Source of the DNA: Xenophilus aerolatus
Lineage (GTDB): Bacteria > Pseudomonadota > Gammaproteobacteria > Burkholderiales > Burkholderiaceae_C
Direction: 5' to 3'
NCBI GenBank assembly: GCA_029968055.1
Contig: JASCNX010000001.1
Location: 1,116,001 to 1,180,000, forward strand
Length of the DNA stretch: 64,000 bases
In this document: positions 1-64,000 of the stretch, piece after piece
Layout: every line of letters starts with the position of its first letter
How positions within the stretch are numbered: the stretch's first letter is position 1
Program-made: the position numbers and the translations under genes
Notes under the pieces: model-generated
Databases searched by the model: none
What the model was told of the DNA's origin: nothing
Seen by the model: the letters and a program-made list of their open reading frames with translations, nothing else

Positions 1-200
1 GGGACGATGCGCATGGTGGGACGGTAGGCGTCTGTAATTACCGATAATTATGGAAAGCGCTCGGTGCGGGCGCAAGCGGTCTCGCGTCGGACAAACCCTT
101 GGATTTGCGCTTGCATGGACAATCGCCGCACACGCACCGCACCGCCGGCCGTGCCGCAGGCACCGACCGCGCGCAGGGTCCGGTGCGCCATCCACGATCC

Positions 201-1262
201 ATGAAGCTCCAACAACTGCGGCAGCGCCTGCGCGACGCGGGCGCCGGCGCCGCCCACGAGCAGCGCATCCTGCGCAACTGGTCGCACGCCCTGGCGCGCG
301 AGAGCGGCCGGCGTCGGCCCTCGACCTTCTTCCCGGCCCCGCTGCTGGCCGCCCTGCCCGCCATCGAGGCCGAGCTTGCGCAGCTGGCACGGCTGCGCAC
401 CGCCCATGCCGGTGCAGACGGCTCGGAGCGCCTGCTGGTGGCCCTGGCCGACGGGCAGGCGGTGGAGAGCGTGCTGCTGCCGCGCGACGGGCTGTGCGTG
501 TCGACGCAGGTCGGCTGCGCGGTCGGCTGCCGCTTCTGCATGACCGGCCGCGACGGCCTGCTGCGCCAGGTGGGCAGCGCCGAGATCGTGGCCCAGGTCG
601 CGCTGGCAAGGGCGCGCCGGCCGGTGCGCAAGGTCGTGTTCATGGGCATGGGCGAGCCGGCCCACAACCTGGACAACGTGCTCGAGGCGATCGACTTCCT
701 CGGCACGGTGGGCAACGTGGGCCACAAGAACCTCGTCTTCTCGACCGTCGGCGATCCGCGTGCCTTCGAGCGGCTGCATCGCCAGCAGGTGCGACCGGCC
801 CTCGCGCTGTCGCTGCACACCACGCGCGCCGGGCTGCGCCGCGAATTGCTGCCGCGTGCGCCCGATCTCAGCCCCGAGGAACTGGTCGCTGCCGCGGAAG
901 GCTACGCACGCGCCACCGGCTACCCGGTCCAGTACCAGTGGACGCTGCTGGACGGTGTCAACGACAGCGAGGAAGAACTCGACGGGCTCGTGCAACTGCT
1001 CCAAGGCAAGTACGGCGTGCTCAACGTCATTCCCTTCAACGAGGTCGAGGGTGCGGGCTTCGGCCGGCCGAATTGGGAGCGCTGCCGCGCCTTCGCACGG
1101 ACCTTGCACGAGCGCGGCATCCTCACCAAGCTGCGCGACTCGGCCGGCCAGGACATCGACGGCGGCTGCGGGCAGCTGCGCGCAAGGGTGCTGGCCGCAC
1201 CGCAGCCGCTGCGGCGCACAGCCGCCACGGGTGCCGCTGGCGGGCACCTCGCCGCGCCCTGA
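201..1262 (+). CDS. RlmN/Cfr-family radical SAM methyltransferase (paralogue)
   Basis: A 353-residue radical SAM enzyme of the RlmN/Cfr family, which methylates adenosine in RNA (A2503 of 23S rRNA in the characterised members). The cluster motif CxxxCxxC is at Cys106, Cys110 and Cys113. The extra catalytic Cys99 (in GLCVSTQVGC) and the methyl-carrying Cys near residue 323 (in GGCGQL) are both present, so the catalytic set looks complete. The MGMGEP SAM-binding motif lies near residue 150. I chose the ATG at 201 because the family begins with a short helical domain; a longer frame back to 99 has no family similarity. A canonical RlmN is encoded at 49147-50298, so this is a second, shorter and divergent copy. 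Its RNA target is unknown; it may be A2503, a Cfr-like C8 position, or a different RNA. Confidence 0.85.
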   Translation: MKLQQLRQRLRDAGAGAAHEQRILRNWSHALARESGRRRPSTFFPAPLLAALPAIEAELAQLARLRTAHAGADGSERLLVALADGQAVESVLLPRDGLCVSTQVGCAVGCRFCMTGRDGLLRQVGSAEIVAQVALARARRPVRKVVFMGMGEPAHNLDNVLEAIDFLGTVGNVGHKNLVFSTVGDPRAFERLHRQQVRPALALSLHTTRAGLRRELLPRAPDLSPEELVAAAEGYARATGYPVQYQWTLLDGVNDSEEELDGLVQLLQGKYGVLNVIPFNEVEGAGFGRPNWERCRAFARTLHERGILTKLRDSAGQDIDGGCGQLRARVLAAPQPLRRTAATGAAGGHLAAP

Positions 1263-1297
1263 CACCGCCGGCCTTCGTCATCGAAAGGAACACAGGC

Positions 1298-1906
1298 ATG
1301 CAATCGGCCGACGCCGCGCTCTTCGACGCGGCCTACTACGAGCGCTTCTACTTCGACCATAAGACACGGGTCTCGGACCCGCAGCACGTCGAGCGCCTGG
1401 GCACCTTCGTGTGCAGCTACCTGCAGTACCTGCGGGTGCCCGTGCGGCGCGTGCTCGACGTCGGCTGCGGCATCGGGCTGTGGCGCGACATCGTGACACG
1501 GCACTTTCCGCAGGCGCAGTTCCACGGCGTGGAGATCAGCGACTACCTGTGCCAGCGCTACGGCTGGACGCAGGGCTCGGTGGTGGACTTCACGGCGCGC
1601 GAGCCCTTCGACCTCGTGGTCTGCCAGGGCGTGCTGGCGTACCTCAGCCCGGCCGACCTCAAGCGCGCGCTGCGCAACCTGGGCAGCCTGACCCGCGGCG
1701 CCCTGTACCTGGAGGTGGTCACGCGCGAGGACTACGAGAACGACATCGTGGACGACACGCTGACCGACCCGCGCCTGTTCCGCCACCGCGCCGAGGCGTA
1801 CCGGCGAGGCCTCGCGCCGCACTTCCGGCACGCAGGCGGCGGCGTCTGGCTCAGCCGCGATTGCGAGGTGCCGCTCTACGCCATGGAGTGCGCCGACGAC
1901 GCCTAG
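1298..1906 (+). CDS. Class I SAM-dependent methyltransferase
   Basis: A 202-residue protein with the Rossmann SAM-binding motif VLDVGCGIG at residues 52-60, an acidic residue ending the next strand (GVEIS), and a motif IV-like FDLVVCQGVLAYL. This is the methyltransferase 11/12 fold. The ATG at 1298 has an AAAGGA ribosome site about 10 bases upstream. It follows the RlmN paralogue by 35 bp on the same strand, so the two are probably co-transcribed. The substrate cannot be told from sequence; small-molecule and protein substrates are both possible for this fold. Confidence 0.8.
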   Translation: MQSADAALFDAAYYERFYFDHKTRVSDPQHVERLGTFVCSYLQYLRVPVRRVLDVGCGIGLWRDIVTRHFPQAQFHGVEISDYLCQRYGWTQGSVVDFTAREPFDLVVCQGVLAYLSPADLKRALRNLGSLTRGALYLEVVTREDYENDIVDDTLTDPRLFRHRAEAYRRGLAPHFRHAGGGVWLSRDCEVPLYAMECADDA

Positions 1907-1990
1907 GAGCGCCAGGAAGACGCCGGACCGCGCCGCCTTGTTCTGCGCCCTCGGACGCGAGCCGGACGCCGCCCGGCCCTGAGTGCTCGC

Positions 1991-2983
1991 TCAAAGCTTG
2001 ATGCCGGCGCCCTTGACCGTCGGCCCGAGCACCGCGACCTGCTCCTTCACGAAGCTGTCGAACCTGGCGGTGGTCTCGGGCTTGCCGACGATGCCCAGGT
2101 CCACCATCTTCTTCTGCACCTCGGGCATGACCAGCACCTCGTTGCAGGCCGCATTGAGCTTGGCGACCATGTCGGCCGGCAGCTTCGCCGGGCCGGAGAG
2201 GCCGAAGAAGTTCTCCAGGACCAGCTTGGGCTGGCCCAGCTCGACCACCGTCGGCACCTCGGGCATCAGCGGCGAGCGCGCCGTGCTCGTCACCGCCAGC
2301 GGCACGAGCTGGCCCGTCTTGAAGTACTGCACGTAGGCGGTGATGACGTCGATACCGACCGGGATGATGCCGGCCAGCAGGTCGGTGGTCATCGGGGCAC
2401 CGCCGCGGTAGGGCACGTGCACCAGATTGGCGCCCGTGACCTTGCGCGTCAGCTCGCCGTGGATGTGGCCGACCGAGCCGGGGCCGCCGGAGCCGAAGTC
2501 CACGCGCTCCTTCTGCGCCTTGCCCAGCAACTCGCCGAAGCTCTTGATGCCCGACTCCTTGCTGGCCATGACGACCAGCGGCGCCGAGCCCAGGTAGGCG
2601 ACGTGCGTGAAGGCCACCACCGGGTCGTAGGGCGCCTTCTCCAGCGTGAACGGCCCGAGCGCGATCGGCGTGGTGTTCGACAGCATCAGGGTGTAGCCGT
2701 CGGCCGGTGCCGTGGCCACGATCTGTCCGCCGATGGTGCCGCCCGCGCCGGGCCGGTTGTCGATGACCACCGGCTGGCCGAGCTTGCGGGACAGCTGCTC
2801 GCCCACGATGCGCGCCAGGATGTCGCTGGAGCCGCCGGGGGGAAAGGTGACGACGATCTTGATCGGCTTGTCGGGCCACTGCGCGAAGGCGGGCAGGCCG
2901 AGGGTGGCCAGGCCGCCCGCGCCGAGCAGGCGCAGGGCGCCGCGGCGCGAAAGTGACAGCGAAGTGGTGGTGAGCGAGGGCAT
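1991..2983 (-). CDS. Bug-family tripartite tricarboxylate transporter binding protein
   Basis: A 330-residue periplasmic solute-binding protein of the Bug/TctC family, which captures carboxylates for tripartite tricarboxylate transporters. The N-terminus is a Tat-type signal with twin arginines at 13-14, a hydrophobic stretch and probable cleavage after PAFA (residue 34). The mature start WPDKPIKIVVTFPPGG and the DNRPGAGG segment are Bug hallmarks. No TctA or TctB membrane genes are in the window, as is usual for the many orphan Bug proteins of Burkholderiales. It is divergent from the LysR gene at 3149 across about 165 bp, so that regulator probably controls it. The ligand is unknown. Confidence 0.88.
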   Translation of the reverse strand: MPSLTTTSLSLSRRGALRLLGAGGLATLGLPAFAQWPDKPIKIVVTFPPGGSSDILARIVGEQLSRKLGQPVVIDNRPGAGGTIGGQIVATAPADGYTLMLSNTTPIALGPFTLEKAPYDPVVAFTHVAYLGSAPLVVMASKESGIKSFGELLGKAQKERVDFGSGGPGSVGHIHGELTRKVTGANLVHVPYRGGAPMTTDLLAGIIPVGIDVITAYVQYFKTGQLVPLAVTSTARSPLMPEVPTVVELGQPKLVLENFFGLSGPAKLPADMVAKLNAACNEVLVMPEVQKKMVDLGIVGKPETTARFDSFVKEQVAVLGPTVKGAGIKL

Positions 2984-3148
2984 GGCGGAACCAGAGCAAG
3001 GGCGATGCCTGCGATTGTCGAAAGCGCGCACGGGCACGCCAATTGCCCAAGCCGAATGAACGGCATAGCAGAACGGGCCGGGTGCGAGGCCTTTGGCATT
3101 CGTTTCCGGCCGCATCGGCACCAAAGCTGTGCACCCCCAGACCGATCC

Positions 3149-4120
3149 ATGTCCCGTCCCGACGATCCCTTCGACACCTACCTGCTGCGCGTCTTCAGCA
3201 TCCTGATGCGCGAGCGCAGCGTCTCGCGCACGGCCACGCGCCTGAACCAGTCCCAGCCGGCGATCAGTACCGCGCTCAAGCGCCTGCGCGAGATCTTCGG
3301 CGACCCGCTGCTCGTCAAGGACAAGCAGCGCATGGTGCCGACCGAGCGCGCGCTGCAGCTCGAGGTCTCGGTGCGCGTGGTGCTGGGCGAGATCGACGTG
3401 CTGCTCACGCCCGGCACGGCCTTCGAGCCGGCGACGACCAAGCAGGTCTTTCGCATCGGCACGCCCGACTACCTCGCGCCACCGCTGATGGCCGCCGTCG
3501 TCAACTACATGCGCGGCACCGCACCCAATGCCCGCCTGCTGCTGCAGCCGCTGGGACCCGACTACGACTTCGAGGAGGCGCTGGCCGAAGGCGAGCTCGA
3601 CGTCGTCATCGGCAACTGGCCGCAGCCGCCGGAGCACCTGCGCACCACGCTGCTGCTGGAGGACGAAATCGTCTGCCTGCTCGACCGCGACCATCCGCTG
3701 GCCGGCGGCATGAAGGTGGCCGACTACCTGCAGGGCGCGCACGTCGTGCCCCTGCTCTACAGCATGACGCAACGCGGCGTGGTCGAGACCTCGCTGGCCG
3801 CCCAGCGCATGGCCCGCACCGCCTCGGTCACGGTGCCCTACTTCGGCATGGCGCCGCACCTGCTGCCGGGCACCGACCTGATCTTCACCACCAGCCGGCA
3901 CTTCGCGCAGCACTACGCGGCGATGCTGCCCCTGACCATCGTCCCCTCGCCCATCGACTTCCCGCCGATGCGCTTCTATCAGCTGTGGCACGGTCGCACA
4001 CAGCACGCGCCGGGCCACATCTGGTTCCGGTCGCTGCTCTCGGCCGTGGTGCGCACGGCCGGCGCCACGCGGCACCTGCGCACACCGCCCTTGGCACGGC
4101 CGTCCGGTCTGGCGAGCTGA
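3149..4120 (+). CDS. LysR-family transcriptional regulator
   Basis: A 323-residue LysR-type regulator. The N-terminal winged helix (about residues 5-65) has the typical FSILMRERSVSRTATRLNQSQPA start with recognition helix SQPAISTALKRLR, followed by a dimer helix and a periplasmic-binding-like effector domain (about 90-300). The ATG at 3149 sits just before the conserved HTH, whereas an upstream in-frame start at 3005 would add 48 unrelated residues. It is divergent from the Bug gene at 2983. The usual LysR arrangement predicts a shared operator in 2984-3148 and control of the Bug gene by a carboxylate-type inducer, which is inference. Confidence 0.88.
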   Translation: MSRPDDPFDTYLLRVFSILMRERSVSRTATRLNQSQPAISTALKRLREIFGDPLLVKDKQRMVPTERALQLEVSVRVVLGEIDVLLTPGTAFEPATTKQVFRIGTPDYLAPPLMAAVVNYMRGTAPNARLLLQPLGPDYDFEEALAEGELDVVIGNWPQPPEHLRTTLLLEDEIVCLLDRDHPLAGGMKVADYLQGAHVVPLLYSMTQRGVVETSLAAQRMARTASVTVPYFGMAPHLLPGTDLIFTTSRHFAQHYAAMLPLTIVPSPIDFPPMRFYQLWHGRTQHAPGHIWFRSLLSAVVRTAGATRHLRTPPLARPSGLAS

Positions 4121-4300
4121 GCATTCTGCTTTTGAAGGCGACTTGCGCCCATGCGGCGGGCGCTGGCGGCGCCTTTCCCTTGCGACGGGCGCTGCGGCGC
4201 AGAAAGCGCAGGCTGCCCAGCGCGCGACAGCGCCGCGCCCAGGTGCTCCCGTAGACTGGCCGCGCGCTTTTTTCCAACGACAACGAAGGAGACATTTCCC

Positions 4301-5548
4301 ATGCCGTGCATTCCCCTGCGGCTGCGGCACGCGCTCGCGTCCGCCGCCCTGCTCGCCCTGTCATCCGCCGCCCTCGCCCAGCCGGCCTCGCCGCCGCGCA
4401 TCTCCGACAACGTGGTCAAGATCGGCGTGCTCACCGACCTGTCGGGCGTGTCGAGCGAGAACGCGGGCAAGGGCTCGATCGTGGCGGCGCAGCTGGCCAT
4501 CGACGAGTTCAGCAAGGACCGCAAGGTGCTGGGCATGCCCATCGAGCTGGTCTCGGCCGACTCGCAGGGCAAGACCGACATCGGCGCCACCCGGGCGCGC
4601 GAGTGGTTCGACCAGCAGCAGGTCGACATGATCACGGACCTGACCTATTCCAACGTGGCGCTGGCGGTGACGCGCATCGCCGACGAGAAGAAGCGCTTCG
4701 CCATGGTCACCGGCGCGGGCGCCTCGACCATCAGCGACGACCAGTGCACCGCCCAAGGCGTGCACTGGATGTACGACACCTATTCGCTGGCCAACACCAC
4801 CGTGCCGGCGCTCATCGCCAAGGGCCTGACGAGCTGGTACTTCATCACCGCCGACTACGCCTTCGGCAACGCGCTGGAAAAGGATGCCTCGGCCATCATC
4901 GCCAGGTCCGGCGGCCGCGTGGTGGGCAGTTCCAAGCACCCGATCAACTCGTCCGACCAATCGTCCTACCTGGTCACCGCGCAGGGCTCGGGCGCGCAGG
5001 TCATCGCGCTGGCCAACTCGGGCCTGGACACGCTCAACACCGTCAAGCAGGCGGCGCAGTTCGGCATGGTGCGCGGCGGCAAGCAGACCTTCACGCCGCT
5101 GCTCTCCCTGATCACCGAGGTGCAGGCGATGGGCCTCGCGAATGCCCAGGGCATGGTGCTCACCAACGGCTTCTACTGGGACATGGACGAGCGCGCCCGC
5201 GCTTTCGGCCAGCGCTTCTTCGCCGTGCACAAGAAGATGCCGACCATGATGCAGGCGGCCGTGTACTCGGCGGTGCTCAACTACCTCAAGGCCATCGAGG
5301 CCACGGGCACCGACGACGTCGATGCCGTGGTCGCCAAGCTGCGCACGATGAAGTTCGACGACGCCGTGATCCGCAACGGCCAGCTGCGTGCCGACGGCAA
5401 GATGGTCCACGACATGCTGCTGGTGCAGGTGAAGACCCCCGCCGAATCGAAGAGCACCTGGGACCTCTACAAGGTGCTGCAGACCGTGCCGGGCGACAAG
5501 GCCTTCGCGCCGCTCACCGAGTCGAAGTGTCCGCTGGTCAGGCGTTGA
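4301..5548 (+). CDS. Orphan ABC-transporter substrate-binding protein (branched-chain amino acid type)
   Basis: A 415-residue periplasmic binding protein of the LivJ/Peripla_BP_6 family. A Sec signal peptide of about 26 residues ends in ALA before QPAS. The mature start VVKIGVLTDLSGVSSENAGKG is the family signature, with DQSSYLVTAQGSGAQVI in the middle. The ATG at 4301 has a good GAAGGAGA ribosome site. No permease or ATPase genes of the Liv type are adjacent, so it must share a transporter encoded elsewhere or act as a sensor. In Burkholderiales such orphans bind aromatic acids, amides or amino acids; the ligand here is not known. It follows the LysR gene by 180 bp and need not be co-transcribed with it. 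Confidence 0.85.
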   Translation: MPCIPLRLRHALASAALLALSSAALAQPASPPRISDNVVKIGVLTDLSGVSSENAGKGSIVAAQLAIDEFSKDRKVLGMPIELVSADSQGKTDIGATRAREWFDQQQVDMITDLTYSNVALAVTRIADEKKRFAMVTGAGASTISDDQCTAQGVHWMYDTYSLANTTVPALIAKGLTSWYFITADYAFGNALEKDASAIIARSGGRVVGSSKHPINSSDQSSYLVTAQGSGAQVIALANSGLDTLNTVKQAAQFGMVRGGKQTFTPLLSLITEVQAMGLANAQGMVLTNGFYWDMDERARAFGQRFFAVHKKMPTMMQAAVYSAVLNYLKAIEATGTDDVDAVVAKLRTMKFDDAVIRNGQLRADGKMVHDMLLVQVKTPAESKSTWDLYKVLQTVPGDKAFAPLTESKCPLVRR

Positions 5549-5641
5549 GTCGCCGGACGGTTGCTGCCGGATCCATGGCAGTTCGCACATGCACGGCGGG
5601 CACTCCAGGCGCTGCTCTTTGGTCGGACCGACGGGAGCGGC

Positions 5642-6547
5642 TCAGCGGCCGCCGTCACGTTCGCGGTCGGCCCGTTTCTGCGCCAGGTAGGTCGCGAGCT
5701 CGACCTCCTTGAGCTGGCGCGGATAGCGTTCGGTGGACGCGAACCACAGGCGTTGACGGCGTTCGCGCCGCTCGGCCGGCGGCACGTCCAGGCCCGCCAG
5801 GTAGGCATCGAGCGTAAGAAAGTAGCGCATCGCGTTGCGTTCCACCAGTCCGCGCAGGCCGGTGATGTGCACGGGCTGGCCGTTCTCGTCGCGGCCCGTG
5901 ACGGTGAAGCCCACCTTGTTGGCGCCGAAGGTCGCCAGGTAGGCCTGGGTCGCGAGCTTGACCATCATGTTGTGCTCGTAGCCGTAGCCGAAATGCAGGA
6001 AGGTGCGTTCGTCGTCGAGCCGCACCGCCTCCAGCAGCACGCGGTAGTTGCTGGTGCCGAAGGGCCCTTCGGCGGTGCGCATGTCCACCGCGAGGAAGTC
6101 CGGCGTGGAAGACAGCACGCGGTAGCCGAACGGCAGCTCGAAGGCCTCGTCCACCGGCTTGTCGTAGCGGCGCACCACGCTCAGCGTGAGCATGGCACCG
6201 CCCCCCGCGGCCTGGCCCACGCGGCAGCGGCGGTTGTTGATGTGCAGGGTGAGCAGTTCGCACCACTGCTCGGGCTTCTCCAGCGATTCGCGCAGTTCCT
6301 CGAGCCGGTGGTCGACCACGGCGAAGACGTCGCCCTTGAGGCCGCCCGGCGTCTCGGCCGATTCGAGCACCATCGGCCGGCCCAGGCCGCTCCTGGCCAT
6401 GCGCGGGTTGATCTGCGCGAAGCTGTCGAGCAGGGCCTGGCCACCTGCGGATTCGCCCGCCACCGCGTTGCCGCCCAGGAGCGCCAGCCCCAGCGCGCAG
6501 ACCGCCAGCCAGGCGCGGCAGGAAGCGTGGAGGCACGACGCGGTCAT
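5642..6547 (-). CDS. Exported protein of unknown function
   Basis: A 301-residue protein I do not recognise. It has a Sec-type signal peptide (hydrophobic AWLAVCALGLALLGG, likely cleavage after AVA near residue 30) and no further membrane segment, so it is probably periplasmic. The mature part is soluble-looking, with a conserved-feeling core (WCELLTLHINNRRC, YRVLSSTPDFLAVDM) and a charged C-terminal helix rich in Arg and Glu. The start is taken at 6547; another ATG five codons upstream is possible. It is the downstream neighbour of the DMT permease, 55 bp away on the same strand. No function is assigned. Confidence 0.7.
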   Translation of the reverse strand: MTASCLHASCRAWLAVCALGLALLGGNAVAGESAGGQALLDSFAQINPRMARSGLGRPMVLESAETPGGLKGDVFAVVDHRLEELRESLEKPEQWCELLTLHINNRRCRVGQAAGGGAMLTLSVVRRYDKPVDEAFELPFGYRVLSSTPDFLAVDMRTAEGPFGTSNYRVLLEAVRLDDERTFLHFGYGYEHNMMVKLATQAYLATFGANKVGFTVTGRDENGQPVHITGLRGLVERNAMRYFLTLDAYLAGLDVPPAERRERRQRLWFASTERYPRQLKEVELATYLAQKRADRERDGGR

Positions 6548-6602
6548 GGCGCCACCATACACGCTCCGCGCGACAGTGCCCTGCCCTGCGCGCCTGCCGT
6601 GT

Positions 6603-7526
6603 TCAGTGGGAGGCGGCTGCCACGCCGGCCGTGCGCGGGCGCCGCACCAGCACCGCCATTGCCACGGCCAGCAACGCCGCGCCCGCGCCCTGGCGCCATG
6701 TCATCGCCTCGCCCAGCCACCATGCGGCGAGCACGGCCGCCACCAGCGGCTCGACCAGCGTGCCGACCACGGCGGCAGTGGGCGACAGCCGGCGCGCGCC
6801 CCACGCAAAAGCCAGGTACGCCACCGAGGTGGTGACCACGCCGGTGTAGGCCACCCCCGCCCACTGCCAGCCACCCGCAGGCCATCGCAGACCGGTCGCC
6901 GCCACGACGGCGGCCATGCACAGGGCCGCGACCGTCATGCTCCACGCCGAGGCCGTCGCCGCGGGCAGCTGCGCCGGCATGCGCGCGTTGCCCAGCACCA
7001 CCAGCGCGTAGCACAGCGCCGAACCGAGCGACCAGGCCAGTCCCGCCGCATGGCCGGCCGGCCAGGCGCCCAGGCCGCCCGCCGGTAGCACCAGCAGGCC
7101 GACGCCGAGCACGGCCAGCGCGAGGCCGGCGGCCAGTGCACCATCGGCGCGCTCGTACCCGCGCAGCGTGGCGATCAGCGCCACCAGCACCGGCGCGCAG
7201 CAGATCGAGATCACCGTCGGCAAGGCCGCGCCCAGGTGCGAGATGCCGGCGAACCAGCAGCCCACGTTGAGCGCCATGAGCGCGCCCGTTGCCGCCACAT
7301 GCAGCCGCTGCCGCGCCGGCAAGCGGCCCCAGAGCCCGCGCGGTGCGCCACGCCAGTGCCAGAGCCACAACAGCGGCAGGCCGAGCCCGAAGCGTGCGAG
7401 CGCCAGGTTCCACGGCGACAGGCCCGCTTCGATGAGCGCCTGCGCCACCAATGCGCCGCCGCCCCACAGGGCGCCAGCCATCCACACGCCACCCCATGCG
7501 AGGGCGGCGGACTTCTTCTCTTTCAT
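6603..7526 (-). CDS. EamA/DMT-family transporter
   Basis: A 307-residue integral membrane protein of the drug/metabolite transporter superfamily, with about ten hydrophobic segments and two EamA repeats. The second repeat carries the typical YTGVVTTSVAYLAFAWGARR and VGTLVEPLVAAVLAAWWLGE. Family members export amino acids, nucleosides or other metabolites across the inner membrane; the substrate cannot be predicted. The ATG at 7526 precedes a lysine-rich start (KEKKSA); a GTG seven codons earlier is possible. The 316-bp region upstream is annotated separately. Confidence 0.85.
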   Translation of the reverse strand: MKEKKSAALAWGGVWMAGALWGGGALVAQALIEAGLSPWNLALARFGLGLPLLWLWHWRGAPRGLWGRLPARQRLHVAATGALMALNVGCWFAGISHLGAALPTVISICCAPVLVALIATLRGYERADGALAAGLALAVLGVGLLVLPAGGLGAWPAGHAAGLAWSLGSALCYALVVLGNARMPAQLPAATASAWSMTVAALCMAAVVAATGLRWPAGGWQWAGVAYTGVVTTSVAYLAFAWGARRLSPTAAVVGTLVEPLVAAVLAAWWLGEAMTWRQGAGAALLAVAMAVLVRRPRTAGVAAASH

Positions 7527-7842
7527 GAAAGGTCCGTTCTCCACAGGCCCGCGCCGATGCGCCGCGCATGCACGCACGGCGGGCGTCGGACCGACGATGC
7601 TTCAGCCGCACGCGAGGCCCGCGACCGATGCGTCGGTGCGGCTCGGCGGCGGCCACCCTGTGAGAGCCGAGGCGACAGGCGCGGTGCGCCCAGCGCTCAG
7701 CGGGTGGCCGGCGGGGGAGGAGAACGGTGGAAATGCATGGCGCGATCGTAGCGCGCGTCGCGCGTGCACGGGTGGCCGTTCGGATCGACGGCTGTGCGCG
7801 TCCGGCACCCGGCGACGTGCGCCGAGCCGGCGCAGGACCAGC
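7527..7842. other. 316-bp region without a recognised gene; possible short leader peptide
   Basis: The region between ygiQ and the DMT permease gene holds no recognisable family. One feature is a 13-codon minus-strand frame at 7697-7738 encoding a His/Pro-rich peptide, MHFHRSPPPPATR, with four consecutive prolines. It has no Shine-Dalgarno sequence, but a TACGAT hexamer ends six bases before its ATG, as in leaderless mRNAs. It would lie in the 5' leader of the permease gene, which starts 170 bases downstream. This is suggestive only. Confidence 0.25.
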
Positions 7843-10362
<2,520 letters not shown>

Positions 10363-10538
10363 CGTGGAAAGGAATGGGCAGACGCGGTCCGGGCGGCGGC
10401 GGGGCCCGGTTGTCTGCTACGCGTGGGAATCGCGCATTTTACCGAAGGGGGCGAAGGCCCCACGGGGTCCAAGGCCGGGCCGTGGCCGGCGGCCGCTCCC
10501 GCCGGCAAGACGGGGCGAACCCGGCATTTACTTGCTTC

Positions 10539-10559
10539 TGTCAATCTTTCAAGTTGACA
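10539..10559. promoter_or_regulatory. Candidate MarR-type operator
   Basis: An inverted repeat TGTCAA-N9-TTGACA ends nine bases before the ATG of the MarR-GNAT gene. The right half overlaps the shorter dyad TCAAGTTGA typical of MarR sites. This AT-rich island in a GC-rich intergenic region suggests autoregulation. The TTGACA could also act as a -35 element, but no -10 fits before the start codon. Confidence 0.4.
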
Positions 10560-10567
10560 ATGGCAAT

Positions 10568-11497
10568 ATGCCTGCCTTTTCCGTCCCGACCCCGCAAGTC
10601 AAGGCCGTGCGCCGCTTCAACCGCTTCTTCACCCGCCGCATCGGGGTGCTCGACCCCTACCTCGGCAGCGAACTCTCGCTGACAGACGTGCGCGTGCTGT
10701 ACGAGCTCGCCCACCGCGAAGGCCTGAGCGCCGCCCTGCTGCAGCGCGAACTGGGTGTGGACGCCGGATACCTCAGCCGCATTCTCAAACGCTTCGAAAG
10801 CGCGGGCTGGCTGCGGCGCGCGCCCAACCCGGTCGACGCCCGCCAGAGCCTGCTGCAGCTCACCGAGGCGGGCCATGCGGCCTTCGCGCCGCTTCAGCAG
10901 AAGTCCCGCGACGAGGCGGCCGCGCTGCTGGCGCCCCTGGCGCCTTCGCAGCGCGCCGAGGCGGTGGCGGCCATGGCGCGCCTCGAGTCGCTGCTCGACG
11001 CGCCGCGCCCCGCCACCCGCACGGTGCTGCTGCGCGACCCCGCGGCCGGCGACATCGGCTGGGTGGTGCAGCAGCATGGCGAGGTCTATGCGCGCGAGTA
11101 CGGCTGGAACCTGGAGTTCGAAGCGCTGGTCGCCGACATCGCGGCGCAGTTCGTGCGCAAGTTCCAGCCCCTGTGGGAGAAATGCTGGATCGCCGAACTC
11201 GACGGTGAGCGCGTCGGCGCGATCTTCGTGGTGCGCAAGTCGGCCACGGTGGCGCAGCTGCGCATGCTGATTTTGGCACCGCAGGCCCGTGGCCTGGGCC
11301 TGGGCGCCCGGCTGACCGACGACGCCATCGCCTTCGCCCGCGCCAAGGGCTACCGCAAGATGGTGCTGTGGACCAACAGCTGCCTCACGGCCGCGCGCGC
11401 CATCTATGCCAGGCGCGGCTTCGTGCTCGACAAGTCCGAGGCCTACGAGGGCTTCGGCCAGCAGTTGGTGGGCGAGACCTGGTCGCTGCGGCTGTGA
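10568..11497 (+). CDS. MarR-GNAT fusion: regulator/acetyltransferase
   Basis: A 309-residue two-domain protein. Residues 1 to about 140 form a MarR winged helix (LSLTDVRVLYELAHREGLS, LGVDAGYLSRILKRFESAGW, wing at RRAPNPVDARQ). Residues about 155-309 form a GNAT acetyltransferase with an acetyl-CoA loop in LAPQARGLGLGARL and a typical C-terminal YARRGFVL. Such fusions are common in Proteobacteria and Actinobacteria, and their substrates are largely unknown. The ATG at 10568 matches the usual MarR start. It is divergent from ygiQ across about 205 bp, and a dyad next to its start suggests autoregulation. Confidence 0.88.
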   Translation: MPAFSVPTPQVKAVRRFNRFFTRRIGVLDPYLGSELSLTDVRVLYELAHREGLSAALLQRELGVDAGYLSRILKRFESAGWLRRAPNPVDARQSLLQLTEAGHAAFAPLQQKSRDEAAALLAPLAPSQRAEAVAAMARLESLLDAPRPATRTVLLRDPAAGDIGWVVQQHGEVYAREYGWNLEFEALVADIAAQFVRKFQPLWEKCWIAELDGERVGAIFVVRKSATVAQLRMLILAPQARGLGLGARLTDDAIAFARAKGYRKMVLWTNSCLTAARAIYARRGFVLDKSEAYEGFGQQLVGETWSLRL

Positions 11498-11515
11498 TGC
11501 GCAGGCACGGGCCGC

Positions 11516-12115
11516 TCAGCGCCGCTCGATGATCTGGCCGCGCAATTCGCCCGCCGGGTTGCGCTCGGTGTGGACGTTGATGTACCAGCGGCCGGCCAGC
11601 AGGTCGGCCCGCTGCGCGGGCGTCAGCGTGAGCCGGCCTTCGTAGGGCACGTTGTAGGGACCGTTGAGCGAGACCACCGGCGGCGCATTGCCGCCCACGT
11701 CGGCCGGGCCGTGGAAATGCGCCGCGGTGACGGGGCCGCTCAGGTTGGAAAAGGTGAGGCGGAAGCGGAACAGGCCGCTCTCGCGATCGAGGACCGCATC
11801 GAGCGTGCCCGTGCCCATGCTGTAGACCGGCGGGACCTCGTTGCGCCCGTCCAGGCGGGTGCTGAAGGCGGCCAGCTGCGGTTCGCGCGCCACCGGCGGC
11901 GCCGGCGCGGGGGTCGGCGTGGCCTGGGGAGGCATGGACTGGGGCGGCGGCACCTGCTGCGGGTACGGCATCGGCGGTGGCGGCCGGCGCTGCGGCTCGT
12001 CCAGCGACACCGAGGTACAGCCGGCGAGGACGACCGCGGCCAGCGCGCCGGCACCCGCACCGCGGCATGCCGTCATGAACGAGGGAAAACGAGGGGGGTT
12101 CAGGTGGGCAGGCAT
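11516..12115 (-). CDS. CHRD-domain lipoprotein
   Basis: A 199-residue predicted lipoprotein. The N-terminal hydrophobic segment ends in the lipobox VLAGC. A Pro/Gln-rich linker of about 45 residues follows, then a CHRD (chordin-like) domain with FSTRLDGRNEVPPV, TAAHFHGPADVGGNAPPVV, GRWYINVHTERNPAGELRGQI. CHRD domains occur in many bacterial envelope proteins without an established role. The start at 12115 is preferred because AAGGTGG lies just upstream, while the inner ATG at 12076 has only a C-rich leader. It ends 18 bp from the convergent MarR-GNAT gene. Confidence 0.82.
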   Translation of the reverse strand: MPAHLNPPRFPSFMTACRGAGAGALAAVVLAGCTSVSLDEPQRRPPPPMPYPQQVPPPQSMPPQATPTPAPAPPVAREPQLAAFSTRLDGRNEVPPVYSMGTGTLDAVLDRESGLFRFRLTFSNLSGPVTAAHFHGPADVGGNAPPVVSLNGPYNVPYEGRLTLTPAQRADLLAGRWYINVHTERNPAGELRGQIIERR

Positions 12116-12211
12116 GGCCGCCACCTTATCACTGCCGAACGACGATTTCGCCATCGCCGCGCTCGGCGCGCGCCGCCTCCCCGTGTAGGTGGAGGCCGCA
12201 CGCACTCACGG

Positions 12212-12994
12212 TCACTGCATGAACCAGCCGTGGCTCACGACCATCGACTGGCCGGTGAGCGCATTGGTCGGGAAGGCGGCGAACAGCAGCGCCACCTGGG
12301 CCACGTCGTCGGTGGTGGTGAACTCGCCGTCCACCGTCTCCTTGAGCATCACGTTCTTGACCACCTCGTCCTCGGTGATGCCCAGGGTCTTGGCCTGCTC
12401 GGGGATCTGCTTCTCGACCAGGGGCGTGCGCACGAAGCCGGGGCAGATCACGTTGGCGGCCACCCCATGCTTGGCGCCTTCCTTGGCGACCGTCTTGGCC
12501 AGGCCGATCAGGCCGTGCTTGGCCGTGACGTAAGGCGCCTTGAGCAACGAGGCTTCCTTGGAGTGCACCGAGCCCATGTAGATCACGCGCCCACCGCGGC
12601 CCTGCGCATACATGTGCTTGAGGCAGGCCTTGGTCGTGAGGAAGGCGCCGTCGAGGTGGATGGCGAGCATCTTCTTCCAGTCGGCGAAGGCGAATTCCTC
12701 CACCGGGTGGACGATCTGGATGCCGGCGTTGCTCACCAGGATGTCGATACCGCCGAAGGCCTTCACGGCCTCCTCGACCGAGGCGTTGACCTGGTCCTCG
12801 TTGGTCACGTCCACGCCGACGCCGATGGCCTGCGCGCCCGTGGCCTTCAGCTCGGCGGCCGTCGCGTCGGCAGCCTCCTTGTTCAGGTCGGCAATGACGA
12901 TCTTGGCGCCTTCGCGGGCGTAGACGATAGCGATCTCCTTGCCGATGCCGCTGGCCGAGCCGGTGATGTAGGCGACCTTGTCCTTGAGTTGCAT
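12212..12994 (-). CDS. bdhA: D-3-hydroxybutyrate dehydrogenase
   Basis: A 260-residue short-chain dehydrogenase that interconverts 3-hydroxybutyrate and acetoacetate with NAD. The cofactor loop TGSASGIGK is at 11-19, NAG at 89-91, and the catalytic set Ser142, Tyr155 and Lys159 lies at the positions known for characterised 3-hydroxybutyrate dehydrogenases. The [19 protein letters not shown] segment is typical of BdhA rather than other SDRs. Adc and a patatin lie upstream on the same strand, so the three genes probably form one transcript (patatin, adc, bdhA). That fits mobilisation of polyhydroxybutyrate or ketone bodies. A large palindrome separates it from adc. Confidence 0.93.
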
Positions 12995-13035
12995 GGTGGT
13001 TTCCTTGAGAGGGTGAGAGAGAAATCGGGATCGGG

Positions 13036-13151
13036 CTTCCGGACGCAGAAGACGCAGAAGTCACGCAGAGGACGCAAAAAATTCAGAAGAAATATTTCTT
13101 GAATTCCTTCTGCGCGCTCTGCGAAACCTTCGCGTCCTCTGCGTCCGGAAG
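13036..13151. repeat. 116-bp imperfect palindrome between adc and bdhA
   Basis: The ends 13036-13048 and 13139-13151 are perfectly complementary (CTTCCGGACGCAG / CTGCGTCCGGAAG). The arms stay largely complementary to a perfect central dyad AAGAAATATTTCTT at 13087-13100. The arms also carry a short repeated ACGCAGA(A/G) motif. In RNA this would fold into one long hairpin in the adc-bdhA intercistronic region. The size and regularity look like a dispersed intergenic repeat rather than a simple terminator, since no U-tract follows on either strand. Confidence 0.85.
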
Positions 13152-13158
13152 TCCGCAT

Positions 13159-13908
13159 TCAGGCCAGGTAGTCGCGCTCGACCGTCCCCAGCGCCAGGGT
13201 CATGTCGGCGATGTAGTGCACGGCCGACAGCACCTCGAGCACCGGCAACTGTGCCACCGGCGCCAGCGCATGAGGGTGCAGTTCGAGCGAGGCCGGGCCG
13301 CTCCACGCGCCCTTGAGCTGCACGTCGACCATGTGGTAGCGCACCAGTTCGCAGATGCGGGGCGTGCCGTCGACATGGGGAATGATCTTGAGCAGGAAGT
13401 TGGGCTGCGCGATGCCCGCAAGAATGGGGCCGGGCTCCAGGGTGCGGTGCTTGAAGCCCATGGTGGCGGTGGCAACGCGCACCTGCCCGTAGTCGAGCGT
13501 GCCGACGATGGTGTCGGTTTCGTAGGCGAAGGCGGGCGAGGCCAGCTTCTTCGGGAAGCCCCAGAGCTCGCGGCCGCCGGCGATCGGCGGGTGGTCGTTC
13601 AGGTACATGGCATGCACGTAGGCGCCCTGCTCCAGCCCGCGTTCGGTGCGCAGCTGCACCGGGATGACCTGGCCGGACTCGGTGTAGTCGCCGAAGCCCG
13701 TCGAATCGGGCATGCGGATGAACTCGTACTTCACCAGCGGCTCGGCAACCTCCAGCGGCTCGGGCACCACGGCGCGCAGCGCGTCGGGGTCGGTGCGGTA
13801 GGTGACGATCAGGAACTCGCGGTCGACGAAGCGGTACGGCCCGGGCGGGAATGCCGGGCTGGTGAAGGGCATGGCGAAGGCGCGCTCGCGCAGGTCGGAG
13901 GCTTTCAT
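13159..13908 (-). CDS. adc: Acetoacetate decarboxylase
   Basis: A 249-residue acetoacetate decarboxylase family protein (acetoacetate to acetone and CO2). The Lys120-Lys121 pair in [13 protein letters not shown] corresponds to the Schiff-base lysine and its neighbour (Lys115/Lys116) of the clostridial enzyme. Further family landmarks are [33 protein letters not shown] and [19 protein letters not shown]. Placed between the patatin gene and bdhA, it would act on the product of 3-hydroxybutyrate oxidation. A family role in other beta-keto acid decarboxylations is possible. Confidence 0.9.
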
Positions 13909-14017
13909 GGGCAGCAGGGTGGAGGCCGAGGGTGCAGGCGGTGTGACAACGAGCCTCCAGCTTCATCGCCGCGCCTTAGGGGAAACTGAACGGCCGGCCG
14001 GCGCCCTGCACCGTCGG

Positions 14018-15259
14018 TCAGACCGTCGTGCCCGGATGGCGCACCCGCGCCACCTCCGGCTCGCTCAGGTCGTAGGTGGTCACGCCGCCGGCCTGCGCCG
14101 TGGGACGCAGCCATTCCGGGTGCTGCAGCGTGATGCGCATGTCGCGCGCGCCGCTCTCCCAGTGCTCGTCGACGGTGATGCGCGAGAACTCGAAGTCCTT
14201 CGAGTCGAGCTCGTAGGGCTTGTGGCGGTAGATGAGGTGGACGATGTCGATCGGCTCGCTCTTGAGGTGTTCGCACAGGGCGGCCACATCGGGCTCGCGG
14301 CGCAGGTGCGCGGGCAGGCGCTCCAGCAGGGCTGCCAGCGCCTGCTGCAGGTTCACGTTGGCGGCCAGGGCATCGGTGTTCATGCGGGTGCGGCTGGAGT
14401 ACTGGATGTCCTTCTGCCGCGCCGCCACCTCGCCCAGCGTGCGGGGCATCACGCCGCGGGCACTGAACAGGTCGACCTGCAGCACCAGCAGCCGCCGGCT
14501 GCGCACGTGCTCGTCGAGCACGTACTGCAGCGGCGTGTTCGAGACGATGCCGCCGTCCCAGTAGTCGTCGCCGTCGATGTGCACCGGCGGGAAGCCCGGT
14601 GGCAGCGCGCCGCTGGCCATGATGTGCTCGGGGCGGATCGTGGTCGTGCCGTTGTCGAAGTACACGATGTTGCCGGTGCGCACGTTCACGGCCCCGACCG
14701 AGAAGCGCATTTCGCGGCGGTTGATGCGGTCGAAGTCGACCAGCCGCTCCAGCGTGGCCTTGAGCGGGCTGGTGTCGTAGTAGCTCAGCATGGGCGCCGC
14801 CGCGCCCATCATCAGTGCCGGCGTCATGCGCGGCTCGAAGAAGCCCGGGATGCCCAGCGCCACGGCCGCGCCGGCGCTCCACTGGTTGAGCCAGCTGCGC
14901 TCGCCGGCCCAGCCCGGCAGCATCTGCCCCGGCGCCGAGGACACGAGGTTCCAGAACTCCCGCAGCCGTGCCACGCGATGCTCGGGCGCGTTGCCGGCGA
15001 TGAGGGCGGCGTTGATGGCGCCGATCGACACGCCGGCCACCCAGTCCATGTCCTTGTGGCGCTCGAACAGCGCCTCGTACACGCCGGCCTGGTAGGCCCC
15101 GAGCGCACCGCCGCCCTGCAGCACCAGCGCCTTGGTGGCGGAGGCGGCGGCCTCGTCCGGCGAGGCGACGACGGGCCGGGGCGCCGCGAGCGGCGTGGCG
15201 GGAACGGGCGTGGGAGCGAGCGGCGCGCGCGCTGCGCGGGTGCGGCGGGAGACGGTCAT
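14018..15259 (-). CDS. patD: Patatin-like phospholipase (PatD-type)
   Basis: A 413-residue patatin-family hydrolase with a C-terminal DUF3734-like part. The oxyanion loop GGGALG is at 49-54, the nucleophile elbow GVSIG at 76-80 (Ser78), and the catalytic Asp is Asp235 in DGG, so the Ser-Asp dyad is intact. The first 40 residues are basic and Ala/Pro-rich without a clear signal peptide. In Legionella the bdhA and patD genes form an operon (established knowledge), and the same pairing here, with adc between them, supports the name. It probably acts on a lipid or polyhydroxybutyrate-associated substrate. The start at 15259 is chosen for the SRRTR start; upstream ATGs exist. Confidence 0.85.
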   Translation of the reverse strand: MTVSRRTRAARAPLAPTPVPATPLAAPRPVVASPDEAAASATKALVLQGGGALGAYQAGVYEALFERHKDMDWVAGVSIGAINAALIAGNAPEHRVARLREFWNLVSSAPGQMLPGWAGERSWLNQWSAGAAVALGIPGFFEPRMTPALMMGAAAPMLSYYDTSPLKATLERLVDFDRINRREMRFSVGAVNVRTGNIVYFDNGTTTIRPEHIMASGALPPGFPPVHIDGDDYWDGGIVSNTPLQYVLDEHVRSRRLLVLQVDLFSARGVMPRTLGEVAARQKDIQYSSRTRMNTDALAANVNLQQALAALLERLPAHLRREPDVAALCEHLKSEPIDIVHLIYRHKPYELDSKDFEFSRITVDEHWESGARDMRITLQHPEWLRPTAQAGGVTTYDLSEPEVARVRHPGTTV

Positions 15260-15453
15260 GGGCGCATTGGACACGAGCGCGCTGCCACGGTTCAGTGCCC
15301 GGCCGCGGGCCGGTGCGCGGCAGGAGGCATTCCACACGCTTTTTCCCATCGTTACGGCCATGCGATGGACGCCGCGCATCGATCCTGCTATCGTTTGTGG
15401 ACGGCGTACACAAGACATCGCCGATCCGCAACCCGCCCGTCCAAGGAGCCCCC

Positions 15454-15891
15454 ATGCTGATCCAGCCCTACCTCTTCCTCGAAGGCCGCACCGAGGAAGC
15501 CATCGCGTTCTACAAGAAGGCGCTCGGTGCCGAAGTCGAGATGCTGATGCGCTTCAAGGATGCGCCGCCCGATCCCAACGCCGGCGCCGGCGCCCCGGAG
15601 GGCTGCGGCCCCATGCAGGCCGATCCCGAGAAGGTGATGCACGCCAGCCTGCTCGTGGGCGGGGCGCGGATCATGTGTTCCGACGGCATGAATTCCGGCA
15701 AGCCGGAGTTCAAGGGCGTGTCCCTGTCGCTGAGCTACCCGAGCGATGCCGAGACGAAGAAGGTCTTCGACGCGCTGAGCGACGGCGGCACGGTGCAGCA
15801 GCCGCTCATGCGCACCTTCTTCTCCTCGTCCTTCGGCATGCTGGCCGACCGCTTCGGCGTCAACTGGATGGTGATCACCGAAGTACAGTGA
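15454..15891 (+). CDS. PhnB-like VOC-family protein
   Basis: A 145-residue protein of the vicinal oxygen chelate fold, PhnB/3-demethylubiquinone-methyltransferase-like subgroup. It starts with the usual QPYLFLEGRTEEAIAFYKKA and ends with FGVNWMV. Residues GADVEMLMRF-like and HASLLVGGARIMCSD are typical of this group, which is often annotated as glyoxalase-like but rarely has a known reaction. The ATG at 15454 has an AAGGAG ribosome site. It is divergent from the patatin gene and followed by a multi-hairpin element. Confidence 0.85.
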   Translation: MLIQPYLFLEGRTEEAIAFYKKALGAEVEMLMRFKDAPPDPNAGAGAPEGCGPMQADPEKVMHASLLVGGARIMCSDGMNSGKPEFKGVSLSLSYPSDAETKKVFDALSDGGTVQQPLMRTFFSSSFGMLADRFGVNWMVITEVQ

Positions 15892-15894
15892 TCC

Positions 15895-15985
15895 ACCCCC
15901 CAAGCCGCTTCGCGGCTCCCCCCTCTGCTGCGCGAGGGGGGCGCACCCGACGGCCTGGCAAAGCCAGTTCCGTGGGTGCCCCCGC
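15895..15985. repeat. Multi-hairpin intergenic element after the VOC gene
   Basis: Three successive stem-loops are visible: AGCCGC/GCGGCT (15903-15917, loop TTC), an 8-bp C-tract/G-tract stem (15918-15925 with 15934-15941), and a longer stem. The longer stem pairs 15943-15953 with 15970-15979 and encloses CTGGC-AAA-GCCAG (15955-15967). It fills most of the 130 bp between the VOC and MFS genes. No U-tract follows, so it is better described as a structured repeat than a simple terminator. Confidence 0.7.
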
Positions 15986-16021
15986 CTTTTCCGACAACCC
16001 TCGCTCGTTCCACGATTGCCA

Positions 16022-17464
16022 ATGACCGCCCACTCCGATTCGCGCCGCCGCTGGCTGGCCCTGATGGTGCTGTGCCTGGGCGTGCTCATGATCGTCCTCG
16101 ACACCACGATCGTGAACGTCGCCCTGCCCTCGATCCGCGCCGACTTCGGCTTCACCGAGACCTCGCTGGTGTGGGTGGTCAACGCCTACATGCTCACCTT
16201 CGGCGGCTTCCTGCTGCTGGGCGGCCGGCTGGGCGATCTGTACGGGCACCGGCGCCTGTTCCTGGCCGGGCTGGTGCTGTTCACGCTGGCTTCGCTGGCC
16301 TGCGGGCTGTCCCGGTCGCAATGGCTGTTGATCGCCGCGCGCGCCGTGCAGGGGCTGGGCGGCGCGGTGGTGTCGGCCGTGTCGCTTTCGCTGATCATGA
16401 ACCTGTTCCGCGAACCGGCCGAGCGCGCCAAGGCCATGGGCGTGTACGGCTTTGTCTGCGCGGGCGGCGGCAGCATCGGCGTCCTGCTGGGCGGGCTGCT
16501 CACGAGCACGCTGAGCTGGCACTGGATCTTCCTGGTCAACCTGCCCATCGGCGTGGCGGTGTACGCGCTGTGCGTGGCGCTGCTGCCCGCATCGCGTGCC
16601 AACGATGCGCCGGGCCGGCTCGATGTCGGCGGCGCGGTCACGGTGACGCTGTCGCTCATGCTGGCGGTGTATGGCGTGGTCAACGGCAACGAGGCCGGAT
16701 GGACCTCCGCGCACACCCTGGGCCTGCTCGGTGCCGCCGTGGTGCTGATGGGCGTGTTCGTGCTCATCGAGTCGCGCGTCGCGCATCCGCTGGTGCCGCT
16801 GTCGCTGTTCCGGCTGCGCAACGTCGCGGTGTCGAACATCACCGGGGTGCTGTGGTCGGCCGGCATGTTCGCTTGGTTCTTCATGTCGGCGCTGTACCTG
16901 CAGCTGGTGCTGGGCTACAGCCCGATGCAGGTCGGCCTGGCCTTCCTGCCGGCCAACCTCATCATGGCGGTGCTGTCGCTGGGCCTGTCGGCGCGGCTGG
17001 TGATGCGCTTCGGCATCCGCCGCCCGCTGGCCGCGGGGCTCGGGCTCGCGATGGTCGGGCTGCTGCTTTTCGCCCGCGCGCCGGTCGGCGGCAGCTTCGC
17101 GATCGACGTGTTGCCGGGCATGCTGCTGCTGGGCCTGGGCGCGGGCATTGCCTTCAACCCGATGCTGCTGGCGGCCATGAGCGACGTCTCCCCGGCCGAT
17201 GCGGGGCTGGCCTCGGGCGTGGTGAACACGGCCTTCATGATGGGTGGCTCGCTGGGCCTCGCGGTGCTGGCCAGCCTGGCCGCGGCGCGCACGGCCGCGC
17301 TGGGCGCCGCGGGTGCGGCGCCGGTCGTGGCGCTCAATGGCGGTTACCAGACGGCCTTCTTCGTCGGGGCGCTGTTCGCGGCCGCTGCCGCCTTGCTCGG
17401 CGGCCTGCTGCTGCGCACGCGGCTGCAGGCGCCCGGCGCGGCCGAGCCCGTGCCCGCGCACTGA
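16022..17464 (+). CDS. DHA2-family (EmrB/QacA-type) MFS transporter
   Basis: A 480-residue inner-membrane drug:H+ antiporter-type protein with about 14 hydrophobic segments. The start LMVLCLGVLMIVLDTTIVNV is the DHA2 signature of segment 1 (motif D1 with the membrane Asp). Motif A follows as GGRLGDLYGHRR near residues 68-79. No membrane-fusion protein or outer-membrane channel gene is adjacent, so it probably acts as a single-component exporter. The ATG at 16022 is preferred; an in-frame TTG lies two codons earlier. The substrate is unknown. Confidence 0.9.
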   Translation: MTAHSDSRRRWLALMVLCLGVLMIVLDTTIVNVALPSIRADFGFTETSLVWVVNAYMLTFGGFLLLGGRLGDLYGHRRLFLAGLVLFTLASLACGLSRSQWLLIAARAVQGLGGAVVSAVSLSLIMNLFREPAERAKAMGVYGFVCAGGGSIGVLLGGLLTSTLSWHWIFLVNLPIGVAVYALCVALLPASRANDAPGRLDVGGAVTVTLSLMLAVYGVVNGNEAGWTSAHTLGLLGAAVVLMGVFVLIESRVAHPLVPLSLFRLRNVAVSNITGVLWSAGMFAWFFMSALYLQLVLGYSPMQVGLAFLPANLIMAVLSLGLSARLVMRFGIRRPLAAGLGLAMVGLLLFARAPVGGSFAIDVLPGMLLLGLGAGIAFNPMLLAAMSDVSPADAGLASGVVNTAFMMGGSLGLAVLASLAAARTAALGAAGAAPVVALNGGYQTAFFVGALFAAAAALLGGLLLRTRLQAPGAAEPVPAH

Positions 17465-17523
17465 CGCTGCGGCACGGAGCAGTCAGCCGGCGCACCGGGC
17501 GGCGCCGACATAATCGGCCGACC

Positions 17524-18120
17524 ATGCTGCCGGCCCCCGATCACGCCCCCCTTCCATCCGATGCGGGCCGCCCCCGACCCAGTTCCCCCCGCGACCTCTT
17601 CGTGTCGTTCACCTTCCTGGCGCTGCAGGGCTTCGGCGGCGTGCTGGCCATCGTGCAGCGCGAGCTGGTCGAGAAGAAGAAGTGGCTCACGGCCGACGAG
17701 TTCCTGGAGGACTGGGCCGTCGCGCAGGTGATGCCCGGCCCCAACGTCATCAACCTCGCGCTGATGATCGGCGACCGCCACTTCGGCCTGCGCGGCGCGG
17801 CGGCAGCCGTGGCCGGCATGCTGACGGTGCCGCTGGTCGTCATCCTGGCGCTCGCCGTGCTGTACGCCCACTACGCCGGCAACCCGCAGGTGGCGGCCGC
17901 GCTGCGCGGCATGGGCGCCGTGTCGGGCGGGCTGATCGCGGCCACCGGCGTCAAGCTGATCGCGCCGCTGCGCCGTCATCCGCTGGGCTTCGTTGCCTGC
18001 CTGGGCATCGTCGCGCTGGTGTTCGTGCTCATCGGCGTGGTGCAGGTGCCGCTGGGCTGGGTGCTGCTGTGCGTTGGCGGTGCAGCCTGCGTGTGGACGT
18101 GGACGCGGCTGTCGGCATGA
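17524..18120 (+). CDS. chrA: Chromate transporter, first CHR-domain subunit
   Basis: A 198-residue single-domain (short-chain) CHR protein with about five to six hydrophobic segments. It carries the CHR signatures FLALQGFGGVLAIVQRELVE and VAQVMPGPNVINLAL. CHR proteins expel chromate from the cytoplasm, coupled to the proton gradient. Short CHR proteins normally come as tandem pairs, and the next gene is the partner, overlapping by the bases ATGA. It follows the MFS gene by 59 bp on the same strand. Confidence 0.9.
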   Translation: MLPAPDHAPLPSDAGRPRPSSPRDLFVSFTFLALQGFGGVLAIVQRELVEKKKWLTADEFLEDWAVAQVMPGPNVINLALMIGDRHFGLRGAAAAVAGMLTVPLVVILALAVLYAHYAGNPQVAAALRGMGAVSGGLIAATGVKLIAPLRRHPLGFVACLGIVALVFVLIGVVQVPLGWVLLCVGGAACVWTWTRLSA

Positions 18121-18716
18121 CGATCTCGATGCACTGGCACGACTGGCTGGCCCTGCTGGCGCAGTACATGCTGCTGTCGATGATGTCGATCAGCGGCGCG
18201 ATCACCACCGTGCCCGACATGCACCGCTACCTGGTCGACCAGAAGCACTGGCTCACGGCCGCGCAGCTGAATTCGTCGGTGGCCATCGCGCAGGCGGCGC
18301 CGGGGCCCAACGTGCTCTTCGTCGCGCTGATGGGCTGGAACGTGGGCCTGAATGCCAGCGGCGGCATCGGCGCCGGCCCGCACGCCTGGGCGATGGGCCT
18401 GCTGGGCCTGGCCGTGACCATGGTCGGCATCATGCTGCCGAGCACCGCGCTGACCTACCTGGCCACGCGCTGGGCCCACCACAACCGCACGCGGCGCGAG
18501 GTGCGCGCCTTCAAGCAAGGCATGGCACCGGTGGTGGTGGGCCTGCTGGTGGCCACGGGCTGGGTGCTCTCGAACAGCAACCAGTCGCCCGATCGGCCGG
18601 CCTGGCACGTGTGGCTGCTCACGGCCATGGCCGGCCTCATCGTCTGGCGCACGCGCATCCACCTGCTGTGGCTGCTGGGCGCTGGCGCGCTGCTGGGGGT
18701 GCTGGGCTTCGTCTGA
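18117..18716 (+). CDS. chrA: Chromate transporter, second CHR-domain subunit
   Basis: A 199-residue CHR-domain membrane protein, homologous to the preceding subunit but with diverged motifs (MMSISGAITTVPDMHRYLV, VAIAQAAPGPNVLFVALMG). Start and stop overlap with the upstream gene as ATGA, so translation is probably coupled. In known short-chain pairs the two halves insert with opposite orientation and work together. No ChrB regulator is nearby, so chromate-specific induction is not supported by context; transport of another oxyanion remains possible. Confidence 0.9.
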   Translation: MTISMHWHDWLALLAQYMLLSMMSISGAITTVPDMHRYLVDQKHWLTAAQLNSSVAIAQAAPGPNVLFVALMGWNVGLNASGGIGAGPHAWAMGLLGLAVTMVGIMLPSTALTYLATRWAHHNRTRREVRAFKQGMAPVVVGLLVATGWVLSNSNQSPDRPAWHVWLLTAMAGLIVWRTRIHLLWLLGAGALLGVLGFV

Positions 18717-18828
18717 GGGCAGGCGACGCTGCCGACGCCCGAACGCGGCGCGGGGGCTTCGGCGGGGCCGGCCTCAAGCCCGGCGGCGCGGGCGCACACT
18801 GGCGGGCTCTCATCCAGGACGACACCCC

Positions 18829-19785
18829 ATGCAACTCAAGCCCCTCGGCCGTTCCGGCCTGCAAGTCTCCCCGCTCGCCTTCGGCGGCAACGTGTTCGGC
18901 TGGACGGTGGACGAGGCCACGTCCTTCAGCCTGCTCGACGCCTGGCTCGACGCCGGCTTCAACTTCATCGATACGGCGGACGTCTACTCGGCCTGGGTGC
19001 CGGGCCACGTGGGCGGCGAGTCGGAAACCATCATCGGCAAGTGGCTGCGCCAGAGCGGCAAGCGCGACCGCATCGTGCTCGCCACCAAGGTCGGCAAGCC
19101 GATGGGCGAAGGCAAGAAGGGCCTGCGCGCCGCCTATATCAAGGAGGCGGTCGACGCCTCGCTCAAGCGCCTGCAGACCGACCACATCGACCTGTACCAG
19201 TCGCACGACGACGACGCCGACACGCCGCTGGAGGAGTCGCTCGGCGCCTTCGCCGACCTGATCCGCGCGGGCAAGGTGCGGGCCATCGGCGCCTCCAACT
19301 ACACGGCGCCGCGGCTGGCCGAGGCGCTCGACGTGGCCGAACGCGCGGGCTTGCCGCGCTACGAGTCGCTGCAGCCGCTGTACAACCTGTACGACCGCAA
19401 GGTGTACGAGGAGGCGCTGGAACCGCTGTGCCTGGAACGCGGCGTGGGCGTGATCAACTTCTACGCGCTGGCCGCGGGCTTCCTCACCGGCAAGTACCGT
19501 ACGGCCGAGGACGCGTCCAAGAGCAAGCGCGGCGCCAGCACCACCGGCAAGTACCTCAACGCGCGCGGGCTGCGCATCCTCGACGCGCTCGACGCCGCGG
19601 CCGAAGCCCACGGTGCCACGCCGGGCCAGATCGCCATCGCCTGGCAGATCGCCCGCCCGTCGATCACGGCGCCCATCGCCAGCGCCACCTCGCTGGCCCA
19701 ACTGGCCGAACTGGAGAAGGCCGCCAAGCTGAAGCTCGACGCCGAGACCATCGCCCGCCTCGACGCGGCAAGCGCCGAAGATTGA
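18829..19785 (+). CDS. Aldo/keto reductase
   Basis: A 318-residue aldo/keto reductase of the bacterial AKR family related to YajO/YccK-type enzymes, NADPH-dependent on family grounds. The catalytic tetrad is present: Asp in FIDTADVYS, Tyr in the same motif, Lys in LATKVG, and His in DLYQSHDDD. The barrel end VINFYALAAGFLTGKY is typical. The substrate cannot be inferred; such enzymes reduce diverse aldehydes and ketones. It starts 112 bp after the chromate pair and may have its own promoter. Confidence 0.9.
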   Translation: MQLKPLGRSGLQVSPLAFGGNVFGWTVDEATSFSLLDAWLDAGFNFIDTADVYSAWVPGHVGGESETIIGKWLRQSGKRDRIVLATKVGKPMGEGKKGLRAAYIKEAVDASLKRLQTDHIDLYQSHDDDADTPLEESLGAFADLIRAGKVRAIGASNYTAPRLAEALDVAERAGLPRYESLQPLYNLYDRKVYEEALEPLCLERGVGVINFYALAAGFLTGKYRTAEDASKSKRGASTTGKYLNARGLRILDALDAAAEAHGATPGQIAIAWQIARPSITAPIASATSLAQLAELEKAAKLKLDAETIARLDAASAED

Positions 19786-19898
19786 AGCCTGCCCGCCGGT
19801 AGGCACCGGCCGACAGGCAAAGGCGGCGCGCGCTGCACGACGGCCGCCTCGTCCGCAGGGCAAGCTCGCTCCCGTTTCGACTCAACGGAGAGAGATCC

Positions 19899-20069
19899 AT
19901 GTCCTTCGCCCTCTACATGATCGGCTTCCTCATCTTCCTGGCCGGATGCATCTGGGGTGCGTCCGTCGCGGGCGTTCCCACGGTCTACATCGGCATCGGC
20001 GCGCTGATCCTGCTGGGCATCGGCATCTTCAGCGCGGTGGGTCGCACGCGCAGCAAGGACCCCTCCTGA
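19899..20069 (+). CDS. Small two-helix membrane protein
   Basis: A 56-residue protein starting MSFALYMIGFLIFLAG and ending in a short basic tail (RTRSKDPS). It consists mainly of two hydrophobic helices joined at AGVPTVYIG. A strong CGGAGAGAG ribosome site precedes the ATG at 19899. Good codon structure and the ribosome site argue for a real gene. It resembles small conserved proteobacterial membrane proteins of unknown role. It lies between the aldo/keto reductase and the convergent LuxR-type gene. Confidence 0.75.
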   Translation: MSFALYMIGFLIFLAGCIWGASVAGVPTVYIGIGALILLGIGIFSAVGRTRSKDPS

Positions 20070-20130
20070 GCCTTTGCGGGCATCGCGCCCCCAGATGCAG
20101 CAGCGCGCGCCCCAGGGGCGCGTGAGCGCC

Positions 20131-20958
20131 TCAGCCCGATAGCAGATCGGAACTGGGCGCCGCGCCGGGCATCATCAGCGCGAAGAGTTCGCTGCGGAAG
20201 TGAATGCCCAGCCTGCCGAAAGCGCGGTTGCGGTAGGTCTTGACCGTGGGCATTGCAACGCCCAGGTCGGCGGCAATGCCCTCCTGCGTCATGCCGCGCA
20301 GCAAGCGCAGACAGACCTCCTGCTCGCGCGCGGTCAGGGCCGGACACCGGGCCAGGAGGCGCGCGCGCAGGCTGGCCCCATCGTCCACCCGCATGAGCGC
20401 CACGTGCTTGCGCGCCAGCGCCATCAAAAGGCGGCCGGCGGCGCCGAAATCGGCGATCTGCCCGTCACTCAGGGCGCGCTGGTGCGTGTGGCGGTAGAAG
20501 TTGACCGCGAACAGGGCGCCCTCGTCCGCCACCTCGTCCTCGACCACCGAGACGCGCTCGAGCACGCCGTGCGCCTCGTACACCTTGGCGCGGTGCTCCG
20601 GCGGCACTTCGCCGGCGGTGATGTGGCACACGCGCAGCGGCGGCGCGCCGGTGTCGCGCAGCGTGCGGTCATGGCGGATCGGCCCGGACAGGTAGGCGCG
20701 CCAGCAGTCCCGGGTGGTGTCCGGCACGCCTCGGCTGCCGCTGACGAAGATGGCCGGACGCGGGCCGGTGCGGTAGACCGAGAACGATCCCACCGGCAGC
20801 GCCTGCGCCATGGCGTCGAGCAGGCAGGCGCCGAAGCCGGGCTCGCCCAGGGCCGGCACCACCTGCGGCATGCGCCGCGCCAGCAGCGCTTCGGCGCCTT
20901 CGGTCGCGGGTTCGGGGGTCCAGGTACGCATGGAAGTCGCTGCGGGTGAACCCGTCAT
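20131..20958 (-). CDS. LuxR-type HTH transcriptional regulator
   Basis: A regulator of about 275 residues. The C-terminal 60 residues form a LuxR/GerE HTH (LTAREQEVCLRLLRGMTQEG, then GVAMPTVKTYRNRAFGRLGI). The N-terminal 200 residues are a sensor-like domain I do not recognise, lacking clear autoinducer-binding landmarks. No receiver domain is visible. The start is uncertain: 20958 gives 275 residues, and the ATG at 20931 gives 266. It is divergent from the DUF3237 gene across under 50 bp, so it may regulate that gene. Confidence 0.82.
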   Translation of the reverse strand: MTGSPAATSMRTWTPEPATEGAEALLARRMPQVVPALGEPGFGACLLDAMAQALPVGSFSVYRTGPRPAIFVSGSRGVPDTTRDCWRAYLSGPIRHDRTLRDTGAPPLRVCHITAGEVPPEHRAKVYEAHGVLERVSVVEDEVADEGALFAVNFYRHTHQRALSDGQIADFGAAGRLLMALARKHVALMRVDDGASLRARLLARCPALTAREQEVCLRLLRGMTQEGIAADLGVAMPTVKTYRNRAFGRLGIHFRSELFALMMPGAAPSSDLLSG

Positions 20959-21005
20959 CTTCGCGGATGACAGCGTCGTCCGGCCACCGGACTTACGCTA
21001 GCGCC

Positions 21006-21494
21006 ATGCCTTCCGCCCATGCCGACACCGACCCGCTCGCCACCCCTGCCCTGGCCTGGTTCGCGGACGTGGCCGTCGACGTGGGTGAACCGCTGGTGCT
21101 GGGCCAAGGCCCCGGTGGCCTGCGCCGGGTGGTGCCCATCGTCGGCGGCAGCGCCCACGGCGAAGGCTGGCGCGCGCGCGTGCTGCCCGGGGGAGCGGAC
21201 TTCCAGCGCATCACCAGCGACACCGCCTCGGAGCTCGACGCGCGCTACGGCCTCGAGACCGACGCCGGCGATCGCATCTACGTCCAGAACCGCGCCGTGC
21301 GCACCGCGCCGGCCGAGGTCATGGCCAAGCTGCTGCGCGGCGAGCCGGTTGAGCCGGCACAGATCTACTTCCGCTGCAGCCCGAGTTTCGAGACCAGCTC
21401 GCCCGCGCTTCGGTGGATCACCGAGCGCCTGTTCGTCGGCGTGGGGGTCCGCCACCCGGCGCAGGTGGTGATGCGCTTCTTCACCGTGCTGTAG
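21006..21494 (+). CDS. DUF3237-family protein
   Basis: A 162-residue protein of the DUF3237 family (small beta-barrel-like, function unknown). Landmarks are GPGGLRRVVPIVGGSAHGEGW, VLPGGADFQ and the end ERLFVGVGVRHPAQVVMRFFTVL. Members often sit in catabolic clusters near Bug proteins, and here a Bug gene follows 43 bp downstream on the same strand, so they are probably co-transcribed. The ATG at 21006 is used; a GTG at 20946 is in frame but would add an unrelated segment overlapping the divergent promoter. Confidence 0.85.
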   Translation: MPSAHADTDPLATPALAWFADVAVDVGEPLVLGQGPGGLRRVVPIVGGSAHGEGWRARVLPGGADFQRITSDTASELDARYGLETDAGDRIYVQNRAVRTAPAEVMAKLLRGEPVEPAQIYFRCSPSFETSSPALRWITERLFVGVGVRHPAQVVMRFFTVL

Positions 21495-21537
21495 CGCCCG
21501 GTACCCTTTTTTTTCCAGCCCCCAAGAGGAGACAACC

Positions 21538-22554
21538 ATGACGAACGCCCCCACGACGGGCGCGCGCCGCCGCGCGCTCACGCTCATCGCCAGCGCCACG
21601 CTGAGCCTGGCCGGCGCCCTGGCCGCGTCGCAGGCCACGGCGCAGAACGCGCCCTACCCCAACCGGCCCGTGCGCATCATCGTCGGCTTCCCGGCCGGCA
21701 CGGGGCCCGACATCGTCGCCCGCCTGCTGGCGCAGAAGCTGTCCGAAGGCTGGGGCAACCTGGGTGTGATCGTCGACAACAAGCCCGGTGCCGGCGGCCT
21801 CATCGCCGCCAACGAAACCGTGCGGGCGCAGCCCGACGGCTACACCCTCATGCTCGGCGAAACCGGCCAGCTCGCCATCGCGCCCAGCAGCTACGGCAAG
21901 CTGCCCTACGACCCCAAGAAGGACTTCGTGCCCGTCAGCCAAGTCGTCACCAGCAACTTCATGCTGGTGGTCAACCCGGCCAAGGTGCCGGCCAGGAACG
22001 TCAAGGAGTTCGTCGACTGGACGAAGCAGCAGAAGGGCCTGTTCATGGGCACCTTCGGCGCCGGCACGCCCGGCCATTTCGGCGCCTACCTGTTCGGCGA
22101 CGCCATCGGCCTCAAGCCCGAACCTGTGCACTACAAGAACACCGGCGACGCGCTGGCCGGCCTCATGAGCGGCGACGTCTCGGGCGCCTTCGCCAGCGTG
22201 GGCCTGGCCACGCCGAACGTGAAGGCCGGCAAGCTGGTCGCCCTCGCCTCCAGCGGCGAAGCCCGCAGCGCCGGCCTTCCCGACGTGCCCACCTTCCGCG
22301 AGCACGGCTACCCGCAGCTGGTCTTCAACTCCTGGTTCGGCATCGTCGCGCCCGCCAAGACGCCCCCGGACATCGTCGCCAGGCTCGAGGCCGACATCCG
22401 CAAGGCCATGCAGTCGGCCGACGGCAAGGCCAGGATGGAAGACGCCGGCTTCGGGGTGACGGGCACCACCGCGCAGGAGTTCGCCCGCATCATCGACAGC
22501 GACACGGTGACCTGGGGCAAGGCGGTGAGGGCGACGGGCTTCAAGGCGGACTGA
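21538..22554 (+). CDS. Bug-family tripartite tricarboxylate transporter binding protein
   Basis: A 338-residue Bug/TctC-type periplasmic binding protein. It has a Sec signal of about 35 residues (SATLSLAGALAASQATAQ) and the mature start YPNRPVRIIVGFPAGTGPD. The conserved DNKPGAGG and PDGYTLMLG segments bind the carboxylate ligand in known members. An AAGAGGAGA ribosome site precedes the ATG. It converges on the six-gene operon 22595-26940, which makes it a plausible uptake partner for that pathway's substrate, although no TctAB genes are present. The ligand is unknown. Confidence 0.9.
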   Translation: MTNAPTTGARRRALTLIASATLSLAGALAASQATAQNAPYPNRPVRIIVGFPAGTGPDIVARLLAQKLSEGWGNLGVIVDNKPGAGGLIAANETVRAQPDGYTLMLGETGQLAIAPSSYGKLPYDPKKDFVPVSQVVTSNFMLVVNPAKVPARNVKEFVDWTKQQKGLFMGTFGAGTPGHFGAYLFGDAIGLKPEPVHYKNTGDALAGLMSGDVSGAFASVGLATPNVKAGKLVALASSGEARSAGLPDVPTFREHGYPQLVFNSWFGIVAPAKTPPDIVARLEADIRKAMQSADGKARMEDAGFGVTGTTAQEFARIIDSDTVTWGKAVRATGFKAD

Positions 22555-22594
22555 GATGGAGGGCGTCGCCGGCGCTGCGCCCGGCGAGCCAGGA

Positions 22595-23083
22595 TCACAC
22601 CCCGGCAGCGCTCAGCCGCAGCACCGCGGCCCGCAGCGCCAGCTCGTAACTGTCTACCCCGAAGCCGCAGATCTGCCCCGTCACGATGTCCGCGAACACG
22701 GAGTGGTGCCTGAAGGCCTCCCGCGCATGGATGTTGGACATGTGCAGCTCGACCACCGGGCAGGTCAGGATGGCCAGCGCATCGCGGATGCCGTAGCTGT
22801 AGTGCGTCCAGGCGCCGGCGTTGATGAGCACCGCGTCCTGCCGGTCCTCGAAGCCCTGGTGGATGCGCTCGCACATCTGCGCTTCGCTGTTGGTCTGGTA
22901 CGAATCGACCTCGACGCCGAGTTCCCGCGCCAGCCGCTGCAAGCGCGCGTCGATGTCCGCCAGCGTGACGGTGCCGTACTGCACCGGGTCGCGCTTGCCG
23001 AACATGTTGTGGTTGATGCCGTGCAGCATCAGCACCTTCTTTCGGGGCTGCCCGGTGGCGACGGACGACGCGGCGGTGCTCAT
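22595..23083 (-). CDS. Type II 3-dehydroquinate dehydratase-like protein (divergent AroQ)
   Basis: A 162-residue protein of the type II dehydroquinase fold. The N-terminal active-site loop is LHGINHNMFGKRDPVQYG, where ordinary AroQ has NGPNLNLLGxREPxxYG, so Asn, Arg and Tyr are kept but the loop is altered. The second motif is NAGAWTHYSYGIRDAL instead of NPGAYTHTS. The third, ELHMSNIHAREAFRHHS, keeps the catalytic His. These changes suggest a catabolic or altered-substrate paralogue rather than the biosynthetic enzyme. It is the last gene of the operon and overlaps the AroE-like gene by ATGA. Confidence 0.85.
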   Translation of the reverse strand: MSTAASSVATGQPRKKVLMLHGINHNMFGKRDPVQYGTVTLADIDARLQRLARELGVEVDSYQTNSEAQMCERIHQGFEDRQDAVLINAGAWTHYSYGIRDALAILTCPVVELHMSNIHAREAFRHHSVFADIVTGQICGFGVDSYELALRAAVLRLSAAGV

Positions 23084-23916
23084 CGGAGTGGGACCGTCAG
23101 TTGTTCGATCACGGCGCGGGTCTGCGGACGCACGCCGCGCCACCATTCGAAGGCCTCGGCCGCCTGCTCGACCAGCATGCCCACGCCGTCGGCCAGTTGG
23201 CGCACGCCGGCGTCGCGGGCCAGTTGCAGGAAGGGCGTCAGGCCCTTGCCATAGGCCAGCTCGTAAGCCAGTCCATCCGCCTGGAAGACGGTCGCGGGCA
23301 CGGGCGGCAAGGCGCCCGTGAGGCTGGCCGAGGTGGCGTTCACCACCAGGTCGAAGGCACCTTCCGCCGCAAGGTCGGTGTAGCTGCAGGCACGCACTGC
23401 CCTGCCCTTTTCCTCGACCTGCCCGGCCAGGGCCTCGGCCTTCGCGACGCTGCGGTTGGCAATCACCAGTTCCTCGGGGCCCGCTTCCACGAAGGGCAAC
23501 AGTGCACCACGCGCCGCGCCGCCGGCGCCCAGCAGCAGCACACGGCGCCCCGCCAGCGGCCGGTTCAGGTTCACGGCGATGTCGCGCAGCAGGCCGATGC
23601 CGTCGAAGCTCTCCGCCAGGATGCGGCCGTCCACGAATTTCAGGGCGTTCACTGCGCCCGCCATGCGGGCCCGCTCGCTCGACGCATCGGCCATCGCGAA
23701 GGCCCGCAGCTTGAAGGGGGCGGTGACGTTCAGGCCCTTGCCACCCTCGGCGATGAAGGACCGGACCACACCGGCGAACGCGCCCTCGGGCTCGAGCGGC
23801 CCCTCGATCGCGGTGTAGCGCAGGTCCTGCGCGGTCTGCTGCGCGAACTGCCCGTGGATGAGGGGCGACTTGGTGTGGCTGATCGGGTTGCCGATCACGG
23901 CATAGCTGTCGGTCAT
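23080..23916 (-). CDS. Shikimate dehydrogenase-like protein (AroE family)
   Basis: A 278-residue NAD(P)-dependent shikimate/quinate dehydrogenase family protein. NPISHTKSP at the start, the catalytic Lys in NVTAPFK and the nucleotide loop LLGAGGAARG are clear. The Asn in GAVNAL and the Asp of FDGIG match substrate residues, but the usual NTDG is replaced by SFDG and VNTL by VNAL. The Gln of VEQAAEAF is kept. It is coupled to the AroQ-like gene by an ATGA overlap and follows the CoA-transferase by 9 bp. The operon context favours a catabolic quinate/shikimate-type or related substrate over aromatic biosynthesis. Confidence 0.88.
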   Translation of the reverse strand: MTDSYAVIGNPISHTKSPLIHGQFAQQTAQDLRYTAIEGPLEPEGAFAGVVRSFIAEGGKGLNVTAPFKLRAFAMADASSERARMAGAVNALKFVDGRILAESFDGIGLLRDIAVNLNRPLAGRRVLLLGAGGAARGALLPFVEAGPEELVIANRSVAKAEALAGQVEEKGRAVRACSYTDLAAEGAFDLVVNATSASLTGALPPVPATVFQADGLAYELAYGKGLTPFLQLARDAGVRQLADGVGMLVEQAAEAFEWWRGVRPQTRAVIEQLTVPLR

Positions 23917-23925
23917 CGGAGGTCC

Positions 23926-25140
23926 TCAGCGGGAAAAGAGCACGCCATCGGTCTGCATGGCATCGATCTCGGCGGGCGAGAAGCCCAGGGCCTGCGCCAC
24001 CGGGGCGTTGTGCTGGCCCAGGTCGGGGGCCACCTGATGGATGGTGGTGTCGCAGTCGGAAAAGCGGAAAGGCAGGTTCGGCAGGCGCAGCGTGCCCAGG
24101 CGCGGATGCTGCTGTTCCACCACCATGCCGCGGGCCTGGATCTGCGGATCGGCCATCACTTCGTCGATGCGCTGCACCTTGGCGCTGGGCACGTCGATGC
24201 CGTCCAGCAGGCGCAGCACTTCGGCCACCGGCCGCGCCGCCACCCAGGGCTTGACCACGGCCAGGATGGCTTCGCGATGCGCGTTGCGGCCGCCGCTGTC
24301 GTGCAAGCGCGGGTCGCTGCCGAAGCCCGCCGGACCGCCCTGCTGCTCGACCAGCGCGGCAAAGCGCTTCCAGGCATCGTCCACCTGTGCGGCAATCACC
24401 AGGTCGCCATCGGCCGCCCGGAACACGCCGTAGAGCGTGGAGGTGGGCATGTCGTGCCCCGTCTGCGCCGGCAGCACGCCGCCCAGCGTGAAGCACTGCA
24501 CCGCATACTCGTGCATCGACACCAGCGTGTCGTACAGCGCCATGTCGATGTGCTGGCCCTTGCCGCTTTTCACCCGGCCCAGCAGCGCGGCGTTGATGGC
24601 CGCGACGGCATGGATGCCGGTGTACATGTCGCCCAGCGAGATGCGCAGCAACGGCGGCGCCTCGCCCGGCGTGCCCACCATCTGCATGATCCCGCTCTTG
24701 GCTTCGGCAATGAGGCCGAAGCCTGCGCGGTGCGCATCGGGACCGGTGTGGCCATAGGCCGAGATGGAGCAATACACGAGGCCCGGGTTGCGTGCCGACA
24801 GCTCGGCATAGCCCAGCCCGAGCCGGTCCAGTGCACCGGGTCGGTAGTTTTCGATGAACACGTCGGCCGAGTCGCACAGGCGCTGCATGAAGTCCTTGCC
24901 GCGCGGGTCCTTCATGTTCACGCTGACGCCCTGTTTGCCCATGTTGAGCTGCAGGAAGTAGCCGCTCTGCTGGTCGTCGAGCACGGTGGCGTGCTGCCGG
25001 CCGGCGTCGCCGCTGCCCGGCCGTTCGACCTTGATCACCTCCGCGCCCAGCGCCGCCAGGCAGCGGCCCACATAGGGCCCGGCCAGGAAGTGGCTGTAGT
25101 CGACGACGCGGATGCCTTCGAGGGGGCGCGCCTGCATCAT
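23926..25140 (-). CDS. CaiB/BaiF-family CoA-transferase
   Basis: A 404-residue type III CoA-transferase, which moves CoA between carboxylic acids. The start LEGIRVVDYSHFLAGPYVGR, the VERPGSGD loop, and the ENYRPGALDRLGLGY segment are family hallmarks. The catalytic Asp is expected in ISLGDMYTG near residue 173. Its ATG overlaps the MaoC stop (ATGA), and pairing of CaiB with MaoC is typical of modules that activate and hydrate unsaturated dicarboxylates such as itaconate or mesaconate. The acid used here is not known. Confidence 0.9.
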   Translation of the reverse strand: MMQARPLEGIRVVDYSHFLAGPYVGRCLAALGAEVIKVERPGSGDAGRQHATVLDDQQSGYFLQLNMGKQGVSVNMKDPRGKDFMQRLCDSADVFIENYRPGALDRLGLGYAELSARNPGLVYCSISAYGHTGPDAHRAGFGLIAEAKSGIMQMVGTPGEAPPLLRISLGDMYTGIHAVAAINAALLGRVKSGKGQHIDMALYDTLVSMHEYAVQCFTLGGVLPAQTGHDMPTSTLYGVFRAADGDLVIAAQVDDAWKRFAALVEQQGGPAGFGSDPRLHDSGGRNAHREAILAVVKPWVAARPVAEVLRLLDGIDVPSAKVQRIDEVMADPQIQARGMVVEQQHPRLGTLRLPNLPFRFSDCDTTIHQVAPDLGQHNAPVAQALGFSPAEIDAMQTDGVLFSR

Positions 25141-25595
25141 TGCGCTCCCGGGCGACGCGGCACCATGAGTCGGTGCTCGCCACGCTGCACGACCTGGCCC
25201 TGCTGGTTGATCAGCTCCGACGGCAGCACCACGATGCCCCAGCCCGGCTTGCTCTTGCTGGCACGCATGCTGCCGACGCGGAACTTCACGTGCAGCACGT
25301 CGTCGACCTTGATCGGCAGCAGGAAGTCCCACGTCCAGCCCAGGGACATGCCGGGCAGGAAACGGTAGTCGCTCTGCGTCTTCAGCCCATCGGCGATCGA
25401 CAGGCCGAACAGGCCGTGCGCGACGATCGAGCCGAAGTGGCTGGCGTTGGCATAGGCCTCGTCCACGTGCACCGGCGTGTGGTCGCCGGTGAGGTCGGCG
25501 TACGCCAGGATGCGCTGCCTGGTGACGGTGTAGCTCGGGCTGACGCACTCGTCGCCTTCGCGGGCGTCGTCCCAGTATCTTTCGGTGGTGCTCAT
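25137..25595 (-). CDS. MaoC-like enoyl-CoA hydratase
   Basis: A 152-residue hot-dog-fold protein with the hydratase-2 catalytic motif: Asp and His in ADLTGDHTPVHVDEAYA, followed by FGSIVAHGLFGLS. These residues add water across enoyl-CoA double bonds in characterised MaoC proteins. The ATG at 25595 gives the normal single-domain length. It lies 2 bp after the VOC gene and overlaps the CoA-transferase by four bases, so the three are probably translated as a unit. Confidence 0.9.
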   Translation of the reverse strand: MSTTERYWDDAREGDECVSPSYTVTRQRILAYADLTGDHTPVHVDEAYANASHFGSIVAHGLFGLSIADGLKTQSDYRFLPGMSLGWTWDFLLPIKVDDVLHVKFRVGSMRASKSKPGWGIVVLPSELINQQGQVVQRGEHRLMVPRRPGAQ

Positions 25596-25597
25596 GG

Positions 25598-25993
25598 TCA
25601 GGCCTCTGCGCGCGGGTCGATGGAAAGGGCCTGTGCGACGCACGCAGCCGGCCGGGCCTGGATGAATTCGATCGCGAGCCCGTCGGGCAGGCGCAGCCAG
25701 TTGCTGCCCTGCGGCATCTCGGTCACGCCGAAGGCGCGGGCCGCGGCGAGCGCTGCCTCCTGGTCCTCGCACATCACGCCCAGGTGGGCCAGGCGGCCTT
25801 CGGGCGCCTGATGGTCCGGGTCGTGGATGAACTGCAGGCCGCCCAGCGTCCAGTACTGGCGTGGCGCCTCGGCGGGCCCGTCGACTTCCCGCATGCCCAT
25901 GCCGAACACCTGCCGGAAGAAGTCGATGTGCCAGTGGATGTCCTTGACCCAGATGGCAACGTGCTCCAGGTAGGCTTTCTTGGGATGGATCAT
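25598..25993 (-). CDS. VOC-family (glyoxalase-like) protein
   Basis: A 131-residue vicinal oxygen chelate protein. The expected metal ligands are visible: His in YLEHVAIWVKD, His in LAHLGVMCED, and Glu in GLAIEFIQ. The fold covers lyases, isomerases, epimerases and dioxygenases, so the exact reaction is open; in a CoA pathway an acyl-CoA epimerase-like role is one option. It overlaps the PanE-like gene by ATGA and precedes MaoC by 2 bp. Confidence 0.85.
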   Translation of the reverse strand: MIHPKKAYLEHVAIWVKDIHWHIDFFRQVFGMGMREVDGPAEAPRQYWTLGGLQFIHDPDHQAPEGRLAHLGVMCEDQEAALAAARAFGVTEMPQGSNWLRLPDGLAIEFIQARPAACVAQALSIDPRAEA

Positions 25994-26940
25994 GCAGGGG
26001 TCTCCTTGGTTGTCTTGTCGGTCATGGCTCGCTCGATGCCCTTGATGCAGGCCACCAGCGTGGCGTTGACCGGCGTGGGCACGCCGTGGCGCCGGCCCCA
26101 GCGCACGACCGAGCCGTTGATGAAGTCGACCTCGGTCACCGAGCCTTTTTCCAGGCTCTGCAGCATCGAGGTCTTGAAGGCCGGAGGCAGGCCTGCGGAC
26201 GCCAGGGCCCACGCCTGCTCGGGCTCGGTCATCGAGAGCCGCACGCCGGCCGCCCGCGCGGCATCCATGGCCTCCTGCACCGCGGCCAGGGCCGTGGCCT
26301 TGAGCAGCGGCTCGTCGTAGAGCTGGCCGTAGGTGAGCCGGGTGATGCCGGTGATGGCGCCGGTGGCCACGTTCACCAGCAGCTTGTCCCACATGGTGCC
26401 GAGGATGTTGTCGCTGACGACGGTGTGCAGGCCCGCGGCCTCGAAGGCGGCGGCGATCGCCTCCACGCGCGCGGTCCGCCGGCCGTCCAGCTCGCCGATG
26501 TAGGTCGCCTTGCCCGCGACGCCCGACTGGATGTGGCCCGGCCCGCGCATCACTCCGCCGACGTAGGTTTTTCCGGCCAGCAGGCGCTCGCGCCCCACGA
26601 TGTCGGCCAGCAGGTCTTCGTGCCCCAAGCCGTTCTGAAGAGACAGGACCACCGTCTGCGGTCCCACCAGGCTCAGCGCACCGCGCATGGCGGCGTCGGT
26701 GTGGAAGGACTTGACCAGCACGACCACCAGGTCCACCACGCCGGAGTCTGCGGCCGTCGTGGATGCCTTCACCGCCACGCGGCGCGTGCCGGCGGCATCA
26801 TCCACGCGCAGGCCGGCGCGCTGCATGGCCTCGACATGGACGGCGGAGCGGTTGATCAACCAGGTTTCGTGGCCCGCCTCGGTCAGCGCGGCGCCGATGG
26901 CACAGCCGAGTGCGCCCGCACCCAGGATCGCAATCTTCAC
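25990..26940 (-). CDS. Ketopantoate reductase-like dehydrogenase (PanE/ApbA family)
   Basis: A 316-residue protein of the 2-dehydropantoate 2-reductase family. The NADP loop ILGAGALGCAIG is at the N-terminus, QNGLGHED in the middle, and the catalytic Lys and Asn are in MWDKLLVNVATGAIT. I chose the GTG at 26940 because AGGAGACATT lies directly upstream; a start further back has none. As first gene of a catabolic operon next to a LysR regulator it more likely oxidises or reduces a pathway intermediate than makes pantothenate. Confidence 0.88.
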   Translation of the reverse strand: MKIAILGAGALGCAIGAALTEAGHETWLINRSAVHVEAMQRAGLRVDDAAGTRRVAVKASTTAADSGVVDLVVVLVKSFHTDAAMRGALSLVGPQTVVLSLQNGLGHEDLLADIVGRERLLAGKTYVGGVMRGPGHIQSGVAGKATYIGELDGRRTARVEAIAAAFEAAGLHTVVSDNILGTMWDKLLVNVATGAITGITRLTYGQLYDEPLLKATALAAVQEAMDAARAAGVRLSMTEPEQAWALASAGLPPAFKTSMLQSLEKGSVTEVDFINGSVVRWGRRHGVPTPVNATLVACIKGIERAMTDKTTKETPA

Positions 26941-26992
26941 AATGTCTCCTTCAGGAGCCGTGACGATAGGCAGCGCCACCCCGGCCCGCAAT

Positions 26993-27027
26993 GCAATGAT
27001 TGCAATAGCTTCATTGCCTGGTGCAAT
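26993..27027. promoter_or_regulatory. Candidate LysR operator between the operon and its regulator
   Basis: Within the 95-bp divergent region, two dyads sit side by side: GCAATGATTGC at 26993-27003 and ATTGCCTGGTGCAAT at 27013-27027. The second fits the LysR T-N11-A box, and further GCAAT/ATTGC half-sites overlap. The spacing places them next to the LysR start and about 50 bases before the PanE-like start, as in typical recognition and activation sites. Confidence 0.6.
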
Positions 27028-27035
27028 ATCGGCGC

Positions 27036-27947
27036 ATGGGCACCCTCGACCTCCCCGAGCTCAAGCTGCTGCAGCTCTTCGACCTGCTCTACGCCGCGCG
27101 CAGCGTCACGCGCGTGGCCGAGCAGCTGGGGCAGAGCCAGCCGACGGTCAGCATCTGGCTCAACCGCCTGCGCGCGCACCTGAAGGACCCGCTGTTCGTC
27201 CGCACGCCGGGCGGCATGGCGCCCACCCCGCAGGCCGACGCACTCATCGGCCCCTGCCGCGACGTGCTGGAGTCGGTGCGCCGGCTGAGCTCATGGGAGC
27301 CCGACTTCAACCCGGCGACCGCCCGCCGGCGCTTTCGCATCTGCATGACCGACGCCAGCCATGTGGCCCTGCTGCCCCGCCTGCTGGCGAACGTGCGCGC
27401 CCAGGCGCCGGGCGTGCGCCTGGAGGCGGCCCGCATCGACGGGAACACCGAACGGGCGCTGGAGTCGGGTGAGGCGGACCTGGCCATCGGCTACGTGCCA
27501 TGGCTGGGCAACGGCGTGTACCAGCAGCAGCTCTACGAACAGGACTGGGTCTGCCTGGCCAACGCGCACCATCCCCGGCTGCGGGGCCGGCTGGGCATCC
27601 GGCAGTACCGGGCCGAGGGCCACATCACCATCGCGGCAGGGACCGGCGCGCAGTTGCTGGAGCAGGCGCTGGCGCGCGCGCGCATCGAGCGCGACGTGGT
27701 GCTGGAACTGCCGGGTTTTCTCGGCCTGGGCGCGATCATCCGCAGCACCGACCTGGTTGCCACGCTGCCGCGCCACATCGGGGAGACCCTGGCGCAGGCC
27801 AACGGCCTGTCGGTGTTCCGCTGCCCCGTGGCGGTCGAGGGCTTCGCGGTACGGCAGCACTGGCATGCCCGCTACCACCAGGACGCGGCCAATCGGTGGC
27901 TGAGGACGACCGTGATGGCGCTGTTCGGCTCGGGCGCCGCGGGTTAG
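27036..27947 (+). CDS. LysR-family transcriptional regulator of the adjacent operon
   Basis: A 303-residue LysR-type regulator. The HTH segment is FDLLYAARSVTRVAEQLGQS followed by QPTVSIWLNRLRAHLKDPLF, then the effector domain. The ATG at 27036 is preferred over a GTG at 27021 that overlaps the proposed operator. Its divergent position next to the PanE-like gene and the GCAAT dyads between them make it the probable activator or repressor of the six-gene operon. The inducer is unknown. Confidence 0.9.
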   Translation: MGTLDLPELKLLQLFDLLYAARSVTRVAEQLGQSQPTVSIWLNRLRAHLKDPLFVRTPGGMAPTPQADALIGPCRDVLESVRRLSSWEPDFNPATARRRFRICMTDASHVALLPRLLANVRAQAPGVRLEAARIDGNTERALESGEADLAIGYVPWLGNGVYQQQLYEQDWVCLANAHHPRLRGRLGIRQYRAEGHITIAAGTGAQLLEQALARARIERDVVLELPGFLGLGAIIRSTDLVATLPRHIGETLAQANGLSVFRCPVAVEGFAVRQHWHARYHQDAANRWLRTTVMALFGSGAAG

Positions 27948-27999
27948 CGGCGGGCGCGCACGCTGGGCGGCAAGCGCCGCTTGCGCCCACGCGAGTTGC

Positions 28000-28320
28000 T
28001 CAGAGCCCTTCGGGCCGCGAAGGGATGTCGCCCAGCGCCTCGTCGTTGCGCAGTTCGCTCGCGGCCTTGAGCACGCCTAGCGACAACCCGTTCTCCTGGC
28101 TCGCGAAGCCGCCGGCAATGCCTTCGAGCACGTTGGCCAGCGGCTGGTCGCCGTCGTTCTGCGCGATCAGGCTGAGGTTGAGCACGCGCGCGGCCATCTG
28201 CCGGTAGCTCACGGCGCCCGCGCGCTCGAGCACGGCGATGAGGTCGAGGTACAGCGCCAGTTGCAGATCGAAGACCAGCTTGTCGGTGATCTTCAGGCCG
28301 TCGATGGGATCGTGCTCCAT
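28000..28320 (-). CDS. Small protein of unknown function
   Basis: A 106-residue soluble protein that I do not recognise. It starts MEHDPIDGLKITDKLVFDLQ, is largely alpha-helical and mildly acidic, and has no signal peptide or membrane segment. It ends IPSRPEGL. The start at 28320 excludes a three-residue extension. It lies 59 bp downstream of rlmB on the same strand and could be co-transcribed with it. Confidence 0.65.
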   Translation of the reverse strand: MEHDPIDGLKITDKLVFDLQLALYLDLIAVLERAGAVSYRQMAARVLNLSLIAQNDGDQPLANVLEGIAGGFASQENGLSLGVLKAASELRNDEALGDIPSRPEGL

Positions 28321-28379
28321 GGTTCTCAATGCTCCCGCTGCTGGATGTGGATTTGGATGTTAGTGCGTCGGCATGACGC

Positions 28380-29138
28380 TCAGCCGGCCATGGGCTGACG
28401 CTGCCGCAGGGCTTCGTATAGGCACACGCCGCTGGCGACGGAGACGTTCAGGCTCTCGACCGCGCCGGCCATGGGAATGCTGACCAACTCGTCGCAGGTC
28501 TTGCGCGTGAGCTGGCGCATGCCCTGCCCTTCGGCACCGAGCACCAGAGCCAGCGGGCGCCTGAAGTCGCACTGGTACAGCGTGCCCGGTGCGTCGTCGC
28601 TGGTGCCCACGCACCAGATGTTGCGCTCTTTCAGTTCATTGAGCGTGCGCGCCAGGTTGGTGACCATGAAGTACGGCACCGTCTCGGCAGCGCCGCTGGC
28701 CACCTTGGCCACGGTGGCGTTGATGCCGGCGGCGTGGTCCTTCGGGGCGATGACGGCATGCGCACCGGCACCGTCGGCCACGCGCAGGCAGGCGCCGAGG
28801 TTGTGCGGGTCGGTCACGCCGTCGAGCACCAGCAGCAGCGGCACCGTGCCCGCGGCCTCGAGGCCATCGAGCAGGTCGTCGAGCGAATGGGTCTGGGCGA
28901 CGGCCTCCACGCGCGCGGCCACGCCCTGGTGGCCATGGCTGCCGGCCAGCTTGGCCAGGCGGATGCCGTCGGCTTCGATGAGCCTCACGCCAGCCTCCTG
29001 CGCACGGGCGATGAACTGCTTCATACGCGCATCGCGCCGGCTCGCATCGAAGAGCACCTCGATCACCGAGGCCGGTGCGGTCTTGAGCCGCACGCCGACG
29101 GCGTGGAAGCCGAAGATCACTTTGGGGGAGGAAGCCAT
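28380..29138 (-). CDS. rlmB: 23S rRNA 2'-O-methyltransferase RlmB
   Basis: A 252-residue SPOUT methyltransferase that methylates the 2'-OH of G2251 in 23S rRNA. The N-terminal substrate-binding domain FGFHAVGVRLKTAP is followed by the three SpoU motifs: LVLDGVTDPHNLGACLRVAD (Asn113, Arg119), VLGAEGQGM, and the knot-forming SIPMAGAVESLNVSVASGV. The length matches the family. It lies alone between unknown genes. Confidence 0.93.
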   Translation of the reverse strand: MASSPKVIFGFHAVGVRLKTAPASVIEVLFDASRRDARMKQFIARAQEAGVRLIEADGIRLAKLAGSHGHQGVAARVEAVAQTHSLDDLLDGLEAAGTVPLLLVLDGVTDPHNLGACLRVADGAGAHAVIAPKDHAAGINATVAKVASGAAETVPYFMVTNLARTLNELKERNIWCVGTSDDAPGTLYQCDFRRPLALVLGAEGQGMRQLTRKTCDELVSIPMAGAVESLNVSVASGVCLYEALRQRQPMAG

Positions 29139-29280
29139 ATCGCGGCCGATTATCGAGGCTGCGCCCGGCCGCTCCCTGTAGGCTGCCGGCGCCGGTGTCA
29201 GGCGATGGGCAGCCCGCTCCCGGACCGGCACGCGGACGCCTGGCCTTCGTCGCGGCCTTCGGCCCGGTAGGCGGGAACGA

Positions 29281-29769
29281 TCACCGGCCGAACAACCACC
29301 AGGCCAGCAGCAGGCCGAGCAGCAGCACGACGACCAGCGCCGCGCGGCTGCCGCCGCCGCGCACGCGGCCCGGCTCGTGCATGGGGTCGAAGGTGGCACC
29401 CGCCGCGGCTAGGCCGGGCACGGACCCGTCGGCTGCGCGTGCCGCGTCGACCAGGTCCTTGGCCTCCTTGAGGCCGAGGCCCGTGGCTTCGCGCGTGAGC
29501 TTGATGGCCTCGAGCACCTGGCCGCGCTGCAGCGCCGCGCGTGCGGCCGCGGGCAGCGCCGACGCGGGTGTGGGATGTCCCTGCAGCAGGTTCTCGACGT
29601 CGTCCTTGCCTTCGGCGGCGTCGACGCCGGTCTCGCCGTTCGCGTAGCGCTCGACCAGGTCCTTCGACTCCTTGAGGCCCAGGCCGGTCGCCTCGCGGGT
29701 GCGCTTGATGGCATCGATGAGGTCGCCGCGCTCCAGGGCGGCGATGGCTTCGGCGGGCAGTCGGGGCAT
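29281..29769 (-). CDS. Membrane-anchored protein with two bL12-like repeats
   Basis: A 162-residue protein with two copies of a segment like the C-terminal domain of ribosomal protein bL12: REATGLGLKESKDLVERY near residue 20-45 and REATGLGLKEAKDLVDAA near 85-110. In bL12 this helix-turn region binds translation GTPases. A Gly-rich stretch and one C-terminal hydrophobic helix (ALVVVLLLGLLLAWWLFGR) would tail-anchor it in the inner membrane. There is no N-terminal signal, so both repeats should face the cytoplasm. Function is unknown. The start at 29769 gives the natural PRLPAEA N-terminus. Confidence 0.8.
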   Translation of the reverse strand: MPRLPAEAIAALERGDLIDAIKRTREATGLGLKESKDLVERYANGETGVDAAEGKDDVENLLQGHPTPASALPAAARAALQRGQVLEAIKLTREATGLGLKEAKDLVDAARAADGSVPGLAAAGATFDPMHEPGRVRGGGSRAALVVVLLLGLLLAWWLFGR

Positions 29770-29791
29770 GGCGCGTGCCGTGCCTCGTCGT

Positions 29792-30568
29792 TCAGGGCGC
29801 CATGGCGTTGATCGCCGCCTGGGCCGCATCCACGCGCGCTTCGGGCCCGTCCGGCGTGGCAATCTCGTTGCTGGCCACGCGCCCCGCCTCGATGGTGATG
29901 CGGCGTTCGCACTGGGCCGCGATGCCGCGGTCGTGCGTGACCAGCACGAGCGTGGTGCCCAGTTCGCGGTTGAGGTCGAACATCAGCCGCATAACCTGCT
30001 CGCCGGTCGCGAAGTCCAGGCTGCCCGTGGGTTCGTCGGCCAGCAGCAGCTGCGGCTGGACGACGAAGGCGCGCGCCAGCGCCACGCGCTGCTGCTCGCC
30101 ACCCGATAGCACCTTGGGGTAATGCGACAGGCGCTGGCCCAGGCCGACGCGGCCCAGCATCTCGGTGGCGGCCTTGCGGGCCGTCCGCTGCACGTCGGAG
30201 CGGTCAGAGAGCTCCAACGGCAGCATCACGTTCTCGAGCGCGGTCAGGTTGCCCAGCAACTGGAAACTCTGGAACACGAAACCGATCTGTCTGGCACGCA
30301 GGGCGGCGCGTTCGTCCTCGTCGATGGCGAAGAGGTCGTCGCCCGCGATGCGCACGGTGCCGCGGGAGGGCACGTCCAGCCCGGCCACGATGGACAGCAG
30401 CGTGCTCTTGCCCGAGCCCGAGGCGCCGACGATGGCGGCGGTCTCCCGCGCGCCGAGGGTGAAATCGATGTCGCGCAAAATGTCCAGCGTGCCCGCCGAA
30501 TCGGTGACGGACTTGAACACATGCTCGACGCTGACGATCGGCGATGCGGAAGCGGGGCTCGAAGACAT
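29792..30568 (-). CDS. ybbA: ABC transporter ATP-binding protein (YbbA/LolD type)
   Basis: A 258-residue ABC ATPase. Walker A GASGSGKST is at 48-56, the Q-loop is in VFQSFQLLGNLTALENV, the signature is LSGGEQQR, Walker B is LLLADEP and the switch His is in VTHD. It belongs to the LolD/YbbA/MacB group that energises lipoprotein, hydrophobic or peptide export. It is divergent from tesA, as ybbA is in E. coli, but the matching large permease (YbbP) is not next to it. The partner is therefore elsewhere or lost. Confidence 0.9.
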   Translation of the reverse strand: MSSSPASASPIVSVEHVFKSVTDSAGTLDILRDIDFTLGARETAAIVGASGSGKSTLLSIVAGLDVPSRGTVRIAGDDLFAIDEDERAALRARQIGFVFQSFQLLGNLTALENVMLPLELSDRSDVQRTARKAATEMLGRVGLGQRLSHYPKVLSGGEQQRVALARAFVVQPQLLLADEPTGSLDFATGEQVMRLMFDLNRELGTTLVLVTHDRGIAAQCERRITIEAGRVASNEIATPDGPEARVDAAQAAINAMAP

Positions 30569-30592
30569 GAAAGGATGCAAGTGATCGGCTGG

Positions 30593-31264
30593 ATGAATCG
30601 ACGTGACTTTAGCCTGCGCAGCGTGCTCGCCGCATTGGCGGCCGGCGCCGTGGGGTCTTCCGCCTGGGCGCAGGCCCCGGCGGCGCCCTCGCCGGTCCGG
30701 CCGCTGGTGCTGGTGGTGGGCGACTCGCTGTCGGCCGAATACGGGCTTCGGCGCGGCGACGGCTGGGTGCCGCTGCTGCAGAAGCGCCTGGCCGAGCAGA
30801 AGGTGACGGCCGGCGTGGTCAACGCCAGCATCAGCGGCGACACCACCTCGGGCGGCCGCGCCCGGCTGCCGGGCCTGCTGGCGCAGCACAAGCCCGACAT
30901 CGTGGTGCTCGAATTGGGCGCCAACGATGCGCTGCGCGGCCTGCCCCTGCCCAGCACCGAGGACAACCTGACGCAGATGACGCGGGCCGCGCAGGCGGCA
31001 GGTGCGAAGGTGCTGCTGGTGGGCATCCAGGTGCCGCCCAACTACGGCAACGACTACACCCGCCGCTTCGGCGAGGTGTTCCCGAAGGTGGCGGCGGCCA
31101 CGAAGTCGGCGCTGGTGCCCTTCCTGCTCAAGAACGTGGCCGACGCGCCCGACGCCGCGACGTTGTTCCAGGCCGACCGCATCCATCCGCTGGCGGTGGC
31201 ACAGCCGCGCATGCTGGACAACGTGTGGCCCGAGCTGCGCAAGTTGATCCAGAACGTCCGCTGA
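30593..31264 (+). CDS. tesA: GDSL esterase/lysophospholipase TesA
   Basis: A 223-residue periplasmic SGNH hydrolase of the TesA type (acyl-CoA thioesterase, lysophospholipase and arylesterase activities in E. coli). The GDSL block VVGDSLSAEYG puts the nucleophile at Ser45. Gly is in SGDTTSGG, Asn in GANDALRG, and the Asp-His pair in DRIHPLA. The N-terminus NRRDFSLRS followed by a hydrophobic stretch and AWA looks like a Tat signal. It is divergent from the ABC ATPase gene and ends in a strong hairpin. Confidence 0.93.
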   Translation: MNRRDFSLRSVLAALAAGAVGSSAWAQAPAAPSPVRPLVLVVGDSLSAEYGLRRGDGWVPLLQKRLAEQKVTAGVVNASISGDTTSGGRARLPGLLAQHKPDIVVLELGANDALRGLPLPSTEDNLTQMTRAAQAAGAKVLLVGIQVPPNYGNDYTRRFGEVFPKVAAATKSALVPFLLKNVADAPDAATLFQADRIHPLAVAQPRMLDNVWPELRKLIQNVR

Positions 31265-31316
31265 GCGGTCCGCGTCCTCCACACGGCCAAGCGACCCGCC
31301 GGCACGGTCCGAATGC

Positions 31317-31349
31317 AAAAAACCGCTGCCGGCAAGGCCGGCAGCGGTT
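31317..31349 (-). terminator. Rho-independent terminator downstream of the 31395 gene and tesA
   Basis: A perfect 13-bp stem (31321-31333 with 31337-31349, loop AAG) is preceded by six A on the plus strand (31317-31322), which gives a U-tract for minus-strand transcripts. On the plus strand the tail is TTGTTCG, a weaker signal for tesA. It separates two convergent genes. Confidence 0.85.
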
Positions 31350-31394
31350 GTTCGTGTGTGTCGGCCGCCCCGGAGCCGGGCGGCCAGGCGGCGC

Positions 31395-31586
31395 TCAGTC
31401 GTCCTTGGGCGGCGTCCCCGGGGTGGCGGGCGCGTCCTGCTCGAGCGACGCCGGCTCACTGTCCGCACCATCGGTGCTGCCCGGATTGAGCTTGCGCTCG
31501 GCCTTGGCCCGCAGCTTGTCTTCCTTCTTCTTTTTCTTGGCGAGCTCCTTCTGGCGCTTCTCATATCCGTAGTTGGGTGTGGCCAC
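31395..31586 (-). CDS. Small Lys-rich protein of unknown function
   Basis: A 63-residue protein starting ATPNYGYEKRQKELAKKKKK after an initiating GTG, followed by an acidic, Pro-rich tail (TPGTPPKDD). GGAG eight bases before the GTG supports this start. Short proteins with an NYGYEKRQKELAKKKKKEEK-like start are common in Burkholderiales, but no function is known to me. It is followed by a strong terminator and lies about 100 bp from metC on the same strand. Confidence 0.75.
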   Translation of the reverse strand: MATPNYGYEKRQKELAKKKKKEDKLRAKAERKLNPGSTDGADSEPASLEQDAPATPGTPPKDD

Positions 31587-31683
31587 GTTGGCTCCTGTGT
31601 CGATGTGCCCCGGGGTCGGGGCCGCCCTGCGGTGCAATGTAAGCGATAAAACCGGCCCCGCCTACGCGGCGCCGCGCCCGCGT

Positions 31684-32877
31684 TCAGAGCCGCGCCAGCG
31701 CCTGTGCGAGGTCGGCGCGCAGGTCGTCCACGTCCTCCAGGCCGACGGAAAAGCGCACCAGCGTGCCCTTGTGCGGCCAGCGGGCGACCGAGGCGTCGCG
31801 CATCAGGCCGATGTCGTAGGGCACCACGAGGCTGGTCGGGCCGCCCCAGGAATAGCCCAGCCGGAACAGCCGCAGGCTGTCGCAGAACCGGTCGACCGAT
31901 TCGGTGCCGTAGCGCTCGTGGAAGACGATGGAGAACAGCCCGGCCGCCAGGTCGGTCGCGCCGCACAGCGCCTTCCAGTGCGCATGGCCCGGCGAACCTT
32001 CCAGCGCCGGGTGCAGCACCTTCGCGACCTCCTCGCGCTCGCCCAGCCAGTGCGCCAGGTCCCGCGACGCCCGGTCGTGCGCCGCGTAGCGCAGCGGCAG
32101 GCTGGGCAGCGAGCGAAGGACCGATTCGACGTCGTTCACGCCGACGCCGTAGCCCATCCGCATGTGGCTGAGCTTGAGCTTCAGGTGCAGCGCGGGATCG
32201 CGCGTGACCACGCTGCCCATCAGCACGTCGCCGCCGCCGCTGGGGTACTTGGTCAACGCATGCACCGAGACGTCGACGCCCTCGCCGCTGCGCGCCAGGT
32301 CGAAGGGGTCGAAGGCCAGGCCTGCGCCCCATGTGTTGTCCAGCGCCACCAGCACACCGCGCGCACGGCAGGCGGCGACCAGCGCGCGCAGGTCCGGGAA
32401 CTCCATGGTCACGGAGCCGGGCGCCTCCACCCAGACCAAGCGCGTGCGCTCGGAGATCTTGGCCGCCAGGTCGGCCGCATTCATCGCGTCGTAGAGCCGG
32501 TGCGTGACGCCGAAGTTGGCCAGTTCGCCGGTGGCCAGTGCCTTATTGGGGCCGTAGGCGTTGTCGGGAATGAGCACCTCGTCGCCGCGCTTGAGCAGCG
32601 CGAAGTCCGTCAGCGCGATCGAGGCGAGACCGCTGGGCACCAGCAGGCATTCGCTGCCGCCTTCCAGCGTCGCAAGGCGCTCCTCCAGCGTGAAGGTGGT
32701 GGGCGTGCCGTGCAGGCCGTAGGTGTAGCCCACCTTGGAACGCCAGTCCCGCGCGCGCATCGCCGCCACGTCCTTGAAGAAGACGGTGGACGCCTTGAAG
32801 ACGCCGGGCTGCGGGGCATCGAAGGTGTCGGGCGGGGTGTAGGGGTGATGGATCAGGTCGGTCGCGGGCTTCGTCAT
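31684..32877 (-). CDS. metC: Cystathionine beta-lyase
   Basis: A 397-residue PLP enzyme of the Cys/Met metabolism family, which splits cystathionine into homocysteine, pyruvate and ammonia. The PLP lysine is Lys210 in HALTKYPSGGGDVLMG, the same number as in E. coli MetC. Asp180 in LDNTWGAG binds the pyridine nitrogen and YTYGLHGTPT holds the phosphate-side Tyr. The length is normal. The methionine-synthesis role is inferred; homologues may also use O-acylhomoserine. It is divergent from the alpha/beta hydrolase gene. Confidence 0.9.
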   Translation of the reverse strand: MTKPATDLIHHPYTPPDTFDAPQPGVFKASTVFFKDVAAMRARDWRSKVGYTYGLHGTPTTFTLEERLATLEGGSECLLVPSGLASIALTDFALLKRGDEVLIPDNAYGPNKALATGELANFGVTHRLYDAMNAADLAAKISERTRLVWVEAPGSVTMEFPDLRALVAACRARGVLVALDNTWGAGLAFDPFDLARSGEGVDVSVHALTKYPSGGGDVLMGSVVTRDPALHLKLKLSHMRMGYGVGVNDVESVLRSLPSLPLRYAAHDRASRDLAHWLGEREEVAKVLHPALEGSPGHAHWKALCGATDLAAGLFSIVFHERYGTESVDRFCDSLRLFRLGYSWGGPTSLVVPYDIGLMRDASVARWPHKGTLVRFSVGLEDVDDLRADLAQALARL

Positions 32878-32947
32878 GCGGCGATCCTAGCCCGGATGCG
32901 TGGCGCGGCCCGGCCGCCGCCCGCATGCCGCGCGGCACAATGGGTGC

Positions 32948-33823
32948 ATGCCCCTGCCCTTGCCCCATGGTTTCGAGAGCCTGCAGGCGATCGACGAAGC
33001 CTACAACCCCCGCCTGTGCGTCGCAGACGTCGATGCCGCCGCGCGGCGCCAGACGCAGCGCAGCGCGCAGGCGCAGGCCGAACTGCCCTACCGCGCCAAC
33101 GTGCCGTATGGCCCCACGCTGGCCGAGACCGTCGACATCGTGCCGGCACGGCAGCCCGGCGCACCGGTCTTCTTCTTCATCCACGGCGGCTACTGGCGCG
33201 CCAACGCCGCACGCGATTTCGCGCAGGTGGCCTTCGGGCCGCATGCGATGGATTTCACCACCGTGCTGGTCGACTATGGGCTGTGCCCCGCCGTCACGCT
33301 CGACGAGATCGTGCGCCAGGTGCGCGCCGCGGCCGCCTGGGTGCTGCGCCACATCGGCGAGCACGGGGGCGACCCGCGCCGCGTGGTGATCGGCGGCCAC
33401 TCGGCGGGCGGCCACCTGGGCGCGATGCTGCTGAACACGCCGTGGCAGGCGCAGTACGGACTGCCGGACGATCCCTTCGCCGGCGCGGTGCTGGTCAGCG
33501 GGCTGTACGACATCGCGCCGCTGCGCTACAGCTATCTGCAGCCGGCCATCCAGCTGGACGACGGCATCGTGCTGCGCAACACGCCGCTGAATGTCGTGCG
33601 GCCTTGCCGCACGCCGGTGGTGCTGACCTGGGGCGAGCGCGAGCAGCCGGCCTTCGAGCAGCAGTCCACGCGCATGCTCCAGGCCTGGCACGCCATGGGC
33701 AACGCGGGGGAGTTGATGCCGCAGCCGGGCGCCGATCACCTGAGCGCGATCCATGGCTTCGAGGACGCGGCGAGCCCGCTGTGCGCAGCGGTGCGACGGA
33801 TGGCGGAGGGCGCCGCTCCCTAG
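32948..33823 (+). CDS. Alpha/beta hydrolase, kynurenine formamidase-like
   Basis: A 291-residue alpha/beta hydrolase of the BD-FAE/arylformamidase group. The oxyanion motif HGGYW is at 79-83 (full context FFFIHGGYWRANAARDF), the nucleophile is Ser152 in GGHSAGG, and the acid and His are expected near LTWGERE and PGADHLS. No tryptophan-catabolic genes are adjacent, so the formamidase role is only a family possibility. It ends just before a bidirectional terminator facing the phosphoribosyltransferase gene. Confidence 0.85.
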   Translation: MPLPLPHGFESLQAIDEAYNPRLCVADVDAAARRQTQRSAQAQAELPYRANVPYGPTLAETVDIVPARQPGAPVFFFIHGGYWRANAARDFAQVAFGPHAMDFTTVLVDYGLCPAVTLDEIVRQVRAAAAWVLRHIGEHGGDPRRVVIGGHSAGGHLGAMLLNTPWQAQYGLPDDPFAGAVLVSGLYDIAPLRYSYLQPAIQLDDGIVLRNTPLNVVRPCRTPVVLTWGEREQPAFEQQSTRMLQAWHAMGNAGELMPQPGADHLSAIHGFEDAASPLCAAVRRMAEGAAP

Positions 33824-33850
33824 GCCCTCTGGCGCCACGGAGCCAAAAAG

Positions 33851-33878
33851 AAAAGCCGCTCGGAGAAGCGGCTTTTTT
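33851..33878. terminator. Bidirectional terminator between convergent genes
   Basis: A 10-bp stem AAAAGCCGCT/AGCGGCTTTT with loop CGGAGA, flanked by A-rich sequence on the left and six T on the right. It serves both the hydrolase (plus) and the phosphoribosyltransferase/purA transcript (minus). Confidence 0.85.
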
Positions 33879-33897
33879 CATCGTCGGCGAAGAGATG

Positions 33898-34422
33898 TCA
33901 GACCGACCACTTCGCCAGCAGCCTGGCCGGCGTCATGTTGTCGTAGCCCTCGAACGGCTGGTGAATCCACGGGTTGGTCGGCAGGAACTCCACCGAGTAG
34001 TCGGGCGTGAAGCTCGACAGGCCCTTGGTCCACAGCACCGCGCTGCGCAGTTCGGTGATGGGCGCGTACTTGGTCTTGAGCAGTTCGACCACGGCGTTGA
34101 GCGTGTGGCCCGAGTCCGCCAGGTCGTCGACCAGCAGCACCTTGCCCGCGATCTCGCCCTTGGGCGTGGTGATGTAGTGGGCGATGTCGAGGTGCCCCTG
34201 CACCGTGCCGGCCTCGGCACGGTAGGAGCTGGTCGACATGATGGCCAGCGGCTTGTCGAAGATGCGCGAGAGCACGTCGCCGGGCCGCATGCCGCCGCGC
34301 GCCAGGCACAGGATGTTGTCGAACTCCCAGCCCGACTGGTGCACCTTGATCGCGAGCTTCTCGATCAGGTTGTGGTATTCGTCATAGCTCACGTAGAGGT
34401 GCTTGCCGTCTTCGGTCAACAT
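33898..34422 (-). CDS. Purine phosphoribosyltransferase (hypoxanthine/xanthine type)
   Basis: A 174-residue type I phosphoribosyltransferase, probably salvaging hypoxanthine, guanine or xanthine to the nucleotide. The PRPP loop VLLVDDLADSGHTL is at 95-108, and ILCLARGGMRPGD earlier binds the pyrophosphate side. It lies downstream of purA on the same strand with 67 bp between, so salvage and AMP synthesis are probably co-expressed. The base specificity cannot be fixed from sequence. An AGGAG site precedes the ATG at 34422. Confidence 0.87.
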   Translation of the reverse strand: MLTEDGKHLYVSYDEYHNLIEKLAIKVHQSGWEFDNILCLARGGMRPGDVLSRIFDKPLAIMSTSSYRAEAGTVQGHLDIAHYITTPKGEIAGKVLLVDDLADSGHTLNAVVELLKTKYAPITELRSAVLWTKGLSSFTPDYSVEFLPTNPWIHQPFEGYDNMTPARLLAKWSV

Positions 34423-34489
34423 GGGGCGTTTGCTCCTGATTGGATGGCTGGGGCGCAAATGGGGTGGGGCTGTCTGGCGTCCTGACGCG

Positions 34490-36998
<2,509 letters not shown>

Positions 36999-37076
36999 GG
37001 GAAACGGGGCCGTGGTTAAAAACGGATTCTAACGGGCGCGGGTGACCGCAGACCCTTCAGACGGCCTGGACGCGGA

Positions 37077-37265
37077 TCAGCTGGCGAGCCAGAGCAGGAC
37101 CAGCCCGGCGACGATGCTGCACAGCCCGAAGAAGCGCAGTTGCCCATCGCGCAACGCCATGAGCTGGCTGAAGCCGCGCCGCCAGCTGCCGGGCGACACG
37201 AAGGGCAGGACGCCCTCGATCACCAGGACCAGCGCCACGGCGCTCCAGAATGCATCACTGCTCAC
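37077..37265 (-). CDS. DUF2065 (YjeT-like) small membrane protein
   Basis: A 62-residue protein with two hydrophobic helices (AVALVLVIEGVLPFVSPG and LCSIVAGLVLLWLAS) flanking the conserved WRRGFSQLMALRD. It starts at a GTG and lies 21 bp after hflC. YjeT occupies the same position in the E. coli hflKC-purA region. Function is unknown. Confidence 0.88.
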   Translation of the reverse strand: MSSDAFWSAVALVLVIEGVLPFVSPGSWRRGFSQLMALRDGQLRFFGLCSIVAGLVLLWLAS

Positions 37266-37286
37266 GGCCAGGCCCAGCGCCGCGAC

Positions 37287-38192
37287 TCAGCGCCGCGGCG
37301 GCGGGCTGCTGGCCGCACCCGGTCCCTGCATGGCGCGGAAGAAGTCCGACTGCGAGGGGTCGAGCACCAGCACGTCGCTCTTCTTGTTGAAGCTCTGCTT
37401 GTAGGCCTCGAGACTTCGGTAGAACTGCGCGAACTGCGCGTCCTTGCCGAAGGCATCGGCGTACGCGGCGGCGGCCTGGGCGTCGCCCTCGCCCTTGATC
37501 TTCTGCGCATCGCGGTAGGCGTTGGCCACCGTCACTTCGCGCTGGCGGTCGGCGTCGGCGCGGATCTTCTCGCCCTCGGCCTGGCCGGTGGAGCGCAGCT
37601 CGTTGGCCACGCGCTTGCGCTCGGCCTCCATGCGGCGATAGACCGATTCGGTGATGGCTTCGACGTAGTCGATGCGGGTTACGCGCACGTCGACGATGTC
37701 GACGCCCCACGGGTTGCCGCCCTTCACCACGCTGAGCACCTCGCGCTTGACGTCGTTCATGACGTCGTCGCGGCGCGTGGAGATCAGCTCGCGCACGGTG
37801 CGCTTGTTGATGTTCTCCTGGAAGGCGTTGCGCACCACGCGGTTGAGCTGCACCGCGCCGGCGTTCTCGTCCAGGCCCACGTTGCGGATGTAGGCCTGGG
37901 GATCGACGATGCGCCAGCGCACGTACCAGTCGATGACCACGCGCTGCTTTTCGGCCGTGAGCATGGGCTCGGTGTCGAGGCTGGAGAGCGTCAGCAGGCG
38001 CTTGTCGATGTACGACACGTTCTGGAACGGGGGCGGCAGCTTGAACTTGAGGCCCGGCTCGGTGATGACTTCCTTGATCTGCCCCAGCGCGTAGACCACG
38101 CCGAACTGGCGCTGGTCGACGACGAAGAGCATGGAACTGGCCAGCACGAGCAGCACGAGCAGCGAGGCGCCGATGAATCCGATTCTGTTCAT
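37287..38192 (-). CDS. hflC: HflC, SPFH-domain regulator of FtsH
   Basis: A 301-residue inner-membrane SPFH/prohibitin-family protein. One N-terminal membrane helix (LLVLLVLASSMLFVVD) is followed by the band-7 domain (RQFGVVYALGQIKEV) and a periplasmic coiled coil rich in RMEAERKRVANELRSTGQAEG. HflC with HflK builds a cage around FtsH and modulates proteolysis. A GGGAG site precedes the ATG. It starts 17 bp after hflK. Confidence 0.95.
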   Translation of the reverse strand: MNRIGFIGASLLVLLVLASSMLFVVDQRQFGVVYALGQIKEVITEPGLKFKLPPPFQNVSYIDKRLLTLSSLDTEPMLTAEKQRVVIDWYVRWRIVDPQAYIRNVGLDENAGAVQLNRVVRNAFQENINKRTVRELISTRRDDVMNDVKREVLSVVKGGNPWGVDIVDVRVTRIDYVEAITESVYRRMEAERKRVANELRSTGQAEGEKIRADADRQREVTVANAYRDAQKIKGEGDAQAAAAYADAFGKDAQFAQFYRSLEAYKQSFNKKSDVLVLDPSQSDFFRAMQGPGAASSPPPRR

Positions 38193-38209
38193 GGTTCGAA
38201 TCTCCCGGC

Positions 38210-39664
38210 TCAGCGTGCGTCGCGGTCGCGCGAACGGCCGCTGTCGCGGGCGCGCGAATCGCTCGGGGCGACGGGAATGGACGAGGACTGTGGCGGGGCC
38301 GTGCCGGCCACGCTGGGCGGCGCACCGTCGGCCGGCGCGGCCGCTGCGGCGCCGGAAGACTGCATCAACTTGTCGAGCGGCAGGTACAGAAGGTTGGAGC
38401 CCTGCTTCGTCTCCACCAGCACCTTGGTGGTGTTGTTGTAGATCTGTTGCATGGCGTCGGTGTACATGCGGTCGCGCGTCACCTGCGGCGCCTTCTGGTA
38501 TTCGGTCAGCACCTGCGCGAAGCGCTGTGCATCACCCTGGGCCTGGGCCACCACGCGGGCCTTGTAGGCTTCGGACTCTTCCTTCAGCCGCGAGGCGGTA
38601 CCCACGGCGCGCGGGATCACGTCGTTGGCATAGGCCTGGGCTTCGTTCTTCGCCCGCTCGCGCTCCTGGCCGGCCTTGAGCACGTCGTCGAAGGCGGCCT
38701 GCACCTGCTCCGGCGGGCGCACGCCGCCCTGCTGCAGGTTGATGCCGACGACTTCGACGCCGACCTTGTAGCGGTCGAGGATGCTCTGCATGAGCTGGCG
38801 CACGCGGGGGGCGATCTGGTCGCGCTCCTCGGCCAGCGCGGCGTCCATCCGCATCTTGCCGACGACCTCGCGCACGGCGGTCTCGGCCACCTGGACCACG
38901 GTCTCGCTCGGGCTCTTGCTCTCGAAGAGCCAGGCACGCGCGTCGTTCAGGCGGTACTGCACGGCAAACTTGATCTCGACGATGTTCTCGTCCTCGGTCA
39001 GCATGGCCGACTCGCGCAGGCCGGTGGAGCGCACGATGCTGTCGCGGCCCACGTCGGTGGAGCGGATCTGCGTCACCACCACCAGCTCGTGGCGCTGGAT
39101 CGGGTACGGCAGCCGCCAATTGAAGCCGGCGCCCACGGTTTCCTTGTAGCGGCCGAACTGGGTGATCACGGCCTGCTGGCCTTCGTTGACGATGAAGAAG
39201 CCCGTGCCCAGCCAGATCAGCACCGCCACCGCGGCGATCAGGCCGATGCCGAAGCCGGCGTTCTTCATGTCGGGCTTGTAGTTGTTGCCACCGCCGCCGT
39301 TGCCGTTGGGTCGCGGGCCGCCGCCCCGTCCGCCGCCGAACATGCCGCCGAGCTTGCGGTTGAAGTCGCGCCACAGCTCGTCCAAGTCGGGGGGGCCCTG
39401 GTTGGGGCCCTGGCCGCGCGGACGGTTGCCGTTGTTGCCCGACGGCGGCGGGGGATCGTTCTCGGGCGGGCGGCTCGGTGCCGGGCGCTCCCCTTCGGAG
39501 GAGGCCGGCTCGTCGCTGCGGCCCCAGCGGCCGTCGTTCAGGCTGAACATGCCCGGAAACCGGCTGGCGAGAAAACGCCGCACCGCTCCCCGTCGTTCTG
39601 TCTTCCTCGGGGGCTGCGCCGGAAGCAATCCGGATCGGGGCGCGCTCTCTGGCATGGACGTCAT
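38210..39664 (-). CDS. hflK: HflK, SPFH-domain regulator of FtsH
   Basis: A protein of up to 484 residues, partner of HflC. A long polar N-terminus rich in Pro, Gly and Asn (residues 40-130) includes the conserved GPPDLDELWRDFNRKLGGMFGG. It is followed by one membrane helix (LIAAVAVLIWLGTGFFIV, about 140-158), the SPFH domain (GQQAVITQFGRYKETVG) and a coiled coil. The start is uncertain: 39664 has AAGAAG upstream, but the family-like start MFSLNDGRWGR at 39550 would remove 38 residues that look basic and poorly conserved. Confidence 0.92.
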   Translation of the reverse strand: MTSMPESAPRSGLLPAQPPRKTERRGAVRRFLASRFPGMFSLNDGRWGRSDEPASSEGERPAPSRPPENDPPPPSGNNGNRPRGQGPNQGPPDLDELWRDFNRKLGGMFGGGRGGGPRPNGNGGGGNNYKPDMKNAGFGIGLIAAVAVLIWLGTGFFIVNEGQQAVITQFGRYKETVGAGFNWRLPYPIQRHELVVVTQIRSTDVGRDSIVRSTGLRESAMLTEDENIVEIKFAVQYRLNDARAWLFESKSPSETVVQVAETAVREVVGKMRMDAALAEERDQIAPRVRQLMQSILDRYKVGVEVVGINLQQGGVRPPEQVQAAFDDVLKAGQERERAKNEAQAYANDVIPRAVGTASRLKEESEAYKARVVAQAQGDAQRFAQVLTEYQKAPQVTRDRMYTDAMQQIYNNTTKVLVETKQGSNLLYLPLDKLMQSSGAAAAAPADGAPPSVAGTAPPQSSSIPVAPSDSRARDSGRSRDRDAR

Positions 39665-39702
39665 TCGTTTCGCTTCTTATAGAAGGCAGCTATTGTGCCC
39701 AA

Positions 39703-40881
39703 TCAGTGCGTGGCGCCCTGCAATTCGGCCGGCTCGCCTGGGGACATGCCCTCGTCCTGCGCGCCGGCCTGCGCCGCGCGCTGAGCCAGCAGCTCGCGCA
39801 GCGCCGGCAGGCCCTCGCCGGAATGGGCGCTCAGGAAGAGCCTCGGCACACGCTGGCCGTCGATCTCCATCTCGTCGGCCAGCGCGTGCGGCCGGCGGTC
39901 CGCATCGAGGGCATCGAGCTTGTTGAAGACCAGCAGCTGCGGCACGTCGCCGGCACCGATGTCCTGCAGCACCTGCTGGACCTCGGCGATCTGCTCGGGG
40001 TGGTGCGGATTGGAGGCATCCACCACATGCAGCAGCAGGTCGGCATCGACGGCCTCCTGCAGCGTGGCCTTGAAGGCGTCCACCAGGCCGTGCGGCAGCT
40101 CGCGGATGAATCCCACCGTGTCGGAGATCGACACGCGCCGTCCCACGTCGCCCAGGTACAGGTGGCGCGTCGTGGTGTCCAAGGTGGCGAAGAGCTGGTC
40201 GGCCGCATAGGCACGGGCCTTGACCAGGGCATTGAACAGCGAGGACTTGCCGGCGTTGGTGTAGCCCACCAGCGAGATGTTGAAGGTGTCTCGGCGCTCG
40301 CGCTGGCGCCGCTGGGTGCCGCGCTGCTTCTGCACCTTGGACAGGCGCTCGCGCGTGCGCTTGATCGACGCGTCGATCATGCGTCGGTCGAGTTCGATCT
40401 GCTTTTCGCCCGGGCCGCCGCGCACGCCGGCGCCGCCGGTCTGGCGCTCCAGGTGGGACCATCGACGCACGAGCCGCGTGCTGAGGTACTGCAGGCGAGC
40501 GAGCTCGACCTGCAGCTTGCCCTCGTGGCTGCGCGCACGCTGGGCGAAGATCTCAAGGATCAGGAAGGTGCGGTCGTAGACGGCCACGCCGAGCGCACGC
40601 TCGAGGTTGCGCTGCTGGGCCGGCGAGATGGCCTGGTCGAAGATGACTTCGCTGGCGCGCTGCAGTTCGGCCAGTTCGCGGATCTCGTCGGCCTTGCCGC
40701 TGCCGACGAAAAGTGCCGCATCGGGCGCCTTGCGTTTGCAGATGAGGCGCGCGACCGGTTCGAGGCCGGCGGTCTGCGCGAGCAGGCCGAGCTCCTCGAG
40801 TTCGCTGTCGAAATGGGGGTGGCCGAAATCGACGCCGACGAGAATGACGGCGCCGTCCTGGCGGGGAATGGGTTCAGACAA
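39703..40881 (-). CDS. hflX: GTPase HflX
   Basis: A 392-residue ribosome-associated GTPase that splits stalled 70S ribosomes in E. coli. The N-terminal HflX domain (GLLAQTAGLEPVARLICKRK, GSGKADEIREL) is followed by a linker with GGAGVRGGPGEKQIELDRR and the G domain: G1 VGYTNAGKSSLFNAL near residue 205, DTTTRHLYLGD and DTVGFIRELPHGL. It begins with TTG (no suitable ATG is near), 56 bp after hfq. Confidence 0.94.
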   Translation of the reverse strand: MSEPIPRQDGAVILVGVDFGHPHFDSELEELGLLAQTAGLEPVARLICKRKAPDAALFVGSGKADEIRELAELQRASEVIFDQAISPAQQRNLERALGVAVYDRTFLILEIFAQRARSHEGKLQVELARLQYLSTRLVRRWSHLERQTGGAGVRGGPGEKQIELDRRMIDASIKRTRERLSKVQKQRGTQRRQRERRDTFNISLVGYTNAGKSSLFNALVKARAYAADQLFATLDTTTRHLYLGDVGRRVSISDTVGFIRELPHGLVDAFKATLQEAVDADLLLHVVDASNPHHPEQIAEVQQVLQDIGAGDVPQLLVFNKLDALDADRRPHALADEMEIDGQRVPRLFLSAHSGEGLPALRELLAQRAAQAGAQDEGMSPGEPAELQGATH

Positions 40882-40937
40882 TCGGAACGGACTTCAGAAA
40901 AAGGCGGGGCGGCCGAAGCCGCCCTGCCCTGCGCCGT

Positions 40938-41183
40938 TCAGCCGCCTGCGTCGTCGTTCTCGGTGACCGAGAAGTTGACCGCGCGGCCCGGCACGATGGT
41001 GGAAATGGCGTGCTTGTAGACCATTTGCGTCACTGTGTTGCGAAGCAGGACGACGTACTGGTCGAACGATTCGATCTGGCCCTGCAGCTTGATGCCGTTG
41101 ACCAGATAGATCGAGACCGGCACGTGCTCGCGACGCAGCGTGTTCAGAAACGGGTCTTGTAGGAGTTGCCCTTTGTTGCTCAC
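40938..41183 (-). CDS. hfq: RNA chaperone Hfq
   Basis: An 81-residue Sm-like protein that pairs small RNAs with mRNAs. Sm1 is in [20 protein letters not shown] and Sm2 in [25 protein letters not shown] contains the residues of the proximal RNA face. I chose the GTG at 41183 because GGAGA lies five bases upstream and the family starts with SNKGQ; an upstream ATG at 41201 is also in frame. It heads the hfq-hflX-hflKC-purA run. Confidence 0.96.
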
Positions 41184-41223
41184 GATATTCTCCGTGTTCA
41201 AAAAGAAGTTGTTGGACCGGTCA

Positions 41224-41253
41224 CCTTAACACAGCGTTTCCGCGCTGCAGCAA
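41224..41253 (-). promoter_or_regulatory. Candidate sigma70-like promoter of hfq
   Basis: On the minus strand TTGCTG (41253-41248) and TTAAGG (41229-41224) are separated by 18 bases, 40 bases before the hfq start. The match to consensus is partial and this is the best candidate in the 156-bp der-hfq gap. Confidence 0.3.
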
Positions 41254-41339
41254 GGTTTCCGAATGGCCTTCAAAAATTAACGGTTGCGACCGACAGGGCA
41301 TCAGGTCGAGGCCTTCAGATGGGCGGTGATGGCCTGCTT

Positions 41340-42692
41340 TCAAGCCCCCGGCTTGTCGGCGTAGGGGTTGTGCGAGGTCTTGAATTCGATGCGCAACGGC
41401 GTGCCGACCAGATCGAATTCCTTGCGAAAGCGTGCCTCCAGGAAGCGCCGGTAGCTTTCGCTCACGTGCTCCAGCGAATTGCCGTGCACCACGATCACGG
41501 GCGGGTTCATGCCGCCCTGGTGGGCATAGCGCAGCTTGGGGCGGAACATGCCGCTCTTCTTGGGCGCCTGGAACTGCACCGACTCCAGCAGCAGGCGCGT
41601 AAGCACCGGCGTGGACATCTTGCGCATGGCCGAACGGTGCGCCTGCACGATCGACTGCCAGACCGGCCCGAGCCCGAGCCGCTTCCTGGCCGAGATGAAA
41701 TGCACGGCAGCGAACTTCAGGAAGGGCAGCCGGTTCTCGAGCTGGCGCTGGATCTGCTCGCGCTGGTAGCTGTCGACAGCGTCCCACTTGTTGATCGCGA
41801 CCACCACCGCGCGCCCGGCCTCGAGGACGAAGCCGGCGATGTGCGCGTCCTGGTCGGTCACGCCCTCGGTGGCATCGATCAGCAGCAGCACCACGTTGGC
41901 CGATTCGATCGCCTGCAGTGTCTTGACGACCGAGAACTTCTCGATGGCCTCGAACACGCGCCCCTTGCGGCGCAGGCCCGCCGTGTCGATGAGTTCGAAG
42001 CGTTGCCCGTTGCGTTCCAGGGGCACGCTGATGGCATCGCGCGTGGTGCCGGGCAGGTCGAAGGCCACCAGCCGTTCCTCGCCCAGCCAGGTGTTGATCA
42101 GCGTGGACTTGCCCACGTTCGGTCGGCCGGCGACGGCCAGCCGGATCGGGCGGCTGGCCGGGTCGTCGGCCTCGCCCTCCTCCGGCTCGTCGGGCGGCGG
42201 CGGAAGGGTCTCGAGCGCCAACTCGACGAGCGCGCGCACGCCCTGCCCGTGCGCGGAGGAAATCGGGTGCACATCGCCGAAACCGAGTTCGTAGAACTCG
42301 GCCAGCCGGCTGCTGTCCTTCATGCCCTCGGCCTTGTTGACCGCCAGCAGGCAGGGCTTGCCCAGGCGCCGGAGTTCGTTGGCGATGTCGTGGTCCTGTG
42401 CCGACAGGCCCTCCCGGCCATCGAGCACGAACACGACGACGTCGGCCTCGGCCACCGCCTGGCGCGTCTGCTTGGCCATCTCGCGGTAGATGCCGCTGCC
42501 GGCATCGGGCTCGAAGCCGCCGGTGTCGATGACGATGAACTCGCGCGGCCCGATGTGCCCGGTGCCGTAGTGGCGGTCGCGCGTCAGGCCGGCGAAGTCG
42601 GCCACGATCGCGTCACGCGTCTGCGTGAGGCGGTTGAACAGGGTCGACTTGCCCACGTTCGGGCGGCCGACCAGGGCGATGACGGGTTTCAT
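41340..42692 (-). CDS. der: Ribosome assembly GTPase Der (EngA)
   Basis: A 450-residue GTPase needed for 50S subunit assembly. Two G domains are present: [11 protein letters not shown] at residues 8-18 with DTGGFEPD, and a second [11 protein letters not shown] near residue 190 with [15 protein letters not shown] is in the second domain. A C-terminal KH-like domain ends with [13 protein letters not shown] terminator separates it from bamB, so it is probably transcribed from its own promoter. Confidence 0.96.
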
Positions 42693-42734
42693 GGGCTAAC
42701 TGTATCCCGCGGCCGCGCACGGCGTGGCCGGAAG

Positions 42735-42762
42735 AAAAAAGACGCCGCAGGGTTGCGGCGTC
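42735..42762 (-). terminator. Rho-independent terminator after bamB
   Basis: A 9-bp stem GACGCCGCA/TGCGGCGTC (42741-42749 with 42754-42762) is followed on the minus strand by a six-base U-tract (A at 42735-42740). It ends the hisS-yfgM-bamB transcript and isolates der. Confidence 0.85.
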
Positions 42763-42827
42763 GTTGGGGGGGCGGCTTGGCAGCCGGCGCGGCAGTGACG
42801 ATGCGGCCTTGCCGCCGCGGGCCAACC

Positions 42828-43982
42828 CTACTCGGGCCGGTAACCGAAGACGCCGCCGTTGCGGGTCACGATCACCACGGTGTTGGCCGCCAGCACCGGC
42901 GCGGCCGCGATGGCCGATCCGTCGGGCGCCAGGCGATTGAGCGGCGAGCCGTCCTCGCGCGACAGGAAGTGCACCGTGCCGGTGTCTTCGCCGATCACCA
43001 GCGTGCGGCCCACGGCCAGCGGTGCCGTGAGCGTGCGCAGGCGCAGGCGGTCGGAAGTCCACATGACGTTGCCATCGGTGCGGCGCCAGGCGACCACGCT
43101 GCCGTTCGAATCGGTGCCGTACACCGCGCGCTCGTCCCCGCCCACGCCTTCGGCGCCGACCGAGGGCTTGTTCCACAGCAGCGTGCCGCGGGTGGTGTCG
43201 ACGCAGCCGACGGCCGCGTAGTAGGCACGCGCGCAGACGGTCTCGCCGACGCGGCTCACGGTGCCGGTCAGGTCGACCAGGCGCTCGACGTCGTTGGTGC
43301 CGCGCGGCGACGAGATGGGGACTTCCCAGCGCGACACGCCGTTGTTCGGGTTCATGCCCACCATGCGGGCGCCGACGCCCGCGACCAGCGTGTCGCCGAT
43401 CGGGAACATCACGCCGGGCTTGCGCAGCACCAGCGCATCGCCGGCCGCGCGGGTCTGGGTCCAGAGGCGGCGGCCGCTCTGGCCGTCGAAGGCGGTGGTG
43501 GCGCGATCGGCAGTCTGCGCGAACACGCGGCGGCCGGCCACCAGGGGCGGGGTGTAGGTTTCGGCGGGCAGGCGCTCTTTCCAGATCACCTTGCCGCCCT
43601 GCAGCGCCACCAGTTCGTTGTTGGTGGTCACCACCGCGGCCATCGAGCCGTCGCTGCCGACGCCGGCGATCAGGGGTGCTCCCGCGTTGCCGCGCCACTG
43701 CTCGGCGCCGGTGCGCGCGTCGATCGCCACCACGGTGCCGTCGGCGGCAGCCACCGTCACGGTGTCGCCGCTGACCGCGGTCTGCAGCGGGAAGGCGACC
43801 GACGGCAGCTTGGCCGTCCAGGCCTGGCGCACACCCATCAAGGCGTTGTTGGGCGGCAGCTCGGCCGGCTTCGCCTTGGGCGTGCCCGAGCAGGCCGCGA
43901 TACCGGCGGCAGCAGCAATCAAAACCATGGCGGCTCCCGCACGGAGGACGGGCGCCGGAGCACTAAAACGCTTGAGATTCAT
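42828..43982 (-). CDS. bamB: Outer membrane assembly lipoprotein BamB
   Basis: A 384-residue lipoprotein of the BAM complex that inserts beta-barrels into the outer membrane. The signal peptide ends in IAACSG, making Cys31 the lipidated residue. The rest is an eight-bladed PQQ-like propeller, with blade repeats such as VVAIDARTGAEQWR, TTAFDGQSGRRLWTQTR and GTLLWNKPS. It follows yfgM by 11 bp and precedes der, a standard gammaproteobacterial and betaproteobacterial order. Confidence 0.95.
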   Translation of the reverse strand: MNLKRFSAPAPVLRAGAAMVLIAAAAGIAACSGTPKAKPAELPPNNALMGVRQAWTAKLPSVAFPLQTAVSGDTVTVAAADGTVVAIDARTGAEQWRGNAGAPLIAGVGSDGSMAAVVTTNNELVALQGGKVIWKERLPAETYTPPLVAGRRVFAQTADRATTAFDGQSGRRLWTQTRAAGDALVLRKPGVMFPIGDTLVAGVGARMVGMNPNNGVSRWEVPISSPRGTNDVERLVDLTGTVSRVGETVCARAYYAAVGCVDTTRGTLLWNKPSVGAEGVGGDERAVYGTDSNGSVVAWRRTDGNVMWTSDRLRLRTLTAPLAVGRTLVIGEDTGTVHFLSREDGSPLNRLAPDGSAIAAAPVLAANTVVIVTRNGGVFGYRPE

Positions 43983-43993
43983 GGTGCGTGCGA

Positions 43994-44677
43994 TCAGGGA
44001 TTGGTCTTGGCCGGAGCGGCGCTTGCTTCGAGTGTCTTCGGGTCCAGACCCACGGCGTTGAGCTTGATCTCCACCAGCCGGCGGTATTCGGAACCGGTTC
44101 CGAGGGCCTTCCAGGCCTTCTCGTACTCGGCCCGCGCCTCATCGCGCTTGCCCTGCGCGGCATAGATGTCGCCGCGGCGATCGGCGACCAGACCCTCGAA
44201 GGGCGCGGGCACGCCAGCCGACAGCTGCTTGAGCGCCTCGTCCCAGGCCTTGGCGTCCATGAGTTCGGCGGCCAGCCGCAGGCGCGCGATGGCCTGGTAG
44301 CCGGGATCGACCGCATCGTCGGCCACCCAGGCCAGTGCGGCGCGCGAGGCGTCGCCCTTGCCCTTGTCGGCCAGCGCCTTGGCGGCCAGCAGGCCGCCCT
44401 GCTGGGCATAGGCCGTGCGTGCGAACCGGCTTCGGAGGTCGCTGAAGGCACGTTCGACGCGGTCTGCATCACCGGCCTGTACCGCCTGGTCCAGCGTGTC
44501 GTACAGCGCCGCCGCCTGCGCCGCCTGGTTGCGCTGGTAGTACTGCCAGCCGTTCCACGCCACCACGGCGCCGGCGACGAGCAGCACGGCCCAGGTGATC
44601 AGCGTGCCGTAGACATTCCAGAAATGCTTGAGCCGGTCGAGCTGTTCTTGTTCTTCGAGGTCGAGATGGGTCGCCAT
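43994..44677 (-). CDS. yfgM: YfgM-like tetratricopeptide membrane protein
   Basis: A 227-residue protein with one N-terminal membrane helix (ITWAVLLVAGAVVAWNGWQYY, about 28-48) after an acidic LDLEEQEQLDRLKHFW start, then TPR-like helices in the periplasm (AALYDTLDQAVQAGDADRV). YfgM in E. coli associates with the Sec translocon and periplasmic chaperones. It sits between hisS and bamB as expected. Eight T lie between it and hisS; no Shine-Dalgarno is visible, so translation may be coupled. Confidence 0.9.
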   Translation of the reverse strand: MATHLDLEEQEQLDRLKHFWNVYGTLITWAVLLVAGAVVAWNGWQYYQRNQAAQAAALYDTLDQAVQAGDADRVERAFSDLRSRFARTAYAQQGGLLAAKALADKGKGDASRAALAWVADDAVDPGYQAIARLRLAAELMDAKAWDEALKQLSAGVPAPFEGLVADRRGDIYAAQGKRDEARAEYEKAWKALGTGSEYRRLVEIKLNAVGLDPKTLEASAAPAKTNP

Positions 44678-44701
44678 GCGTTGTCGTTATAAAAAAAAGG
44701 C

Positions 44702-46033
44702 TCAGGACGCGGCGCCCTGGGCAGCCGCGGATTGTAGGGTGGCGGCCCAGCCGGCCACATCGGCCAGCGGCCGGGCGACCTGGGCGCCGCTGCCGTCGCG
44801 CAGCGACTTCACGGTGACCTCGCCGCGTGCCATCTCGTCGTCGCCGAAGATGAGCGCGAAGCGCGCACCGCTGGCGTCGGCCTTCTTGAACTGGGCCTTC
44901 ATGCCGCCGCCACCGGCGTGCTGCACCACGGCCACCCCGGCGGCGCGCAGCTGCTCCAGGGCCACCATGGCGCGCGGCAGCGCGGGCGCCGACGGCACGA
45001 TGGCGTAGGCAGCCGGCGCGGCCGGCGGCACTGCCAGGCGCAGCTCCTGCACCAGCAGCAGCAGCCGCTCGATGCCCAGGCCGAAGCCCACGGCCGGTGC
45101 CGGCTTGCCGCCCATCTGGCCGATGAGGCCGTCGTAGCGACCGCCACCGCACACGGTCCCCTGCGAGCCGAGCTGGTCGGTGACCCACTCGAACACGGTG
45201 AGGTTGTAGTAGTCCATGCCGCGCACCAGGCGCGGATTGACGCGATAGGCCAGGCCCGCGGCGTCGAGCACGGCGCGCACCGCGTCGAAGTGCGCGCGCG
45301 ATTCCTCGCCGAGGAAGTCCATGAGCTGCGGCGCGGCCTCGACCATGGCCTGCATCGCCGGGTTCTTGGTGTCGAGGATGCGCAGCGGGTTGCTGTGCAG
45401 ACGGCGCTGGGCGTCGGCATCGAGCGCATCGGCATGCGCCTCGAAGTGGCGGATCAGCGCCTCGCGGTGCGCCTGCCGCTCGTCCGGCTGGCCGAGGCTG
45501 TTGATCTCCAGCCGCACATGCTGCCCTTCGACGAGGCCCAGCTCGCGCCACAGCGCGCGTACCAGCAAGATCAGCTCCGCGTCCACGTCCGGGCCGGCGA
45601 AGCCCAGGGCCTCGACGTCGAGCTGGTGGAACTGCCGGTAACGGCCTTTCTGCGGCTTCTCGTGGCGGAACATCGGTCCCATCGTCCACAGCCGCAACGG
45701 CCCGTTGTACAGGGCGTTGTGCTCGACCATCGCACGCACGATGCCGGCCGTGGCCTCGGGCCGCAGGGTGAGCCTGTCGCCGTTCATCGAGTCGGTGAAG
45801 GAGTACATCTCCTTCTCGACGATGTCGGTCACCTCGCCCAGGCCGCGCACGAAGAGCGCCGTCGGCTCGACCACCGGCGTGAGGATGTACTGGTAGCCGT
45901 AGCGCGCGAGCACGGTGCGCACCGTGGACTCGAACCAGTGCCACAGGGCGGAGTCGGGGAGCTTGTCCGTGCGCGGCACGCTCGCCGGCAGGATGTCGTT
46001 CATGCCTTTGACGGCATTGATCTTGTCAGCCAT
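44702..46033 (-). CDS. hisS: Histidyl-tRNA synthetase
   Basis: A 443-residue class II aminoacyl-tRNA synthetase that charges tRNA-His. Motif 1 is around [12 protein letters not shown] to YILTPVVEP, motif 2 in [19 protein letters not shown], the histidine-specific [16 protein letters not shown], and motif 3 in [12 protein letters not shown]. The C-terminal anticodon-binding domain follows. It is 11 bp after ispG. Confidence 0.96.
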
Positions 46034-46044
46034 GGAAGGGGGAC

Positions 46045-47337
46045 TCAGGCGGCATCGGCGGCCTGGGGCTGGCCGAAGCGCTTCTCGATGTAGTTTTCGA
46101 CGATCTGGTGGAATTCGGTGGCGATGTTCTCGCCGCGCAGCGTCAGTGCCTTCTCGCCGTCGATGAAGACGGGCGCGGCCGGCGCCTCGCCGGTGCCGGG
46201 CAGGCTGATGCCGATGTCGGCGTGCTTGCTCTCGCCCGGGCCGTTGACGATGCAGCCCATCACGGCCACCTTCATGGCCTCCACGCCGGGGTACTTGTGG
46301 CGCCACACCGGCATCTGCATGCGCAGGTAGTCGTCGATCTGCTTGGCCAGCTCCTGGAAGGTGGTGCTGGTCGTGCGGCCACAGCCGGGGCAGGCCGTGA
46401 CGCTGGGCACGAACACGCGCAGGCCGAGCGCCTGCAGGATCTCCGAGGCGATCACGACTTCCTGCGTGCGCGATTCGCCCGGCTGCGGCGTGAGCGACAC
46501 GCGGATGGTGTCGCCGATACCCTCCTGCAGCAGGATCGACAATGCCGTTGCCGACGCCACCGTGCCCTTGGTGCCCATGCCGGCCTCGGTCAGGCCCAGG
46601 TGCAGCGCATAGTCGCAGCGGCGCGCCAGCTCGCGGTAGACCGAGATCAGGTCCTGCACGCCGCTGACCTTGCAGCTCAGGATGATCTGGTTGCCGTCCA
46701 TGCCCATGGATTCGGCGAGCTTCGCGGAATCGATGGCGGAGCTGACCAGTGCCTCGTACATCACGCTCTTGGCCTCCCAGGGCTGGGCGCGGCGGCTGTT
46801 GATGTCCATGAGGCTGGCCAGCAGTTCCTGGTCCAGGCTGCCCCAGTTGACGCCGATGCGCACGACCTTGTTCCAGCGCATCGCGGCCTCGATCATCTGG
46901 CCGAACTGCTTGTCCTTTTTGTCGCCCTTGCCCACATTGCCGGGGTTGATGCGGTATTTGGACAGCGCCTCGGCACAGGCCGGAAACTCGGTCAGGAGCC
47001 GGTGGCCGTTGTAATGAAAGTCGCCCACCAGCGGCACGTCGACGCCCATGCGGTCGAGCTGCTCGCGGATGTAGGGCACCTGCGCCGCGGCCTCTGGTGT
47101 GTTGACGGTGATGCGCACCATCTCGGAGCCGGCCTGGGCCAGCTCCTTGACCTGGATGGCGGTGCCGATCGCGTCGACCGTGTCGGTGTTCGTCATCGAC
47201 TGCACACGCACCGGTGCGTCGCCGCCCACGGTGACCACGCGCGGTCCCCACACCACGCGCGCCTGGCGCGAGCGGCGCGCCGCAGGCGCTGCCGCCGCGA
47301 TGGGGCCGTGCGCCACACTGTCCATGCGATCGCTCAT
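46045..47337 (-). CDS. ispG: 4-hydroxy-3-methylbut-2-enyl diphosphate synthase (IspG)
   Basis: A 430-residue [4Fe-4S] enzyme of the MEP isoprenoid pathway. The N-terminal TIM barrel shows [26 protein letters not shown] and [13 protein letters not shown]. Cluster cysteines are in [12 protein letters not shown] and in [12 protein letters not shown]. The start at 47337 gives a short Ala-rich extension before RVVWGPRVV; the exact start is not critical. It lies between rodZ and hisS. Confidence 0.96.
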
Positions 47338-47371
47338 CTGCAGCTCCTTGGCAGCGCGCAGGCGCACCGCC

Positions 47372-48301
47372 TCAAGATTTGACCTCGAAGCGTGCCACGC
47401 CGCCCGACTTGGCGAGCGGCGCCAGGTCGAAGGTCTTGCCGCGCACGAGCACATCGACGTTGCTCGCGCGACCGACCACCACCGACAGCGGCAGGCTGCC
47501 CGAGAGCTTGACGGTCTCGCCCGAGGCCACCAGCCGGCGCAGCAGCACCTTGCCGCCCGCCTCGGTGACGGTGATCCAGGATTCGCCGCGTGCCGCGGTC
47601 AGCACCAGCGCGTCGCCGGGCACCGTCGCGGCAGGCTCCGGTGCCGCCGCAGGGGCGGGAGGCGCCGCCTCTGCCGCAGGCGCGACGCCGGTCGACGGCA
47701 CGCCGCCAGCCACGACGGGCTCGACCACCGTGCCCGGTGGCGAGGCAGGAGCCGGGGCACCGTCGGCGGCCGTGGCGGCCGAGGACGTGTCCTGGTGATC
47801 CGTGAGCTTCGCCAACCAGGCGCCCGCGCCGTCGAAGACCGACTGCGGCAGCCAGAACACCGCAGCGGCGCCGATCAGCAGCACGGCCACCAGCGCCAGC
47901 AGCGGCCTGGGGAGCAGGCGCCCCTGCGGCTGACGGCCGGCGCCGCGGTGCGGGTGCTGACGGATGTTGCCGCTCATGCTGCGGTCGGCTTCGGCCAGGG
48001 CAGCCCGCGGCGCACCCGGCAGCTTGGCGAGCACCGGTGCCGGGTCGATGCGCAACGCCCGCGCCACGCTGGCGGCCAGGGCACGCGCGAACACCGGGTC
48101 GGGCAGCGCGTCGATGTCGTCGGCCTCCAGGGCCTCGAGCTTCTGCGTCGGTACCTTGAGGGCCGCGGCCACCACTTCGACATGCAGGCCATGCGCCTCG
48201 CGGGCCTGACGCAGCATGTCGCCCGCACTCATGTGCGTCGTGTCGCCCGGCGTCAGCGGCGCTGCCGCCGACGCACCGAATTCACTGGCCCGCTCAATCA
48301 T
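47372..48301 (-). CDS. rodZ: RodZ-like cytoskeletal protein
   Basis: A 309-residue protein of the RodZ architecture: a cytoplasmic HTH_25 domain ([20 protein letters not shown] and on to about residue 95), one membrane helix ([20 protein letters not shown], about 132-151), an Ala/Pro-rich linker, and a DUF4115-like periplasmic beta domain. RodZ links MreB to the cell wall machinery. It overlaps pilF by 8 bp, which suggests translational coupling. Confidence 0.88.
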
Positions 48302-49142
48302 TGAAGTTGCCGCGCTCGTACGCCAGCGCCTCGCGCGATTGGGGGAAGCGGCGCTGGAGCTGGCTGGCCAATTGCGCCATGGCCTCGCGGTTGCCCATGC
48401 GGCGCTCGGTCTTCACGCCGAGCCAGAGCGACTCGGCGTTGGCCTGCTGGCCGTTGTTGATGCGGCGGATGTAGAACTGGGCCCGCGTGTAGTCCTCGCG
48501 CTGGTACAGCAGCGACGCCAGGTTGTAGCCGATCACCGGGTTGCCGGCGTCGAGCTCGTAGGCCTGGGTGAGGCTCTTCTCGGCAGCGGCCCGGTCGCCG
48601 GCCTGGATCTGGCACACGCCCTGCGTCATCAGGGTCTTGGCCGCGTCCTGGTAGGTGGGCAAGGCCAGCGCGGCACCGAACTGGCCCATCGCGTCGGCAT
48701 AACGCTTCTGCTGGCACAGCAGCCAGCCGTAGTTGTGGCGGGTGTCCGGGTCGCGCGGCTTGAGCGCGATCGCGCGGCGGAAGCTGTCCTCGGCCTGCGC
48801 CGCCTCGTCCTGGCGCATGTAGATCAGGCCGCGCAGGTTGTAGGCATCGGCGTAGTTGGGATCGGCCGCGAGCGCCTGGTTGATCTCCTGCATCGCCACC
48901 TCGGTCTGGCCGTGCTGGAAGTAGCCCACCGCGAGCTGCAGGCGCAGCTCCGCACGGCGTTGCGCCTGGGCCTGGGCCGACTCGGGCGCCACCGCCGTGG
49001 GCGGGCTGTTCTTCATGTCGGCGAAGGAGGTGGTGGTCGTGGTGGTCGTCGTGCAGCCGGCGAGCACCAGTGCGGCCACCGCGGCGCAGCCCGGCAGCCA
49101 GCGCTGCAAGGGCCGTGACGCGGCCGGGGCGTGTTCTGTCAT
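48294..49142 (-). CDS. pilF: PilF/PilW-type pilotin lipoprotein with TPRs
   Basis: A 282-residue TPR lipoprotein, pilotin for the type IV pilus secretin PilQ. The signal peptide ends in LVLAGC, and the cysteine is followed by a run of eight threonines, then TPR units (QLAVGYFQHGQTEVAMQEIN, DAYNLRGLIYMRQDEAAQAE, THNYGWLLCQQKRYADAM-like). It is 4 bp downstream of rlmN. The Thr run is encoded by ACN repeats and may vary in length. Confidence 0.9.
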   Translation of the reverse strand: MTEHAPAASRPLQRWLPGCAAVAALVLAGCTTTTTTTTSFADMKNSPPTAVAPESAQAQAQRRAELRLQLAVGYFQHGQTEVAMQEINQALAADPNYADAYNLRGLIYMRQDEAAQAEDSFRRAIALKPRDPDTRHNYGWLLCQQKRYADAMGQFGAALALPTYQDAAKTLMTQGVCQIQAGDRAAAEKSLTQAYELDAGNPVIGYNLASLLYQREDYTRAQFYIRRINNGQQANAESLWLGVKTERRMGNREAMAQLASQLQRRFPQSREALAYERGNFND

Positions 49143-49146
49143 CGGT

Positions 49147-50298
<1,152 letters not shown>

Positions 50299-50323
50299 GC
50301 GGCGGCCCGGCGCTGGGGCGGGC

Positions 50324-50737
50324 TTACTTCAGGTTGGGGAAGAAGAACGCGATCTCGGCCTTGGCCGTCTCGGGGGCGTCCGAGCCGTGCACGGCGTTGG
50401 CGTCGATGCTGTCGGCGAAATCGGCGCGGATGGTGCCGGGCGCGGCCTTCTTGGGGTCGGTGGCGCCCATCAGGTCGCGGTTCTTGGCGATGGCGTTGTC
50501 GCCTTCGAGCGCCTGCACGAAGACCGGGCCGGAGACCATGAAGCCCACCAGGTCCTTGAAGAAGGGACGCTCCTTGTGCACGGCATAGAACTGCTCGGCC
50601 TGGGCCTGCGACAGCTGCATGTACTGTGCAGCGACGATCTTCAGGCCAGCGGCTTCGAAGCGGGAGACGATCTTGCCGATGACGTTCTTGGCGACGGCGT
50701 CGGGCTTGATGATGGAGAGGGTGCGTTCGATGGCCAT
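50324..50737 (-). CDS. ndk: Nucleoside diphosphate kinase
   Basis: A 137-residue enzyme that balances nucleoside triphosphate pools. [16 protein letters not shown] binds the nucleotide, and the phosphorylated His is in [12 protein letters not shown]. The length is slightly below the usual 141. It precedes rlmN, a conserved order. The 185-bp region upstream should hold its promoter. Confidence 0.96.
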
Positions 50738-50922
50738 GAGATGCTTTCTGAGCGGATGTTGATCTGGAATGGAGCTGCCGCACCGGCACGAAGTTGCATC
50801 GCCGCAGACGATGCCCGTGCCGGTCTTGACAAAGCCTTGTATTTTAACCGGGGCGAATGACCGATTCGCGCCATCCCGGTGCAAAAACCGCAGGCAGCCC
50901 CATGGCTTGCCCGCGCCGGTCG

Positions 50923-52587
50923 TCAGCGTGGGCGTGGACGCCGGCCGCGGCCACCGCCGCCGCCACCCGGGGTGCCGCCGCCACCGCCGCCACCGCCGGA
51001 GCCGCCGCGACGGGGATCCTTGCGCTGGCGCGAGAAGCTGTCGGCACCGATGTAGCCGAACGAGGTCTTCATCGGGTCGGGCTGTCCGCCCCCTGCCCCG
51101 CTTCCACCGCCGGCCTTGGGCCCGCGTTCACCGCCGCGCTTCTTCCTGCCGCCGGGGCCGGCGTTGCCGCCCTGCGGGTTGCCGCGCGTGGCCAGCGGAT
51201 TGGGCTGGCGCGGCCCGTTGCCGCCACCACCGCCACCGCCACCACCCCCGCCGCCGGCGCCCTTGCCTGCGCCGCCGCGGCGGCGCTTCTTGCCGCGGTC
51301 GCTGGCGCCCCGGCCGGGGCCGTCATCACGCTGGCGCGGCGCCGGCATGTCGGCACCGGCGGCGTGCGTGAGGGCACGGATGTCGCGATCGTCCAGTTCC
51401 AGCCAGGCACCACGCCGCAGACCGCGCGGCAGCACCATGGCGCCGTAACGGATGCGGATGAGACGGCTCACGGCATGGCCCACGGCCTCGAACAGGCGGC
51501 GCACTTCGCGGTTGCGGCCTTCGGAGATGGTCACGCGGTACCACTGGTTCGAGCCCTCGCCCCCGCCGTCCTCGATGGTGCCGAACTGCGCCAGCCCGTC
51601 GTCGAGCCGCACACCGTCGAGCAGGCGCTGCTTCTCTTCGTTGCTCAGCGCGCCGAGCACGCGCACCGCGTACTCGCGTTCCAGTCCGAAGCGCGGATGC
51701 ATCAGCCGGTTGGCCAGCTCGCCCGAGCTGGTGAAGAGCAGCAGGCCTTCGGTGTTCAGGTCCAGCCGGCCGACCGACTGCCACTTGCCCTGCATCAGCC
51801 GCGGCAGCTTGCGGAACACCGTGGGGCGGTTCTGCGGGTCGTCGTGCGTGACGACCTCGCCCACCGGCTTGTGGTACGCGATCACCCGCGGGGGCGGCGG
51901 AGCGATGCGGTAGCGGATCGGCTTGCCGTTGACCTTGACCTGGTCGCCGTACTGGATGCGCTGGCCGATGTGGGCCGGTTCGTTGTTGACGGAGATGCGG
52001 CCCTCGAGGATCAGGCGTTCCATCTCCAGGCGCGAGCCGAGGCCGGCCTGCGCCAGCACCTTGTGCAGTTTGGGCGCATCGGCCTGCGGCAGCAGCACGC
52101 GCTTGAGCGGCGCCACCTCGGGGCTGGTCTCGTCGGCGTCGAACTGGCCCGACACCACGTCGGCGAACTGGATGGGCTCCGGCGGCGGCGCGTCGCGCTG
52201 CTCGCGCTCGGCGGCGCGGCGGGCGCGGTCGAACTCGTCGTCGTCTTCGTCGTCCTCCTCGTCCTCGTCCTCGTCGTCGCCGTCCCGATCGTCGCTGTCG
52301 TCAAGAGGCTCGGGCGCTGCAGGAGCCGGCGGCGCATCCGAAGCGTCGTCAGCCGCAACGACCGGTTCGGGCAGGCCCGCAGCCTGTGCGTCGGCAATGG
52401 CCTCCGGGGCTTCGACGACCTCCGCCTTGGGTTTGCGCGGGCGGCGCTTGCGCACCGGCTCTGCCGGGACATCCGCCGTCGACTCCGCCGCTGTCTGCGC
52501 AGACCGGGCAGGCGTTGCGGCCACTTTGTCTTCTGATTCAGCAGGCGCACCGGAGGGGGGGACGTCGTCGTGGTCGGGGGCGCTCAT
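50923..52587 (-). CDS. rluB: Ribosomal large subunit pseudouridine synthase B with long low-complexity tails
   Basis: A 554-residue protein whose core (about residues 145-390) is RluB: an S4 domain ([20 protein letters not shown]) and a catalytic domain with Asp in [20 protein letters not shown], which converts U2605 of 23S rRNA. E. coli RluB has 291 residues. The first 140 residues are acidic with a [20 protein letters not shown]-like run, and the last 165 are Gly/Arg/Pro-rich with a run of about 12 glycines, resembling RNA-binding RGG tails. Its ATG overlaps the scpB stop (ATGA). Confidence 0.92.
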
Positions 52588-53405
52588 GAGGGGGTTCCGG
52601 AAGAGGAGTCGATGGGGGAGGAGGAAAGTGGCGGCTCGTCGGCGGCAAGACCGGGTGCCGGCGTGGCGTCGACCTGTGCCGACGGCGCAGGCGCATGGCC
52701 TTGCGCGTCGACGGCAACCGCCACGGCCGCTTCATCGTGCGACGCGGCCTCGGCGGCCGCGTCGGCCTGCGCAGGCGCTGTCGGGTCGGCACCCTGCCCG
52801 CCGGTCTCGGCCTGGTCGGGCTCGCCGATCGGCAGGCCGGGCTGGTCGGCATCGCCGCCGCGTGCCAGCGCGGCCGCCATGGCCTGCGCATGCTGGGGCG
52901 CCTCGATCATCGGCAGCTGGTCGAGCGACCCGAGGCCCAGGTCGTCGAGGAATTGGCGCGTGGTGGCATAGAGCGCGGGGCGGCCCACGGTCTCGCGGTG
53001 GCCGATGACCTCGACCCACCCGCGGTCCTCGAGCTGCTTGAGGATCATCGAATTGATGGTTACGCCGCGGATGTCTTCCATGTCGCCGCGCGTGACGGGC
53101 TGGCGGTAGGCAATGATGGCCAGCGTCTCGAGGGCGGCCCGTGTATAGCGCGGAGGCTTTTCGGGGTGCAGGCGATCGAGGTGATCGCGCATCTCCGGCC
53201 GGCTCTGAAAGCGCCAGCCGGTGGCGACGTTGACCAGTTCCAGGCCGCGCTGCGACCAGTCGTCCTGCATCTCCTGCAGCAGCGACTTGATGGTGTCGGC
53301 GCCGAGCTCGTCGTTGAACAGCACGCGCAGTTCGCGCAGGGGCAACGGCTGGGCCGAACAGATCAAGGCGGTTTCAAGAATGCGCTTCGCATCCGCCGTA
53401 TTCAT
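52584..53405 (-). CDS. scpB: Segregation and condensation protein ScpB
   Basis: A 273-residue winged-helix kleisin-associated subunit of the SMC/ScpAB condensin. The two winged helices lie in the first 180 residues ([49 protein letters not shown]). The last 90 residues are a polar Ala/Asp/Pro-rich tail without conserved features. It is coupled to rluB by a four-base overlap, the usual scpB-rluB pairing. Confidence 0.94.
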
Positions 53406-53539
53406 GGTTCGCGGTGTCCGGGAAGAGGCGCCGCCAGAGGCGCACGTTCAGAACAGAGGGGATCGGCGAGGCGTTGCGGGCCAGAGCCGGCGAAGCAACG
53501 CGGTCCGGGCCCGAGGGGCGCCGGGACGGCAGGACACCG

Positions 53540-54508
53540 TCAGCCGGGATTGTAGTCCAGCCCCCAGGCGCGGGCCGCGTCGGCCAGGTCGTCCGGCACG
53601 GGCGAACGCAAGTCCAGCGCCTGCTGCGTGACGGGATGGACGAAGGCCAGCCGGTAGGCATGCAGGCCCTGGCGCGCCAGCCCGTTCGCGGGCGTGCCGC
53701 CGTAGGTCTCGTCGCCGACCAGCGGGTGGCCGATGGACGCCATGTGCACGCGGATCTGGTGCGTCCGGCCCGTCTCGAGCGTGCAGCGGACCAGGCAGCC
53801 GACGTCGTGGCTGCCCAGGGACTCGATCAGCGTGCGCGCCGGTTTGCCAGGGTGCTGCCGCAGGTCGACGACCGCCATGCGCAGGCGGTTGCGCAGATCC
53901 CGGCCGATCGCCGCGTCGACCTGACGAGCGGGCGCGCCCTCCCAGCGGCGATGCGCCAACGCCACGTATTGGCGGGTGACCTCGCGCGCCGCGATCATGC
54001 GCACCAGGGCCTCCATGGCCATCCGGCTGCGCGCAACCACCATCAGGCCGCTGGTGTCGCGGTCGAGCCGGTGGACGATGCCGGCGCGCGGCAACTGCGC
54101 GGCGCGCGGGTCGCGCGCCAGGAGACCGTTGAGCAGCGTGCCGCTCCAGTGGCCCGGCGCCGGATGCACCACGAGCCCGGCGGGCTTGTCGATCACGCAC
54201 AGATGCTCGTCCTCGTGCACCACCACCAGCGGCATCGGTTCGGGCCGGAAGGCCTGGCTCTGCGGCGTCGGGCGCAGTTCCACCTGGCCGGCGTCTCCGA
54301 CGCGCACGGTCGTGGAGGGCTTGCGCACGGCGCGGCCCTGCAATTGCACCGCGCCATCCTCGATGAGCTGCTGCAGGTAGCTGCGCGAGAACTCCGGAAC
54401 CAGCAGCGCCAGGGCCCGGTCCAGCCGCTGGCCGTGCAGCGCCACGGCGATGGCGAAGGGCCGAACCTCGCTGCCTTCGGCGGCGTCGGCGCCCTCGTCC
54501 CCTTCCAT
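53540..54508 (-). CDS. rluD: Ribosomal large subunit pseudouridine synthase D
   Basis: A 322-residue RluA-family enzyme that makes pseudouridines at 1911, 1915 and 1917 of 23S rRNA. An S4 domain (LDRALALLVPEFSRSYLQQL) precedes the catalytic domain, with the nucleophilic Asp in GIVHRLDRDTSGLMVVAR and the TGRTHQIRVH block. The ATG at 54508 has GAGG upstream; an in-frame TTG at 54565 would overlap the bamD promoter. It is divergent from bamD across about 70 bp. Confidence 0.95.
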   Translation of the reverse strand: MEGDEGADAAEGSEVRPFAIAVALHGQRLDRALALLVPEFSRSYLQQLIEDGAVQLQGRAVRKPSTTVRVGDAGQVELRPTPQSQAFRPEPMPLVVVHEDEHLCVIDKPAGLVVHPAPGHWSGTLLNGLLARDPRAAQLPRAGIVHRLDRDTSGLMVVARSRMAMEALVRMIAAREVTRQYVALAHRRWEGAPARQVDAAIGRDLRNRLRMAVVDLRQHPGKPARTLIESLGSHDVGCLVRCTLETGRTHQIRVHMASIGHPLVGDETYGGTPANGLARQGLHAYRLAFVHPVTQQALDLRSPVPDDLADAARAWGLDYNPG

Positions 54509-54541
54509 CGCCGCGCCCTCGGGGTCCAGAGGGGGCGCCGA

Positions 54542-54547
54542 TATAAT
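54542..54547 (+). promoter_or_regulatory. Candidate -10 element for bamD
   Basis: A perfect TATAAT in a GC-rich rluD-bamD gap, 33 bases before the bamD ATG. No good -35 hexamer is seen 16-18 bases upstream, so the promoter may be weak or activator-dependent. Confidence 0.4.
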
Positions 54548-54579
54548 TGGAAGGACCTGTTTCAAGAAAGCTGCCTCAG

Positions 54580-55389
54580 ATGTTTCGCACCCAATTATCG
54601 GCCGTCCCCGTCTGGCTCGCCCTTGCAGCAGGGGTCGCCCTGACGGCCGGGTGCTCGTCGACCAAGGAAGACCGGACGGCGAACTGGAGTCCCAACCGAC
54701 TCTATTCCGAGGCCAAGGAAGAAGCCGACGGCGGCTCCTACGACAAGGCCGTGCCGCTGTACGAAAAGCTCGAGGGCCGGGCCGCCGGAACGCCGCTCGC
54801 CCAGCAGGCGCAGCTGGACAAGGCCTACGCCCAGTACAAGGCCGGCGACCGCACCCAGGCCGTTGCGACGCTCGATCGCTTCATGAAGCTGCACCCGGCC
54901 AGCGCGGCACTGGACTATGCGCTGTACCTCAAGGGCGTGGTGAACTTCAACGACGACCTGGGCATGTTCTCGTGGCTCACGCGCCAGGACCTGTCGGAGC
55001 GCGACCAGAAGGCTGCCAAGGAATCGTTCCTCGCGTTCAAGGAGCTGGTGGAGCGCTTCCCCGATTCGCGCTATGCCAAGGATGCCCGCGACCGCATGCG
55101 CTACATCGTCAACTCGCTGGCGCAGTACGAGGTGCACGTGGCACGCTACTACTACTCGCGCGGCGCCTACCTGGCGGCCATCAACCGCGCGCAGATCGCG
55201 CTGGCCGACTACCGCGAGGTGCCCGCCCTGGAAGAGGCGCTCTACATCATGGTGCAGTCCTACGACGCGCTGGGCATGACCCAGCTGCGCGACGACACCA
55301 AGCGCGTGCTGACGACCAACTACCCCAACAGCGAATATCTGGTGAGCGGCTTCAAGCGCAAGGACGATCCGTGGTGGAAGCTCTGGTGA
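54580..55389 (+). CDS. bamD: Outer membrane assembly lipoprotein BamD
   Basis: A 269-residue essential BAM component. The signal ends in ALTAGC (Cys lipidated), then five TPRs (LYSEAKEEADGGSYDKAVPL, ARYYYSRGAYLAAINRAQIA). The C-terminal KRKDDPWWKLW is typical of betaproteobacterial members. It ends before two tandem hairpins that isolate it from the convergent dinG. Confidence 0.95.
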   Translation: MFRTQLSAVPVWLALAAGVALTAGCSSTKEDRTANWSPNRLYSEAKEEADGGSYDKAVPLYEKLEGRAAGTPLAQQAQLDKAYAQYKAGDRTQAVATLDRFMKLHPASAALDYALYLKGVVNFNDDLGMFSWLTRQDLSERDQKAAKESFLAFKELVERFPDSRYAKDARDRMRYIVNSLAQYEVHVARYYYSRGAYLAAINRAQIALADYREVPALEEALYIMVQSYDALGMTQLRDDTKRVLTTNYPNSEYLVSGFKRKDDPWWKLW

Positions 55390-55419
55390 GCGCGCCCGCC
55401 CGGCGCACCACCTGACTCC

Positions 55420-55451
55420 GACGGCCGCCCTGTGCGGCCGTCGTGCTTTTT
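55420..55451 (+). terminator. Rho-independent terminator of bamD
   Basis: A 9-bp stem GACGGCCGC/GCGGCCGTC (55420-55428 with 55434-55442) followed by GTGCTTTTT on the plus strand, 30 bases after the bamD stop. Confidence 0.85.
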
Positions 55452-55476
55452 CATCGCCGGGCCGCCCCCAAAGATG

Positions 55477-55535
55477 AAAAGGCCCCCTTGGGGGGCAGCG
55501 GACCTCGCAAAGCGAGGGAGCGCGGGGGCCTTTTT
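55477..55535. repeat. Nested hairpin repeat acting as bidirectional terminator
   Basis: An outer stem of 11 bp (55477-55487 with 55524-55534) is flanked by A on the left and five T on the right. It encloses a C/G-tract turn and an inner stem CCTCGC-AAA-GCGAGG (55503-55517). It abuts the dinG stop codon. The nested form recalls intergenic terminator-like repeats seen in Comamonadaceae. Confidence 0.75.
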
Positions 55536-57547
55536 CAGGGGGCCGGTACGAGCAGGTCGTCGAGCGCCGCGTCGAGCGCCTGGGCATCGTCCAGCCGGCG
55601 CATCGGCGGCAGCGCCTGCAGCAGGCGCCGGCCATAGCCCATCGCGGTGAGCCGCGTGTCGCACACGGCGAGCACGCCCCGGTCGCTCTCGCGCCGGATG
55701 AGGCGCCCGGCACCCTGCTTGAGCGCCACCGCCGCCTCGGGCACGAAATAGTCGTTGAACCCGCTGCGGCCCTGTGACTCCAGCCGCCGCGTGCGCGCCT
55801 CGACCAGCGGGTCGTTGGGCGGTGGAAAGGGCAGCTTGTCGATCACCACGAACTGCAGCGCATCGCCCGGCGCATCGAAGCCCTCCCAGAACGAGGCCGA
55901 GGCCACCAGCACGCAACCCCTGCGGCCGCCCGAGGCGCCCTCGCGGAAGCGTTCCATGAGCACCCGCTTGGGCAGCTCGCCCTGCACCAGCACCTCCAGG
56001 TCGGCGCCGCCGGTCTGCGCATGCTGGCGCATCAGCTCGCCGATGGAGCGCAGCGCGCGCAAGGTGGTGGTGAGCACGAGGGTGCGGCCGCCGAGTCGTT
56101 CGGCGCCATGCGCCGCGAGGCGGGCCACCTCGGCACTGTGCGAGGGATCGTTGGGCTTCGGAAAGCTGCGCGGCACGTAGAGCGCGGCCTGTTCGCCATA
56201 GTCGAAGGGGCTGCTCACGCGCAGGATCTGCGCCTCGCTCAGCCCGCAGGGCTCGGTGAACCAGCGCAGGCGCGGGTCGTCGCCCAGCGTGGCGGAGGTG
56301 AAGATCCACGCGCGTCCGTCGGCAGGCGCATCGCCCTCCTGCGGTGTGCGGTCGGTCTTGAGGACCCGCTTGCGTACCGCCTCGGCGATGTCCAGGGGCG
56401 ACTCGACCAGGCGCAGCTGCGTGCCCACGTCCACCCAGCGCACCGCCTCCGGCGCGCAAGGCTGGGCAAGGCGCTCCGCGCGCTCGAGCATCTGGGCGGC
56501 GCGCTCGTACAACCGCACGAAGTCCGGGGCGATCTCGCTGACCGTGTCCAGGGCGTCGATCGCCCCTTTGATGCTGCGGCGCACTGCCTCCAGGCTCTCC
56601 TGCCACGGCGTGGCGGCGACGCCTTCGGGCGCCGGCCCGGCCCAGCGCAGCTTGGCGCCCGGCCAGGACTTGCCGACGGACAGGCGCAACTCGCGCGCGG
56701 CACGGTCCAGGTCCCCCACCACCTGCTGCCAGTCGACCAGGCCGCGCGCGTGCTGCAGCCCCGCGGCCAACACGTCGCGCGCGAAGTCGAGCACCTGGCC
56801 CGTGCCCAGTTGCAGTCCGAGGAACTGCACGCCGGTCTCGTTGAGCTGGTGCGCCTCGTCGAAGACCACCACGCGCACGCTGGGCAGCAGCTCGGCCATG
56901 CCCGACTCGCGCACGGCGAGGTCCGCGAAGAAGAGATGGTGGTTGATGACCACCACGTCGGCGGCCAGCGCCTCGCGCCGCGCGAGGTTCACATGGCAGG
57001 CCTTGAACTGCGGGCACTGCGCGCCGAGGCAGTTGTCGCGCGTGGAGGTCACCAGCGGGATGACCGGCGAGCGCTCGTCCAGGCCAGGCAGCTCGGCCAG
57101 GTCGCCCGTGCGGGTGCCCAACGACCACTGCTCGATCTTGCCCAGGGTGCGGGCCATGCCGCGCTCCACACCGGCGTCGTGCCGGGCCAGCCCGAGGCGG
57201 TGCAGGCACAGGTAGCTCGCGCGTCCCTTGAGCAGGGCGGTCTTCAGCGGCAGCCCGAGCGCCTCGACCAGGCGCGGCAGGTCGCGGCCGAAGAGCTGGT
57301 CCTGCAGGGCTTTGGTGGCCGTCGACAGCAGCACGCGCTCGCCGCTGAGCAGCGCCGGCACGAGGTAGGAAAAGGTCTTGCCCACACCGGTGCCGGCCTC
57401 GACCACGAGCACGCCGCCTTGGTCGATGGTGTCGGCCACCGCCAGCGCCATCTGCGTCTGGCCGCCGCGCACGCGGAAGCGCTCGGCCGCGCGCGAAAGC
57501 ACGCCGTCCTCGGCAAAAGCGCCCTCGACCTCGTCGCGCAGCGGCAT
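55535..57547 (-). CDS. dinG: DinG/YoaA-type Fe-S DNA helicase
   Basis: A 670-residue superfamily 2 XPD-like 5'-3' helicase. Walker A is VEAGTGVGKTFSYLVPAL, the iron-sulfur cysteines are in CLGAQCPQFKAC plus an upstream Cys in SYLCLHR, the DEAH box is VVFDEAH, and motif VI is QGAGRLIR. Members unwind forked DNA and R-loops and act in replication-stress repair. It has no exonuclease domain, and its length fits YoaA. It shares one base with the upstream ydcH stop (TGATG). Confidence 0.93.
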   Translation of the reverse strand: MPLRDEVEGAFAEDGVLSRAAERFRVRGGQTQMALAVADTIDQGGVLVVEAGTGVGKTFSYLVPALLSGERVLLSTATKALQDQLFGRDLPRLVEALGLPLKTALLKGRASYLCLHRLGLARHDAGVERGMARTLGKIEQWSLGTRTGDLAELPGLDERSPVIPLVTSTRDNCLGAQCPQFKACHVNLARREALAADVVVINHHLFFADLAVRESGMAELLPSVRVVVFDEAHQLNETGVQFLGLQLGTGQVLDFARDVLAAGLQHARGLVDWQQVVGDLDRAARELRLSVGKSWPGAKLRWAGPAPEGVAATPWQESLEAVRRSIKGAIDALDTVSEIAPDFVRLYERAAQMLERAERLAQPCAPEAVRWVDVGTQLRLVESPLDIAEAVRKRVLKTDRTPQEGDAPADGRAWIFTSATLGDDPRLRWFTEPCGLSEAQILRVSSPFDYGEQAALYVPRSFPKPNDPSHSAEVARLAAHGAERLGGRTLVLTTTLRALRSIGELMRQHAQTGGADLEVLVQGELPKRVLMERFREGASGGRRGCVLVASASFWEGFDAPGDALQFVVIDKLPFPPPNDPLVEARTRRLESQGRSGFNDYFVPEAAVALKQGAGRLIRRESDRGVLAVCDTRLTAMGYGRRLLQALPPMRRLDDAQALDAALDDLLVPAP

Positions 57548-57750
57548 CAGGCGGGCTCGGGCGGTACCAGCAGTCGCTGGGTCTTCTGGATCTCGTCGCG
57601 CAGCGCGAGGCGGCGCTTCTTCAGCCGGCGCAGCAGCAGTTCGTCTTGCGGACGCGCTTCGCCCAGGCGGTCGATGCTGGCATCGAGGTCGGCATGCTCG
57701 ATGCGCAACTCGATCAGCCGGCGCGACAGGGAATGAAGATCGGAATCCAA
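57547..57750 (-). CDS. YdcH/DUF465-family small coiled-coil protein
   Basis: A 67-residue helical protein with the DUF465 pattern: DLHSLSRRLIELRIEHADLD, then DELLLRRLKKRRLALRDEI. The only fitting start is TTG at 57750; no good ribosome site is seen. The stop overlaps the dinG ATG as TGATG, so the two are probably co-translated. Function is unknown. Confidence 0.8.
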   Translation of the reverse strand: MDSDLHSLSRRLIELRIEHADLDASIDRLGEARPQDELLLRRLKKRRLALRDEIQKTQRLLVPPEPA

Positions 57751-57869
57751 AGGGGGTCGTCGGCGTGCAAAGAGACCACCGACGTTCAACTGATAATACG
57801 CGCTCCTCCGCCCTGCTCCGGCCCTGTGCGCGCGCGTGCCGTGCGCCCTCACCGCCCTCTTCCTCCCCG

Positions 57870-58643
57870 ATGCCCCGAGGCTTTCGACTCACCGCGGCCA
57901 CCGGCCTTCATCAAGGCGACCGGCCCTACCAGCAGGACCAGGTCATGCTGATCGCCCACCCGCGCGTGCCAGGCTGTGTCCTGGCCGTGGTGGCCGATGG
58001 CATGGGTGGGCGCAGCGGGGGCCGCAAGGCGTCGGACCAGGTGCTGCTCACCGCGCGGCAACTCTTCGAGCGCTATGCGCCCGACCTGCAGCCGGCGTCG
58101 GCACTGCTGCGCCAGACCGTGGAGGACGCGCACACGGTCATCAAGCTCACGGCGATCTCGAGCGAGCAGGAGCCGCACAGCACGGTGGCGGCCTTCCTGA
58201 TCAATCCGCGGGGTAACGGCGCGTGGATCCACGCCGGCGACTCGCGCATCTACCTGTTCCGCAAGGGCCGCCTGGTGCAGCGCACGCGTGATCATTCCTA
58301 CGTGGAAGTGCTGGTCGAGCGTGGCGAACTGAGCGAGGAAGAAGCGACGCGCCACCCGCAGGCCAACATCCTGGTCGGCTGCCTGGGTATGCGCGCGACG
58401 CCGCCGCCCATCGACGTGCACGAGATGGAGGCCCTCGGCGCCGGCGACGCGCTGCTGGCCTGCAGCGATGGCCTGTGGCACTACTTCACGCCTGAAGAAT
58501 TGGGGGCCGTGATCGCCGAACAGTCGCCGCGCGAGGCCGTGGCGCTGCTGGTGTCGGAAGCCCGCCGACGGGCGCACGGCACGGGCGACAACCTCTCGCT
58601 GGCCCTGCTCAAGCTCGAGGCGCTGCCCAGCCCCTCCGCCTGA
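57870..58643 (+). CDS. PP2C-family Ser/Thr protein phosphatase
   Basis: A 257-residue metal-dependent phosphatase. Metal-binding Asp residues are in QQDQV (Asp23), VVADGMGG (Asp43), LACSDGLW and GTGDNLSL. WIHAGDSRIYLFRKG and RDHSYVEVLVERGEL are family blocks. No partner kinase or FHA protein lies in the window. It is divergent from ydcH-dinG and convergent with the gene at 58650. Its phosphoprotein target is unknown. Confidence 0.92.
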   Translation: MPRGFRLTAATGLHQGDRPYQQDQVMLIAHPRVPGCVLAVVADGMGGRSGGRKASDQVLLTARQLFERYAPDLQPASALLRQTVEDAHTVIKLTAISSEQEPHSTVAAFLINPRGNGAWIHAGDSRIYLFRKGRLVQRTRDHSYVEVLVERGELSEEEATRHPQANILVGCLGMRATPPPIDVHEMEALGAGDALLACSDGLWHYFTPEELGAVIAEQSPREAVALLVSEARRRAHGTGDNLSLALLKLEALPSPSA

Positions 58644-58649
58644 TCCCGC

Positions 58650-59318
58650 TCAGGGCGCCGGCAGCGGCGCGGCAGGCGGCTTGGTCTGGTTGGCGTTTCG
58701 GCGGTCGCGCTCGGCACGGCGGCGTTCCGCCGCGGCCTGCTTGCGCTGGTAGCGGTCGAGTTGCGCGGGGGCCTGGGCCGCCCGGGTGGCCGCCTTGGCC
58801 TCGTCCTGTCCGTGGTGCTGCTGCTTGTTCTCGAAGGCCTGCTCGCGCTGCTGCACCTGCGCCGCGGTGTTGGCGCGGCTCTGGGCATGGTCGGCTGCAC
58901 GCTGCTCGCGGTCGCTCTGGGCGCGGCGCGCCTGCTCCTGCTGCTCGGGGCGGTCCTGCGTGCGCGGGGTGGCCTGCTTCTCGTCCAGCCGCTTGAGCTG
59001 CTCGGCACCGCGGCGCTTGCGCTCGATGTCGTTGATGGCCGTTTCCTGGCGCTTCAGGTCGTCGGTCTGCGCACGGCGGCGGGCCCGCAGGTCGCGCAGG
59101 CAGTTGTCGACGGCAAAACGCTGGTAGCAGGCCGCCTGCTCCTGCTGAAAGCGCGCTTCGACGGCCTTGCGCTCGGCGGCGATGCGATCGCGTTCGGACT
59201 GGTAGTTCTTCGGCGCCGGCGTCCCGCCGGGCGTGGCGGCAGGGGCGGGCTGGGCATGGGCCAGGCCGAGGCCCAGCGCGAGCACCAGCAAGAAGGCCAG
59301 GGAAGAACGCAGGATCAT
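58650..59318 (-). CDS. Secreted coiled-coil protein of unknown function
   Basis: A 222-residue protein with a clear signal peptide (LAFLLVLALGLGLAHAQ, cleavage after AHA near 22). A helical region rich in Arg, Gln, Ala and Glu follows and should form a coiled coil. Two cysteines (QAACYQRF, DNCLRDL) may form a disulfide. RRAQTDDLKRQETAINDIE is its most distinctive part. Its start overlaps the zapE stop by ATGA, so it is translated with zapE. Function is unknown. Confidence 0.78.
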   Translation of the reverse strand: MILRSSLAFLLVLALGLGLAHAQPAPAATPGGTPAPKNYQSERDRIAAERKAVEARFQQEQAACYQRFAVDNCLRDLRARRRAQTDDLKRQETAINDIERKRRGAEQLKRLDEKQATPRTQDRPEQQEQARRAQSDREQRAADHAQSRANTAAQVQQREQAFENKQQHHGQDEAKAATRAAQAPAQLDRYQRKQAAAERRRAERDRRNANQTKPPAAPLPAP

Positions 59319-60415
59319 GTGAGGCGGGTATCGACGGTGCGGCGCTCCAGCGCCAGGAATTCGGTCGACTGCATCTCGTTCAGGCGCGACACGGTGCGCG
59401 GAAACTCGTGGGACAGCGGGCCTTCGGTGTACAACGCCTCGGGCGGGACCGCGGCCGACATGATGAGCTTCACACGCCGATCGTAGAACACGTCCACCAG
59501 CCAGGTGAAACGCCGCGCCTCCGAGGCCATGCGCACCGGCATGTGAGGCACGTCGGACAGCAGCACGGTGTGGAACTGGCTCGCGATCTCGAGGTAGTCG
59601 TTCATCGAGCGCGGGCCGCCGCACAGGGTCTTGAAGTCGAACCACACGACGCCGCCGGCGCGCCGGCGGGCGCGGATCTCTCTCTGCTCGATGTGCAGGA
59701 TCGGGCTGTCGTCGCCCTTCTCCGCCAGCTTGTCGAACAGGTGGCGCAACTCCTTCTCGGCGGCTGCGTCGTTGGGCGTGAGGTACAGCCGCGCCTGCTC
59801 CAGCGTGCGGCGCCGGTAGTCGGTGCCGTTGTCGACGTTGATGACTTCCAGCTTGCGATTGAGCAGTTCGATGGCCGGCAGGATGCGGTCGCGGTGCAGG
59901 CCGCCCGGGTAGAGGTCGTCCGGCTTGAAGTTGGACGTGGTGACGAAGCCCACCCCGTTGTCGAACAGCGCCACCAGCAGACGGTGCAGGATCATCGCGT
60001 CCGTGATGTCCGCGACGTGGAACTCGTCGAAGCAGATCAGCTTGAAGCGCTTGGCAATGCGCCTGCCCAACTCGTCGAGCGGGTTCTGGATGCCCTGCAG
60101 CTCCGCGAGTTCGCGGTGCACCTCGCGCATGAACTCGTGGAAGTGCAGGCGCGTCTTGCGGTTCAGCGGCACGGCATTGAAGAAGCAGTCCATCAGGAAG
60201 CTCTTGCCGCGGCCCACCCCGCCGTACATGTAGACCCCGCGCGGGATCTCCGGCCGGTGGATCAGCTTCTTGAACGCGTTGGAGCGCTGCGTCTTGTACT
60301 CGGCCCATTCGCGGGCGCAGCGGTCCAGCGCCTCGACCGCGCGCAGTTGCGCGGGGTCGCTCTGGTAGCCGCGCTGCTTGAGCTCGGCTTCGTAGGCTTG
60401 CTTGACGGAAATCAC
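59315..60415 (-). CDS. zapE: Cell division ATPase ZapE (AFG1 family)
   Basis: A 366-residue AAA-type ATPase that modulates FtsZ rings in E. coli; the family also includes mitochondrial AFG1. Walker A GGVGRGKSF is at 65-73, and Walker B is LICFDEFHV. VTTSNFKPDDLYPGGLHRDR is a family block. It starts at a GTG without a clear ribosome site, 102 bp after lpd. The odhABL-zapE order is typical of Burkholderiales. Confidence 0.92.
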   Translation of the reverse strand: MISVKQAYEAELKQRGYQSDPAQLRAVEALDRCAREWAEYKTQRSNAFKKLIHRPEIPRGVYMYGGVGRGKSFLMDCFFNAVPLNRKTRLHFHEFMREVHRELAELQGIQNPLDELGRRIAKRFKLICFDEFHVADITDAMILHRLLVALFDNGVGFVTTSNFKPDDLYPGGLHRDRILPAIELLNRKLEVINVDNGTDYRRRTLEQARLYLTPNDAAAEKELRHLFDKLAEKGDDSPILHIEQREIRARRRAGGVVWFDFKTLCGGPRSMNDYLEIASQFHTVLLSDVPHMPVRMASEARRFTWLVDVFYDRRVKLIMSAAVPPEALYTEGPLSHEFPRTVSRLNEMQSTEFLALERRTVDTRLT

Positions 60416-60517
60416 CGGGGCGCGGGCGCGGCGAAGCTGCCATGAAGCCCCTGGCTGCTCGCCCGCACCGGGCGGGCACTGCAGCCCGACTTCATCCGAA
60501 CTTCGCCGACGGTCCGA

Positions 60518-61951
60518 TCAGAAGTTCAGCGTGCGCTTGTCCACGGCCAGCGCCGCTTCCTTGGTCGCCTCCGACAGCGAGGGGTGCGCATGGCAGATGC
60601 GTGCGATGTCCTCGCTGCTCGCCTTGAACTCCATCGCCACGACGGCTTCCGAGATCAGCTCGCTGACCTGCGGACCGACCATGTGCACGCCGAGGATCTC
60701 GTCCGTCGCCGCATCGGCCAGGAACTTGACCATGCCCGTCGTGTCGCCCAGCGCACGAGCGCGGCCGTTCGCCAGGAAAGGGAAGGTGCCGGCCTTGTAG
60801 GCGCGTCCGCTGGCCTTGAGCTGCTGCTCGGTCTGGCCGACCCACGCGATCTCGGGGCTGGTGTAGATGACCCAGGGAATGGTGTTGAAGTTGACGTGCC
60901 CGTGCTGGCCGGCCATGCGCTCGGCCACGGCCACGCCCTCTTCCTCGGCCTTGTGGGCCAGCATCGGGCCGCGCACCACGTCGCCGATCGCCCAGACGCC
61001 CGGCAGGTTGGTCTTGCACTCGTCGTCGACCACGATCGCGCCGCGGTCGTCAAGCTTCAGGCCCACCGCTTCGGCGTCGAGGCCGATGGTGTTGGGCACG
61101 CGGCCGATGGAGACGATCAGCTTGTCGACCTCCAGCGTCTGCGCTTCGCCCTTGGCGTTGGTCCAGGCGATCGACACGCCCTTCTTGCCCGACTTGATTT
61201 CGCCGACCTTCACACCGAGCTCGATCTTCAGGCCCTGCTTGTCGAAGGCCTTCTTGGCTTCCTTCGCGATCTGCTCGTCGACGGCACCGAGGAAGGTGGG
61301 CAACGCCTCGAGCACCGTCACCTCGGCGCCAAGGCGGCGCCACACCGAGCCCATTTCCAGGCCGATCACGCCGGAGCCGATCAACGCCAGCTTCTTGGGC
61401 ACGGCGCCGATGCGCAGCGCGCCGTCGTTCGACAGGATGTTCTCCTCGTCGAAGGGCGCGCCGGGCAGCGCACGTGCATTGGAGCCCGTAGCCAGGATGA
61501 TCTGCTTGCCGACGATGGATTCCTCGGCCGCACCGGTCACCTTGATCTCGTAACCCGCATCGGACGCCTTCACGAAGGCGCCGCGTCCGTGGAAGAAGGT
61601 GATCTTGTTCTTCTTGAACAGGTACAGGATGCCGTCGTTGTTCTGCTTCACGACCGCGTCCTTGCGCGCCAGCATCTTGGCCACGTCCAGGCCGAGGCCC
61701 TTGACCTCGATGCCGTGCTCGGCGAAGTGCTTGCCCGCGTGCTCGTAATGCTCGGAGGACTGCAACAACGCCTTCGAGGGGATGCAGCCCACGTTCGTGC
61801 AGGTGCCGCCCGGCGCGGGCTTGCCGTCCTTGTTCTTCCACTCGTCGATGCAGGCGACGTTGAAGCCCAACTGCGCGGCGCGGATGGCGGCGATGTAGCC
61901 GCCAGGGCCGCCGCCGATGACGATGACGTCGAATTGCTTGGTATCAGCCAT
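60518..61951 (-). CDS. lpd: Dihydrolipoamide dehydrogenase (E3)
   Basis: A 477-residue flavoprotein that reoxidises lipoyl groups of the 2-oxoglutarate dehydrogenase complex. The FAD loop is [11 protein letters not shown] (11-21), the redox disulfide is Cys51-Cys56 in [13 protein letters not shown], the NAD domain has [12 protein letters not shown], and the C-terminal HAHPSLSE holds the catalytic His. It follows sucB by 11 bp. Confidence 0.96.
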
Positions 61952-61962
61952 TAGCCTCGTCC

Positions 61963-63231
61963 TCAGATGTCGAAGAGCAGGCGCGACGGATCTTCCAGCG
62001 CATCCTTCATCGCCACCAGGCCCAGCACGGCTTCGCGGCCGTCGATGATGCGGTGGTCGTAGCTCATCGCCAGGTAGTTCATCGGGCGGATGACGATCTG
62101 GCCGTTCTCGACCACGGCGCGGTCCTTGGTCGCGTGCACGCCCAGGATGGCCGACTGCGGCGGGTTGATGATCGGGGTCGACAGCATCGAACCGAAGGTG
62201 CCGCCATTGGAGATGGAGAAGGTGCCGCCGGTCATCTCTTCGATGCCGAGCTTGCCTTCCTGCGCCTTCTTGCCGAACTCGGCGATCTTCTTCTCGATGT
62301 CGGCGAAGCTCATCTGGTCGGCATTGCGCAGGATCGGCACCACCAGGCCGCGCGGCGAACCGACAGCGATGCCGATGTCGAAGTAGCCGTGGTAGACGAT
62401 GTCGTTGCCGTCGACCGAGGCGTTGAGCACCGGGTACTTCTTGAGAGCGTGCACCGCCGCCTTGACGAAGAAGCTCATGAAGCCCAGCTTGGTGCCGTGC
62501 TCCTTGGTGAAGGCGTCCTGGAACTTCTTGCGCAGGTCCATCACCGGGGCCATGTTGACCTCGTTGAAGGTGGTCAGGATGGCGTTGGTCGATTGCGACT
62601 GCAGCAGGCGCTCTGCGATGCGGGCGCGCAGGCGGCTCATCGGCACGCGCTCCTCGGGGCGATCGCCCAGGTCCTGGCCCTTGGGTGCAGCGACCTGCGG
62701 CAGTGCGGCCTTCGGCGCGCTGGCCGGGGCCTGCACCGCGGGGGCCTTGGCGGCAGCGCCACCGGCCACGGCGCCCAGCACGTCGCCCTTGGTCACGCGG
62801 CCGTCCTTGCCGGTGCCAGCAACGTCGCCGGTGCTGAGGTTGTTGTCGGCCAGCAGCTTGGCGGCTGCCGGCATGGCGACGTCGGACTTGGCGCCGCCCG
62901 TGGCAGCGGGGGCGGCAGCGGCCGGCGCAGGCGCCGCGGCAGCCGGGGCCGGCGCAGCGGCCGGTGCGGGCGCGGCGGCACCGGCCTTGGCCTCGGTATC
63001 GATCTTCGCGATCAGTTGATCGGCCACCACGGTGGCGCCGTCGCCCTGGACGATCTCGGAGAGCACCCCGGCCGCAGGCGCCGGCACTTCGAGCACGACC
63101 TTGTCGGTCTCGATCTCGATCAGGATCTCATCGACGGCAACGGCCTCGCCGGCCTTCTTCTTCCACTGGAGCATCGTGGCCTCGGCCACGGATTCGGACA
63201 ACTGGGGAACCTTGACTTCAACGATGGACAT
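61963..63231 (-). CDS. sucB: 2-oxoglutarate dehydrogenase E2, dihydrolipoyl succinyltransferase
   Basis: A 422-residue E2 component. The N-terminal lipoyl domain carries the modified lysine at Lys44 in [10 protein letters not shown]. An Ala/Pro linker (about 80-115) leads to the E3-binding domain ([20 protein letters not shown]), and the catalytic domain ends with the His of [13 protein letters not shown]. The family is placed as succinyltransferase by its neighbours sucA and lpd. Confidence 0.96.
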
Positions 63232-63332
63232 TTTTTATCTCTGTCTGTTCATGTTCTGGGGAGCGGTACCGGCGCGGGGCTCGGCGCAACTGGACGCGGG
63301 CCGGCGCACGACGCACCGGCCCGCTGCCCGTC

Positions 63333-64000
63333 TTACTTGGTCAGCACGAAACCCTTCAGCTTGCCGAAGGCGCCGTCGACCAGCGCCTTCTGCTGTTCCT
63401 GATGCAGGTGCGAGTAGCCGACCGCCGGCGAGGCCGACGCGGCACGGCCGGCGTAGCCCAGCTTCTGCCCATCGAGCATGTTCTCGTGGATGTAGTGCTG
63501 CACGAAGAACCAGGCACCCTGGTTCTGCGGCTCGTCCTGGCACCAGACGATCTCGGTCGCGTTGGCGTACTTCTTGATCTCGGCCGCGAAGGCCTTGTGG
63601 GGGAAGGGATAGAGCTGCTCGACGCGCAGCACGGCCACGTCGTCGATGCCCTTCTCCTCGCGCTTCTTGGCCAGGTCGTAGTACACCTTGCCCGAGCAGG
63701 CGACGATGCGCTTGACCTTGTCGGCCTTGAGCTCCTTGGTGTCGGGGATGACGGTCTGGAAACCGCCCTTGATGAACTCCGACAGCGGCGAGGTCGCGTC
63801 CTTGTTCCGCAGCAGCGACTTCGGCGTCATGATGACCAGCGGCTTGCGCAGGTTGCGGATCTGCTGGCGGCGCAGCACATGGAAGATCTGGCTGGCCGTG
63901 GTCGGCTGCACCACCTGCATGTTGGTGTCGGCCGCGAGCTGCATGAAGCGCTCCAGGCGGGCCGAGCTGTGCTCGGGGCCCTGCCCTTCGTAGCCGTGCG
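63333..64000 (-). CDS. sucA: 2-oxoglutarate dehydrogenase E1, C-terminal part
   Basis: The last 222 or so residues of SucA, running off the right edge. The frame is open to the edge with HGYEGQGPEHSSARLERF, a transketolase-like block, then IFHVLRRQQIRNLRKPLVIM and the C-terminal VWCQDEPQNQGAW and HLHQEQQK. The gene is incomplete only because of the window. It is 101 bp before sucB in the sucA-sucB-lpd operon. Confidence 0.95.
   Translation of the reverse strand, partial: HGYEGQGPEHSSARLERFMQLAADTNMQVVQPTTASQIFHVLRRQQIRNLRKPLVIMTPKSLLRNKDATSPLSEFIKGGFQTVIPDTKELKADKVKRIVACSGKVYYDLAKKREEKGIDDVAVLRVEQLYPFPHKAFAAEIKKYANATEIVWCQDEPQNQGAWFFVQHYIHENMLDGQKLGYAGRAASASPAVGYSHLHQEQQKALVDGAFGKLKGFVLTK

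Follow-up and report, generated by a model that had tools for sequence, protein, structure and literature searches.

Quinate and shikimate abound in plants, and in the textbook bacterial route they are aromatised to protocatechuate, with ring cleavage then usually depending on oxygen. CoA modules that pair a CaiB-type transferase with a hydratase serve carnitine and itaconate/mesaconate use, and the cyclohexanecarboxyl-CoA/benzoyl-CoA pathway opens its ring in a β-oxidation-like manner. Enzymes of the protocatechuate pathway include QuiC1 and QsuB (PMC7442255), and papers cited in PMC4930944, PMC11881992 and PMC3035301 present Propionivibrio limicola and Ilyobacter insuetus, in their titles, as specialised degraders of hydroaromatic compounds. 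Here, we analysed a six-gene block in a 64,000-nucleotide stretch of Xenophilus aerolatus DNA (the window), for which the top-ranked papers in our searches of an open-access library gave no description.

The block has AroE-type and AroQ-type steps and a genome context in common with the protocatechuate pathway, yet Pfam and NCBIfam assign no dehydroshikimate dehydratase (DSD) to any of its six genes, and it adds a CoA-transferase, a hydratase, a ketopantoate-reductase-family protein (KPR) and a VOC protein. It follows the transferase-plus-hydratase logic of the CaiB modules, but its CaiB scores far under their NCBIfam cut-offs and the partners are different. As proposed below, activation, hydration, oxidation and ring opening would parallel the cyclohexanecarboxyl-CoA/benzoyl-CoA pathway, whereas the block has no crotonase-type ring hydrolase and is expected to act on a hydroxylated ring. 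The likeness to hydroaromatic fermentation in P. limicola and I. insuetus lies in the description of both as specialised degraders of such compounds.

The window's list of open reading frames places the six genes in one tightly packed block on the minus strand, at 22595-26940 (Table 1), with 4-bp overlaps at the KPR/VOC, MaoC/CaiB and AroE/AroQ junctions and spacers of 2 bp (VOC/MaoC) and 9 bp (CaiB/AroE). The first-pass annotation had described exactly this, a one-strand block with ATGA overlaps or gaps of at most 9 bp and a divergent LysR gene, and the coordinates bear it out. It had also counted a convergent Bug binding protein as a flank; the gene is present but is not a regular partner, since among the 97 fetched loci a Bug relative of at least 40% identity lies beside the block only at the window's own. 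Weaker relatives (30-42%) occur inside some loci, and two adjoin the block in locus L141; we rejected the protein as a regular part. Transporters of the TRAP, MFS, ABC and AEC types are found repeatedly nearby.

Table 1. Features of the six-gene block and its flanks (window positions; promoter and operator are candidates).
Feature	Position	Strand	Length (aa)	Remarks
TctC/Bug protein	21538-22554	+		convergent, 40 bp past AroQ end
AroQ	22595-23083	-	162	sixth in transcription order
AroE	23080-23916	-	278	fifth in transcription order
CaiB/CoA-transferase III	23926-25140	-	404	fourth in transcription order
MaoC	25137-25595	-	152	third in transcription order
VOC	25598-25993	-	131	second in transcription order
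KPR/ApbA-PanE family	25990-26940	-	316	GTG start; first in transcription order
Candidate sigma-70-like promoter	26963-26991	-		TTGCGG-N17-TATCGT; reads into operon
Candidate LysR operator	26995-27017	.		AWTG/CATT inverted elements; intergenic pattern
LysR-type regulator	27036-27947	+		PF00126+PF03466; divergent across 95 bp

The LysR gene product is the probable regulator of the operon, and at 45 of 61 loci a LysR relative is encoded no more than 9.5 kb from the block VOC gene. Both intergenic patterns were picked post hoc: the promoter pattern is present in 18 of 31 LysR-KPR intergenic regions, the window counted (dinucleotide shuffles: mean 0.11, max 1), and AWTG-N4-6-CATT in 25 of the 31 (mean 0.98, max 4).

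The protein at the head of the operon carries the KPR domains PF02558/PF08546 and exceeds the broad TIGR00745 cut-off (237.6 vs 141.35 bits). All 16 aligned members retain the residues equivalent to K176, E256, S244, N98 and N180 of E. coli PanE, but all 16 have N184 replaced by G and N194 by Y, two positions that we take to be substrate contacts. The first-pass label "PanE-like" is corrected accordingly: by its residues the protein is a ketopantoate-reductase-family NAD(P) dehydrogenase rather than a typical PanE. The VOC protein (PF13669) has no NCBIfam match at E 0.001, and its profile gives weak matches to PDB entries, with glyoxalase I on top. Its His11, Gln54, His70 and Glu109 are invariant in 16/16 members, a set that presumably resembles the metal ligands of methylmalonyl-CoA epimerase. 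In one genome (G783, locus L116) the VOC gene has a single in-frame stop.

MaoC (PF01575) and CaiB (PF02515) exceed no NCBIfam cut-off. MaoC is, by family, a hot-dog (R)-hydratase/dehydratase, and among its relatives of solved structure are PaaZ, MaoC-like dehydratases and (R)-specific enoyl-CoA hydratases. CaiB belongs to the CaiB-type family III CoA-transferases; its best solved relative is 4ed9 (CaiB/BaiF family), followed by 9br7, a succinate--hydroxymethylglutarate CoA-transferase. It falls below the equivalog cut-offs for glutarate (262.6 vs 750 bits), mesaconate (244.4 vs 700), formyl-CoA/oxalate (234.1 vs 504.2) and carnitine (140.7 vs 413). Itaconate or mesaconate use, which the first-pass annotation had offered as the precedent for CaiB with MaoC, finds no support and was rejected: CaiB lies far below those equivalogs, and the context is one of quinate/shikimate genes.

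AroE passes the NF001310 cut-off (335.2 vs 221 bits) and, as judged from its alignment, is of a shikimate dehydrogenase-type subfamily. Compared with E. coli AroE the window protein keeps the aligned positions except T101F and S14T; across the alignment eight other positions are invariant and S14 is S or T, while Phe (Phe104 in the window) replaces Thr101 in 11 of 12 sequences, the exception, L070, being a non-block protein. For AroQ, the family score (TIGR01088, 175.9 vs 169.85 bits) and residues that we take to be catalytic agree in predicting type II 3-dehydroquinate dehydratase activity, and 6cv6 is a close solved relative. It is, by sequence classification, a distinct subfamily of that enzyme, and the subfamily also occurs next to quinate/shikimate genes. 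Blocks L120, L125 and L115 carry an AroQ of the conventional type instead (checked further in L120), which supports a dehydroquinate dehydratase role for the block AroQ.

Conservation in related genomes had been set beforehand as the refuting test, and the block passed it. Its gene order repeats across many genera, Alphaproteobacteria included, and on plasmids, so the block is not a chance assembly. The full six-gene set is found in 34 of the 97 fetched loci, a strict count, as L020, L027, L040, L091 and L093 have all six genes yet failed a filter; of the at least 586 relatives confirmed in the search, the best 80 were carried forward. Pairwise distances of KPR, VOC, MaoC, CaiB and AroE co-vary (rho 0.76-0.87). 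In Enterococcus raffinosus and Anaerosolibacter, MaoC, KPR, VOC and AroQ occur with a different CoA-transferase and AroE is not adjacent; a non-homologous family I CoA-transferase replaces CaiB in L074 and L097. The neighbour census covered 61 loci (80 matched VOC, of which 19 of at most 6 kb were dropped), and its clustering at 45% identity placed VOC in 59 of the 61 and left the diverged MaoC and family I transferase of Bacillota uncounted. The VOC stretches of Martelella (L119) and Selenomonas (L121) contain no annotated block, and in genome G125 (L107) the VOC gene adjoins a transaldolase-family gene outside any block.

A link between the block and quinate/shikimate catabolism is well supported. 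A DSD domain is the rule among proteobacterial block genomes (53 of 55) and uncommon in genomes of the order that lack the block (14 of 198). The block genomes were scored with a 640-aa QuiC query (matches over the first 275 residues only, all E <1e-20) and the background with that 275-aa part of QuiC; the Fisher tests take no account of relatedness among genomes. The AroQ subfamily served to recruit most block genomes; the seven recruited via VOC alone form a cleaner set, and all seven have the domain (G489, G716, G783, G827, G1159, G936 and G1362, the last three from samples other than that of the background order). In the window genome DSD lies in a separate cluster (C1:112764). Most of the 61 block loci have no AroE2 or DSD gene within 9.5 kb, where the census found AroE2 12 times, Gfo/Idh 9 times and QuiC twice (near blocks L091 and L115); near L116 there is a split DSD pair. 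Almost every proteobacterial carrier, like the window genome itself, has a DSD of its own, which counts against the preferred reading set out below and weakens the idea of the block as a plain substitute for that enzyme. These carriers probably also possess the ordinary route to protocatechuate.

Our preferred reading, held tentatively and at somewhat less than an even chance, is that the block is a LysR-controlled, CoA-dependent accessory branch of the catabolism of hydroaromatic acids of the quinate/shikimate group. We infer its substrate, the single reactions, their order and the ring-opening enzyme from gene content; the substrate is probably dehydroshikimate, shikimate or dehydroquinate, handled without aromatisation. 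AroQ and the AroE-type enzyme would interconvert dehydroquinate, dehydroshikimate and shikimate, and CaiB would load the ring acid with CoA taken from an acyl-CoA donor. MaoC could then add water to the ring double bond adjoining the thioester, KPR oxidise (or reduce) the new hydroxyl, and VOC epimerise or enolise the carbon adjoining the thioester, after which retro-Claisen or retro-aldol chemistry may open the ring, requiring neither oxygen nor an aromatic intermediate. The conserved block offers no obvious candidate for the ring-opening enzyme. The first-pass suggestion of a perhaps cyclic acid degraded via CoA and dehydroquinate-like intermediates is supported in part: genomic context favours a cyclic acid with CoA and dehydroquinate/dehydroshikimate chemistry. 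AroQ is the looser partner.

That looseness invites another explanation, namely two unrelated functions under a shared promoter, with AroE and AroQ in the ordinary quinate pathway and KPR, VOC, MaoC and CaiB degrading an unrelated acid. AroQ distances correlate weakly with those of the other block proteins (rho 0.36-0.46), which, by sequence comparison, makes it an exchangeable component, and there are blocks without AroE (L139, L142) or AroQ (L122, L113) nearby. However, AroE co-varies with KPR, VOC, MaoC and CaiB (rho 0.79-0.87), the L139 and L142 genomes have both the AroQ subfamily and DSD, and the block VOC is present in 11 of 33 AroQ-subfamily genomes without a block in the fetched stretch (in two, G1196 and G1223, in the same cluster just past it) vs 5 of 399 of the order; we consider such a split improbable. 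The near-constant co-occurrence of DSD in Proteobacteria could also fit a block that feeds another hydroaromatic acid (e.g. a shikimate or quinate relative of the deoxy, dihydro or epimeric kind), by way of its CoA esters, into dehydroquinate or dehydroshikimate, to be aromatised by the DSD route. The Phe at E. coli Thr101 of AroE, which may mean a different substrate, and an acyl-CoA dehydrogenase, which in L037 adjoins the family I transferase and in L114 lies close to the block, are in keeping with this. Yet the Anaerosolibacter genome (L074) has a block variant and no QuiC-type match, and two further block carriers, G032 and G037, gave no DSD-domain match (G037, a metagenome bin, may be incomplete); we regard this feeder role as unlikely.

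The combination of CaiB, a hydratase and an NAD(P) enzyme, and the variants in E. raffinosus and Anaerosolibacter, would also suit a reductive cycle resembling carnitine reduction, in which the ring acid is activated, dehydrated and reduced, passes on its CoA and acts as an electron sink. We consider it very improbable: DSD in nearly all proteobacterial carriers is a sign of oxidative quinate use, no additional reductase is constant among the loci, and the citryl-CoA- and HMG-CoA-lyase neighbours seen at a few of them point to carbon cleavage. In L074 and L071 AroQ has HMG-CoA-lyase-like genes nearby, and one block, L146, has as neighbours a gene of the tannase/feruloyl-esterase family and one for a citryl-CoA lyase; these neighbours speak for the preferred branch. 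Against it, citryl-CoA lyase passes its cut-off in few block genomes (6 of 56, vs 4 of 200 genomes of the order; p 0.009, samples unmatched) and in the window genome not at all; at this low frequency it was rejected as a core member and kept as a lead. TPP enzymes, amidohydrolases, crotonases, SDR proteins and acyl-CoA dehydrogenases are neighbours at few loci only and were set aside.

Extended to its full form, the accessory branch would degrade quinate and shikimate with no need of oxygen and no aromatisation, running from the CoA thioester of dehydroshikimate, shikimate or dehydroquinate through hydration and oxidation to ring opening; in some hosts enzymes of the citryl-CoA- or HMG-CoA-lyase type would cleave the acyl-CoA that results. 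The branch would be common to Proteobacteria and, with another CoA-transferase, Bacillota; this is conceivable, if somewhat unlikely as a whole. If true, the block would constitute a second, CoA-based and apparently undescribed route for quinate and shikimate and would supply candidate genes for the fermentation of hydroaromatic compounds. It would also call for caution when genes of the block are automatically annotated as housekeeping aroE, aroQ and panE.

Analysis of the open reading frames and their families confirmed the six genes and two flanking genes as the first-pass annotation had them. Transcription runs from a ketopantoate-reductase-family gene (KPR) through VOC, MaoC, CaiB and AroE to AroQ, with 4-bp overlaps at three junctions and spacings of 2 and 9 bp at the other two. 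A LysR gene diverges from KPR across 95 bp, and a TctC/Bug binding protein gene converges with the block; the latter has a co-directional 162-aa ORF upstream, and this pair seems independent of the operon. Among 31 LysR-KPR intergenic regions, a promoter-like pattern was present in 18 (shuffles, ≤1) and AWTG/CATT elements in 25 (shuffles, ≤4), both patterns having been defined post hoc.

Coordinates of block genes and related features (L, fetched loci; G000, the window's own genome; C, contig)
Feature	Location	Strand	Remark
KPR	window 25990-26940	minus	first gene transcribed, GTG start
AroQ	window 22595-23083	minus	last gene transcribed
Bug gene and 162-aa ORF	window 21006-22554
Shikimate/quinate cluster L102	G000:C1 ~110500-118200
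Gfo/Idh/MocA dehydrogenase	L025:6949-8001
PF04909 amidohydrolase	L138:6944-7840
PF04909 amidohydrolase	L056:9472-10314
PF04909 amidohydrolase	L047:1825-2679
VOC relative beside transaldolase/FSA-family gene	L107:11806-13354
Block VOC of L116	G783:C24:27944-28279		one in-frame stop codon in the reading frame

Pairwise distances of KPR, VOC, MaoC, CaiB and AroE correlated at rho 0.76-0.87 over 32 loci, while those of AroQ against the other five reached just 0.36-0.46, pointing to a co-inherited five-gene core to which AroQ is attached. All six genes were found in 34 of 97 loci under a strict filter, mostly in the window's order and adjoining the same LysR family. Around the block VOC (61 loci of >6 kb, window included; radius 9.5 kb), we observed KPR in 58 loci, CaiB and MaoC in 57 each, AroE in 53, AroQ in 51 and LysR in 45; a Gfo/Idh dehydrogenase ranked next, with 9 loci. 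In named genomes, the best 80 of 586 confirmed AroQ relatives share 74-88% identity with the window protein. Among 60 plasmid records listed of 435, 34 relatives (from Burkholderiales and Bacillota) lie at 61-86% and the rest below 50%, a split that marks the window AroQ as a distinct subfamily.

Enterococcus raffinosus and Anaerosolibacter carry a variant, ordered CoA-transferase-MaoC-KPR-VOC-AroQ, with no AroE within the fetched stretches. Its KPR (49.5-56% identity to the window's), VOC (42-61%) and AroQ (64-77%) are related to ours, its MaoC is diverged (21-23%), and its transferase belongs to family I (PF01144, as confirmed in locus L074). A family I transferase with 64-70% identity to these adjoins the full block of genome G1362 (locus L146), so both transferase types can coexist. 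Besides, L120, L125 and L115 hold a conventional-type AroQ (43-46% identity to the subfamily; above curated cut-offs in L120), which argues that the AroQ step is ordinary dehydroquinate dehydration.

As for the enzymes themselves, alignment shows that KPR keeps K176, E256, S244, N98 and N180 of E. coli PanE, with N184 replaced by G and N194 by Y (16/16). VOC residues H11, Q54, H70 and E109 are invariant (16/16) and may correspond to the ligand set of methylmalonyl-CoA epimerase; the VOC profile matched solved structures weakly, glyoxalase I being the top match. At the E. coli positions checked, AroE departs only at S14, where either S or T occurs, and at T101, replaced by F in 11 of 12 aligned sequences; AroQ, with the close solved relative 6cv6, retains the positions that we take to be catalytic. 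CaiB is a family III CoA-transferase and MaoC a MaoC-type hydratase protein, neither of which matched a curated equivalog.

Most likely, the block encodes CoA-dependent hydration, oxidation and opening of a hydroaromatic acid. A substrate at the level of dehydroquinate, dehydroshikimate or shikimate would receive CoA, MaoC would hydrate a ring double bond, KPR would then oxidise the product, VOC may adjust the carbon adjoining the thioester, and a retro-Claisen or retro-aldol step would open the ring. In a second form, C1 of the ring-opened quinate skeleton would still bear its tertiary hydroxyl and its carboxyl group, yielding a citryl-CoA-like substrate for the lyases that a few hosts carry. 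According to the main rival, dehydroshikimate is what the block makes from another hydroaromatic acid. Our preference for CoA-dependent ring opening is only tentative, because almost every proteobacterial carrier, window genome included, possesses a dehydroshikimate dehydratase (DSD). The DSD domain was present in 53 of 55 proteobacterial block genomes (35/37 in a first set, missing G032 and G037; 18/18 in a second), among them 7/7 genomes recruited by VOC alone, against a background of 16/200 genomes of the order (14/198 minus its two block carriers). No match of the type of QuiC, the DSD protein of the ordinary route, was found in Anaerosolibacter, the variant-block genome searched, or in Lucifera, which has AroQ and no VOC match.

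This genome-level link to quinate/shikimate genes is stronger than physical linkage. Within 8 kb of AroQ, AroQ-recruited loci held AroE2-type dehydrogenases in 28 cases, Gfo/Idh in 22, fused QuiC in 6 and split QuiC halves in 6-7, while around the block VOC AroE2 was a minority (12/61 loci, in clusters of 7 and 5) and QuiC occurred in 2/61, with a split pair in L116. The Gfo/Idh/MocA dehydrogenase often directly adjoins AroQ and could represent a dehydrogenase of quinate or shikimate that has gone unrecognised. The window genome's DSD lies in a separate, ordinary shikimate/quinate cluster, L102, comprising an IclR-like regulator, AroE2, QuiC, MFS, a second AroE2 and a TRAP binding protein.

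Leads for carbon cleavage came from individual loci. In L146, whose genome belongs to the same family as G1208 (locus L059, Rhodocyclaceae), a citryl-CoA lyase directly follows AroQ (407 bits; cut-off 261), and the surroundings include a tannase/feruloyl-esterase-family gene (PF07519) and TRAP binding proteins. A citryl-CoA lyase and a TPP enzyme lie ∼7 kb from the block in L116 and together with AroQ in L059; L074 and L071 have HMG-CoA-lyase-like proteins near AroQ, above their cut-off. Citryl-CoA lyase exceeded its cut-off in 6/56 block genomes versus 4/200 of the order, and did not in the window genome. Another recurrent neighbour of KPR or AroQ is a PF04909 amidohydrolase that distantly resembles 4-sulfomuconolactone hydrolase and might be capable of lactone opening.

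The block VOC is scarce and patchy: 5/399 genomes of the order (window genome counted), 4/398 of the phylum (two also in the order sample), 2/199 in the family of G1208, 2/391 in the class of Anaerosolibacter (one being Anaerosolibacter, the other having its VOC outside a block) and 0/11 of those listed for the family to which the window genome belongs. It occurred in 13/35 genomes searched because they hold the AroQ subfamily, or 11/33 minus two known block genomes; in two of the 11 (G1196, G1223), the block sits in the same cluster, just past the first stretch. In G125, from Anaerosolibacter's class, a VOC relative (48% identity) adjoins a transaldolase/FSA-family gene, suggesting that sugar-like ketones may be substrates of this VOC family in other settings. 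Plasmids provided 25 records with VOC relatives, some outside blocks, and a conjugative plasmid of Bradyrhizobium japonicum carries LysR-KPR-VOC-MaoC-CaiB-AroE-AroE2-ABC transporter-AroQ-Gfo/Idh.

We found no description of the block among top-ranked open-access literature results, and we know of no pathway genes for the hydroaromatic-compound fermenters Propionivibrio limicola and Ilyobacter insuetus. We rate the block as belonging among hydroaromatic-acid catabolic operons, and its patchy VOC distribution and plasmid carriage fit gain and loss by transfer.
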